From the NCBI GenBank assembly GCA_027625915.1, contig JANTQA010000070.1:9057001-9121000 (forward strand): a DNA stretch of 64,000 bases, given 5' to 3'. The DNA is from Anaeramoeba flamelloides. Its lineage: Eukaryota > Metamonada > Anaeramoebidae. Positions 1 to 64,000 of this stretch are shown here, piece after piece (position 1 is the stretch's first letter; every line of letters starts with the position of its first letter). Position numbers and translations under genes: made by a program. The notes beneath the pieces were generated by a model. It saw only the letters and a list, made by a program, of their open reading frames with translations, ran no database searches and was not told the DNA's origin.

Positions 1-101
1 AGTTTTAGAAAAGGTCTATTAGTGTTCTGTTCAAAATAGTCTTCAATTCCTTTCCACTCACTTTTATTTAAAAAAAAACTTACTCAAAGTTAACCACTTA
101 A

Positions 102-1121
102 GGTTTACAATCCCTGAGATTTGAAAAAAGATTGTCTTATGTAAGGGTGTGTTGACATGTTAATTTGATTGTTAGCTGATCGATCTTGTGCTTGATATGA
201 GTTTTAATAGTGGTTTAAAATAGCAATTTTTGACAATTTATTTTTTTTTTTCCGAAATCCAAATTGAAGAATGTAAGACTATTTGATTGGCTAGGAGGAA
301 AGTTATAAAAAAATGTGGTTTGTGGGTTTTTGATTGAAATTTTTAATTATTTTTGGTTTTATTTGGAGCTTTTAAAAAAATTAATTATTTTTCATTTAGA
401 TAATTAAGAAAAAAGGAAAAACTGTTGAACGAAAAATATTGGACACAGAAAAAGAGTTGGTTACCATTTTTAATTGGTAACATTAGTAAAATTGAAAATC
501 AAATCCTATTGATAACTAGGTGAATTTAATATAAATCCAAGTTTAAATATGTTACAAGTTCATTAATCTGTAGTTTCTGTCGAATACTCATTTGAATGGT
601 TGACAACTAAAGTAGATCATGTTATTTTCACAAAAAAACAAGTTTTAGTAAAGTTTACTATTAATTCTTAAAATGGTAATGTTTAAACTTGCTTTAGATT
701 ATAAGAGATAAGGTTTTGAAAAAGTAGTATTGCATTAATCCTTATTCTAATAAGTAGTTTATTGTTATTGTTTTTAGTTATTTCACAAACGAAAGAAATT
801 AAAAATCATTTTCAGTAAGGTTCAAAATTAAAATTGCAGTCCAACTATTTTTCTCTGTCCAACATTTTTCTCTCAACAGTAAATATTTTCTTCTTCAAAA
901 TAAAAATTAAAATTCATTCTTTATTAATTACCAGTTAATTAATCTTATATTTTTTAGTTTGTATTCTGGAAAAAAAAAAAATAAATTGTCACAAAATGAC
1001 CTTTTTGAACCACTATTAAAACTCATATCAAGCTTATGATCGATCAGCTAAGAATCAAATTAACATGTCAACACACCCTTACATAATATAATCTTTTTTC
1101 AAATTTCAGAGATTTTAAACT
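102..1121. mobile_element. foldback element A, copy 1 (TTAA-flanked MITE)
   Basis: A 1020-bp element with long terminal inverted repeats. The left arm (102 to about 262) reads GGTTTACAATCCC at its tip, and the right arm (about 961-1121) is its diverged reverse complement. TTAA lies directly outside both ends (98-101 and 1122-1125), as in piggyBac-type insertions. A second copy at 53447-54003 has the same arms but a much shorter centre. There is no coding capacity, so it must have been moved by a transposase encoded elsewhere. Confidence 0.8.
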
Positions 1122-2521
1122 TTAAGGGGTTAGTGTATACCAAAGAGAAGTTAAAGATCAAAGTTAGTTGTTATTGGGTGTAAACTCACAACTCTTCAGA
1201 TGCTTTAAATGTCTCGAAAAAATCAATTAGTAAAGTAGTACTATTTGGTTGATAACATCAATTCAAAATCACACATTGTATTATTAGTAAAAAAACCCAA
1301 CAATTTCTACAAAAAAATCTGAATTTCATCACAAATTTAGAGGATGAGTCCTCTATTTCCAGAATTCAAAATTACAAAATAACTTTCTTAAATTTGTGGT
1401 GAAATGTAGATTAGTTGTGAAAAAATTCAATTTTTTGAAATTTGTAATTAATTAACAATATTTTTTTTACATATTCTTTCTGAAATCTTGTCAATATATT
1501 GATTTTACAATTAATTTTATCAAAAGAAAACAAAAATAATCAGTCTTTTAGTTTTTTATGTTGATAGTTATTGAGTTAATAATGAAATTAAAATTTTATA
1601 AAAATAGTCACTTTTATATGTATTAGATTTAATTATTTTATTCTGTCATTCTATTGTTTTGGATTTTTATTTTTAGATTTTGGAAGGATATTAAAAAAAT
1701 TTTTCAAAATATAAATTTTTTTCTTAGTGATCCGTGACTTGCAAAAATAATCAATGAGACTTGTTTAGTATGAGTTTCAAAATAAACATAATTTTTCTTT
1801 TACTTATAAGACCTATACTATTAATTGATCTAATAAACAGATAATAAAATAAAATTGAATATAATATTGGTTTCTGAAAGTTCACTTAGGGAAATTTAAA
1901 TTCTAAAAACAAAAGATTAAATTTGAAAATTATTCTCTAATAATTTTATGAAATTTTTAAAAATAAAAAAAAAATATATTTCATATAAATATAGAAAAAT
2001 ATTATGAAAAAAATTATACTAATTGTAAGTTACAATTTAAATTTTACTTTAAATGTCAAAAAGTTCGGTTTCAAAATTTGATTTCAATTAGAATTACCTC
2101 TAGATAAGTGATTAGATGTTTTATTGGACAAAGAAGAAGAAAAAAACTACTTGAATTTTGAGAAGCAACTAGTTTGAAAAAAATTGAAAATTAAAAAACT
2201 GGTAAATATATTATTTGAATTACCACTTTATAATTGTTAATAAAGTTTATTTACTATATAATCAGCATCGATAAATTTCAAAATATTGGGTTAATTGTAA
2301 TTATTAATTTTGATAACATTGATTTTAAAAAGTCATTGTTCGAAAAAGAACTGTGTTTTTTTTACGAGATGGAAAATATTGAAAAACTGTGGCAATTAAT
2401 TTTTGATTAATTAAACATTGGGATATGTAATTTAACGGATAATAAGAAATAGTTTTGAAAATGCTGTACTCATCTAAATAAAAAACAAATCGAGAAAAAA
2501 AATTTATAATAATTCAAAGTA

Positions 2522-3103
2522 AGCTATTTCCAAAAAAGTGGGGCATTTTTCTTTACATTTCATAAAAAATAATCATTTTTAGTGGAGGTAATAATTAATC
2601 AACTATACCAAATTAAGTTTAATATTTATACCGATTGAGTCAACCTCTTATGTATTTAATTCAAAGCATGTTAGTTGAAATATTCCCAAAAAATGAAAAA
2701 AAAAATAGCACTTTTTTTGGTTAAAGCAATGTACGACCAATTTCAATAAAAAACCGGAAATATGGAAAGGGAACAAATGATTTTTTAAACACCAAAACGC
2801 GGTTATATGTTTTTAATTATATTTTAAATTTTTTTGAGATTATACAAGTTATAAAAATATTTTTTTCGATCAAAAAGAAAATAATAAACACCAATTTTCA
2901 CCATAAAAAAATATCCTATAAAATCGAGATCATAAATTTTAATATATTTTATTTCTGCAATATAATACTAATAAACAAATTGAATTATTATCAAGAATCT
3001 ATAAATGGTTGTCAATTATTTTATATATTTAAATCCTTTTTTGAAGAATGGGTTACATACATATATTTTAAAATAAATTTGCCCCACATTCTTGGAAATA
3101 GCT
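2522..3103. mobile_element. element K, TA-flanked MITE
   Basis: A 582-bp element with about 24-bp imperfect terminal inverted repeats (AGCTATTTCC at the tip, running through GTGGGGCA on the left and its complement on the right). TA dinucleotides flank both ends (2520-2521, 3104-3105), the target duplication typical of Tc1/mariner-type transposition. There is no open frame inside and no second copy in the window. Confidence 0.7.
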
Positions 3104-3389
3104 TATGTGTTATATGTTTTCCTGAATTCTAATGAACTGATTAAACTTTATAGGATTTATCCTCATGTTTTTTGATTCCTGTAAAACTTAACTAAAGTTT
3201 CAGTCTAGTACCCTCTATAGCAATGTTTTTATTTCTTATTATTAAACAAAAAAAAACTAAAGTGCATATCTTGAGGTTTTGATTTTTGTTTGTAAAATAT
3301 ATACAAATTCCAAATAAACAGATAACTCAAGAAAGTTGATAAGGCTTTTCTAAAAAATAAAAAGTATATGTAAAGTATATTGAATATTC

Positions 3390-4190
3390 AAATAAAAAGA
3401 AAACTCAAGAAAAACTAAGGAAACTCTATTGATTTGGAAAATCAATATAAACCCCCAAAAAACCTAAGGAAAATCTATTATTTTTAAAAATAAACAAAAA
3501 AACTCAAGAAAAATTAAACAGGCTTTTCTAGAATTCAAAAGAATTGAGAAAAATCTTTTTTTTACTCAATTCTTTTAAATTCTTGATTCCTTCACGAAAA
3601 GTTTCTAAGTTTTTTTTTTACTTTTTCGAATAAATCGAAAATTTTAATAAATTTTATGTTTATTTTAAAAATTAAAAAATCATATTGGAAAATAAAATTA
3701 AAATTAATTTTTTACAATTTAAATCCATCATTAATACCTCCAAATAATTGATCACCCATTGGAGATTTATTGATAAAATATGAAATATATTTATAAAGAT
3801 TTCAAACGACCTCTCAACTATAAAGATAACTATTTTTATTTTTTTACTATTAAATTTAAAAAAAAATATTACTAAAATAATGGATTTTATATCTCAAATT
3901 ATAAAAGATCTTTAAATTTAATGAATCATCTAAATTTTCTATGTTAACTAATAATAATTATAAACATGAAGTTATTATAAAATGAATAATTAGTAAATAT
4001 TTGATTTTTTTTTTTGAAATAATTTTTTCATGACAGTGGAATGTCAATAATTTAAATTTCAGATCTAATAATATAGAAAAAAAAAAAAAAAAATTAAAAC
4101 TCAATGTGTGAAATTTATTTAATGTTTTTAGAAAAGTTTTGTATTTGAAAAATATATCAAATTCCAAATCAGAATGATATGTGAAAAAAT
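3390..4190 (+). repeat. dispersed repeat Q, copy 1
   Basis: About 600-800 bp of diverged sequence that aligns in the same orientation with 11470-12110. Shared landmarks in order are an ACTTTTTCGAATAAA-like block, a poly-T/TACTATTAAATTT block, an ATTTTTTCATGA block and a long A or T run. Edges are approximate. No protein is visible. The two copies lie either side of the U-box gene. Confidence 0.5.
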
Positions 4191-4421
4191 GGTATAAAAC
4201 AATTTTCCAAATGTTCTTTTTTTTTTTTTTTCAATGATTTTGAGAATTGATTGATTTTATAAATAAATTTAAAAATAAATAATAATTAATTTAAAAATAT
4301 AATTAAACATAATTTATGAAAAAAAAATTATTTATTAGAAATCAAAAAATAATTATAATCGTTGAACTATTAAAAAAAAACAAATAACTTCTTTGTAAAT
4401 AATTTCCAATCGAAATCAAAA

Positions 4422-4841
4422 TTATTTCTCTAGGATAATTTCCACTGCTTCAATGATCTTAGCATTACAAGTTTTTACCAAGAGACTCTCGATCTGGTAA
4501 TACAAAAAAAATCAAAGAAAAAAAATATGAAAAAATGTGAAAAAATGATTTATATTTTGAAAATTAAAATTTTTTGCTCTAATATTAATTCAAAACCTTT
4601 AAAAGTATGTAATTTGTTTACCATAACTGGGTCTCTTTGACTAAAAAAAGGATTGTGTGGAACAAATTCGAAATTTGAAATTTTTTGGAGAGTGTAATAT
4701 CTGATATATCCTAGCTATGAAACTTGTTTTTTTGTGATTATTTTATATTTTCAAAATTCTGATATTAAATTCATTTGAGTGTTGGTGTTTTCAATATATT
4801 CAGACCAGCCAATTATTCGTTACCGCTTGTGAACCAAAAAA
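4422..4841 (-). CDS. 3'-terminal exons of an unrecognised gene, possibly a relic
   Basis: Three short minus-strand blocks join in frame through plausible GT-AG introns: 4841-4806 (12 codons), 4714-4622 (31 codons) and 4493-4422 (23 codons plus TAA). The joined peptide contains GSQAVTNNWLLGYIRYY, FEFVPHNPFF and a helical end rich in Ile, Glu and Leu. All three blocks are whole codons and the two introns are 91 and 128 bases, like others in this window; the donor after the first block (GTCTGA) is weak. I do not recognise the family. No convincing upstream exon was found. Element B1 begins about 220 bases upstream, so the gene may have been cut by insertions, or earlier exons may be far away. 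Confidence 0.4.
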
Positions 4842-5063
4842 CTGCACATGTAGGTTTTTTTTAGAAACTTTATTGAAAGTTATTAATTTTCAAATATATG
4901 TGATAAATGAGGTGAAAAAAAGAGAAAGACAAGAAAAAAATAATATAATTATTGTAGTAGACAATGATGAAAGAAAACTGTGTACCTAATTAAAAAGGAT
5001 CAAATGGTAAATATTATTAAAGGGTGAAACAATATAAATCAAGGTAGGAAAGTTTAAATAATA

Positions 5064-5317
5064 CTGTTATTTTTGAATTAATAATGGAAAAATTTTTTTT
5101 CAAGTTCTATAATGGATATTAATTATTATTGCTACAATCAAATCAACCGAGTAAAAATTTTGTCTCAAAAGCTAACTAAGGAAGTTTAAGTTATTGTCTA
5201 AAAATATCATTTCTAAAAGATCTTGTAAAGACCTGTGAAATATCTTAGGCTTTAAAAATAGAAAAATATTTTGGGATGTGAACAAAAAATTTTCATTTTT
5301 TAATTGGAAAATAATAG
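5064..5317 (+). mobile_element. MITE B, copy 1
   Basis: A 254-bp element starting CTGTTATTTT and ending AAAATAATAG, with about 35-40-bp inverted termini and TA on each side. It aligns end to end with copies at 53388-54203 (interrupted) and 57667-57921 (inverted). It contains the intact sequence GGATATTAATTATTA, which is the empty site for the element A insertion found in copy 2. Confidence 0.8.
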
Positions 5318-5605
5318 TAATAGATATTAATTGGGATTTCCATAATATCAGTATGATCCAGATAGTTCGAGAAAATGTTCATAAAAAACAATACAAACTT
5401 TCTTTGAAATATTAAAACTTAATAAAAATGAAGTGTATCCAGTATTTTATCTTTGAATCATTAAACTTGTTATTTTAAAAAAGAAATTTTTCTTAGTTTT
5501 AGTAATTTGAATTTTAATTCTTTTTTTTTTTGGAATATTCAATTCGAAATCTTGATCTTTAAAGTTTATTTTTAACAAAATATTTTGTAGTGAGATTTTC
5601 GATCA

Positions 5606-5837
5606 CTGATAAATTCAAATAAATCTTTGAAAATTTTTTGTAAATTTCCATTTTTATAAGTCTTTTTACCGCTTTCATATCAAACAGTCCACTATAAGGA
5701 ATTTTTCGAAGAATAATCAATTTTAGAGAGTTTCTTAACACTTGACTTCATAAAATACTTTATTCATAGCTTGAGCATAATAATTCCAAAAAGGAAAATC
5801 AAGTAAAAATTTCAAAACATTTATTGCAATTTATCAG
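5606..5837. mobile_element. MITE S, copy 1
   Basis: A 232-bp foldback element beginning CTGATAAATTCAAATAAA and ending in the reverse complement of that motif, with about 40-bp arms. The right flank is TA and the left is CA, presumably a decayed TA. The copy at 40252-40483 has exactly the same length. Confidence 0.75.
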
Positions 5838-7291
5838 TAAGAATTCTAATTACAAAATTGGACATTATAACAATAGGGTTTTTCGAGGGTACTCAAATAA
5901 AAAATCAAGATTCAATATTATTACTTATCTCTGAAATCCTTGACTTATAAGATAAGAATTGGCCTTAAAACGTACTTTTTGCTCTTTTTTTAGGCTTTAC
6001 AATTTTAAATCAAGTATCTGTTAAATTTTAAGATAATATTATTTTGAAGGATTGGGATCGAATTGGAATTTTGTAAATTCAAATTAGTATCCATACAAAA
6101 AAAATTTAAATCCTAATTTGAACTGATATTAACTTTTAAAAATACTGGTCAATTGATCATTTTTTAAAAATGTTCTCAATAAAATTTTGTAATTTTCCAA
6201 AACAAATATTACACTATTTTTTGCTGTATCTCTTTTTTTTCACAAAAAAATTCAATTAGATCCTTAAATTTTTAAAGTTCTCTTAATAAATTTGTCTTAT
6301 TTTTAAATTGATTCAAAAAACTGAAAAGTTTGATTCTTTGTTTAATCTTCATGAGAAAACATTAGTTTTTGAAAAAAAAACAAAAAAAAAATGATACCGA
6401 GATATCTGAGGTTGAAATATGAAGAATATAAGAACTAAAATCGATACAACTCAAAAAATCAAGCATACATGAAAAAATATTTTTAAAGAGAAATTACATT
6501 CAAGCAAAAGTTCGGTAATCCTAATTATTTTATCATCAGATCTAACCAATCACTCTTATTCAAAATCTAAAATATTGAAGATGAGGAAGAACAGATCAAA
6601 AAGTATTAAAAACTTATTTTCTTTCTTTTTTACAAATCTAAAACAGATTATTTGGTTTTTTCAACTTTTTTTTCGAATCAAAGTGGTTAGGTGTGTACTA
6701 AAAATAAACAAATGTTGATATAAATGGTGAACAAAAAGGTATTTAACTAAAAAATAATGTTTCAGATTTTGGAATAACCAAAAATTTGTAATTTCAATGA
6801 TAGTAATTAATCTGAAAAGATTTAATAAAAATTTGAATGATCGTTATTACACAATAAAAACTTATCTCAAACAGTAACCTGTTTGATATCATGTATGTTA
6901 AAAAAAAAATTTTTCCATATTTTGAAGACAAATATAAATTATTTTTAAAAAAAAAGAATCTTTCTATTAATTTGATCACCTTACATTTTCTAGAATCCCA
7001 ACAAACACAATTTTGGAATAGTGATTTTTCAGAAGATTTGAAAGTCTATTGAAAAAATAAAATACCAAATGAAGGTATCAGAGACTTTACAAAATAGATC
7101 ATTTCAATAATTTTTTAAGTTAAAAAAATATTTTACAAAAGCACAGTTATCAAAATAAGAGTCAGAGAAAACAAATCTTGTTAAAAACTTATTTAACAAC
7201 ACAGTTTTGATTTTGTGAAATTCAAAAGAAAAAATAAAGTTATATTTTTTTGTTTTACTAATATTTTGAATAATCTATATTCGGTTCGGAA

Positions 7292-10200
7292 ATGGATCAG
7301 AAATTTTTTATTATTGCAAAAATAAAAGACGAACATTTCAAGGTACCAATCTTGTCACCTTGCAAAATGACCATTTCCCAATTGATAAATGAAATTAATC
7401 AAGGAATTGAAAATGATTTAATTGAGGTAAAAAAAATAAAAACAAAGGATCAAGGTTTTCTGTTTGAAGAAGAGAAAATTTCACAAGTCTTAAAGAATGG
7501 AGAAACAATTTTGGTTGAATACCAGACTTTTCTAAAAACACCACTTGGTATTATCAAAGAAAAAAAAAGAACATCTATAGGTACTGAACGATTTCAAGAA
7601 AAAGAAAAACAAAATCAAATAAGAAATTCAATCAAACCAAATCTGATTCAAAGTATTGACTTTGAGTTTAACAATAACCAAAATACTAATTTTGGGACTA
7701 TTTTCAAAGGAAATAACAATACAATGAAAAGGAAAACAAAAACAAAAATAAAAAAGAAAAAGAAAAAAGAAAAAGAAAAAGAAAAAGAACAAGAAAAAGA
7801 ACAAGAAAAAGAAAAAGAAAAAGAAAAAGAAAAAGAACAAAAAAAAGAAAAAGGAAAAGGAAAAGAAAAAAATAAAAACAAACAAGAACAAATTAACTGT
7901 AAAAAGGGTTTTCAAAGTGTTAACAAGCCTCAAGAGCCTGATCCAAATCTAATTTGTCCGATAACAAGAGAATTGTTTGTTGATCCTGTAACAACAAAAT
8001 ATGGTCACACTTTTGAACGAGAAGCGATTGAATTACAAATTAGGATGAACGGTTGCTGTCCACTAACTCGTAAAAAATTGACAATTAAAGACTTTTTGCC
8101 ATCTTTTGTGATCAAAAATTTGTGTGATCAGTATCGAGAAAAAAGTGAGATCAATGAAAATGAAAATGAAAATGAAAATGAAAACGAAAACGAAAAAGAA
8201 CAAGAAAAGCGAAAAAATGAAGAAATGAAAAAGATCAAATTAGAAAAAGAATTACAGAGCTCACAATATTTTAATCCCATAAAAATTGAAAACCCTAATG
8301 ATACCTATTATTGGAAAGTGTGGATTTTTAGTTGTGATTTAGGTTTAAGGATTGGAAGAGGAATAATTATTTTAAGGCCTGATCTTTTTGAAATGAAAGA
8401 TGAAGAAAAAGTTAAAATTTGTTATGATATCTTGGAGGTTAGATCTTATACAAGATCTTCTCCTGGTTTAATGATGAAATTAACATTTTTAAAAAAAAAC
8501 CAAGTCAAAATCCAATTTGAAAAAAAGCAATTATTAGAAACCTTCAAGAAGCATTTTCAAGATTTAAGAAAACTTTGTCAAGAAAAGACAACCACCAAGC
8601 ACAACAACACACAACAAATCAAAAAGGAAAAAGGAACTGAAAATGAATTTCCAATTGAACACGAAAATAAAAATGAAAACAGAAATGGAACTGGAAAGCA
8701 AACTCAAAATCAAAATAGAAATGGAAATGGAAAAGAAAAAAAGCAAAATGAGCAAGAACAAAATACTGTTAGGAACAAGAAGGGACCTAAAAAAGAACAA
8801 ACCGAGGAAATCAAAACAATTATTCAGACTTCTCATCATATCAACCAGAAGCAAAAAAATATAATTTTTAAGTTGCCTCCAAATTCCAAAATAAAAGTTA
8901 TCAAGCAATCCAATTTATACAACCGAAACACACAAGTAAAAAATAAGTATAATGAAAATTTTTATCAATTTCGAGTTGATGTTGTCAATTCAAAAATGCA
9001 AGTTATGAAATCTGGGACGATAAATCTTTCTGAAAAATATGCCGAATATCAAACTTTTGGTAATGAAAATCCGATTGTTGAGCCGATTGAATCATTAACG
9101 TTTGAAGCTAATAATCGAATTGGAGAAATTGGGAGGGTTAGATTTACATCACACAATTTAGTTTATTATTTAAGATTTCAGTCCACAAGGAAGAGGAATG
9201 ATTTTGTAAAGATACTACGGCAAATCAAAGTCAAATTAAAATCTCTTCACAAGGTTATATTCAAAGTACAATGCCATGTGAACAGTGCCAAGAAAAAAGA
9301 GCAAGAAACTGGAATTGAAAAAATGAATGGGGATATTAATAGTAGTGGGCATAAAACAAATCATAACAATTTTTTAGATGGCATTATCAGCATCTTACAG
9401 AATAAAATACACATCCAAAGCAAAGAAATTTCAATTAAAGCAGATTGTGAAGATGTCAAATATATTAAAAATAATGACTTGTTTTGCAAGTTGTCAGTGA
9501 GTACTCATAAGAAGGAAATTCTTTTTAAATTTCAAAGCACACACGATCAAGCTAAATTTGAATTAATATGGGCAAATGGTAAAGAAAAATTACCAAAATA
9601 TCAAATACCAGCAATTAGATTATCTCGGAATTTAAATTGGATGGGAACAGTAAAATTGGTCACAAATAATAAAACAATCTCAATCCAAAGCACAAAAAAG
9701 ACTTATGAAGCGCATTTGAATCAATTGCGAGTATCAATTCACCCCTCTACAGATGAAATATTAGTGATGAAATTTCTTCAATTGAAAAGAACAATTCTTT
9801 TACTCTTACCCTCAAAGGATACATGTTTTTCTTTTATTCGTTTAATTTATCATTCCCAAATGATCGATTTAAACTCATTCAAGATAACGTTTAAAAGTTC
9901 CTTAAAAAATGAACAAAATTGGAAAGTTGGTATTATTTATATTTACAGCAATCGAATTCATATTATTTCCAACCAAAACACATTCAACGAAATTTTGAAT
10001 TTCTCAAAGAATGATATCAATAAAACTCTGAGAGAAAAAAAGAATAAAAAAATATTAAATTTTTATCTCAATGACCAAAACCACCCTTACTGTGTCAAAT
10101 TTCATTCTGAATTCGAATGTTGGTGCTGTTATCATTTGATCTTAAACAAAACACAATTTATCTTTAAAATTGAAAATAATGTGATTAGTTCTACGTCGAA

Positions 10201-10318
10201 TCATTTAAATGAGAACGATGTTTTTTCAAAAATGGATTTAGAAAATGATGACGAAAAACTTCCAAAATTTGATCATAATAAACAAAATAATTGGCCTGTT
10301 ACTATAACAAAAAAGTAG
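7292..10318 (+). CDS. U-box E3 ubiquitin ligase-like protein with tandem PH-like repeats
   Basis: A single-exon, 1008-residue protein starting at the first ATG. Residues 1-85 look like a ubiquitin-like or similar N-terminal fold. Residues 146-197 are a Lys/Glu-rich linker. Residues 215-287 form a clear U-box (LICPITRELFVDPV, GHTFERE, CPLTRK), the RING-like domain that recruits ubiquitin-conjugating enzymes without zinc. A NENENE tract follows (288-300). From about 339 onward there are apparently five diverged repeats of about 95-115 residues (339-431, 557-652, 655-769, 770-863, 866-965), each with beta strands, a Trp or Phe near the start and a helix near the end, resembling PH folds. The U-box call is strong. 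The PH-like repeats are inferred from pattern and might bind lipid or substrate. Catalytic activity as an E3 is inferred from the U-box. Confidence 0.88.
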   Translation: MDQKFFIIAKIKDEHFKVPILSPCKMTISQLINEINQGIENDLIEVKKIKTKDQGFLFEEEKISQVLKNGETILVEYQTFLKTPLGIIKEKKRTSIGTERFQEKEKQNQIRNSIKPNLIQSIDFEFNNNQNTNFGTIFKGNNNTMKRKTKTKIKKKKKKEKEKEKEQEKEQEKEKEKEKEKEQKKEKGKGKEKNKNKQEQINCKKGFQSVNKPQEPDPNLICPITRELFVDPVTTKYGHTFEREAIELQIRMNGCCPLTRKKLTIKDFLPSFVIKNLCDQYREKSEINENENENENENENEKEQEKRKNEEMKKIKLEKELQSSQYFNPIKIENPNDTYYWKVWIFSCDLGLRIGRGIIILRPDLFEMKDEEKVKICYDILEVRSYTRSSPGLMMKLTFLKKNQVKIQFEKKQLLETFKKHFQDLRKLCQEKTTTKHNNTQQIKKEKGTENEFPIEHENKNENRNGTGKQTQNQNRNGNGKEKKQNEQEQNTVRNKKGPKKEQTEEIKTIIQTSHHINQKQKNIIFKLPPNSKIKVIKQSNLYNRNTQVKNKYNENFYQFRVDVVNSKMQVMKSGTINLSEKYAEYQTFGNENPIVEPIESLTFEANNRIGEIGRVRFTSHNLVYYLRFQSTRKRNDFVKILRQIKVKLKSLHKVIFKVQCHVNSAKKKEQETGIEKMNGDINSSGHKTNHNNFLDGIISILQNKIHIQSKEISIKADCEDVKYIKNNDLFCKLSVSTHKKEILFKFQSTHDQAKFELIWANGKEKLPKYQIPAIRLSRNLNWMGTVKLVTNNKTISIQSTKKTYEAHLNQLRVSIHPSTDEILVMKFLQLKRTILLLLPSKDTCFSFIRLIYHSQMIDLNSFKITFKSSLKNEQNWKVGIIYIYSNRIHIISNQNTFNEILNFSKNDINKTLREKKNKKILNFYLNDQNHPYCVKFHSEFECWCCYHLILNKTQFIFKIENNVISSTSNHLNENDVFSKMDLENDDEKLPKFDHNKQNNWPVTITKK
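7757..7868 (+). repeat. coding hexamer tract encoding Lys/Glu
   Basis: An AAAGAA-type tandem tract inside the U-box gene encodes alternating Lys and Glu with a few Gln. Such tracts change length easily, so the linker is probably variable between strains. Confidence 0.8.
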
Positions 10319-12930
10319 TACAAAAGAAATTATATGATATTATACTGAGTGTTCGATTTCATTTTTCAACAATTAAAAAAAAAATTACTTGTTTTTCAAA
10401 AACTTTATCTGTATCTAAAATTTTTCATAATTTTTCTTGTAATTATTAAATTTTAATTATGTTTTTTATATTTTGTTTATTAATTCTTTTTTTGGTTAAA
10501 ATTTATTATTACTTTTCTAATAGTTCATCTTTATAATACCAAATCTGGTGTAGTATCTGTTTTTATATCTTCATTATAAATAATAATATTTTCTATATAA
10601 ACATTAATATAAATGACAATTACAATAAAATGGATAATATGCTAATATTTGCATATATACAATGTTTTAAGGTGTTCCTATTTAAAATTATATAATGGAA
10701 TATAACAAATAAAATTTTTATTTTGTTATATTAACAGATTATTGAATATTAACTTTTAACTTTAAAAGTTAATGGAATTGAATTTTGTTTATTTTTGTTT
10801 CAGAAATATAAAAAAAAAAAATAAACCTTACTGTTTAAAGTGTTGTTTTACATCTTTTGAACGGTGGTATAATGTAATAATGCAAGAATTCAAAATTATA
10901 TAAACTATTTTACAGTAAATAGTTCGGAGTTGTAAATAGTGAATTATATGAGTTTAAAAAGTTTGGGTGGGTATAACTGCTTAGAAAATGTAGGGACTGT
11001 TTTAAAACTTTTATCAAGTTTTTTATTTTAAAAAGTTGAAATTTTTTCAGAATTAAAATTTCTTTCAAGTTTTTATGTATAAATAAAATGTGTGTTGACC
11101 CTTAAATATATTTTAGAATTTATGTGAGAAGGAAAGTAGTTTTTTAGAAAAAAAGTTCAGACTTTATTAAAACATAAATTTTAAAAAAGTTTTAATTCTA
11201 ACAATCTCATATAAAAAGTACTAGCTTTATTCAAATTATTAGATTCAAATCCTAATTTACTTGTAAAAAAATTTTAAAATGGAAATTATTTTTTCACTTT
11301 TTTTCACATATTGCTTTTTTATTTTTTTTTACAAGAGAATTGTTATTCTAATTAATTTTATGGTAAGGTTAATGTATAATAAGGTTAACAGGTGTTATTC
11401 TAATAAAACTGAAACAGATATAAAAAATTCCTGTTGATAATTTTTGAGTGTGTATGTAGAGTGTAGTAGAGTCCCTAGGTTTTCTTGGGGTTTTCTCTTT
11501 TATTTGTTAAATCTATCGATTTCCCAAATAAACCGAAAAATCAAGAAAAACTAGGAGCGTTTTTTTTTTTTTTTACTTTTTGGAATAAACCAAAAATCTA
11601 TTAAATTTTCTGTTTATTACAAAAATTAAAAATATCCTAACTGAAAACCAAATAAAAAAATATTTTTTTCAATTTAAATCAATAAATAATTCCATAATAG
11701 TCAAAATAATTGGTTATCCATTTGAAAGATATTGATTAAATTTAAAATACTTTTAAAATATATGATAATAACCCTTTAGTGTGAAAAAAAAAATTAAATT
11801 TTTTTTACTATTAAATTTGAAAAAAATATTAATCATACCTGAAAAATTGGATTTTCCAACTTAAATTGTTAAATATTTTCCAAAATATTTTTTGATCCAA
11901 GATCTTTTATTAATAAATAGTGTTTATTATTCGTGAAGTTATCAAAAAGTAAAAAATTAGCAAATGATTAATTTTTTTTAAAAAAATTTTTTCATGATCA
12001 TGGTGGGCGTAAATTTGAGTAATTAATTACAGTTATCAAAATTAATAGAAAATCAAACTCAAAAATAATATTTTTTTTTTTTTTTTTTATTAAGAGATAA
12101 CTTTTTGTTAAGGTAAATATCGGGGGTATTGGTATGTATATTTATATTGTCTAAAAAGATTTTATATCATCGATAAAACATGAGATATCAAATAAATAAT
12201 ATTAAAAACTATTGTTTTTTTTTTTTGGATTTTTGTAAAACAAAAAAATAAATTAGATTTTTTTGAAATTTTATATCATTTTCTCTGGAATTTACCACAC
12301 TATGGAAATAATTGTAAAAACTGGATTTTAGAATTACTAATAAAAATAATTCTAATTATTATTAAAAATAATATTTTTAGGTAAAAAATAATAATTATTT
12401 TAATATTATTTTCTGATAAGAATATGTGATAAAACTTAACAAAACCTTCCAATAACATTAAAAATGAGTCAACTTTTTTTAAAAATAGTTTATTTTTTAA
12501 AATATATTTATGTATTAGCCAATTTAAAATTTTTCTTAATTGTTTTCTGGGAAATTTCTGTCCGATTATTGAGGTTATATTTTGTGGAAAATTAAAAAAA
12601 TAAAAAAAAATCCTAATTTTTCAAATCTTAATGTATCTTATTGCTCAAAAAAGATTTGAGAAATTTTTTTTTTATTATTTTTAGATTAAGAAAATAATTT
12701 TAAGAATTAAAAAAAAATTCAAAAAGAAAAATAATGATAAAATTAAATGAAATAAAATAAAATAAAAAAAATAAAATAAATAAAGTTTATTTGGATTTCT
12801 TTCATTAAATGTGGAAATAATTGTTTTTATGAAACTTATTTTTTTTTTCCCAAAGAAAAAAGAAACAGAAACAATTGTGCCAATATAAAATTAGTTTTAT
12901 TAATTCTATAAATATTGAAAATATTTATAA
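10319..12930. other. intergenic stretch, repeat Q2
   Basis: No gene is supported. It holds dispersed repeat Q2 (about 11470-12110), with an inverted CCTAGGTTTTCTTGGGG motif at its left edge, and A/T homopolymers. The U-box gene and the G-alpha gene converge on this region, so it carries both 3' ends. Confidence 0.65.
11470..12110 (+). repeat. dispersed repeat Q, copy 2
   Basis: Aligns in the same orientation with about 3590-4180 over roughly 600 bp with many substitutions and small gaps. The left edge contains CCTAGGTTTTCTTGG and, about 60 bases on, its approximate reverse complement, suggesting a foldback terminus. Noncoding. Confidence 0.5.
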
Positions 12931-15900
12931 TTAATCTACATCTCGCAATAAATCTGATAAAACAGTATCTTTTACATCTTCAAAAAACTTTTTTTACTAT
13001 TTGTGATTACATAAAAATAAAAATAAAAAAAATTAGAAATTATTAGAAAAATACAAATTTAAAATTGGTTTTACAAAAAGATAAAAAAAAAAAATAAAAA
13101 AATAAAAGAAAAAATTACTATTTGAAGTATCTGTTGCACAAGTAAAATGTGGATAAATTTTTTTTTTCTGATCATTCTTATTTAAATTTAAAAATTGATC
13201 TCGAATATATTCTGAAGCGAGTTTATAATCTAATCCACCAGAATATTCAGGAAAGCAAATATTTAAATCAATTTTTTGAATTTTCTCTTTAAAAAGATCT
13301 TTTTTATTTAAAAAGAGGATCAGAGAAGAATTCTCAAACCAATGTGCATTACAAATTTCTTCAAATAATTGAAGTGATTCTGTCATTCTTTTTTGGGTTT
13401 CATCTTCATATAATTTTTGATCGTATTCACTCATTGAAACACAAAATATTAATGCAGTAACATCCTAAATAAAAAGAAAATTAATATAAATAGAATATAG
13501 ATGTTTATTAATTATAAATTTTAATGGAAATGGTTAATTTTTAAATTAGAATAATTGTTGATAAAAGAGATGTTTTATTTGTACGATTTGCTTGTAAAAG
13601 TAATAAAATAATACATTTGAGAAGATGAAAAAAATAATTGTTATAAAAATAAATGAATTTGTGTATTTATATCTCTCTCTATATATATATAGATATATAT
13701 ATATTACAAAAGCAAATTGGTGATTTTTGAAAAATAATTATTTTCAAAAGTTAATTAAAAATATTATCTTTATTAAAATTAACCAATGAACATTAGAATA
13801 AAAAATGAAGTGTTTTTTTATTTCAACTGGTAATTTTTTATTTCATTTCTAGTTTCAAAAATGAAGATTTTTCCTGAAACAAGTGAATTTCCATTTTTAT
13901 TTAGTTTTTCCATTCTTTTGTTTTTCCACCAAGCAATCATTAATTCATCTTTGGAGAAAAATATCAAAAAAAAAAAATTCATTTTTAATCAGTTTGTTAG
14001 AGAACAAATGTTTTTTCTCCTAATTTTATTAAGGGATTTTTTGTGAATTTAAAAAAAAAAAATTGATTAATGTATTGTTGGAAATAACATTAATAATAAT
14101 GAAAAAATTCTACAATTGTATCAATAAAGTAAAAACTTTATAATTATTATAAAAATCCATAATGTACTTATTTTTGTAAACTTTTAAAAAAATTAAAAAA
14201 AACAAGAATGATCAAAATATAAATCAGTTTAAAATTGTTGTAACGGACATTCTCGAGATTTTCTTTTTGGAAAAAACAAAAATAAAAAAAATGAAAATAA
14301 TAACTATCAAAGTTTTGAATGATATACAACATTAAAATCTTTCCTTTCATTAACAAGATCCATTTGAAACCCGTTATTAAATCATTAAAAGTAAAAGTTT
14401 TGTTGGAACCAAAGTAATTTAGTATTAACAAAAAAATGATAAAAATAAAAATTATTTTAAAAAAAATTAGTTTTCTCTATTTATATGAAAGTAATATAAA
14501 ATGGTAGGATTATCCGAAACAAAGGGATTTAAATTATATGTAATTTTGTTTATACACAAAAATAAATTGCTAATTAGAAAAAAAAAAAAAAAAAATTAAG
14601 GATTGAATGTAAAAATGTTTTAAATTAATAGATTGATTTTTATTTTTTTCATTTTATCAAATTTTAATTATTTTAATCAAATATAGAATTAGCAAAGTTA
14701 TAAAACAATAAAACGGAATTGAATTGTTATCCGGTTCATTTCAATTAAATTTCAACAACAATTCAAAATCGATGTTTTATTAATAAGTGATTTATTTTTT
14801 ATTTTTATTGAAGAGAAGAGAGGTAATATCAAAGATCCTCTTACAGCTGTTAGATTTTTGGAAGTGCCATAAAGTGTCATCGAGTATCGTAGATTGCTGT
14901 AGAGTGCCACCAAGAAAACCTAGGCTCTTGGTTTCATTCCAAGACACCCCATTACACTTTCACAATATCTAAATTACTGTTCAGTGGTTCTAATAAAGAT
15001 AATTTTATATTTGACAAACTAAACTAAATTTCAAAATTATGGACACAGTTAAAACAGTTCAAAGAATAATAACAATACTACACATTTACATTCAATTTGG
15101 AAATAATTTTGATTTTAACAAATATGAAAATCATTTTTTGTCTTTTCTGTTTTGTTTTCATTTCTTTTTTCCAATTACCTTATCTGTTTCGTTAGATCGA
15201 AAAATTTTTTTCCAATGGTTATTGATATAAGGATAAAGTTGGGTTGAGTGAAATAGAAAAACCACATACAATTAATTGATGGTATCTAATCATTTGATCG
15301 ATCAATAATTGTTGGTGAAATTTCAACAAATTTAGCATAATAATTTTTTTTTCCGCCTGTTTCCAAAATTTTTTGAACACATTTGATTTATTTTTGAGAT
15401 TTTAATTTTTTCGTTTTTCTTTCATTTGTATAAAAAAGGTTTACAAAGAAAAGTATTAACACTGGGAAACTTTAACGTGATTTAATATAAGGTTTGGAAA
15501 AATACAAAAAAATTATTATCTAGATTAAGTTTCAAAATACTTCTAATAGCTGTATCTGAAGAGGTATATCTAGACCTAAATGTATCTACTTATACACTCT
15601 TTGAATTGGAAGTGAAAATTTTAGTCGCTTCAAAATCCTATCCTTACCAAATCAAATGTTTTCAATATTTAGACCTTCACAATACATTAAAAAATACAAA
15701 TAATTAATATTTTTTTTCCTTCTCACTTCAGTTTACCAAATTCTCTTTTCAAGTATTAAAGAAATAATCTAATTATTTTGAACAAGTCACAGATTGTATA
15801 TTAGTGATTTTAATTCTTGTAGAACCAAATTTAGATACTGTGAAATTCTCTCCTTACCAGATCAAATATTTCCAAGATTTAACCCTTCACAATACATTAA

Positions 15901-18292
15901 AAAATACAAAAATTGAGATTTTTGTTGCCTATTTTTGATTCTGGGTGTTTCTGTGATGTCCAAATTTTTGGAATGGAGTTTATTTTGCAAATGAAATATG
16001 TTACTGTTTTAAAATTTTTAAATTGTGGCTTTATCGATAAGGAAATTCCATAAAGTTGAAAAAAACACGTTTTAAAATGTAAATAAAAATTTAATCGTTT
16101 TTTATTTTGGAGATTTTTTTTTTTTTTTTTTTTCTCCAATAATATTCTTATTAATCCTTGGTAATTATAATTAGAGAAATTTTTTTTCAAATCATCAATT
16201 AAACAAATGGTTATGGAATAGAATTTTTATTTTAATTGTTTATAGGTTTTTATTTATTAAATTTAAATTAATTTTAAAGTGTTTAGATTGTTAAAAGTCA
16301 ATTAAATTCAGTTCAGTTTTGGTGGTTTTTAATTTTTTGAACAATTAAAAGTGTTTTTATCAAAATTCAATTACTTAAATTTCAAGCCTTATTTCTTTAA
16401 AAATAAAAATTACTAATTTGGATCAAATATCGGTGTTTAATGATGGATTGATAAATGAAAAATGAATTTTTATAGAAGACTTTTTTGTTAGTTTTAATTT
16501 TTGGAATCAAATAATCCATTTGAAAATTCCGTTTTACAGAGAAAGTGGTTTTAAAAAATACTTTGTTTTTCATTACTGTTAATTGCAAAATATAAAGATC
16601 AAAATTTTTATTCAGCTTTCCTGAAAAATCACATGCCTTCCAAGAATCAAAAAATAATCAAAGTTACCAATTCTAAAAGTTGAAATTAATAATTTAAGCT
16701 GATTTTTTGAAATTAAAAATTTGAAATCTTTGCTTGATGTAAAAATCTTTTTTTTGGAAAGCTGAATGAAAATTTTGTTCAATTTATTTTGCAACAAATA
16801 GTAAAAAGGAGAATGTAATTTGATTAAAAGACAGTAATTTGAAAAAATTTGTAGATCAGTTCAGTTAAAAAGCTTTTTGCTCATTACTAATAAAAAATAA
16901 AGTATTCCAATTGGCAAAAATAAAATAAAAAAAAAAAAAATGAAGAATTCAATAATCTTCAAAAATAAAGTTGGAATTATGTGGCTTACTTGGAAACAGT
17001 GAATCCATTTTTTCCTTTCATTTCTTTGACCACCAACATCAAACATGCGAAAGCCAAGATCGGAAGATTCGAATTGTGTTTCGACAATACCAGTAGTCTT
17101 TACACGTAAATGTAAAATGTCTTGGTTGTTTGGAAGATAATCTGTTTTTGCAATTTCATCAATTCTCTCAAAATAGTAAGGTGCTGTGTCATTTATTTGA
17201 TATTCAGATTTTCTTTCCCAGACTTCTTGAATTCCTTTATCAGACCAAAGAGTTTTAATTTTGTTGACAATTTCTTCATCTAAAGTTGACTCCATTGGTG
17301 GTAATTTTTTAATAACTTCACCCATTTTCTTTAAAAAGTAAAAGGATTAAAAGATAGATTTTTATGTTTCAGATATTTTTGAGGTTAACAAAAAAGGAAA
17401 AAAGGCGATTTAAAAAAAAATTGTTGTTTGGTTTTTTTGAAAAGAACGCATTTATCCACAAAAAAAAAAAAGAATTAAAAAAAAAAAAAAAAAGTAATTA
17501 CTTTAATTTCTTCAGTAGAATACTCAACACTTAACCTTTCCATCGCATAAACAAGAGACTTGGTATTTTGAATAATGTTTAATCTGACTCGATCAACAAA
17601 TTCTTCGCGTTCTTCTTGATCAAAGTCCATGTCATTAATCAGTCTCATTTGTTTTACAATTGTTGATTTTCCAGAGTCCCCAGTTCCTTTTTAAGAATTA
17701 AATAAAATCAAAAATAAAAAAAAATTTTGTTATTTTTGGATTTTGTTTCATGGTTCTGACTTGTTAATAAAAAAAAAAAAGTCGATTTCTTTCCAAATGA
17801 ATTTCTCTTTGATCAACCAAATTTTCTGATTTTTGCGATAAATAAAAAAAAAAAAAAAAAAAAAGATCGATTTTCCACCATTTGAACTTAAAAAAGATTC
17901 TGTGTTGGTGGTAAAAAGGAAAATTTTGTTTTTTTTTTTTTGAATTAAAAACCAAATTGTGTGTAAAACTGAAAGGTGCACAAAAGAAAAGGCGCACAAA
18001 AAAACAAAAGGTGTGTAAAAGTTAAATTTAAAAAAAAAAAAAAAACAAACCAAGTAAAAGAATTTTAATCTCGTTTTCTATTTGTGCCTTTAATCTTTTT
18101 AGTTTTTTGTCAATACTTGATGAATTTAGTGACTCTTTTTCGTTGCCTGAACAACAGTTTCCTTTTGATTAAATTGTGGTTTTATTTTTAAAGAAAAAGA
18201 AATAAAAAAAAAAAAAGAAAAAAAAAAGATAAACAATTGGGGGTGAAAAAACAAAAAAGAAAAAATTAATCAAAAAAAAAAATCTTACCCAT
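12931..18292 (-). CDS. heterotrimeric G protein alpha subunit
   Basis: Spliced from six exons: 18292-18289, 18161-18051, 17686-17502, 17328-16990, 13464-13119, 12996-12931. About 349 residues, the usual G-alpha size. The start MGNCCSG is the classic myristoylation/palmitoylation signal for membrane anchoring; the ATG comes from a 4-base first exon. All nucleotide-binding motifs are present: GTGDSGKST (P-loop, residues 39-47), [11 protein letters not shown] (switch I with Arg and Thr), [12 protein letters not shown] (switch II with catalytic Gln), FLNKKD and TCATDT. It would act as a GTP-dependent switch below surface receptors. Intron 4 is 3525 bases; the others are 122-364. In the last exon the reading frame needed for the expected C-terminus ([16 protein letters not shown]) is shifted by one base in a run of six T. 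As written, translation stops after NIKKVF. A sequencing slip is likely but a real truncation cannot be excluded. Confidence 0.93.
13465..16989 (-). other. giant intron 4 of the G-alpha gene
   Basis: A 3525-base intron with donor GTAAGC and acceptor TTTAG. It splits the protein between WIHCFQ and DVTALIFCV, next to switch II, with codons in phase 0. Roughly 1 kb of it (about 15020-15990) is dispersed repeat P1, so the size is at least partly due to transposon-like insertions. A short AT microsatellite lies near 13676-13706. No gene inside it is supported. Confidence 0.85.
15020..15990 (+). repeat. dispersed repeat P, copy 1
   Basis: Aligns in the same orientation with about 41055-42040. Shared blocks include GGAAATAATTTTGATTTTA, ATCATTTGATC and a segment around TTTTTGGRATGGRRTTTAT. 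Within this copy a segment around CCTTCACAATACATT is duplicated (near 15670 and 15885). Noncoding, edges approximate. Confidence 0.55.
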
Positions 18293-20956
18293 TTGTTGTA
18301 ATTTACTTGTAGAAATTGATTTTTTTTTGATAAAATTTGGGTGGAAAGAAAAATTAAGATTTACAAAGAAAATAAGAAATAAAATTTTTAAAAAATAAAA
18401 AAATAGATCTCGATTTTGAAAAAAGAAAAAACGAAATTTAAGCGAACTCTTTCTGTGGATTAGTCAAATAAATTTAAGACCTATTTTTTCTCGAAATATA
18501 ATTAAATTTTTAGGAAAGGAAAAATGAGAAGATTTTTTCTTCATATTTTTTTGTTGAGTTTTGAACCTCTTGAGTTTCTTTGAGGTCTTAAAAATCAGAG
18601 TGAAAAAGAAAAAATCTTTCGAAAAACTAAAATTCTATCATAAAAAGAATTGGGTGATAGTAGACTTTTGTTTGATGAAATAAAGTCGACTCGACTTGTT
18701 TGACTCCTCTTTGAAAAAGCATTTCATTTTGATTTGGAACTGGTGGGAAATTGGCTCTTGTAAAGTTGAAACTTGTAATTCGATGGCAAAAAGTTGTTTT
18801 TTTTTGATCTTTTTTTAGTTTAGTTTGACAATTAATGAATTGCATTAGTGGGTTGCCCAGAATTTATAGGAACGCGTTGTCAAAATTTTGGGAAGGGTTG
18901 GCAAATATAAAGTTGTTTTTTGTTTTTTCTTTACTGATGTTTCTGGATGGAATTGTTTTTTTAGAGTGTTTTTGTTTCACAAAATGGGAAAATATTAAAC
19001 GCTTCTTTTGGAAAAAGTGAAATTTATTTTACAATTTGAAATGAAGAAAATAGATATAAAATTCACTTTAATTATAATAAAGAGAAACACAAAACAATCC
19101 CTTGTATAAAATTTTCTCGGTTGTAAGGAGAAGATTTTTTTTCAAAAACAATTGGTTGTTTATGGTGGCCTTCAAAAAATATTTCGGATTAAAAAAGAAA
19201 ATAGTTATTTCCAAAAAAAAATTAGTCTTTTTTTTTCTTCTTCAAATATAACATCTCATCCACTATAAAATGATATACCAAAGTTCAAATCAATTTTGAA
19301 TGCAAATCCCTTGATATTTTGAGAAAATATAAATTAGGGAATGAATTTGTATAAAATTTTTCTTAATATTCTCAATATTTATTAGATTTTTGGTTTTTCT
19401 TTCTATAATTTTCTCTATTTTTTGATCAAAAATTTAAAATTTGATCCTTGATTTTTAGAATTTTCTCTTTTAATAAGAGAACATAAGAAACCAATACCAG
19501 ATTGACTTATGATTTATTGTAAGTTTCTTGGACCATCGATTGGTATATAAGTCTTCTATAAAAAAAAAACACACCTTTTCTTTTGAAAAACACATTAAAC
19601 TTTTCTACACGTATTATATTAACAAGAAAATTTTTTGAAATGTGAAAGAGAAAAAATTTTAAGATTATCATCGGGAAAAAAATAATGGATATGAAAATAA
19701 TCACCGGGCTCTATTTTTAATTGTGAATATTAGTAAAATTAATGTGTAATTTCAGATATTTAATCTTTTCATTATAATTACCCTCTTCTACTTCAAAAAA
19801 ATTCCAAAGGATTCTCTTTCAGTGGGTATTTCTGCGACATTTAGTTGTGACACTAAATTTCTCTATAAAAATCCAAATTCACCACAATTCAATACATGGT
19901 ATTCGGAAGTATTCTCAATCAATTATATTATTATTTCCCATCATCAATGTACATTTCAAAAAATCCTGATTTGTAAAGTTGTCATCATCCTTTGATTGTT
20001 GATTTTTTGAAAATGATTTTTCAAGAAGTCTTGAGTTTTTAATTTTTAAACTAAAAAAAATGAGTACAAATTGAAATTAAAAAAAAAAAAAACCACATAT
20101 AGGAAAAGATAATTTAATAAATAAAGTATACAATTTCAGATAAACCATCAATCAAATTTCTCAGATTCTATTTAATTTATATTTTACCCTTAGAAAACCA
20201 CATTTAAATTTTACGAAATCACATGAACCCCAAATTAATAGATTCAGACAAATTATCCATGGAATACTAAAATATATTGTTTTTTTAATTCATATTATAA
20301 AACAATCCCAACTAAGGGATAATCACAACCACAGATGTGTCTACAATTAAAGGACACATTAAAAAAAAACTTAAAGGACATTGATACACTAGGATTAATA
20401 TACCAATGGAATATTCTATTATAAATATAATTGATCCATAAATTATTGGATTTTCCCTTAGGATTACAATTAAAAATTATAAAATTGGAAATATTTTTTT
20501 AATTACCCTTTCAAATACAAAAAGATAGAAGCCCAAAATAAAAAAGTTTAGGATTTAATTATTAATATTCAATCTACCCAAGAGTAACCAAAATTTCATT
20601 TTTTTAATTTGCATATTTATAAAATAACTATCAAAATAAAAAACCTTAAAATGATTATTTTATTCCCTTTTGATAAAATAAGCTTTATCAATATAATTCC
20701 AATAGGAAAAAAATACATAAAAACGAATCTCTAGGTTAATTATATAGATATAATTTCAATTAAATGAATATTTTTAGAAACTAATCCATTTTTGAATACA
20801 TATTTTAAGGGATATTTATAAAATTTGAAGTCTAAACTCAGGGTAAAAACATTTAAATTTATCTTAAAGACCACCCTTGCATTTGAAATATAATATATAT
20901 ATTATTAAAGACAGGGATTGGCAGTTCGTTAAACTCCCAAAATTTTACACAGTGGG

Positions 20957-20983
20957 ATATATATATATATATATATATATATA
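20957..20983. repeat. (AT)n microsatellite
   Basis: An uninterrupted AT dinucleotide run. Similar runs occur near 13680, 26640, 27468, 30762-30788, 42741, 57950 and 60353. Confidence 0.95.
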
Positions 20984-21117
20984 ATGAAATATTTTCAATA
21001 AATTTGTCTACACTAATATAAAAAAATTAAAAAAGAAGGTTGGGAAAATGATAATTTTAGAGAAAATATCACTTGAAAAGAATTTTTTAAAACCTCATAC
21101 ATTGTTAATAATTTTAA

Positions 21118-21137
21118 CCCCCCAACCCCCCCCCCCC
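21118..21137 (+). repeat. poly-C run
   Basis: Six C, two A and twelve C in a row inside very A/T-rich DNA. One comparable run exists at 57356-57367. Confidence 0.95.
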
Positions 21138-21244
21138 ACTCACCTTTTGGTTTAGTTATCTATTTGAGAGGATTCTACATTTTTTTTTTATATTGAAGGC
21201 AAAATTGAGAAAATTGTAAAATTTTGAGAATTATTAGAGGGCTA

Positions 21245-22960
21245 GACAATATCTTAGACAGGCCATGATAAAGTTTCAAAAATCGTGATAAACTTTAATA
21301 ATATCGAAGTAATATTTTAGAAAATCGCGGTATTCAATATTATTGCGATAATATGCAAATTGTGATATTCTATAAAATCATGATAATTGTCTAAAAATCA
21401 CGATAATTGTCAAAAAATTGTGATAAAAATTAAATTATGATATAATAGTTGATGGATTTTCGGACAAACTCAACAATATTTTAAACAATAATAATTTTTT
21501 TGATCAAAACAATATATCCTTGAAAAAACAGTTACACTTTTGAAAAAAAAAAAAACAAAAAAGAAACTTGAAACAATCAAGGACCATATCAAAAATTCAT
21601 TGCATTTTATCTTGATTTTGTTGAAAAATCGATCAACCATATAGATCAACAAACGTAATAAAAATGACAAATAAATAGTTTACCAATTAAAACTATATGC
21701 TATAAATGTCTTAAAATAAAAAGACTTCTCAAAAAACTAACACTTGATATATTCTTTCGAGTATATATTCTTTAATCAAAACACCCTTTTTATTGAGTGG
21801 GAAACGAAAGGAGTTAGATAACTTTTCAAAAGCCTTTCATCATAAAACCAGCCAAATTACCACCAATTATTTATATTCTTAGAATATTTTTCTTCTTCTT
21901 TGTAATTTTTCTTCTTCTCTTATCTTTGCATTGAATATAAAATATCATTAGGGTATATAAGTTTTTTTTAATTGATCACCAAAAATAATGAAAATTACTC
22001 TTTCTTATTTCTGGTTATTTACCTTGTGAAGGTAATAACCCCGTTTTAAAAATACATAATTGTTTCATTTTTTAGGTAAATTGTTGAAATGAATGATTTT
22101 TTGTTTGATCATAAAAATCACAGTAGATTTTACTTTTGTAAAAAAAAAAAAAATCAAAACAAGATATTTTTACCCCCACAACAAAAAATCCCACAACTTT
22201 ACTAAAATTTTGTGTATTTCATACCTTTCAAACATTTTTTTGACACTTTAACACAATTAAAATCACTTTTATACCATTTTCCAAGTAGAAAATCAAAATT
22301 AAACTGGCAATATTTTGTAGAATCTAATGGGATTTTTTATCAAGTTATTTCCAAAAAATAATTTTCCGAATTAACAATTTTATTTTCTCAATACAACGCA
22401 GATTACCGCTGTGGAAAAAACGTGAAACAGGGAAAAATAGTTTAACACATGCTTTTAATTGGGAATATTAATAAAACCCCACTATGAAAAGTAATACCAA
22501 TTAAAAAAAGAAAAAATAAATAGTTAAAGACAAAATGAAGGATTAAGAACAATAACTGTTTCTTTAATACTATCTTCTTGGTTATTATTTTTCTCTGATT
22601 GATCAATTATTAAAAATTTATTCAAAAAATTGACTATTTTTGAGATCTCAAAAACCCCACCAAAAATTTTGATAATAAAGTAGATATAAATTTTGTTGGT
22701 TACATTGATTGAAAATAATATAATGGATTGTTATTTAAAGTTAATTTGTTTATTCTTTTTTTTGATTTTACTTTTATTTTTTAGTAATGTTCCCAATGAA
22801 AAGCCAGATTTGACTTTTTTTTCCACAACGATGATCACAATTGTTATTTTAGCGCGATAATATAGTACTAATCACGCCTTTTTACAGATCAACAGGAATT
22901 TATTATTAATATTGTGAAAATACGTGTTATTATCAAAATATCTATCATTTTTTTTTTTCT
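21245..22960 (+). repeat. dispersed repeat J, copy 1
   Basis: A diverged repeat shared, all in the same orientation, with about 27641-28880 and 46770-48140. The head carries several degenerate GATAAT-type motifs (ATCGYGATAA, TTGCGATAATAT). The middle shares ACCAATTATT, GAAAATTACTCTTTCTT and TTGATCACCAA-like blocks; the tail again has GCGATAATAT. Clustered subterminal motifs at both ends are typical of non-autonomous DNA transposons. Noncoding. It is interrupted by element E. Confidence 0.6.
22407..22830. mobile_element. element E, foldback inserted in repeat J1
   Basis: About 424 bp bounded by CGCTGTGGAAAAAACGTG on the left and the approximate reverse complement on the right. Copies J2 and J3 lack this segment. 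The termini resemble those of element D (CGGAAAAAAAGTGTGACAC). The target duplication is unclear. Confidence 0.45.
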
Positions 22961-24370
22961 TTTTTGTTTGGAATTTGATAAAAGCTTGACAAAATATGGG
23001 CATTGAATAGGATTGACCAAATCAATATTTTCTGAATTAAAATAATTTTTTATCAAATTAACTTTATATAATTTTTTAAATTATAAAATATCATAACATA
23101 TTTTACCATTTTTTATTTCCAATAGATCATCGAATACAGAATTCCACAAAATCTTTCCCAAAACACCTCAACCCAATTTACCTTGCAACAAATAATTCTG
23201 TTTTTTGAAAATAATAAAAACAAAAAACTATACTGACACACAAATAAACCAAAATTTCAATGTGTTAGGAAATGGATACTCTATTCAAAATATACAAAAA
23301 AGAGTAAATTCTATCCTAGAAAGAGTTAGTGTGGGTTTTAATCTAAGAAAAAACAAAAAGATCAAAACCCAAAAACCACGAAAAAACAAAGAGAAAACCA
23401 TATTTCCTTTATAAGAATTATTATGATTTATAGGTACAATGAGACAATTAGTGAAATTCCAAGGTCAAAAACCATAGACATGTGACCTTTGAAAGTTAGA
23501 GTTGTTTATTGAGAAGTGTTTTTAAATTTAAAAAATCATGATTATTTTTCTTTTTCATTTTATTTTGGTGATCCTTAACAAGCTGAACTAAATTTTTCAA
23601 ACCCAAAATTTCTTTTTGGTTTTTCTACTTAAAAAATTAAATAAAATGATTTTTTGATTCAAAATGAGCAATATTTTAATGTCTCTGACTTCAGAATTTA
23701 AATGAGATCGAATTAAATGGTTTTAAGACAACTCTTTAAATTGCAAATGTCTTGCTTAAATTAGAGATTTTTTTTTATTTCTCCTATCTTGTAAATTTTG
23801 ATTGGATTGAATTTCAACAGATTTACTTTTGTTCAATTCTGAAATACATTTTATTAAAAGAGTCTTCCTTTACCCAATATATACCAATCAAAAAAGTACG
23901 AAAGAAAAATTGATAACAGCAATTACTTCCAGTCTTATTGAAAGACTCAATTAGTTAAAGTAAAAAAAGGAAAAAGAAGTGAAATAAATCTCCCGTTTAT
24001 TATTAAAAACTAGTAAGGATCATTTTTAATTGATTGAATCAACCTTTTAGTAGTATTTTCTCAATCAATTTTTTGGCAGAATTTAAACGGGAGAGACCAA
24101 ATTTGAAGAATATTCCCAAGTTGTTTAAATTAATGAGAAACAACTACACGATAAAACTAATCACTGAAAGAAAATGGTTTTCAGTCGAAAAATACTTTTC
24201 AGCAATAAAAGCACACAATTTCTATTAAAGACCTGATTGCTTCCAAACAAAATTTTCGAATTTTTCTTTATTTTTTTAATTTTTATTCAGAGATCCAAAA
24301 AAATTCCACGAGCTATCAAAAACGATTTTCTGAAACACTTCACTTTAAACAAGTACTGGCAATTCAAATC

Positions 24371-26584
24371 ATGAATTATACCCCTTCAGAAATTACGTCT
24401 TTGTTTGTTTTTAATAGTAACTATGGTTTAGTTGATGAAAAAGAAAAAATATTATACTATTATCCAAAAGAAATTCCATCGACGGAAAAATTGAATAAGG
24501 TCGGGCTATCTGAGGCACTAATTAATTTTGCGAGAACATTTTCACCAAAAAAGCCGTGTAATTCTTTGCATTTAAAAAAAGAACGTTTTGTCTTTTATCA
24601 ACCAGAGAGTGAATTTTGGATGGTTATGGTAAGTCACAACAAAAAAATAAAAAAAAAAAACAAAAAAAAATTCTTTCTATTTTATTACTTGTTTTGGTTT
24701 CGTTATCCTTTTAATTTCCTTCTAAACATCACGTACTTTGTTGTTAGTGTTTTATTCAATTTGTAAAAAGCCATTTTGAAAAAGATCCAAGGATTGGATC
24801 GGAACAGAAAAACAAAAAAAAAAAAACACTTTTTCTTTTCATTATGTAAATGGAAATATTTTCTCAACCTTTCCTCTGTTCCTTGAAAAAAATTTCGTTG
24901 TTTTGATTTAACACCTAGCTGTTTTGTTTCAAAAAGTGAAAAAAAAAAAAAAAAAAACAAAGCCAATTTCAAAAACTAAAAATCCAAAAGTTTTAATAAT
25001 CGGTCACATTGCTGTTAAACTCAAGTGACTAAAACCTTCTTTAAGGAAACTTTTTGAGACTTTTCTTTTTCGCACGTCGAAAATACTTTGATCTTGAATT
25101 GAAATTCTAATAAACCTAAACCCAAAATTTGTTGCTTCTCTTTTCATAATATCACCAAGGTTGTTCGAAATCCATTTGTTATTAAAATTCAAAAAAACAC
25201 AAGAGAAAGAGAATACGAATACTATAGCGAAGAATTAGACGACACTATTCTCTCCAACGCACTGCAGAGATTGTATTACCAGTTTCGGTTATTTAATGGA
25301 ACCTTTCAACAAATAATTACAAATTTCTCGTTAAGGGTGCTGAATGCAAAAATTGAAAACATATTAACACAATTAATTAAGGAATTAGATTTTAACCAAA
25401 GAAGGAATTCAATCTTATTACCGACGATTGTGAAGGGAATTGAATACATCCAATTACCACGACAAATTTTTTTAAATGTACAATACATGTTCAACATCAT
25501 TAAAAACCGATTTGATGGGATCCATAAATGTGCGTTTTGGATTAAAAACAAATTAGTCTTTTCGGAAATATCGAAAGACGATACACTTTCCATTTCATAT
25601 TGGATGAGGAACACATTCGAGAAAACATTCCAATCTGAGATTGGATCGACGATTTTGAGAGTAGAATCTGCACGAGAATTATTTTTTGGCGATAAAGAAA
25701 AAACGGGAATCAAAATGAATAAGAATAACAACAATAACAAGAACAAGAACAAGAACAAGGACAACAGAAAGAACAACAAGAACAATAACAACAACAACAA
25801 CAACAACAGCAGCAGCAGCAGCAGCAGCAACACCATCAACAAAAATATAAATAATAATCATGGCAATCATAATCATAATCATAATAATAATAATAGCCAC
25901 TATGAATTTGTGATGAACAAAGAAGAATCAAAATTATTAAAAGAGCTTGTAATCTTTGATTTTATTTCGCCCAAAATACAAAAAAAAAAAACGAAAAAGA
26001 AAAAAACAACAAATTCACAAATAGGATTTTTAACAGGACCAGAAAACTTAAGAAACCAAAACTCACCAATCAACGCACCCCTTGTTTTAGTTGGCGACGA
26101 TTATAAAAAACGTTATTTGATCATTTTCCGATATAAGGATTTTTTTTTTGTCATGTTAATTTGCCCATCAATCCGCTTTAATTTTTCATTTTATCGCGAG
26201 CTCAACACTTTATTAATCCAAAAATTAAGGTCAATTGAAATTTTGATCAAAGAAAAAGATAATCGGCAACAATTGCAGCCATTTAAAAATGAAAAATATC
26301 TTTATTATAATTTTTCCAATTTTGGCAGAAAGTCTTCAATAACCCAAGAAAACCATACAGTCACCAAAGTTTTATTATCAATTTTTAATACTTTAAAATT
26401 TGATTTGGAAAAACCCAGATACGAAATTATTGTCAAGACAGACCAAGATACTATAGTCGTCGGGAAAAAAACACATGAACGGATATTGTTATTAGTATTT
26501 TCCCAAAAAAATATCACGTTCAAAATAATAGATAAAAAAGTGAAATCAATTGCTGATTCAATATTTGGCTCAATAATAATTTAA
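24371..26584 (+). CDS. CCZ1: Ccz1, subunit of the Mon1-Ccz1 Rab7 exchange factor
   Basis: Two exons, 24371-24628 and 25160-26584, joined in phase 0 across a 531-base intron (donor GTAAGT, acceptor CCAAG) give 560 residues. The junction rebuilds the family signature FWMVM|VVRNP. The first exon has LSEALINFARTFSPKKPCNSLH and the rest of the first longin domain. The second exon supplies YYQFRLFNGTF and, after a linker, FLTGPENL, VGKKTHERILLLV and the third domain. Animal Ccz1 is about 480 residues; the extra length is an Asn/Ser/His-rich insert at roughly residues 271-335. With Mon1, Ccz1 activates Rab7 on endosomes and autophagosomes. Identification rests on motif order along the whole protein. 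Mon1 is not in the window. Confidence 0.93.
25789..25834 (+). repeat. coding AAC/AGC triplet tract in CCZ1
   Basis: Consecutive AAC then AGC codons encode Asn then Ser runs in the CCZ1 linker, followed by CATAAT-type His/Asn codons. Likely length-variable. Confidence 0.9.
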
Positions 26585-27640
26585 TGTTTTTTTTATTTTT
26601 ATTTTTTTTTTTTATTTGATTTTTATTATTATTTTATTATATATATATATATACATCCCTTAGAACCTCAAATATACTAATTGCCTTTGAAAATCAAAAT
26701 TTTAATTTGAATTGTTATGAAAGGATTCTAAGATATAGAATGTATAAACAATTATCTTAGAAAGAAAGTTTCATAATTAAAAATTATATAGTTACTTACA
26801 TTAAAAAATAGCTGGAAATATTTTTTTTCAACATTCGAAAATTTTTCTTGATTCTTATGATTTTATTATTTTTCAATTGAAATTTTGTCAAAAAAATTTA
26901 TTTTTTTTTTTTGAAAAATTTGTCTTCAAATCAAAAACTTCTTAAGTGTTAATGATTAAAATCCATCATTCTTTACTTGAAAAATTTTTGGGTTCCTTTG
27001 TAAACCAACAATGCCTAAAATACTTGAAGATTTAATTTATTCATTATAAAAGATATTTTGATATCACATAGAAAATTTGTTTAATCTATTGATTAACATT
27101 CAATAGCAATATATATATATATTTGATTATAAATAATTAAACAATAAAAAAATATATATAAAATAAATTTTAAAAAAATATAATATTTTTTTTTATTGTA
27201 ATATTTAAAAGTTTTTTTAACAAATAATTTTTTAAATTTAAATGATTTGACTAATAGTTATATTCAGATTAATAATTGATTTTTTTTTTTAAGTTTTTAC
27301 TGATTTTTGATTTCTGATTTTTTTAAAATCTATACATAAAATAAACAATATTATTGAATAAGAGACCATAGATCATAAATTATTTTTCAATATCTTTATT
27401 AATTTAGATTGATAAATTTAAATTTAACAAAATTTTTTTTTCAAATTTTTACAAATAATAAAATTCAATATATATATATATATATATTTCTTTGTTTAGA
27501 AGATTGCTTTATCATCTTTGAATAATATTTAAGTTATTTTTATCTTTAGTTTGATTAATTTGTCTATTAAAATAGTTTTTCTTGATTTAATTCCAATGTT
27601 TTAAACAAATTTATTAATAGTTTTGATGTTATCTATGCTT

Positions 27641-28880
27641 TTGACACGATAAAGTTACAAAAATCACAACAAAGTTAAATCATATATTCATAATTATCGC
27701 GATAATATGAAAAATCACATATTTTATATTATTGCGATAAACTTTTAAAAATCCTGAGAATTGCCAAAATACCTTTAATGAAAAAGTAATCACAATGGAA
27801 CAATATATGGGTATTTGGGCTAATTCAACAATATTTTTATAAAGAAATTTTTTTGATCTATAAACAATAGATTATGAAACAAAGCTATTCTTTGAAAAAA
27901 CAACAAAAAAAGATACTTGGTTTAATCAAGGATCAGATCAAAGAGTTTCATAGTATTTTCTTATCATTTGGCCAACAAACCCATCTATCTAACTTTTAGA
28001 TAAACAACAAATTTAACTCAAGATAGATAAATATTTTCTCAGTCAATTGTGGTGTTATCAATTGTCTTGAATAAAAAGAGCTTCTAAAACTACCAATTCT
28101 TTACGTGTTCTTTAAAGAATCTGTTCTTGGTGTTAAAACATTTTCAATATTCTATGAAAGCTGAAAGTTGAATTAATAACTTTGCCTTTCTTTTACAACA
28201 TTTGTTTAAATATTATCACCAATTATTAAGATTTTTTATATATTTGTTTTCTTATTGTTATTCTTCTCCATTAAGTATATTTGTATTATACAGAAAATAC
28301 AATTAGATCTTAGAGGTTTTTGTTTGATCGATTACTAATAAGAAGGAAAATTACTCTTTCTTCTTTTGGGTTATTAAACTTGTGACGATAACAACTCAAT
28401 ATAAAATAAGAAATATGTTATTGATTCAATTACCACTGTTGAAATGGGTTTTTATTAGTTTGATCATAAAATTTGTTCAAGATTTTATCTTTTGTAAAAA
28501 AAAAAATGAATTGAAATAAATTTTTATTTTTTTCCACGACAAACAGTTTCTTTCTGTTTATAAAGATATATATATTTCAAAACTTTCAAAAACTTGAAGA
28601 AAATTCAAAATACTTACAAAAGCTTTTTAGCATTTTGAAAGGGGAAAATCGTTGTAAAAGTTTTAAGATTTTTTAAAAGTCAAGAGAAATTTTTTTAAAG
28701 TGTTTTCTAAAAAATAATTTTTCATTTTTTTGTGATAATTATTATATTATAATAATGTGGAATATAGCGACGTTATGATTTTTTTCATGATAAAGTAGGA
28801 TTAATAGCAATTTTTTTTTTATATTATCACAATTTTTTTTGCTGATATCATGAAAATATATTTATTAATCAAAAACTCTA
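27641..28880 (+). repeat. dispersed repeat J, copy 2
   Basis: Same family and orientation as J1 and J3. Shows TCGCGATAATATG and TTGCGATAA in the head, TCAGTCAATTGTGGTGTTAT and AAAATTACTCTTTCTT in the middle. It lacks the element E insertion of J1. Noncoding. Confidence 0.6.
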
Positions 28881-30761
28881 ATTTACAATTTTTTTTTGTT
28901 TCTTCAATTATTTTCTTTTACTTAAATTGAATATTTAATAAATTATTCAGTTTAAAAATATAATTTCTAATACCCATAAAAAATTTTATTTTTCTCTTAA
29001 TTCAATATTTTTTGAAATTTTGTGAAAAAAAATTCAAAATTCTCATAAATAGATTTTTTATTATTTTTTCTCAAAATATTCACGATTTTATTTGGTTATT
29101 TTTATTAATAAATCAATGTACTGGGATTTGAATTACTATTGTTGTGATAAAATTTCTTATTTAAAAATTTTTAAAAAAAATCTATAAAATAAATTATAAA
29201 GACGAATAACTATTGTTTTTTTTTTTCCAACAACTATCAAAAACAAAAGTAATATCTTAACTACTTTATCTTTGAACTATTGTGACTTTTTGATATAATT
29301 CGAATCTATATTAAAGAAAAATATCAAAAAATAAATATATTGGCACATCATTTTAAATCTTTTATTTTAAGTTTATTGAAATTTAGAAAAATTTGGGGTT
29401 CTAAGTAATGTAAACTTTTTTCAGACATAGTGATTTAATATAATCAAATAAATTGAACAAATTAAATACATTTTAATTAATATTATACTTTAAAATGAAT
29501 TTTTAATAGTAATATCAGAATAATTTTTTTAAATTTTTTTAATTTCATCAAATTGTTATTTTGAATTTTGCATTTTTTATTTATCTTTCTTTTACTTTTT
29601 CAAAGTGTTTTTTTCTGATTTTTTTTCCAATATAGTTTTTTATTTTATTTATTATTGTTAAATTAGAAAAATCAAAAATATTTTTGAAAAAACAAAGTAA
29701 CACCAAGAAAATTAAGACTTTGGAAAGTTTAAAACAGATATGATTATTAACAAAAAATCTAAATAATTTTAAATAATTTATAACAAATTCAAAAATTTTA
29801 AATTGACTTGAAATATTTCCCAGTCATTCAACAAATAAATGTGAATTGATTCCGAGTTAAAACAACTATAATAAAAAATTTCATATTGCAAGATCACAAT
29901 TTTATCTGATAATTTTTATAATATTTTTCAGGCTTGGGATTTGATATGTAATATTTTTTCTTTTTGACCATAAAAAAAGTTTCTCCAAAAATATTTAATC
30001 TGAAAGAAATTCTAATAGAATATATAAATTTTAACTCCATTTCGTTATAAAAAATCATTTTTATCTCTTTATATTGCTAATTTTTTTATTTTTTTAATCA
30101 AGTCCAGCCCGTTTTTTCAAAAACAAAGTGTGCGGACTTTATTCATTTTTTTGGGAAATATTTTGATAAATAGATTTTGAAAATCCAATAAGAATACCTC
30201 ATCAAATTAGATTGAATATTAATCTTAATTTTATATTTTCCAAAAAAGGATTGGGATAGTTGCAAAGTGGAAATATTTTAAATTTTAAAAAAAAAACACA
30301 CTCTTTTGGAAATAATTTTAATTTATTTTATATCGATATATGCATTTATATAATAAAAAATCTTTCGATCTAAAGTACTCAATTGAGGTGGAAGTATTAT
30401 ATGTGTTTGAAGGATCTGTACTTATATTAAAAACAATAAAAAATAATTGGGAAATTTCTAAATTGTATCTATTTTTTCACATTTTTTACTTTTTTTTCAA
30501 TTAAAATAGAATTAGTTTCTAAAAAAAAAAAATTATTTTATTAAAGGATGATAAGCAGATAATAAAAGACATGTTATTTAATTTATATTAAAACTGTGTA
30601 AATAAATCTAGTACAAAAATAATTAATTTGTTTTTAAAATATCCCATAATCTCTAATTGAAAAAAAAATTAACAACATTTTGATTTATTTCAATTTTTAC
30701 ACTTAAAGAATTATTATTTTTCATTTCTAATTTAATTTATTAATTAATTAAATTTACTTCG

Positions 30762-30788
30762 TATATATATATATATATATATATATAT
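30762..30788. repeat. (AT)n microsatellite
   Basis: An AT dinucleotide run of about 13 units. Confidence 0.95.
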
Positions 30789-31756
30789 TTAATTCTCGAA
30801 CGTGTATTATTATTCTTACTTTATATTTATTCTTAAAAGATCAATTATAGAAACTAATATATATTGTAAATTTTTAAGAATTAGGTATCAATAAAAAACT
30901 ATAATTTTTTTTTTTTTTTTTTATTTTCAAAAACAAAATTCACAGCTAAGGATTGTAGCTTGTAGTATTTTTTTCACAAGTAGGATTAGTATATTAAAAT
31001 TAAAATTTTTAAATTTAAATAAATCTAAAAATAGAAATATTTTTTACCTTGTTTACCTTAACAATTTTTGAAAAAAAAAAACCAATTCAGAAAATTATTC
31101 GATTATATATGCTATAACTTTATCTTAAAACGGAAACCATGAGCTATAATTATCCCAGTTGATAAATTATTTTTAAAAATTACCAATAATATTGATGATG
31201 TGTTAAAAGTAGTCTTTTCGTATAAGTTAGTTATTTTTCTCTAATTTTTGTAAATTGCCCTTTTATTTTATCTATTTTTTTATTATTGAAATTTTTGGAA
31301 ATGATATCCTAAATAATCTTATGTTTGAATAACACAAAGTTGAAATTTAAATATAAGTCCCAGATTTCATGATTATTAATAAATGAAAATAAATTTTTGA
31401 AAAAGTCTTGAAATTCAATTAATTACTAAAATTGTTTTCTTTTACTTTGTTCTGAAAAAAATTTACTTGTTATTACCAAAAACAAAGAAAAATATTGACT
31501 CAATTTTCCATCTTCTTCAACCCCTAGATAATATGCACAATATTATTCTAACAAATCTAACTATCAAAATAATCAAGAAATACTGTTATTAGTTTCATTT
31601 GATAAAAGGGAATTTTTCCCTTTTATTATTCAATTCTAAAACACTTGGTTATATACCTGAGTTGCAATTCTGTTTTGAAAAGAATATAAATCATTATTAT
31701 GATTCGTAAAACAAAAAAGATGAAAAAATAATTGATTTTCCAAATCATTTTTTCAA

Positions 31757-32509
31757 ATGTTTTCTAAATCGTATTTCCAAAACTTAACATTTTCTCTTTT
31801 CTTCCTTTTTTTGTTTTTCCAAACTGTAAAAGGGGGACAATACAAACCAGAGATGGTCCACTTAGTTGACTATTATCAAGGGAATTATTTGTTTCGGGGA
31901 AATGAGCCTGTTGTGAATAATGACACATTTGCTTACACCGAACTAACTGAAACAATGAAAAAAATCATCGAAGCACAAAATTCCGAATTTCCAACAAACT
32001 TTGAATTAATCGACATGAATTTTTTGAACTTGTTCACTGAAGAACAAGTTTTGGATACAAAAATTGAAGAGGATTGGTATAGTAAGCATTCACAATCCCA
32101 AAATTTTTTTAAGTGGCCTATCTTTGGCTCGATCACCGATCCAGATATGTACAGCGAAGACAAAAGAAAAGAAAAGGCTCTAACATTTGACAATTGGGAC
32201 ACTGATCGCTTAACGCCAAGATTAAAGATCGTTTACGATCTGCTTCATAAAGTGGACACACTTCCAAAAATGATCTATTTCCATTGCGAGCATGGTATAG
32301 ACCGAACAGGGGAATTTGGTGCATCCTATGTGATGCTCCATTTTGGTTGGGATTATGGCAAGGCAATTTGGTGGGACACAAATATTGCAAATAGACTCAT
32401 TCATATCGAATACCAACAACACGCTCATTGGTATTGTTATTATTTAAAATACAAGCTTGGTATGGATATTAGCTGTGAAATTGGATCAAAAGCAGATCTC
32501 TTAAATTGA
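31757..32509 (+). CDS. secreted cysteine-dependent phosphatase (PTP/DSP fold)
   Basis: A single-exon, 250-residue protein. Residues 1-25 form a hydrophobic signal peptide (FSLFFLFLFFQTVKG), so it is probably secreted or directed to the endo-lysosomal system. The P-loop HCEHGIDRTG (His176, Cys177 nucleophile, Arg183) is the CX5R signature of protein tyrosine and dual-specificity phosphatases. Asp in the -DRTG ending is also seen in lipid phosphatases such as myotubularins, and HCE recalls cysteine phytases, so the substrate may be a phosphoinositide, inositol phosphate or phosphotyrosine. The NWDTDR stretch upstream may supply the general acid Asp. No transmembrane segment follows the signal. 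Family is certain; substrate is open. Confidence 0.87.
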   Translation: MFSKSYFQNLTFSLFFLFLFFQTVKGGQYKPEMVHLVDYYQGNYLFRGNEPVVNNDTFAYTELTETMKKIIEAQNSEFPTNFELIDMNFLNLFTEEQVLDTKIEEDWYSKHSQSQNFFKWPIFGSITDPDMYSEDKRKEKALTFDNWDTDRLTPRLKIVYDLLHKVDTLPKMIYFHCEHGIDRTGEFGASYVMLHFGWDYGKAIWWDTNIANRLIHIEYQQHAHWYCYYLKYKLGMDISCEIGSKADLLN

Positions 32510-35500
32510 ACAAAATTAGAAGATTTGAAAAGCAAAATTCAATTCTGTAACTCAAAAAAATAAATTTTTCTAGCAACCACTTTCAAACGATTCAATAATT
32601 TGCATTTTTAAGCCTTAAAAAAACCATTTCTTTCCTTTTTTTTGACAAAATTGAACTCAACATACTTTGCTCATTTTTCAAGGATAATATTGGAAAATTA
32701 AAATAAATGTTTTTTCGTGCTTTAAGTTCATTTTCCATCTTTTTAACTTTTTTGAACTCGCTTCTAAGAAAGAATTTTATCAATTTAAGGATGTAAGCTC
32801 CAAACGAATTCTTCACAAATAATGCAAATGCCACCCTTTTATATTGATAAAGGTATTTACAGTCTTTTATTCACAAATTATAATAACTGTTGCGGAAAAA
32901 AAGTGTGACACTTATTTTCTCAAAAATTGAAAATTTAATTGCCAACATTAGTAAAACTGATCAAAGCCACCATAATTTTTTTGAAGACAACAAGAATCCA
33001 AATGGGTATTAAAACCACATAAAAAGTATAGTATCTAACTTTAATTTTCTGTAATTTTAATTTAATCAAGATCCTCAAATAGAAGGTCTTAAAAATCAAT
33101 TTCTTATTTTTGATTATAAAAAGTGGAAAAAATGAGTAAAAAGTGCATTTTTTGGTTAATTCATATCAGGCCAATTACAAGTTTGAGAGAAACCCTTAAT
33201 ATTTAATTGGAATTATTTTGTAAGTACTTATGAAAAACTCGATTTTTGTAAAGATAAAGCCATTGTGAAAATCACCAATTTCTGATTTTTTGATTTTTCA
33301 TTGTTACTCTAAAAATAACCTGAAAACTTTATTTTTTAAAAAATAGCATTGAATATCAAGATTTAGGATTAAAGGTCAAAGGAATCAAGATAAAATTAAA
33401 AGAACTAACCAAGAAACCCTTATTTTCAAAATAATATTTAAAATGACAAAGATAAAACATCGTGAAAATTTTTCATTTATTGTGAAGATTTAGTTTTATA
33501 ATAAAAATTGAGTTTCACAACATTCTTCTGGAACCATCTTGATTAAATTAAAATTACAGAAAATTAAAGTTAGATACTATACTTTTTATGTGGTTTTAAT
33601 ACCCATTTGGATTCTTGTTGTCTTCAAAAAAATTATGGTGGCTTTGATCAGTTTTACTAATGTTGTCAATTGAATTTTCAATTTTTAGGAAAATAAGTGT
33701 CACACCTTTTTTCCGTATCACAATTTTTTTTCACAATAGCTAAATGTTGTTTTTGTGAAAATTGAGGTATATGACAGTTTTTTTTTTCTTTTATTTTAGG
33801 TTGAATATTTTGTAACTGTTTTCTTGATTCCAAGAATTCAAGTGCTTTATTTTAATTTTTGAAATACTATTCTTAATTTTGGTTTTGTTTGATAAAAATA
33901 TTTGAAAAAGAATTTTGAAAACAAATTTATCAAAAAAATTGTTTTGTTCAAAAATAATAATTAATAGTAATGCGGTATCAAATTCAAAGTTCTACATTGT
34001 TTTGACAAATACATTATTAAGAAGATAAAGAAAAAAAATCTTCAAAAATAGGCTTTTATTGTTTTTTTTTTTTTTTCATTCTTGATTTCAATAAATATAT
34101 TTGAAAATGTGATCTTTCTTGTTTGGACTTCTAAAAAGAAAATATTTTTTTCAAATATATATATCTTCGGGTCTATTTTTTAGTTTACTCTTTGATTAAT
34201 CTTGCTCATTCCTATAAACACCTTTTTAGATCCAAAACCAAATTAAATAAACCTCAAATTAATTGATAAAATATTGTTAAATATTCATCAAATTTAGATT
34301 TATTTAATAGCAGATAAATTAAGGTTTTTTTTTTTTTTTTTTTTTTTTTTAGGAGACTAGAATTTAAATGAACTCCATTCCAAAAATTTGGAGTAACCCA
34401 AAATCAAAAATAGGAGAAAAAAATCCCATTTTATTATATTTTTCCAAAACCAATATAATAACATATTTAAGTGACATAATATTAATGTTTTTATCAGTGA
34501 AAATTTTCATCCAAATAAAAGAAAAAATATAAAATGAAAAAAAAAAATCGGTGTATCTAAAATAATGAAAAGAGCTGAACAAAAAAATGTATTTGCTAAT
34601 TTTGTTTAAATTCCACCAAAAAATTTTTGATTGATCAAATGGTAAGATACCATCTAATAATTCTATGCAATTTTTCAATTTAACAAACTCAGTAGTAACT
34701 TTCTATTAACAATTGAAAAAAAAAAAAGATCTAACGAAATAGATAATGTAACAAGAAAAAGGGAAATGAAAATAAAACAAAATAAAACATATATAAAAAA
34801 TGAGATAGTTTTTAAAATCAAAATTATTTCCAAATTGAATGTAAAGTGGAGTTTTTTATTCTTCCAAATATTTAAACTGTGTCCAAAATTTAGGACTTTA
34901 GTTCATTATTTATGAAAAATATTACAAAAATAATTTTTTTTTTCACAAACAAGACTGTAAAAATAAAAGTTTAAAATATGTTTCACCTTTTTCAAGAATT
35001 ACCTTAAGGAATACCCAAAATAATAGGTTATTTTATCTCATTTATTGTTGAATATATACAAATTTTCTAAATCAAATTCATAGACTCAAATTAATTAATT
35101 AATACGATGTACTTAACTCACATATTTCAAAATACAAAACATGAGTTATAAAAAAAAAAAAAAAAAAAATAACAAAAAATTAGAGTTATTAATAAGAATT
35201 TCAGATATTTTAAAAAATAATTAGGCACTTTAATTTGGAGTTTTTAACACATTTTTCAGGAATTGTAAACAATTTACAAAAATTTTTAATTTTTTTTGGG
35301 TATATTTAAATTTCTAAAAACCAAAAAAAAACAAAACACCAGAGTATTTTAAAGTAATTATTGAATCGGATTATCATTCAATGTTATCTTAATTATGAAT
35401 TTATGATTTTTTAATAAGATTACTAGAAACCACATTTTTTTTTCGAATTAAATAAGAGAAGACTTTTAATTGATTATCCAATTTAAACTATCAAAGTCTC

Positions 35501-36074
35501 AAAAAACATTTAATCAGAGACTTTTTTTTTATATTTGTTAAAGATAGAAAATCCCAATTTGTATGTAATGTAAATTTCTTTAAAGTTCGGAACTATTATA
35601 ATAGATAAATAATCTCTTCATCTCAAAACTTTTTAGAATATGAAGGGAATAACTTCACACTTTTTATATAATCAATAATTTAGAAAAATTGTGAGAACAA
35701 GTATGATCAACAAAAAAGTTTTTCAATACTGTAATTTCTCAATGAATATAGGAAACTTTTCTTTCAAATTCCTAATATATTTTACGAATTAAGAGTGAAA
35801 AATCAGTCTAAATATTCACAAAATTGATTGAAAATGAAAATTGCAACTAGAGTGGAGTTTCAGTTTTATGCTTTGGAGAAATTTCTATGTTTTTTTTTGA
35901 ATTTCCCCATAGAATCTATAAATAAGTCTAATAAGTTTTGTGTCTATTATTTTGGTGTTAATAAAGACTTTTTTGAACATTTTTTTACAGCTACCTATTA
36001 GTTTTTTATAATATTAACTTTTTATTTTTTTCATTTTTTAGTTGCTTTGGCTTTTTTTTTTCAAGAGAGATTCA
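32510..36074. other. intergenic stretch with large foldback D
   Basis: Contains element D (32893-33715) and otherwise A/T-rich sequence with long T and A runs near 34327 and 35149. An 80-codon minus-strand frame at 32592-32834 has no recognisable features. The region just before 36042 ends in a pyrimidine tract plus TAG that could be a splice acceptor for the BTB gene. Confidence 0.6.
32893..33715. mobile_element. element D, foldback with about 180-bp arms
   Basis: Arms 32893-33070 and 33536-33715 are near-perfect reverse complements, starting CGGAAAAAAAGTGTGACAC and running through CCAAATGGGTATTAAAACC. The arms are far more alike than any other repeat pair of this length in the window, suggesting recent arrival or arm homogenisation. 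The 465-bp centre has no open frame. The right flank is TA; the left flank is not clearly a duplication. Confidence 0.75.
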
Positions 36075-38283
36075 ATGGAACAAAAGGAAGTAATTAATCA
36101 AAAATTTCGGAATTTAGAAAACAACCAACTATTTTCAGATGTACTTTTTAAAATAGGAACGCCTGCAACAGTATATTATTCACACCGCTTAGTCCTCTCT
36201 TTAACATCACAATTTTTTGCTGATATCTTTTATTCAAATGAACAAAATCTAACGGTTCCTCGAACAATTGAAATTACCATCGAAAACTTCCCAACAGAGA
36301 TCTTTGAGGTCTTTTTAAAATATGTTTATACAAATACACTTCCTGCACTTTCAGCAATAATTGATCTAAACTCCAAAAAGAATTATATAAATCAAGAAGA
36401 AGAAGAAGAAGAAGAAGAAGAAAAAAAACAAAAAGATAAAGAAACAGAAAAAGAAAACAAAAACCAACAAAAGCAAATAGAAAAAGAAATCGAAGAAACA
36501 GAAGAAAAAGAAAAAGAAAAAAGTAGCTTAGGTGAGATTAGTGCTAATAATGATCAAAAAATTGAATTTTTAAAACAACTCTTCAGGATCTCGAATGAAT
36601 TTTTGGTTCATCCAATTTTTGATTTCTATCTTCGGGCAAATCCCAAAATTAGTTTTATTGTTCTTCAATTATTACAGTCTAAAGACAAAAGCAACCAACA
36701 AGAGAAAATAAAAATCGATATTACACCTCCAAATAGCAAAATGAAGGAGAAGCCTTCAAAAAACAAAAGCAAAACGGATCCAAATCCAAAAAGTAATTTA
36801 ATCACCCAAAAGTATTATGAAAACTTAACTCAGCACTCTTATAAAATGCTTTATAAAAAATGCTTTTTCAATGATCTGCCAATAACAATCATAAGAATGA
36901 TTTTACAAAATAAAATAAGTAAAGTCAAAGAAATAATTCTTTTTAGGAGACTATTTGAAAGAGCCACACACCAGTGTGAACTTCAAAAAATCGAACAAAA
37001 TGCTGAAAATATTAAAAAGAATCTTGGAGACTTAATAAATTTTATTAACTTGAACACATTTAATTTAAATGAATTAAAAGAAATCTCCAAAACTAATATT
37101 TTTGATGATAAAATTATTTTGGAATTAGTGTTTGAAAAAACCACAGCAATTTATTCTGCATATCCCAGAATGGAGATTGAAGATCAAATAATCGAAAGTC
37201 CAAAAAAAGAAAATTTAATTCAAAGAACTAAAAAGAATGTTAGTGAGCAAGAGAATAAGTCACATGATGATGGTAGTGATCAGAAGAGCAAAAATCAAAA
37301 TAATTTTGATTATATAAAGCCAATAATAAGAAAAGAAAATGCAGTTCATATTATTTCTCTTAATAATAATCCAAAAATGGTTCTACAGGAGCAAGAAAAT
37401 TACAAGAATTTAAATCATAGTCCGAAAAACACAACAGATCCAAACATGGAAAAAAATAATGGCATGGTTCAGGAAATTAATAATAAGGAGAAGAAAATTG
37501 AAAAAGAATCCAATAAAAAAAACAAAAAAAAAAAGCACCGTCATAAACATCACCACCGTTCTGAGAAAAAAAATAAATATGGTTCGGGAAAGAAAAAACA
37601 TAAAAGTAAAAAAAAATATAAAAAATATAAAAAGAAAAAGAAAAAGAAAAAGAAAAAGGAAAAGGAAAAGGAAAAGGAAAAGAAAAGGGAAGGAAAAAAA
37701 ATATGCGGAAGGGGGAAGGAGAAGGAAAAAGAAAAAGAAAAAGACAAAAAAAATATAGGAAATAAAAATAAGAATTTTTCAAAAAAAAAAATAATTGTAA
37801 AAATAAATACAAAAAGAACAACAAATAATTTAGCAAAAGAAAATCAGATAGTTTCCAAGAATGTTCAAGAAAAGGGACAAGTAAGGGGAAAAGTGAAAGA
37901 AAATAAAATAGAAAATGAAAGTGGAGAAAAATCGAATCAAAAAGAGAGAAAAGAGAGAGAGAATGGTGGAGGTAAAGATAAAAAAAGCGAAGAAAAATTT
38001 TTTAAAAACATTGACGATTTTGATTTTGAAGATGATGATGACGATTTTGATTTCGAAGGGGTATATCCTGGAAGTAATAGAATTAAAGAAAAATTAAGTT
38101 TGAAAAATATCAATGAAAATGAAAAATCTAAAAAAAAAGAAAATTGTAATGATGAAAAAAAACAAAAAAATGAAAAAAAAAAAAGCAACAATCAAATTTC
38201 CAATCCAGAAGATAATCACAATTCTTTTAATTTTGTTAATATTGAAAATAAAAATGATGGTGATGAGGAAGAAGATGATAATA

Positions 38284-38316
<33 letters not shown>

Positions 38317-39353
38317 GTGATGGGGTGGAAGAAGAAAATGATGATGATGAAGACGAGAGCTACAAAGATGATGAAATTAATGAGGGTAATGTAAATGATG
38401 TTGATAGTCAAAATAAAATGAACATTGATAATTCTGAAATAAAAAAAATAAATAACATGAGTAATACAAAAAGGTATCAGAAATCAAAAAAAGAGCTTAT
38501 AATCATAGATGATGATAATGATATTATAAAGGAAAAAAAGGGGGGTGAAGAAAACAACAAGGAAAAGAGAAGGGGGCGGGGAAATGAGAAGGGAAAAGAG
38601 AAGGGGCAGGGGAAGGAAAACGAAATTATCCCATCTAAAAAACGAAATAAACAGAATTCAAATAAACCACAATTTACAAAAAAAATATTATTTTTATTTG
38701 CCGATCAAAAATTACAAAATATGGAAAGACTATTGAGTGCAATGAAATTTCAAAATGATAATATCTCAATTACACCATATCCAATCAGTGAAAAAACACC
38801 TACTTTGAATTACATGAAGAAATTTGACGGAATATTTATTTATTCCTATGACAATTTAAAAATGCCAAAAATTGTTGGTGATAGGTTAGCAAAATTTATT
38901 CAAGATGGTGGGAGTGTAGTTGTTTGTTCTTGCTTTCTACTCGTTGATGACCCCGAATATATTTATGAGGGACTATTAGATGGCGAAATTATTTCGGGTG
39001 ATTTTTTACCAATAAAGCCCGGTAGAAGAATTTGCCATAATAGGGGCTTTCTCGGAACAGTTTTGAAAAAAAATCATCCGATAATGAGAAATGTTAAAAG
39101 CTTTGATGGGGGGAAATATTCTTTGAGAATTGAGGCACTCGAAGTTTCAAAAGGTTCCGAGTTAATCGCAAAATGGTCTGATGATAATGTCTTGATAGCT
39201 GTAAAGCACCCAAACCCACTCTATGGCAAAATCGTGGTTTTGAATTTCTTCCCAATTTCTGATCAAGATACAAAAGATAAATATTGGCTAACTTCAACAG
39301 ACGGGCATTTATTAATTTCAAACTCAATTAAATTTATTTGTAATATTGACTAA
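36075..39353 (+). CDS. BTB-BACK protein with a glutamine-amidotransferase-like C-terminal domain
   Basis: A 1092-residue protein from the first ATG at 36075. The open frame begins at 36042 directly after TTTTTTAG, so a short upstream exon is possible. Residues about 11-105 hold the BTB core (LFSDVLFKIG, YYSHRLVLSLTSQFFADIF). A Glu/Lys-rich insert follows, and then the BTB terminal helices (FLKQLFRISNEFLVHPIFDF) resume, so the domain is split by low complexity. A BACK-like region follows (about 246-370: FNDLPITIIRMIL, LFRRLFERA). Residues about 484-540 are extremely Lys-rich and probably act as a nuclear localisation signal. Asp-rich tracts lie at 647-663 and 728-766. Residues 868-1092 resemble a class I glutamine amidotransferase or ThuA-like fold (KKILFLFADQ, FIQDGGSVVVCSC). 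BTB-BACK proteins are usually Cullin-3 adaptors; the C-terminal domain may bind a ligand or substrate. Confidence 0.87.
37630..37690 (+). repeat. coding AAAAAG/AAGGAA tract
   Basis: A tandem purine tract encodes a Lys then Lys/Glu run in the BTB protein. A GAT tract encoding poly-Asp lies at about 38286-38318. Confidence 0.9.
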
Positions 39354-39477
39354 TTTTGATTTTTAATCAATGATTCGGGTTAAATTAATAGATACATAAG
39401 CTGCCAGAAAGATAGAAAGACTTTTTTAAGATTTAATTTTAATGTAATTTAATAATATATTTCAGTAAAACTTATAC

Positions 39478-39565
39478 AGGTAGATTCATGGGCCCGTGCT
39501 AACTTATCGACGTGTGGTAATGATGATAATGCGGTGGATGTATATAAATTTGGTGAAAATTAATT
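39478..39565 (+). other. coding-like patch of unknown origin
   Basis: After an acceptor-like ACTTATACAG, one frame reads VDSWARANLSTCGNDDNAV and on to DVYKFGEN before TAA, with base composition like the real exons and unlike the flanks. It could be a lost exon of the BTB gene's neighbour or a gene fragment. No partner exon was found. Confidence 0.25.
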
Positions 39566-40234
39566 ATAGTTGGATGTTTCAGTTTCTTCATATATTTGGA
39601 ATATTTCAAATCGTTTTGTTAAAATTAGGAATAAAATTTCCGATTTTTTTATCCAGAAACATGATATTTCTTTCTTATAATAATATATCAATAAAATGGT
39701 TCATGGATCATTTTCAATTCGTATCTGACAAATACAAAAAGAAAATGTTTTGAATTAAACGGGGGTTATCTTTAAATAAATCCTGTATTTTTTATTTTGG
39801 AATCTCAATTCGAAATATTATTTTTTTCATTTGAAGTTTTTATTTATTTTAATTCTTTGAAGATTAATTAATTTATTTATTCAGAGCGTGTAGCAACGGG
39901 GTTAAAATTAACTAAACCATTTTCCAGTCAAAGGGTTACAATTTTTATGGGTGAAATACATGTGTTTAAAGTGTTTGCATGGATATTAGAAGAAAAAATA
40001 TATTTTGGAAATTTTCAAAAGTGAAATCATTTTTTCATCATTTTTTCACATTTTTTTGTTTTTTCTTTTCTATTTATTTTCTACCTTGGAATTCAGTTGC
40101 AAAAATTTTTTTTTTTTATTTCAAGATCTATAGTCACTCAGTAAAAGCTTATTTTTCTAAGGTTATTGAAATTCCGAAAATACTTGTTGAGAAATGATTT
40201 TGATTTCTATTGGAATTTTATTCAATCTTTGATC

Positions 40235-40632
40235 CTGATATTTGAATAATACTGATAAATTCAAATAAATTTTATAAAATTTTTAGATTAATTTCCTTTT
40301 TTGTAATCTCCTGTCTCAACTTTAAAACAACTAAAGACAAAGTATCTTTTGAAATCAAACCAATTTTAAAAAGTTTTCTTAGCATTTAAATCAAGAGAAT
40401 ATTTACTTCAAAATATTTCTAAAATAATTTCAAAAATGGAAATAGAACTAAAAATTTTTCAGATATTTATTTGAATTTATCAGTAAATGTGAAAAATTTT
40501 CACTTAATTTTCATTTACTTTTTCAAATAGAGACCACAAATACCAACTCACTTCTTTTGGGGACTTGATTTCTAATAGAAAAGTATGGAAAAAAAAGTGT
40601 AAATTGTTTCCTATTTATTATTCAAATACCAG
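40235..40632. mobile_element. MITE X, copy 2, interrupted by MITE S2
   Basis: Left piece CTGATATTTGAATAA (40235-40249), then MITE S2 with TA duplication, then the rest of X ending AAATACCAG|TA at 40632. Removing S2 and one TA leaves 164 bp, close to the 167 bp of X1, and the two align along their length. Confidence 0.65.
40252..40483. mobile_element. MITE S, copy 2
   Basis: A 232-bp element starting CTGATAAATTC and ending GAATTTATCAG, TA on both sides. Same length and arms as S1 at 5606-5837. It is inserted in MITE X2. Confidence 0.8.
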
Positions 40633-41054
40633 TAGGAGATCACAACGAACATCCTTGTTTTTCTCAATTGGAGACGACGAATTTGAGTTTTTCGATTTTC
40701 AAGAAAATATTTTGATTAATTAGTTTTATTTCAGATGGATATCAACAATTTTTTGATTTGTATTATTCTGCTTATTTCTTATTTGTTCTTCACTATTCAA
40801 TTATATAAAATAATTGATTTTTGAAAAAAATGTTGGGTAACTATGAATAAACAAAGTTTATTTCCTATTTTCTATATTTGTTTTGATTATATTAGTTTAT
40901 CAAATCGATGGAAAATTAAAAACTAATCCTTGCAATTTGATTAATAATTTCAGATTTAATTTAAAAATTGTCCAAATAATACTTAAAGATCTCCAGATTT
41001 GAGTAATTTCAAAATTATATCAGATAGATGACAACAAAGTTTAAATACCAAAAT

Positions 41055-42040
41055 TTTTGACACGGTTAAACCAGTTGAAAGAATAACAATACTCAATGCA
41101 GATTCATTTGGGAAATAATTTTGATTTTACAAACTATTTCATTTTTTGTCTTTTTTGTTTTGTTTTCATCTATTTTTTTCTAGTTATGTGATCTGTTGCT
41201 TTAGAACTGCTTTTTTTTTTTTTGATTGATAGAGGGTTAAAGTTGAGTTTTTTAAATAGAAAAATTAGATACAATAAGTTGATGATATCTCATCATTTGA
41301 TCAATCAACAATTGTTGGGGAAATTTCAACAAATTAACCAATCTAATTTTTTGTTACTCCCTGTTTCATCATTTTATAGAATAAGATTGTTTTTTTCGTT
41401 TCAAATTTTTTTCCCATATATGTATAAAAATAATTACTTAAAAAAAACATAAATACTGAGTAACTTAAATCTGACCGAATATTAGGTTTGGAAAAATACA
41501 TAAAATTGTGAAAACTCTTACAAAATCGAAAAAATTTTGATTTTAAGATTATAGTTAAAAATGATAATGATGAATTAATGAGAAAAATAAACCTTAAAGA
41601 AATCCATGACATAACAATAGATATATTTTTGACCAAATGACCCAACACCCCCTACGAAAAAAGTAGCATAAACACAAATAATCCCCTTATCACACACACA
41701 AAAATTCATATGGATTAAAATGATTCAAATTTCTTATATTAATTATTTTTTACTTCTTTTTTTTTAACCTTCACCCCCTTTTTATTTTCTTTTTTAGACT
41801 CTTAATGTTATTTTAGAAGCCAAAATTGTGTTTAAATTTCTTGTAATGTCTGTGTCTATTTTAAGATACACTTTGATAGGGGAGATACAAATGTGTTGAC
41901 TTCAAAATTCTCTCTTTACCAGACCAAGTGTCCTGACCTAATTATTAACAATAAATCGGAAAATACATAAAATTGTGATTTTTTTTGCCTATTTTTGATT
42001 TTTTTGTGTAAAAATTTTTGGGATGGGATTTATATATAAA
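41055..42040 (+). repeat. dispersed repeat P, copy 2
   Basis: Diverged copy of the repeat in G-alpha intron 4 (about 15020-15990), same orientation. The middle (about 41510-41880) does not align. Noncoding. Confidence 0.5.
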
Positions 42041-42944
42041 CTATTTTTCAATCAAAGGTACCCAGTTTTATTGAAGAAATAGAACACATTCTATGTTTTT
42101 GAATCATTATTCTTTGCAAAATAAATTTTTAATTTTTAGATCAAAATCTTTTTTTCATTTTGTATTTAATTTTATTTTTTCTTGTATTTTGCTTTTTAGT
42201 TTTTATTTCTTTTTGCTTTTCTTTTTTATTTTTTTTTTTAAAATTAAATTTTGAAAACAAAAATTTTGAAATTCAAAATTAACATTAAGAAAAGTGAGGC
42301 TTTGTATGTTCTTTTAAAATCATTACACTTAAAAGTAAAAAAATCTTATTGTCAACAATTTTAATTTCCCAAAGAAATTGAGAATTTTGAACGAGACGTT
42401 CCAATGAAAGTGGCCCAAAAAATTTTTTAACATTTTTTTTTTTTTGAAATTTATGGTTTTTTCAGGTTTTTCTTTTATAATTATTAAGTCTAATACGAAT
42501 CTTATTATTTCTCGTATTTCAAAACAATCTAAGTTTGGCTGATTCTTATAAATAAAGTGAATTTTTCATTTTTGGCTGGGTCCTTTTTATGTAAAATGGA
42601 GTTTATATATTGGCTTAAATCGATAGATATGTTTTCTAACTAATTTCATAATTGGGCTTTATTTTACCTTTTATAAAAAGATTATTAATTGATAAAATAT
42701 TTAATAAGGTGCTAAAAATGTTGTATTTTTATTTTTTTTTAAATATATATATATATATGTAGAAATTTCAACTTAATAAAACTCTTTAAAAATTAGAAAA
42801 AAAATAATAATAATAAGAAATCAATTTATTAAATTTATATTTTTTGAGAAATCTCGAAAAAAAAATTTCTTAAATTTTCTTTTGCTTTGGGTTAACTATT
42901 TTACAATTTATATTTTTTTTTTTAGTTTGTGCTGTTAATAATCT

Positions 42945-44219
42945 TTACTTTTTGATCAAAATAGAATGTATTAATTTTTTATTTTCATTTAATTTATTTT
43001 TCGAACATTTACTTTTTAGAGCAAGTCCTTTAAATTTTTCATCCTTTAGATCATTACTACAATCTCTATTTGTATTGTTATTAGAATTAGTATTGGTATT
43101 TTTATTTTGATTATAATTTTGAATCTTGATGTTGTCTATATTTTTTGAATTAGTAAGAGAGTAAAGTAGTTGTGTTAAATTTTGAATTTCATTTTTTAAT
43201 TTACAGTTTTCTTTTTCTAATAAATTCGATTTGACTTCAAAATTGTTTTTTTCCTTGATAATTGATAGGGTATGCTCTTCAAGTCTTTCCAAATATTGCT
43301 TTTGTTTTTGCCTCGAGTTTCGAGCAGATATCCGATCGCGTATTCTTTTCCTTTCAATGCGGTCTTTTGTTGAGAGTTTGGCCAGCTCGTCTTTGGATAG
43401 AGCCCTTAACTGGTTTTTTTCATATTTTGTCATTTCAATATCCAAGTAAAAGAGCTGTGCTCGTTTTTTTGGTGGCTGGAGTGCTAAAATTTCTGGGGGC
43501 AGTTTGCTGTCGATTTTCTTTTTTTTCTCATTTTTGCATTTTTTCTTCATGACTTGTGTTTTGATGATCTCTTTTTTTTGGCTTGACCTCTTTCGGACCT
43601 GAATTCTTTTTTTGAATCTTTTCCTTTTTTTCCTAAGTTTTGGTTTTTTTTTTTTTTTTTTTTCTTCTTGATTAAATTTTTGTTTTTTCCTTCTGTTTTT
43701 GGTTTTCTTTTCAAATTTGCTCGTGTGGTTCTTTTCACTTCCAGACTTGTCTTTTTTTGGGGTTTCTGATTTTGATGATTCATTTTTTACCCAATTTTTA
43801 AGTTCAGAAAGATTTCTTTCTTCTTTTTTCTTGACTTCAATTAGTTTTTTCCTCTTTTGGAATTTGGTTGGAGTTACCTTTTCTACTTTTTCTTCTTCTT
43901 CTTTTTCAAGAACACTTTCCTCTTCTATTGCTTCTACTTGCTCATTTTCTTCGAAACAATTTAAACGATAGCCTTTTGGAATTGGAGAAAGAAAGAATTT
44001 GGAATTATCCTTTTCGTTCAAAAATTTTTTATTTAATTCCTCATTCTCCAAAGGCTCAAGTAATTCATCCGAAATATCGTGGTGGAAGCTTCCAATCCCT
44101 TCTGAACTTAAAAAAGTTTCTGAACAGGTTTCTTCAAGAGCATTGGAGAGGTTTTTATTTTGGATTAATAATGGGGCATAATCTTCAAAGGTGTTTTGAT
44201 TGCAAGTGTCAAAGTCCAT
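42945..44219 (-). CDS. bZIP transcription factor
   Basis: A single-exon, 424-residue nuclear protein. The N-terminal third is acidic with Ser/Phe patches, a possible activation region. The middle is very Lys/Arg-rich with long basic runs. The basic region RKRIRDRISARNSRQKQKQ is followed by a leucine-zipper coiled coil (YLERLEEHTL ... NLLEKEN, NEIQNLTQLL) that should dimerise. The invariant Asn of the bZIP signature (N-x2-A-A-x2-S-R) is replaced by Asp295, while Ser298, Ala299, Ser302 and Arg303 remain. An Asn/Thr-rich linker and a basic tail follow. There is no transmembrane segment, which argues against an ATF6-type membrane factor. It most resembles CREB/ATF6-like bZIPs. Confidence 0.92.
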   Translation of the reverse strand: MDFDTCNQNTFEDYAPLLIQNKNLSNALEETCSETFLSSEGIGSFHHDISDELLEPLENEELNKKFLNEKDNSKFFLSPIPKGYRLNCFEENEQVEAIEEESVLEKEEEEKVEKVTPTKFQKRKKLIEVKKKEERNLSELKNWVKNESSKSETPKKDKSGSEKNHTSKFEKKTKNRRKKQKFNQEEKKKKKKPKLRKKRKRFKKRIQVRKRSSQKKEIIKTQVMKKKCKNEKKKKIDSKLPPEILALQPPKKRAQLFYLDIEMTKYEKNQLRALSKDELAKLSTKDRIERKRIRDRISARNSRQKQKQYLERLEEHTLSIIKEKNNFEVKSNLLEKENCKLKNEIQNLTQLLYSLTNSKNIDNIKIQNYNQNKNTNTNSNNNTNRDCSNDLKDEKFKGLALKSKCSKNKLNENKKLIHSILIKK

Positions 44220-46769
44220 TTTTCAATTTAATTACAAATTTTTGAAACACAATGCTTCAGATGGAGAAAATAGTGTTTGTGTTGATAAGAAATCTCACAG
44301 ACCAAAAGTTGTGTAAACAATATTTTACCTTGAAAAATTTTTAAAAAAAGAAAAAAAAATAAAATCCCAAAATATCTACTTTTGGTCTTTTGAAAGAATA
44401 TCCTGAGGAATTCCTTTACTACACTAATTGCCAGAAAAATCGAATTCACAATTTATGTGAGTTGTTACGAATAATTTGAAATAGTATTATTTTTGGAAAA
44501 TATGATGTTTGAGAATATAAAAGGTTAAACTTTAAAAAAAGATACCAAAGGAATACTTTTTATTTAGGATTGTTTTTACTTTTAAAGAGTAAAAAAAAAA
44601 ATATTTTTTCGTTTTTAGGTTTTATTTTTCCAATAATTCACAGACATTTTTTTTCAACAGAGCTTGTGGAATTTGTTTCTTCACGAAGGAAAAAAAAAGA
44701 AAAATTTTAATGTTATATTTAGTTTTGATCAAACCACAATTTAACGAAACAGACAACAATTGTGTGTATAAATATTTTTAGTCTTTAAGTTCTAAGATTG
44801 AGGATTCAAAAGAGTAAAAAATTAAAGATTAAGATTCTAAAGAAGAATTTTATTTTCGAAAGAAAACAAGTAAAAAGTACTTCTTTTTCAATAACGAATC
44901 AGAAAAATAAATTAGTAATTCGAAATATAATCATTTGATTGTCTAATTCAAATTTTTTCTTTCGTTCTTGGTTATTCGAGATCCAAACCCTTCTTTTTTG
45001 ACCTATGATGGCTAATTTAATATAAAAAAAATGAAAACCAGAAACTTTTTTTAATAGGTTTTTTAATCATTCTGCTTGACGTAATCTTGAAATCCAAAAG
45101 CAACCAACCATACTCTTTAATTATTCCTAGACCTCTACAAACGATAAGGTAAAAACATCATAATTTACCAAAGATTTTTAAAAAAAAGTCTCTGGAATTT
45201 TTGAAGGGTAAATTCACTGAAAAGTTAAACATAAAATCAATTAATTGAAGAAACTAATTAACTTTAAAGAAAAATTCATTATATTATTTTTAATCGAACC
45301 CACAAATACAATTTAGATCTCCTTTTTGAGATAAATTGAATTAGTGATTTTGGAGATCTTAAAAATCGTGGAATTTTTCCAACTAAATATTTAATGATTG
45401 ATCAAACAAAGAAAAACTCAATATCAAAAAGAGAGTATTATAAAAACTGTTATTGTGGTTAGTTCCTCCATTTTGCCTTTAATCAATTATTTTTTCTTTT
45501 TTTAATTGATTTTCTCTTTTCCTTTTTAGTAATGTTTGATCAAGGTTTCTAATTGATAATTGAATTGAAATTTTTATTTTTCAATTTCACTTTTTTTTTC
45601 CCAATTTTGATTTTTCATTTATTTGAGTAAATCCTGTAATGAAAAGAATCGATCCACCACCCTTAATTTTCTTAATACTTTAGTATGGATTACCAACCAA
45701 AAGTGATAAATTGAAAGAATAATTCATATAATGAAAAAAAAAAAAAAAGATTTAATCTGTTCATGACTAATTAATTTTAATTTATTTATAATTAAAAAAT
45801 AAAAAAGTAACAAAATGTTAAATAAAAAAATAATCAATTATTCAATTTATATTTCCACTTTTTTCGTTTTCTTGATTTTGTAGCAATATTTATTTATTTC
45901 TAACCATTAAAAACCTATTTAACCCCATCTAATTCTGTTTTTAATTTTTAAAAAACTCTTTAAATTGGAAAATTATATTTAATAATTTTTGCTTTTTGTT
46001 AAAATAAACTTGCCTTGGTAAAACCAAAAAAAAAAAAAAATAGCATAATATTTTGTATTTTAGCACATTTTTCCGACTTCGTTGTTAATTGTTTCTTTGT
46101 TCTAAATTTAAAATTTTAATAATTTTAAAATAATATTTTACTTTTCTTTTCTGTGATTTTTCTGCAACTCTATAAATGAAAATTCGAGGAAAAGTTTTAA
46201 ATTATTTATTTTAGTCTGATTTCCCAATTTTTTTTTTCATATCGGAAACCAAATGATCTTTAAATTGATTGATCATTTTACAGTAATAACTATTAATGTA
46301 TATATATTATATACATAGAAAATAATATCTTTTCATAACTAAAAACTCGAATTTTCCGAAAAAAACAAACTTTTTTGACAAAAAGTATTTTTTCACGAGA
46401 AAAATTATTAAAGAATAAATGATTCATCCACAATCAAGTAAAAATATCTACAAATTTATCACAATTAGCTTTAAAACTTTAATTTATTTTCGAAATGGAA
46501 AAAAAAATATATTAAAGGATTATTTCCGGTTTTTTATTACTTTAAAAGAAATTTTCATTGTTTTTTTATTTAGTTGCATGGTAAAATTTAGTTTTAAAAC
46601 AATGATATAACATCTTTATAACAAAAATTTTGTTATTAATTTGATTTGTTCATAATAAAATAAGAGAAAACTTTTTGTCACATGTAATATTTTTTTAAAA
46701 ATTTATCAATAATTTTTAAAAGTTTTAAAAAATAAATAAAATTGAAAATATTCATGGATATGATAATAT

Positions 46770-48140
46770 CTTTGTCAAGTTACAATAAATCTTTAAAAAA
46801 AGCCAGTATCTCTACGAAATCATGATGTTATAGAAAATCACTATAACTAATAAAATTGTTACATAATATCAAAAATCGTGATATTCTATAAAATAAAAAT
46901 AATTGTATAAAAATGATTATAAATACCAAAATATCATGAGAATAAATAAATTGTGATATAATAGTTGATTGAGTTTTGGGAGTTATTAAAAAATATTTTT
47001 TATAATGAAAAATTTTTTTGAAAAATAAAATAGATTTTCAGAAAAAGTTATTCTTAGAAAAATCCAACAAAAAAGATACTTAACTCAATCAAGGATAAGG
47101 TCAAAGAGTTTTTATTGTGATTTGATCAGTATTTAGAACCATCCCTTTGATCCAAAAAGGTATAAACTAAAGAGAAATATATATTTTCTCAGTCAATTGT
47201 GGTGTTATAAATTATGTTGACTAAGAAGGCGTCTAAAATAAGAAACCCTTCACATGTTCTTTAAAGAATGTATTCTTGGGTTAAAACACCTCCATCATTC
47301 TAGGAAAGTTGAAAGGATATGTATAACTTTTTCAAACGCCTTTCACCAACAACCTATCTACACTGTCACCAATTATTTAGAAATTTGGAACATTTTTTTT
47401 CTTTTTGTTATTCAACTTCTTCTAATATCTATATATTGTACAGAAAACCCAATAAGTTTTTAAAGGTTTTTGTTTGATCGATCACCAATAAGAAGCATTT
47501 TTATCTTTATCCCTTCTAACTATTTAAAAGTTTAAAAGTAATAAATCTATTTTAAAAAAAATTAATCTATTTTATATTTAATTACATTGCTGAAATGGAG
47601 ATTTATTTGTTTGATTATAAGATTTTTTTGAGATTTTTGATTTTGTTAAAAAAAAACTGAAAAGAAAGAAAAAAATTTTTCTTCAAAAAATACATGGTTA
47701 TTATATAAATTTGGGTTTTCATACCATTCAAACACTTGAAGACAGTTCACAACCCTTGTAAACACTTTCTACAGCTGTTCCAAGGCTACCACACATTTTT
47801 TTCAATAGAAGCTTTATTATCCTCATTATCTTAGATTGAAAAGTCTATATTAAAATCAAAATTTGATATTTAAAAAAATTCACTGGAACATTGACAAAAG
47901 TTAACATTTTTATAGTATCAACAAATTGCACAAATCATAATATTTTTTAAAAGTCAAGAGATTTTTTTAAGGTATTTCCAAAAAGAATAATTTTCCATTT
48001 TATTGTAATTTTCTTTTTCTAGAGTTAAAGTAAAATATTGAGATATTATGATTGTTCACAATAAAGTTGGATTAATCTCAAGTTTTTTAATATTATCAAG
48101 TTGAATTGTTAATATCGTGATAATATAAGTTATAATCAAA
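46770..48140 (+). repeat. dispersed repeat J, copy 3
   Basis: Same family and orientation as J1 and J2. Shared blocks include TCAGTCAATTGTGGTGTTAT, ATGTTCTTTAAAGAATG and TTTGTTTGATCGATCACCAA. Noncoding. Confidence 0.6.
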
Positions 48141-48412
48141 ACCTCTCAGGATTTAAGTATCGTTTTTTTTTTTTTAATTTTTCCATATATCAGCTTGCTA
48201 ATTGTTTATTGTAAAAAAGGAATTAAAATATGAAACTTTTTTGACAAAAAATTGAATTGAAGCCTTGAAAAGATTGTAAAAAAGAATAAAAAGAACTTTT
48301 TGATTCCAAGATGCTTAAATTAAAATTAAATAAAGTTTTAAATATGTGATTTCTGCATCAAAATAATAATTATTTCCAAATCAAAGGAAGCTGTTTTACA
48401 CTTACTGATTTA

Positions 48413-48811
48413 CAGTCTTCCCAAGAGTACCATGATTTTTTTTCAAAATCAAATTTTAATGTTGATATAGGTTTTTAAATCTAAGAATATCAGAATGTTA
48501 AAGCTCATATTGAAAAAAAAAAATTCATAAATTAGCTAATATTCAAGATTTTTTTCTGATTTTCGAAAAATTAAAATTTCAGAACCCACAATGGCTCTTA
48601 ACATCTAAAATTCATTGAGAAACGACATAAATTTCCCTCTAAAAAATGAATTTTTTTTTGATCACAAGTAAAGATTATTTTGTATATCAACTCATTTATT
48701 AATTTTTTTTTAAATATGAGCTTTATTATTCTTATATTATTATATTTAAAAACCTATATCAACATCAAAATTTGATATTGAAAAAATTTCTCGGTATCCT
48801 TGGAACAGCTG
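48413..48811. mobile_element. element I, copy 1
   Basis: A 399-bp foldback element with left end CAGTCTTCCCAAGAGTACCATG and right end reading outward CAGCTGTTCCAAGG on the opposite strand; TA flanks both ends. It aligns along much of its length with 49063-49545, including ACGACATAAATTT and AAAATGAATTT blocks. Confidence 0.65.
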
Positions 48812-49062
48812 TAATAGTTTACACTTTTATAAAAATTTTGAATTTAATGGTATTTGTAATATAAATGAAAAAAAATTTTATGTAATACAGGTGTGTGAAA
48901 TTCAAATCAGAGAAAATTTTAATGAATTATCCTTTTTTTCAATACTGAGTTCTTGGTTTGATTTATGGTTCGACCTTAACCCAATATATCAAATCGAATA
49001 ATAAAATTACAAATAATTACAAAGTAATTCCAAATTACAATAAATTTCATTAAAATTTAATA

Positions 49063-49911
49063 CAGTCTTTCCAAGTCTACCATAAAATTTTATATAAAAA
49101 AGAATTGATTTTTCTATTCTTATTTTCCATTTTCAAAAAAATCGGAAATACAGTGAATCCAAAGTTACTGAGAAATTTTATCAATATCAAATTTTGATGT
49201 TGATATAAATTTCTCTTCAACATGAGAATAATAAAACTCATATTGAAAAAAAAAAAATTCCTAAATGAGCCAATATTCAAGAATTTTTTCTGATTTTGAA
49301 AAATAAATCTTCAGAACCCAAAATGACTCTAAACATCAAAAATTCATTAAGAAACGACATAAATTTTCCTCTAAAAAATGAATTTATTTTTCGATCACAT
49401 TAGAAAAATATTTTGCATATCATATCATTTATGAAAGAATATTTTCAATATAAGCTTTCTTATTAACATATTCTTCGATTTAAAAATCTATATCAAAATC
49501 AAAATTTGATATTGATAAATTTTCATGGTAGCCTTGGAACAGCTGTAAGAGTTATTATTTAAAAAAAAAATTCAATAAATGAGCTATTATTCAAATTTAG
49601 GAAAATCAAAAAAAAAAATTCAAGATCCCATGAAACTTAAAAATTATTGTTCCAAAACAGCTCAAAAAAAAATATCAATATTGACTGATCTGTAAAAAAT
49701 TTACCTTTTTTGAACAATATTTTATAGTTCTTCATGAATCTTCAAAATTTTTTTTTTTTTGATGTTTCTCAAAAATTTGAATAATAGCTCATTTATTGAA
49801 TTTTTTTTTTGAATAATAACTCTTATTTCCGAATTTTTTCAAAATGGAAAATAAGAATAGAAAACTCAAATCTGTTTTATTTAAAATTTTATGGTAGACT
49901 TGGACCGGCTG
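49063..49911. mobile_element. element I, nested or composite copy 2
   Basis: Outer arms 49063-49150 and about 49830-49911 are reverse complements (CAGTCTTTCCAAGTCTACC at the tip) with TA outside. Inside, a second right end of the same family lies at about 49525-49545, so 49063-49545 is itself like copy 1. A further perfect inverted repeat sits at 49551-49599 and 49773-49820. The structure fits one family member jumping next to or into another. Confidence 0.6.
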
Positions 49912-50824
49912 TATTAGAAACTATAAAAAAAAGTAGAAAGGAAATTGAAAATGGAGTGAAAATTTTTTCCTATTTTGTATTTAAATACCAGTATTGTTTT
50001 AATAATTCTGAACAATTTCTTTCGTTTGGAATTCTTCATTCACCAAATATATAATGGAATATAGAATTATTAAAAATAAACTAACAAATAAATAGAAAGA
50101 ACAAATTACAATATACTAGTAAAAATATTATTTTGAGTATAAAAAAAAAAAATAAAATGAAGTAAAAAATTAATACCATAATTTTTCAAACAACAGAACA
50201 CAAGTGTAAAAATGATTTCTGAATTTTTCATGTGTTTTTGTTAAAATTGTGATTTGGAGTAGAAATATTAAATGAAAATCAACAATACTTTTTTTAAATT
50301 CAAACAAACCCAAACATCTACAATAATTTGATTATATGGAATTTGTTGTTATTTTAAAATACAAAATATACTGACGAGTTTCTTGACCCTTCAGGGCATG
50401 CCAGAAAAGTGTCACCATGAATGAAAAATATACAATTTATATAAATACATTAAAAGATCCCAAATAATTTTTACACTTATGTAGTAGAAATTTAACACAC
50501 ATACATATTGCCAAAACTCTTAAAAAAGGTCAGTAACTGATAAACGATTGTCTTCAAGATTGTTAAATCAAATAAATAATAAAATTGTGTATTCACAATT
50601 TTTTCTTCACTAAAAAAAAAAAAAATCTTAAAAAATTAAATTGAAACAAATTCTTTATTTTCAAGTAAAAAAAGATCTATACTAATTAAAAAAAATCAAC
50701 AAAAAAAAAGAAAATCAGAGATTTCTTAATATTATTTACAGCAATAAATATTCATACCAATTCTCAGAAAAAAACAAAAACAAAACTAAATTTATGCAAA
50801 AACAAAATTTTAGATACATTCTAT

Positions 50825-51736
50825 TTAATTGTGGCAAGATTTAAGACCTGTAAGCAAGCGAATTAGTTCCAAGTCTTGTTCTGTGCAATCCTTCAAGGTG
50901 AAATGTGAATAATCGTCATCTTTTTTATTACACGTGCTTGTTTCATTTCGAGAGACTTCTGAAAGCGTTAGTTGTGGTGTTGTGGTGTTGTTGTTATTTG
51001 TAAGGTTTGAAAAGTTTTGTCTTGTGATGGTTTTCTTTTTTGTATTGGATCGTTTCACTTGATTGTTGTTTTGTCTTTTTTTTGAAAGTTGTGCTTTCGA
51101 ATTCTTGGGGTTTGTGAGTGCATTTGGGGTATAATAACGTCCAAATTTCATGATTTTTCGATTCTTGTTTGTGGAGTTCTTTAAATTGTATCTTGCCTTG
51201 AAAAAGAAACTAAAGCCACGGTAGACCTTTTTCACTCTGGCTTCAACATTTTGATCACCAGATTTTTCAAAGTAGTCTCGCAGGCAACCCTTGCGAATGG
51301 TGACAACACTAGGTACGCAGTAGCTGTTTTGCAAATGGATTGGATCAACCCCTGAAAAAAGTGATCTATTTTGTAAAAAGTGGCCCCTTAATTGCTCACT
51401 AATTTGGCTCATTAGGGGAATAAATTTGTTAGAGTCAGAATATTTGACAAGATCGTCCATGCCCGAGGCAGCGTAAACACCGAATTTTAAAACTCGTGAG
51501 CCTTGGGCTTGTTCATTTTCAGGAAACAAATTGTATTTTTTGATCATAAAAGCCATGAGATTCATTTTGGTAAGTAATTGTGTGCTGCCTACAATGCCTT
51601 TGTCAAGGCTTACTTGTTTAGGCGCGTTTGGTAACAGGAGGATTTCTTGTGTAAGGCCATGTACAGAATTTGGATATGCACCTAAAAGATTTTCAAGTCG
51701 CTTTTGGTTAATTGTTCTTCGTTGGTTGTTTGACAT
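50825..51736 (-). CDS. unrecognised protein with Asn/Lys-rich C-terminal half
   Basis: A 303-residue single-exon protein, starting at ATG 51736 (MSNNQRRTINQKRL). The frame stays open further upstream but without ATG. Residues 1 to about 200 look folded: a basic amphipathic start, mixed helices, Cys and aromatic residues, and the segment VVTIRKGCLRDYFEKSGDQNVEARVKK, quoted here only as positions about 141-168. Residues about 205-275 are Asn/Lys/Thr-rich and probably disordered, ending in a short acidic tail with LELIRLLTGL. No signal peptide, membrane segment or known motif is visible. Base composition and codon use match the other genes, so it is likely real. Function unknown. Confidence 0.65.
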   Translation of the reverse strand: MSNNQRRTINQKRLENLLGAYPNSVHGLTQEILLLPNAPKQVSLDKGIVGSTQLLTKMNLMAFMIKKYNLFPENEQAQGSRVLKFGVYAASGMDDLVKYSDSNKFIPLMSQISEQLRGHFLQNRSLFSGVDPIHLQNSYCVPSVVTIRKGCLRDYFEKSGDQNVEARVKKVYRGFSFFFKARYNLKNSTNKNRKIMKFGRYYTPNALTNPKNSKAQLSKKRQNNNQVKRSNTKKKTITRQNFSNLTNNNNTTTPQLTLSEVSRNETSTCNKKDDDYSHFTLKDCTEQDLELIRLLTGLKSCHN

Positions 51737-53387
51737 TTGGTGTCCAAGGTTATTAATTGTTTGATAAAAGGGAATTATTTTTTTAAAAATTGTGAATAAA
51801 TAAAGGATCAAAGTGTTGGTTTGGAAAAAAAGTTTTTTATAAAAATGAGTAAAAATTTGTTTGAATTTGTTTTAAACCACATTTTTTACGTTAATTTTCG
51901 GATTTTTCGTTTAAAAAAATACAAGTTTTCGAATAGACGTCCGAAAAACATCTTGTTTTTAAAGTTACTTTTAAGAGAAATTTTAAAATTAAGAAAATTT
52001 TGCACAAATAACTTTTTCCACAATTCGTGTAAATTTTCTTATTTTTCAATCTCAGTTTATTGAAATATAGTTACTGATCAAATATTCTTTTCAGAACAAA
52101 AATGATCAATTCTTAAAAATAGTGAGTGTTTTTCAAACTAAAAATCAGAAAAAAATTACCTTTCTATTTTCATCAGCTGTTTCGTTTGATCAAGACTTGT
52201 CTGAAATTCCACCATTTCTTTTAACGATTTTTTTTTCGGGGATCTTATTCATCATCATTTTTAACACAATAAAAAATTTAATCTTTCAATTTTTCGAAAA
52301 TCTTTTTAGTACATATACATTTAGCTTTAATTTTGAATTGGTTTGATTTTTTAGAATTAATTTTGAATCATTTGTTTGGGTAACAAAGTTAAAATGGATA
52401 ATTTGAAAAAGAGAAAAAATATTCAATAAGAAGGGAGTTGTACTTTTTGAAATAATTATATTTTTTTAAATAAATTAGAGAATAGAAAGACTTTATTGTT
52501 AAGATATTCAACCATAGCATTTTGCTATTTGAGTTTTTTCAGATAGTTTTTCGATCAACATGGTATATGTTGAAATAAACTTTACTAAAATTTATTCTTC
52601 AAATTTCACTTTAGTTTTTAATTACACAGCCTACTAAAATTTATTTCATCAAAAAGACTTTAAATTATGGTAAAAAACCAATTTCCTCAAACCAACACAA
52701 AAAGGAGTCTCAATATTGGATTTTTTTCTGACTTTTAAGTTTTTCTGGTCTTTATTTTCTTAAACCTTCAAAGAAAAATTTTTTCATATTTTTTTACACT
52801 TTCAAATTTTTTTCAGATTACCAAGACTGCTGAAAAGTCGAAACAATTTTTTTTTATCATGAATCATAATATTAGAAATTAATAAAGTCTTTTCAGAACT
52901 TTTTTTGAGGAGTAATTAAATGAAAAAATTTTCAAAAAAAAATCTCAATAAGGGAATTGGTAATGAATTCCAAAGCGGTTTTTGAGAGAGTCACTTGAAT
53001 ATTTTCTGAAACTAGAATATTCTTTATCCAAACATTTGGATGAAAAGAGGTAAAAATTTTAGTCAGGCAAATTTGGTTCGCAGAAGGACAAATCTCAAAG
53101 TTCGGAAAACTTTTGTTTTCTCAAATTGAGCAACAAAGATTAAAAAAATGAACCCAAAAGGGATGAAAACCTGTGGGTTCAAGAATTTGAAATTCGACGT
53201 TACTTCATTTTTGAATAAAAATTGGAAAAAATAATTACTCAATTAACTTTTTTTCATAATGTGTTTCTAATAGTTTTTGAAGAATTAGATTGCAATTTTG
53301 AACTGTATTTATTACAGCTGGTATCTTTTTTTATGATCTTAAATCTGTAAGAAACGAATCCTAAATGAAACTCTGAATTTTGAAATA

Positions 53388-54203
53388 CTGTTATTTTCCA
53401 ATGAATAAATGAAAATTTTTATTTCAATTTCCAAAATGGATATTAAGGTTTACAATCCCTGAAATTTGATAAAGATTATCTTGTCTAGGGTGTAATAAAT
53501 TGTTAATTTGGTTTTTAGCTGATCGATTATGAGCTTTGATATGGCTTTTAATAGTGGTTTAAAATGGCAATTTTTGACAATTTATTTTTTTTTTTCCGAA
53601 ATCCAAATTGGAGAATGTAAGACTAATAAATTGGCTGGAAGGTAAGTTATAAAAAAATGTGGTTTGTGGGTTTTTGATTGAAATTTTTTCATTAGTTTTG
53701 GTTTTATTTGGATCTTTTATGAAAAGATTTTTTTTCATTGTGTTATTGACAGAATAATTAAACCTGAATTTTCTTCTAGAATCTAAAATTCTTAATTTAT
53801 AACTTACCTTCCAGCCAATTTATTAGTCTTACATTCTCCAATTTGGATTTCGGAAAAAAAAAAATAAATTGTCAAAAATTGCCATTTTAAACCACTATTA
53901 AAAGCCATATCAAAGCTCATAATCGATCAGCTAAAAACCAAATTAACAAGTTATTACACCCTAGACAAGATAATCTTTTTTCAAATTTCAGGGATTTTAA
54001 AGCTTAATTATTACAGCTATAATCAATTTAGCAGAGTAAAAATTTTGTCATAGAGTTTTCTAAGGAAATTTAATTTATTGTCTAAAAATAGTATTTCTAA
54101 AAGATGATGTAAAGATCTTTGGATTTTCTTTCAACTTATAAACCAGAAAAATATTTTGGAAACTTGAAATAAAAATTTTCACTTTTTAACTTGAAAAACA
54201 TAG
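53388..54203 (+). mobile_element. MITE B, copy 2, interrupted by element A2
   Basis: CTGTTATTTTCC at the left and GAAAAACATAG|TA at the right, TA on both sides. Subtracting element A2 (557 bp) and one TTAA leaves 255 bp, the same as B3 and one more than B1. Confidence 0.8.
53447..54003. mobile_element. foldback element A, copy 2 (TTAA-flanked)
   Basis: A 557-bp element with near-perfect arms of about 200 bp, tips GGTTTACAATCCC and GGGATTTTAAAGC, flanked by TTAA at 53443-53446 and 54004-54007. It shares its arms with A1 at 102-1121. The empty site is preserved in MITE B1, so the boundaries and TTAA duplication are confirmed inside the window. Confidence 0.88.
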
Positions 54204-55125
54204 TAAAAGAAAAAATTTCAAAATTGAAAAAAAGATAATCCTATGAAATTTTGTCCCTTATAATTTTCAAATACCAGATGTAAATTTAATAAAAAATTCC
54301 AACTATTTCCTTAACTTGTCTTGAATTAATAAAAGAGAAAAAAGGAAAAAGCATTGATATTTTTTCCGAAATTAGTATCCAATAAAACACATCTACCGAA
54401 CTGATAATTTAATAATTTTAGAGATTTAACAAAAGTTGTAATTTTTCCAAAAACTAAAATTATCTTTAGAAATCAATTTTTGCTCATGTTCTGTTGAAAT
54501 TTCATTTCATTTATTATTTTATACCAGTAAAAATTTTCGGTTATACACCTTTGAAAAATCTATTTGTTTGAGAAATAAAAAACTAAAGTTTTTTATTAAT
54601 AAAGAGAATTATATTGAAACCCCAAATAAAAATACTTTAATAAATCGATTATCATTATGTTAACAAGAAAAATATTTTGGACAAATATTATTAAATTCCA
54701 AAATATATACACAAACTACTGAGTTAAATTTCCATATTTTAGATATCCTTTCTTTGCCTTTTTTCAATAATCATTAATATTTTTTCATTTAAATCTTGAG
54801 AAACTTTGTAAATTAGTTAATTGTTAGAATATTCCCTGTTGTAAGCTGCTTAGAAAGTATTGTTATCTGAATTTAATAAAAATAGGTATAGAATGAAAAG
54901 GTTTGTGAATTTATGTTAGAATCCATCATTATTATAGAAAAAATTGAAAATTTGAGAATCAAAATTGTAATTAATGAATATTGTTTTGACCAAGTATAAT
55001 TTGATCAACAAAGCCACAAAAGTTTATTAAAGTTTTTTAGAATTTAAAAAAAAAATTAAAATTATTTTTAAAAAATGTAATTTTCTTTATCATTAACATT
55101 CCAATCCAATGAAAGGAATTAAATA

Positions 55126-55321
55126 CAGTCAGTTCCACTTTCAAGGTACAAACTTACAACTAGAATTTAAGGCACAATAAAAATCTCAAATTAAAGCATA
55201 AAATTTTGGATTCTTTTAAAATAATCTGTAAAAGAAAAAAATCACATATATTGTGCCTTAATTTGAGATTTTTTTGTACCTTGAATTTCGAAATTTTGTA
55301 CCTTAAAAGTGAAACCGACTG
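55126..55321. mobile_element. MITE G, copy 1
   Basis: A 196-bp near-palindrome starting CAGTCAGTTCCACTTTCAAGG and ending with its complement, TA on both sides. The TIR contains repeated AAGGYACAAA boxes. Aligns with copy 2 at 56578-56774. Confidence 0.85.
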
Positions 55322-56296
55322 TATTGGTAAAGGTTTTGATATAGTTAAACTACTTTTTTAAGTAAACTACTTGTTTTTTTTTTTTTGTCATTTATCAAAC
55401 TGTAGTCAGTTTTATCTTGAAAAAGTTCTAAAACACATTTTAAGTTTAGAAAAATTATTTTTGATGAAAATTTCAGAATTTTTTCATTTTCAGGTGGAAT
55501 AGATAAAAATATTAGAAAGAACACCAATAATTAACATAAATTTTTTTTTCTTAATGAATTCCAATTTATACCTTAAATAAACAGTATAAAATCTCAACAT
55601 TTTGAGGTTTTTTTCTTTATTAAATCAGAAAATTTAATAATTATTTATTTCTTGTTGGTGAAAAATAAGTTATATTCCAATAATTTACTCTCTATCTTTA
55701 ATCTGAAACAATAATTTAGAATATTTAAAAAAATAATAAATATCATTAAACCCGTTTTCACCTTTGTAAAAATGATTTAAGGACTAAGTTTTTAGGTGAA
55801 AATAGTGAAATAATCTATAAAATCAACCATGAAAGAGTTATATAATCCAAGTAATATTTGGAACTAAGAATTTCTTTTAGAAAAAATGTGAAATTTTCAC
55901 AATTTTAACAATTTTCACAAATTTTTACCATATTAGATCATGATAAATTTTGATTTTAATATTTTAGAATATCTATTTCAACTTTCTGAACTCACAATAT
56001 TTTCTTGGGCTGTTCTACATATTTTTTTACATTTGATTATACAAGTTTGAAATATTCTCAAATTTGAACTTGCACTTGAAAATCCCGAAAAGACATTTTT
56101 TGCAATTATTTTTTTTGTTAATTATAATTTCCTTTCATTGAATAAGAAAGAAAAATAGTCTGTGTGAAAAGGTAAATTGACAAAAAAAATTTTTTTTTTT
56201 TTTATCGAATTTCTTCCCTGTGAAATTTTTTTGTGAGAAGTGAAAGTGAAATAACACAATTACTCAAACCCCCTCAAGGGTGGGAATGTATGCATT

Positions 56297-56870
56297 TAGA
56301 AATTTTGATGTTTTTTTGATAAAATTGTGATTTATTTATTAAAAAAGATACTTTTAGAGGATGCACACAGGAAACAGGAAAATTGATAATATATCCTTTA
56401 TTTTAAGAAAAAAACAATTCCATTTTATCAATAAATAATTGAAGAGGGTTGTAGTTTGTTTGAATTTGAAAAAGGTATTATCAATTTTCTCTTGGAGTTT
56501 CTATTTCAAATCACTTCCTTTATTTTTCTAAAAACAATAGAATGCCAGTAGATACTTCAAAAATATTGAATATATTACAGTCAGTTTTACTTTTAAGGCA
56601 CAAACTTTCAACGAAATTTAAGGCACAAAAAAATCTCAAATTAAAGCACAATTTTTTGGAATTTTAATTTTCACAAATTATTTTACTAGAATTTGAATTT
56701 TGTGCCTTAATTTGAGATTTTTTTTGTGCCTTAAATTTCGTAGAAAGTTTGTGTCTTAAAAGTGAAACTGACTGTATCAATTTTCCTGTTTCCTGTGTGC
56801 ATCCTCTAAAAGTATCTTTTTTAAAATAAATTTATCACAATTTTATCAAAAAAACATCAAAATTTCAAAA
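56297..56870. mobile_element. foldback H, carrying MITE G2
   Basis: Arms of about 90 bp (56297-56387 and 56776-56870) are near-perfect reverse complements, containing ACTTTTAGAGGATGCACACA and GGAAACAGGAAAATTGATA. A related, more decayed segment is at about 50205-50345 in the opposite orientation. G2 sits exactly at the inner edge of the right arm. Confidence 0.7.
56578..56774. mobile_element. MITE G, copy 2
   Basis: A 197-bp element, CAGTCAGTTTTACTTTTAAGG to its complement, TA on both sides, inserted in foldback H. One base longer than G1. Confidence 0.85.
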
Positions 56871-57355
56871 ATCATCTTTATATATGTGTTTGACATTACT
56901 AAATCTTTTCGAATATTTTCTCTACTTTTTGAATGTTATTTTTGATTTTGAGTGATTTTAGGTCTCTATAAAAATCTATCTACTATGATTGAGATCTATG
57001 TAACAAAAAAACGTTAAATTGTGCAGTATATATCTTGAGATCTAAAAGAACCATAAAAATTTCCATATTTGGTATTTCAAAATTTTGCCGAAATTTTTCC
57101 TAATCAAATTCTAAATTAAGTATAGGTTATTAGTATCCCACAACTCAACCATTCTTCTTCCCAGGCAAGTATTATCTAATTTCTAATCAAAACCCTGAAA
57201 AAAATCTACTCTTGTCAAAATAGTTGGGTTGTTGAAAATACTACTAACTTAGAGATAATATTCCGATCAGCTAAAAGTTCAAAATATCGAAATTTAATAG
57301 TTCTTCGGGATATCAACATATTAGACACATCTTTATAGAATACTTTGAAAAATAT

Positions 57356-57367
57356 CCCCCCCCCCCC
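57356..57367 (+). repeat. poly-C run
   Basis: Twelve consecutive C in A/T-rich DNA. Confidence 0.95.
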
Positions 57368-57666
57368 TCAACTGTAGCTTTAGATTAGATATCCTTAATA
57401 AAAACAAATTATCATTTGTTCCGAAAAAAAGTTGAATCATGTCAAGAATTATTTAGCTTTAATATTTTTTACATAATGTTACTTTTCATAAATTCTTTTA
57501 TTATTTTTTTTTTGTTTTCATGACTTTTGAAAGAGTTGTTTATTTTCCACTAAGATTCATCAATCAAAATAAAAATTTTAATATCCAAAAATTTTCTTTT
57601 TTTATTCAAATGTATTTGAAAAGAGAAAAAAAAATAGATATAGTGAAAATATTGTAGTTTTTTAAA

Positions 57667-57921
57667 ATATTATTTTCCAATTAAAAAATACAAATTTTTA
57701 GTTAACATTCCAAAATATTTTTCTAGTTGATAAGTTGAAGAAAATCCAAAGATCTTTACAATATCTGTTGAGAAATGATTTTTTTAGACAAGAATATAAA
57801 CTTCCTTAATTAACTCTAAGACAAAATTTTTACTCTGCTAATTTTATTGTAGCAATAATAAATAATATTCTTTTTGGAAATTAAACATAAAAATTTTCAT
57901 TTATTAATTGGAAAATAACAG
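57667..57921 (-). mobile_element. MITE B, copy 3
   Basis: About 255 bp, inverted relative to B1 and B2, ending AAAATAACAG|TA at the 57921 side; the other tip has decayed. Uninterrupted at the position where A2 entered B2. Confidence 0.75.
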
Positions 57922-58034
57922 TATATAAAAATATGTACACATACACACACATATATATATATATAAAGATTTTTTCTTATCAATTATTAATTATTCTAAT
58001 AAAAGAAATCAAAGGAAAAACAGAAACTTAAAAA

Positions 58035-59495
58035 TTAAATTTGTGAATTGTCCAATAACCCTGAAGGTTCCTCATCTTTGTCTTCATCAAAATTAAAAAT
58101 ATTGGCTACTTCTTTTTTACTTTTTTTTTGTTTTTTGCGTATTATATAGGAAAGAAAGACGATCCAAACGAGAAGGGTAGCTGATACACTAACACCAATA
58201 CCAATTTTTGCACCCTTTGATAAGCTAGAGCTTTTTTGGGTTTTAGAAGGTGTAGGTGTAGGTGTAGGTGGATTGCAAGTAACGTTAGTGTGTAAATAAA
58301 AAGTGCTATTAAAACCATCTTTTTGACAGCACTCAAAATCTTTTTGTTCAAAAGAGCAATGTATGAAATTGCATGTGTTTGGTACATAAACAACTCCCAG
58401 TTGACAGTGGTTTTTTTGTAGACAAGCTCGAAGTGCCTTTATTTCTGTGCTACAACTGGGGTTTGCAAACTCTTGGCAGTGACCTGATTCGTGATCTTCA
58501 TTACAGATACAGTGACTGTTAAGTGGGCATTGCAATTTTCCATCATCACACTTTGTGAATTTTGATGTACATATATTGTTTTGGCAGGCCAGTCCATATT
58601 CGCAGACTTCTGTGATCCCACATTCCTTTCCTTCTTCAACTGAATACAATTCCACACATTGGCCATTTTCATTATCACTATCGGGGTTGCAAATAAGTCC
58701 TGGCCTACAAGCAATATCTGCATCTCTCATATTAGGTCTTAATAAACTCAAGCATTCCTCCTTTTTGTCAATTTGATAAACACATTTTGAAAATTTTGAA
58801 GAGCAAAAGAGTCCAGCTTCACATTGTCGATCATTTTTCCCGGGATAACAAAGAGTACCAAGTGGCAAACCTATACAAACACCACCTGAACATTTATCAC
58901 TAAGACATTCATTATCAGCCTCACACTTGTCTCCATTGTCGCGTTTACCGGTACACCTTTTTTCTAAAATGGTGGAAAGAATACATCAATAGATACGAAA
59001 AAAAACAAGAAAAAGAATTTTAGAAAAAAATACAAAGCACAAACAAAATAATAATACAAATGAAAAAATAATTATGCTTTATTTTCACAACCAAAAGGGA
59101 TGGTTAGGAGAAATATACCTTTTCCACAAACACCACCATAACAGTCGTCACCATCAAAGCATTTTTCACCAGTGTCATCGCTTTTACAGAAATTATCTTC
59201 GTCACAAAATAAGTTTTCATAACAAAATATGTTATTTGATATATCACATTCTTCGTTCAAACCCTGAAAAGTTTCTGTTGTTGAACATTTGTCACTACAA
59301 TAAAAAAAACTTTTTGAAAGAAAAGTTAAAATATTAATTGAAATTGTTGATTGATCTTTTTTATTTATTTTATTTTTTTGGGGATATTGGGTCAAGACAA
59401 AGACAGACTAACCAAAATAATAAAGAGAAAAAAAAGTAGTCATACCTCAAAACATTAAAAAAAAAGAGTAGGTATACAAAAGAGAGTGGATTCAT
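58035..59495 (-). CDS. cysteine-rich type I membrane protein
   Basis: Three exons, 59495-59446, 59294-59119 and 58963-58035, with introns of 151 and 155 bases; phases match at both joins and give 384 residues. The first exon is only 50 bases and encodes the signal peptide (MNPLSFVYLLFFFNVLS). The ectodomain (about 17-325) is built of Cys-rich units such as KCFDGDDCYGGVCGKE, KCEADNECLSDKCSGGVC and CEYGLACQNNIC, resembling the Dickkopf N-terminal or EGF-like pattern of disulfide knots. A short Pro/Thr stalk precedes one transmembrane helix (about 329-350), then a basic stop-transfer and an acidic tail of about 30 residues. A surface receptor, adhesin or structural coat role is plausible; the ligand is unknown. 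Confidence 0.88.
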
Positions 59496-60498
59496 GAGGA
59501 AATCGAAAAACTCTTGTACAAATTAAAAAAAAATGGTGAATTTTTAGAATTAAAACAAAGGCATGGTAAAATCTAAACAAATATGTGTTTCAAAAAAGGT
59601 TTCAAAATATGTAGAATATTTGGCACCTTTCATTTAACTATTTTTAAAAATTTTATAGAAAATTATTATCATATTTTGATAGACTTCTATACATTACAAG
59701 AAGGAAAGTTTCAATCTTATCAACTTTTTTGAGATAATAAGATTCTAGAAAACTTTATTTTATTCTGTAAAGTATGAATTATCAAACTGTAGGTAATTTA
59801 AAATATTAAAACCTAAAAGGATAACAACAAAAATCCAAAATAGAGATAAAAGAGTATGATCCTTTTTTTTTTTTTTGTTTTGAAGAAACTTTGTCAAAAA
59901 AAGAAAAATTATATGTATTTCTTTAATTCGTAAAAGAGTACTATTTCTTTAATTGAAAAGTAATTGTATGTTGAAAAAATCAATAAAATTATTTTTTTGT
60001 AATGAGAATATTGAGAGAAATACTGAAAAAAACTTTACAGAAAAAAGTGTGATCTAAAAACTGTATTGATCTTTTAAGAAAGATCTTTGGGCTGTTGAAT
60101 CTAATCAAAAAGTACAAGTAATTTTATTTAATTTCCTTTCCCAAAAGAATTCTGGTAATCTTTTGAATAGCCACGAAATCAAATTGATTTCGACACACTT
60201 TACTGAAATCAACTGACTGTTTCCAAAAAGTAAAACACTTACCTTACAAATACTTTATAACACTTTAAAAATCTAGTATGCTTTGTAAAAGTGAAAATAT
60301 TTAAAAAAGTACTCTTTTATTTTTTTTTTTCAGCATCATGAGAAGAGTTCATAATATATATATATATATCCAAATTATTTTTGCCAACCTATGAAAAAAT
60401 TGTAAAAAGAAAAATAATTGCCAGTTGGATATCAATTGTAATAAAGTAAAAATAGTTCTCAATTTCAAATATTATTTTACTTATTCTTTCCAACATTA

Positions 60499-60665
60499 CT
60501 GGTATTTTACTTTTAAATGGGATTTTTTTTCACTTCATTTTCAATTTCTCTTTTTTAAGAGAAGAGACCCAAATTGTAACCTAATTTCTTTGAGAACTGT
60601 ATTTATTCAAAAAAAATATGGAAAAGGAAGTGAAAATTCTTTCTCATTTAGAATTCAAATACCAG
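60499..60665. mobile_element. MITE X, copy 1
   Basis: A 167-bp element from CTGGTATTTTAC to AAATACCAG, TA on both sides, with about 50-bp imperfect arms. Related copies are at 40235-40632 and probably 53318-54277, with a further right end at 49991. Confidence 0.75.
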
Positions 60666-61339
60666 TAAAATCAAAAATCCAATCTAAACATAGAACGGTT
60701 TTAAAATGCAAATAGCATCTAAAAATATAAAATGAAACCAAAATTTAAGTTTATTCAATTTGGAAAATTTTAGTTTTAATTTGAAAAATTTGTAAAGAAT
60801 GATTTTTCTAGATTTTTTATAGCTAAAAATTTACTTTTCATTTGAAATTGGATGAAGTATTTAGTCATAGATCATATTTATACTCCAATAAAAGTAAAAA
60901 ATCAGATTAATAATAGTTGAAAAAATTTACATTTTGTTACAATTTCATTAATTTTAATTGTTTTAAAAATTGTTTTTCAATAGAATGTCTACTCTTTTTT
61001 GGTTGTATTTAACCTAAAAAATTTCAAATATCAATTATTTTAAATAAATGACCCTTTTAGCTTAAATAAAAAATAAGTAGAGAATAATTGACACAAAGAA
61101 TATTTGATATCCGCCTGAAATAAAACTAAATAATCAATCTAAACTCCTTTTTACTCAAGGTAACTAGCCAAAAATGAATAATTCGCCTTTTTGAAGAATC
61201 AACCAAACTAAGATTAATTAGAAATAAGGTAAATCGTAAACTTCAGATTAGAATTGAGATTCAGAAAAAAAAATACACGAACAAACCTTAAATTTCAAAA
61301 AAAAAAAAAAATTAAAAATTTTTGAGACCCTTTAATTGA

Positions 61340-61520
61340 AACACAAGTATAAATTGAAAAAAATTGAATTTACAAATATTCAATCTCTGGGCAAATTACT
61401 CATCGTTCCAAAATCAAAATAATCTGAAAAATTGATTTTTCAAGTTTAGAGCTCTGTATCTCCTCTACACAACACTACAATGAAAATTTTTTCAAAAAAA
61501 AATCTCTAAATTTTGTATTT
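61340..61520 (+). repeat. diverged direct repeat, unit 1
   Basis: Aligns with about 62170-62370 in the same orientation; the best-kept part is AAATTGATTTTT followed by AAGTTTAGAGCTCT and TATCTCCTCT. Noncoding. Confidence 0.5.
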
Positions 61521-62169
61521 TTCAAATACACTCATATAATAAACATTATTATACATAACAATTTTCAATGAGTTTTACAACTTTAATCGATATTAATAGG
61601 AATTGAAAAAAAAATGAAAATTTTCAGTAATATTTTTTTCATTTTTAATTGTAAAATTTTTGAATTTTTTAATTGACTTAGCAGAGAGATAATTTTCAAG
61701 TATTTTTTTAATGGTCTAAAAGGAAACATATTTTTCAATTTGAAAATAGCACAAAATATTCCAATCAAAAGATATTGCTAAATTAAATTGAAAAAATGAT
61801 TTTTTTTTCTGTTTTTGGAATATTTTTTATCATTTTATTTTTTTCCATGTTTGAGTTTTTATATACGTTCCCGGTTTTTTTCTGCAAATTACTTTAACAT
61901 TTATTCGTTTTTCAATCTTAATGTTCAATCAAAAATTAATTCATTTCCACTTTTTCCAATAAAAAAATACCCTGAAAATAGGTGTTTTTTTCAAAAGTCG
62001 GTATTTTTGAAAAGGGGGGTACATTCGGATTTTCAAGAGTTTAAAAGCTATCCTATTTTTATTAAATAAAATTATGATAACTTTGAAAAAATAATTTATA
62101 AAAGAAGTATAACTGAAATCCAATATATAGTTTAGGCTAACTTTAATTTTCGATATTTAAATTATCCTT

Positions 62170-62370
62170 GTAGTGAAGTACAAATTGAAAAAAATCAAAA
62201 TTTTAAATATAGGATATCTGGACGAATTATTCATTTTTATAACCTCCAATTTATCTTAAAAATTGATTTTTTAAGTTTAGAGCTCTTTATCTCCTCTAGT
62301 TTAGAAGTTATTCTCAATTTTCGATTTTTTATCAAAAAAAAATCTTTTTTTGAAATTTTGAATTTTTCAT
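62170..62370 (+). repeat. diverged direct repeat, unit 2
   Basis: Second unit, about 830 bp downstream of unit 1, with the same AGTTTAGAGCTCT and TATCTCCTCT core. Confidence 0.5.
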
Positions 62371-63463
62371 TTTTAAAAAAGGTACATTTTAACACAAAAA
62401 TAATTTTTTTTTGGTATTTTAAAGATCATCTTACTAGGGTCTTTTTTCATCAAAAATGTGATTTTGGTGAAAACAATTGAAAAAATTAAGGTTTTAAAAA
62501 AAAAACTTTTTTTGAAATTTTTTTTACTACTCTTTTGATTTTCCCATTTTTGATTTACTCAAATTTTATATTTATAATATATTTTAAACTACAATAGTTA
62601 TAATTTTTTTTAGATTAAAAAAAAATTTTTTTTATTTTTTTTTCACTTTTATCAAAGTTAATTATAAAAATACATAAGTTACTGTGAATATTAGTTGATA
62701 AAATGAAATATAAAAATCTATTTGATATAGACAATTTTTTTTTTTCAAAATTTTTTTATTTTTATTATTTTTGTGAAGTTTTTAAATTTAAACTTTATGA
62801 GGTTTAGAGGTTTTGAAAATATTTAGTATTTAAAATGGGTTTTTTTGACTTTTTTCAAAATTGAAAATTTTAAAAAATGTACTTAAAAAATTTTTTTCAA
62901 AATATTTTTTAAAGTACTAAAAATTGGTAACTTTGAAAGAAAAAAGTTTTTTTAAAACATCTCAAAAAAATGATTTTTATTTTTATTTTAACTGAAAAAA
63001 CAATGTTTAAAAAAAAATTTTTTTTTTTAATCGGAAAACTCTAGTAAATTTTTATTTTTTTCTAATTTATCATAAAAAAAGTCACATTACCGATATTTTG
63101 AAAAAAAAAATTATTATACCTCATCTTATTTTATCTAAATATTCATTTTTTCAAATTTTTGATAGTGTAATCACTAGAAAAATATTAAAAAAAATGATAA
63201 AAAATTAAAAACAAATTTTTACTAGAGTTTCCTATTAAAATGATTTTTTTCAAAAAAAATTTTTTTAAATTACTTTTTTTCAATTCAATTTTAAATTTTA
63301 TAATTTTTTAACAATGAAAAAAAAACAAAATTTTTTAATCGTAAAAAACTTAGGGTTTTTTTTTTCAAAAAAAAAATATAAATTAGAAAAATTACTCAAT
63401 TAAAAATTCAATTTCATTATCTTCATATTTTTTATAATTTTAAAATATCCAATAATTACACAT

Positions 63464-63525
63464 TAACTCAGCGGTAGAGTACCGAGATCTCAAAATTTGA
63501 AAAGTGTGTAGCCGGAGTATGATTC
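63464..63525 (+). other. tRNA-like sequence or SINE-type promoter relic
   Basis: TAACTCAGCGGTAGAGT matches a tRNA D-arm/A-box with a perfect 4-bp D stem (ACTC/GAGT). About 40 bases on, GGAGTATGATTCC resembles a decayed B-box. The anticodon stem and the acceptor stem do not pair, so this is not a working tRNA as written. It may be a pseudo-tRNA or the head of a tRNA-derived SINE. Confidence 0.35.
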
Positions 63526-64000
63526 CTGATAAGATAAATTAAATTAATAGTTTTTTTTTATTTTTTTTTAAATTTTTTATTTATAATTTGATCAATTAAA
63601 GTGTACATGTTTGCTACCTGAATTTACCTTTAAATCTTTTCAAAATTTTTTTTTTCAAAAATTCAAATCCTCTTAAGGTACCAAAATTCGGATAAATGCT
63701 GGTAACTAAGTAGTTTTTTCTGTATGGGGAGTAGAAGATTTTAAATTATTTATATATACTAATATCTACAATTAAAAAAAAAACTTTAAAATTCATTTTA
63801 ATCTATGGAGGTCACTACATAAACAATATAAAAACAATTTCAATTTTTCATTTTTTTTGGGGTCTTATATTTTTCGAGTTATTGTCCAAAATAGTTGTGA
63901 AAAATCACAATTAAAAAATTTGTAGATAAAAATCGATTTTGAGCAATATCTCGAAAACTAGACGTCATAGAGACTTCTAAACACCAAAAATCGAAATTTA

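Follow-up and report, generated by a model that had tools for sequence, protein, structure and literature searches.

Three-level nest of small transposons in Anaeramoeba flamelloides and concerted arms in many copies of its innermost, palindromic family

MITEs derived from piggyBac elements use TTAA as target, and MITEs of the Tc1/mariner type are recognised by a TA target duplication and short inverted ends. Kolobok elements also use TTAA, and their termini, 5'-RR at one end and YY-3' at the other, are given as a contrast to piggyBac in the part of the source drawn on here (PMC9587614); as excerpted, the account of the Xenopus T2-MITEs, whose target is TTAA, places this non-autonomous family in Kolobok on the same grounds of target and termini (PMC6004289). 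Likeness between the two arms of one element has been described in Galileo, a member of the P superfamily in Drosophila, in which two copies have arms that are more than 99% identical within the copy and approximately 7% different between copies, two others being chimeric, according to the relevant section of that report (PMC2775673). For Tetris, the available excerpt describes three complete elements, in two of which the terminal repeats cluster by element (PMC4079207). The concerted-arm pattern is thus already known from Galileo and Tetris, and nested MITEs as such are ordinary, being mentioned for Blepharisma too in the portion of that paper used (PMC9942856). What is added here is that concerted arms occur in a MITE with a TTAA target, in a non-model eukaryote and in a family of many copies, with one case that reaches into the flank, for which the literature search was too narrow for it to be called unpublished.

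The window, which is the whole stretch of 64,000 nucleotides that was analysed, corresponds to positions 9057001-9121000 of contig C70 in a 254-Mb genome of 76 contigs. Its G+C content is 20-27% in 4-kb steps, and its protein-coding genes include those of a U-box protein and a BTB protein. Three families of small elements, designated A, B and X, are considered, with the following features in the window.

53203-54277, plus strand: X4, the outermost TA-type MITE, net 257 bp, with decayed left end CTTCATTTTTGAATAAAAATTGG and right end CAAATACCAG
53388-54203, plus strand: B2, a TA-flanked MITE with terminal inverted repeats of approximately 50 bp, interrupted by A2, net 255 bp
53386-53387, no strand: TA, left copy of the B2 target-site duplication
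54204-54205, no strand: TA, right copy of the B2 target-site duplication
53447-54003, plus strand: A2, the innermost, palindromic MITE, with left end GGTTTACAATCCCTGAAATTTG and right end (reversed) GCTTTAAAATCCCTGAAATTTG
53443-53446, no strand: TTAA, left copy of the A2 target-site duplication
54004-54007, no strand: TTAA, right copy of the A2 target-site duplication
53462-53653, plus strand: left arm of A2 (192-bp stretch)
53796-53987, minus strand: right arm of A2, 97% complementary to the left arm
5064-5317, plus strand: B1, an uninterrupted B copy of 254 bp with the empty site GGATATTAATTATTA
57668-57921, minus strand: B3, an uninterrupted B copy of 254-255 bp, the last base being decisive
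98-1125, plus strand: A1, the other A copy of the window, outside the nest and split by another small element at approximately 422-879

All three families are short, have terminal inverted repeats and a fixed target duplication, and occur in many copies, which are the features of MITEs; they are called gene-less on the strength of their short length.

The nest proposed by the initial annotation, with A2 in B2 and B2 probably in X4, is real, and X arrived first, B second and A third. Because the three elements sit inside one another, the order of arrival can be read directly, the evidence for it being the target duplications of B and A together with empty-site relatives. When A2 and one TTAA are taken out, B2 aligns on both sides of A2 with B1, B3 and 29 other copies from the genome, with no gap at the junction, and the lengths first given for B1, B2 and B3 hold. 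The TTAA on either side of A2 and the TA on either side of B2 are present at the positions listed. Scored against the B consensus, the left half of B2 reaches 51 (300 block shuffles, at most 21.5) and the right half 151 (300 block shuffles, at most 36.5). The consensus of the B family at the A junction is GAATATTAATTATTA; B1 carries this site uninterrupted, as had been claimed, and the empty site in B restores a single TTAA. TA is found at 28 of 30 left and 28 of 30 right B ends (56/60) in 30 copies.

A genome-wide search, which the initial annotation had called for, reveals that B normally lies without A, so that neither of the two outcomes named there as refuting, a failure of the B2 flanks to align or B copies that always hold A, was obtained. 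Matches to the uninterrupted site number 473 + 482 = 955 (at most three mismatches; reversed control 0), whereas the left junction of this one site, when filled by A, has 21 at the same threshold (reversed control 1), only one of which is a true filled junction, so that the insertion is single at that junction. Compared with the B left end, the window match scores 51, while 17 others range from -5 to 15 and shuffles reach no more than 13. The last three matches fall on L040 and, through both of its ends, on L131, neither of which is B. The match that scores 15 (L150), just over the best shuffle, has no B end by eye. Additionally, among the 40 best A matches, no second nest with both B halves is found besides the window copy. 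Other neighbourhoods of A and B are seen: at L067 (C33:11551249-11552811), A directly adjoins an intact B, as if a target at the edge of the other element had been used; at L042, a decayed relative of B has its right half next to A; and weaker B-like stretches lie close to A at L045, L047 and L065.

The boundaries of the outermost element required one correction. Those of A and B stand, as does the right end of X4 at 54277, whereas the left start had been placed at 53318, where the sequence CTGGTAT proves to be internal to the element: the left end of the X family, TA followed by CTGGTATTTGAATAATAAATGG, finds its aligned counterpart in a decayed end at approximately 53203, which gives X4 a net length much like that of B and leaves the order of arrival unchanged. 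The motif CTGGTATYTTT was tried in the window and set aside; its 10 matches (at most one mismatch) compare with 6.06 expected, a count of 10 is reached by 6 of 100 shuffles, and the number is no evidence by itself. The family was searched with the X4 flanks joined into 142 bases, in which B2 sits at base 70/71, and 40 hits were scored among 113 candidates, 38 of them outside the window. All of these 38 stop at query base 137-142, 25 of them at 142, and seven start at base 60 or before and hence span the insertion point of B2 uninterrupted, so that the location of B2 within X4, previously given only as probable, is upheld. After eight X copies had been read, four were read with the left flank extended; the right end is CAG followed by TA in six of the eight, and in X4 CAG is followed by AT, which indicates that the X4 target duplication is not intact. 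A relative of X without B on contig C51 (L099/L110) shares with X4 the right part and the right flank, the latter at 64 of 80 bases (score 48; 200 shuffles reach no more than 8). On the left, its match to the window begins only at approximately 53280, as befits an old relative and no clean duplicate. Judged by this alignment, it is an empty-site relative for the insertion of B into X.

The A family is large. Its 27-base end, at three mismatches or fewer, is found 1,690 + 1,672 = 3,362 times in the genome (control 0), which at two ends per copy corresponds to at least approximately 1,700 copies. Of 20 copies that were taken from contig C1 in order, 6 have no second recognisable end within 600 bases, so that not all copies are intact. 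Among the 40 best matches to A2, TTAA is present at 35 left and 34 right ends (69/80) and at both ends in 29; the C1 copies were selected by an exact TTAA end at one side, so that only their opposite ends are counted, and 12 of 14 such ends in complete copies have TTAA. Most of the copies listed have GG directly after the left TTAA and CC directly before the right one, and the right end of A2, reversed, is GC. GGG beside the target TTAA is enriched (11/108 A flanks vs 9/2,130 window flanks; for example L041, L064 and L075); three of the 11 belong to one other repeat family, and no target rule is therefore drawn. A second nest in the window, A then another element, is seen in A1, whose interrupter has the ends CTGTTGA... 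and ...TCAACAG with TA at the right. Elsewhere, L066 and L056 are pairs of A copies that stand head to tail with one common TTAA; the neighbour L066b represents a divergent A subfamily with nearly identical arms, and the arms of L056b have diverged.

In light of the TTAA target and the RR...YY termini, A resembles a Kolobok MITE, a likeness of target and termini that it shares with the T2-MITEs, as far as the excerpts of those reports extend (PMC6004289, PMC9587614), along with their non-autonomous character. A differs from them in its ends, GGTTTACAATCCC as opposed to the AGGRR given in the source portion used, and in its long near-perfect palindrome. A search for the THAP domain (PF05485) gave no signal anywhere, and 14 controls were likewise silent, so that this silence says nothing for or against a Kolobok partner. 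With piggyBac MITEs A has in common the TTAA target, and piggyBac-type transposase stretches exist in this genome (68 matched stretches); however, in the 20 loci inspected with approximately 1.5 kb of flank no A ends are found, the best agreement being 18/27, and RR/YY termini are the very contrast to piggyBac drawn in the excerpted source (PMC9587614). At L089, L093 and L097, repeated TTAAGGCACAAA motifs form nested inverted repeats around piggyBac-type stretches. Eight A-type ends with a different continuation are mostly shifted MITE copies by eye. B and X resemble Tc1/mariner MITEs in their TA duplication, their short inverted ends and the lack of a visible gene, and DDE_3 transposase stretches are abundant (150 scored matches); in the three of these loci that were read, the ends of B and X are absent. 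An autonomous partner with matching ends is thus found for none of the three families at the loci read. Near two Tc1/mariner-type matches, in different places, lie near-palindromes of approximately 205 bp (L132 2979-3182 and L133 1181-1381), which perhaps represent another small palindromic family.

The two arms of A were compared over their first 165 bp in 57 copies, namely the 40 best matches to A2, 14 of the 20 C1 copies, the tandem neighbours L056b and L066b, and L131; the C1 copies L115, L122, L123, L125, L126 and L129 were left out for want of a second recognisable end. In 23 of the 57 copies the two own arms are mutual nearest neighbours, whereas 2,000 random re-pairings give a mean of 0.47 and a maximum of 4, and the mean own-arm distance is 0.081, compared with 0.145 for re-paired arms. 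In 14 instances a state private to a copy is present in both of its arms (mean 0.51 and maximum 4 in 300 permutations), and in 84 it is confined to one arm. On an earlier set of 42 copies, 20 pairs were mutual nearest, with 29 private states in both arms and 87 in one; the numbers differ because the added copies have states in common, chiefly L131 with L066b. The 40 best matches are not a random sample, and in the less biased C1 copies, chosen by one exact end, 6 of 14 are mutual nearest (permuted mean 0.41, maximum 4), with 20 private states in both arms (permuted mean 1.85, maximum 12). The B family, used as a control limited to 50-bp ends, shows no such effect (0 of 32 mutual nearest; own-arm distance 0.177 vs 0.176 permuted), while the effect persists in A arms shortened to 50 bp, 7 of 57 being mutual nearest (permuted maximum 3). 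These comparisons show concerted evolution of the first approximately 165 bp of the two arms in many A copies. In 34 of the 57 copies the own arms are not mutual nearest. Additionally, arm identity is 0.75 or lower at 40-80 bp in 10 of the 40 best matches (L045, L054, L058, L063, L064, L066, L067, L069, L071 and L075), and the left arms of several of these ten are nearest to those of L045 or L054, which indicates that an asymmetric A group exists.

The likeness of the arms may descend solely from a symmetric source of recent origin behind each copy, such as one made by fold-back copying at the birth of a lineage, with nothing having happened after insertion. The asymmetric group, which has apparently spread as such, and the 84 one-arm private states are what such an origin leads one to expect; however, the private states common to both arms exceed the permuted numbers, and the arms of the divergent L066b are 98% alike, with seven private states in both and none in one. 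Since L131 belongs to the same subfamily as L066b, the likeness in the latter could also be inherited. L073 has no arm mismatch over the 165 bp compared, and its arm identity extends into the flanking DNA as a perfect inverted run of 16 bp outside the TTAAs, the next longest among 54 copies being 3; in random TTAA pairs of the window, a run of 16 occurs in 17 of 1,131,298, some of which are possibly repeats themselves. Its end variant TTAACG is present four times in the genome, two of these being the two ends of this copy, and the flanking run together with this variant counts against an inherited symmetry. An origin of the likeness from a symmetric source alone is therefore considered unlikely.

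The extension into the flank points to arm-to-arm copying after insertion, and the simplest account of L073 would be that, once the element was in place, copying carried one arm together with its end and 16 bp of flank to the other side. L131 also has identical arms, with 12 bp of inverted, AT-rich flank; it came from a search that favours similar flanks and counts for less, so that L073 is the only strong flank case, and the argument for copying in place draws on L073, a strong case, and on L131, a weaker one. A hint of exchange comes from L066 and L066b, which stand in tandem: by eye, the first copy bears a variant of its neighbour at its right end. The palindromes of L073 and L131 are both centred on TTAA, as they would be if the A transposase preferred hairpin targets and the palindromic flanks predated the insertion. 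Such a preference does not predict that these two copies should be two of the three with identical arms among the 57, and an inverted flank run longer than 3 is seen in L073 only, among 54 copies; targeting of pre-existing hairpins consequently appears quite improbable. In the available part of the Galileo account (PMC2775673) no tract into flanking DNA is met, whereas arm identity in L073 runs into the flank. Within the scope of the same excerpt, Galileo is like A in having arms that are alike within copies and differ between copies, and unlike it in its 7-bp target duplications (TTAA in A), its greater length and its superfamily.

The preferred reading joins the nest and the arm copying. X inserted first, B then at a TA within X, and A at a TTAA within B, all as gene-less elements by cut-and-paste; A would have been moved by a transposase presumably supplied elsewhere; and many A copies would have had one arm overwritten with a copy of the other, probably in place and perhaps through hairpin- or cruciform-templated repair. 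Taken together, nested insertion, movement of A in trans and arm-onto-arm copying form an account that we regard as probably correct. An artefactual nest, through chimeric assembly or chance alignment, deserves almost no credence: AT-rich DNA does yield many weak matches, but the alignment scores lie far over those of shuffles, the TA and TTAA duplications are exact, and the family counts come with zero reversed-pattern controls.

The nest provides clean boundaries for A and B and a corrected one for X, and with them a relative timing of three MITE families in a eukaryote whose DNA is AT-rich. More tentatively, and with some doubt, A may regularly undergo re-copying of its arms, a process in which repeated in-place rewriting through hairpins, sometimes spilling into neighbouring DNA, would keep the whole family foldable while its copies drift apart. 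The concerted arms are worth a genome-wide study: with at least approximately 1,700 dispersed near-palindromes of similar length, A offers a natural series for counting, dating and mapping arm copying, tracts that run out of the element included, and this copying bears on how genomes keep or lose palindromes.
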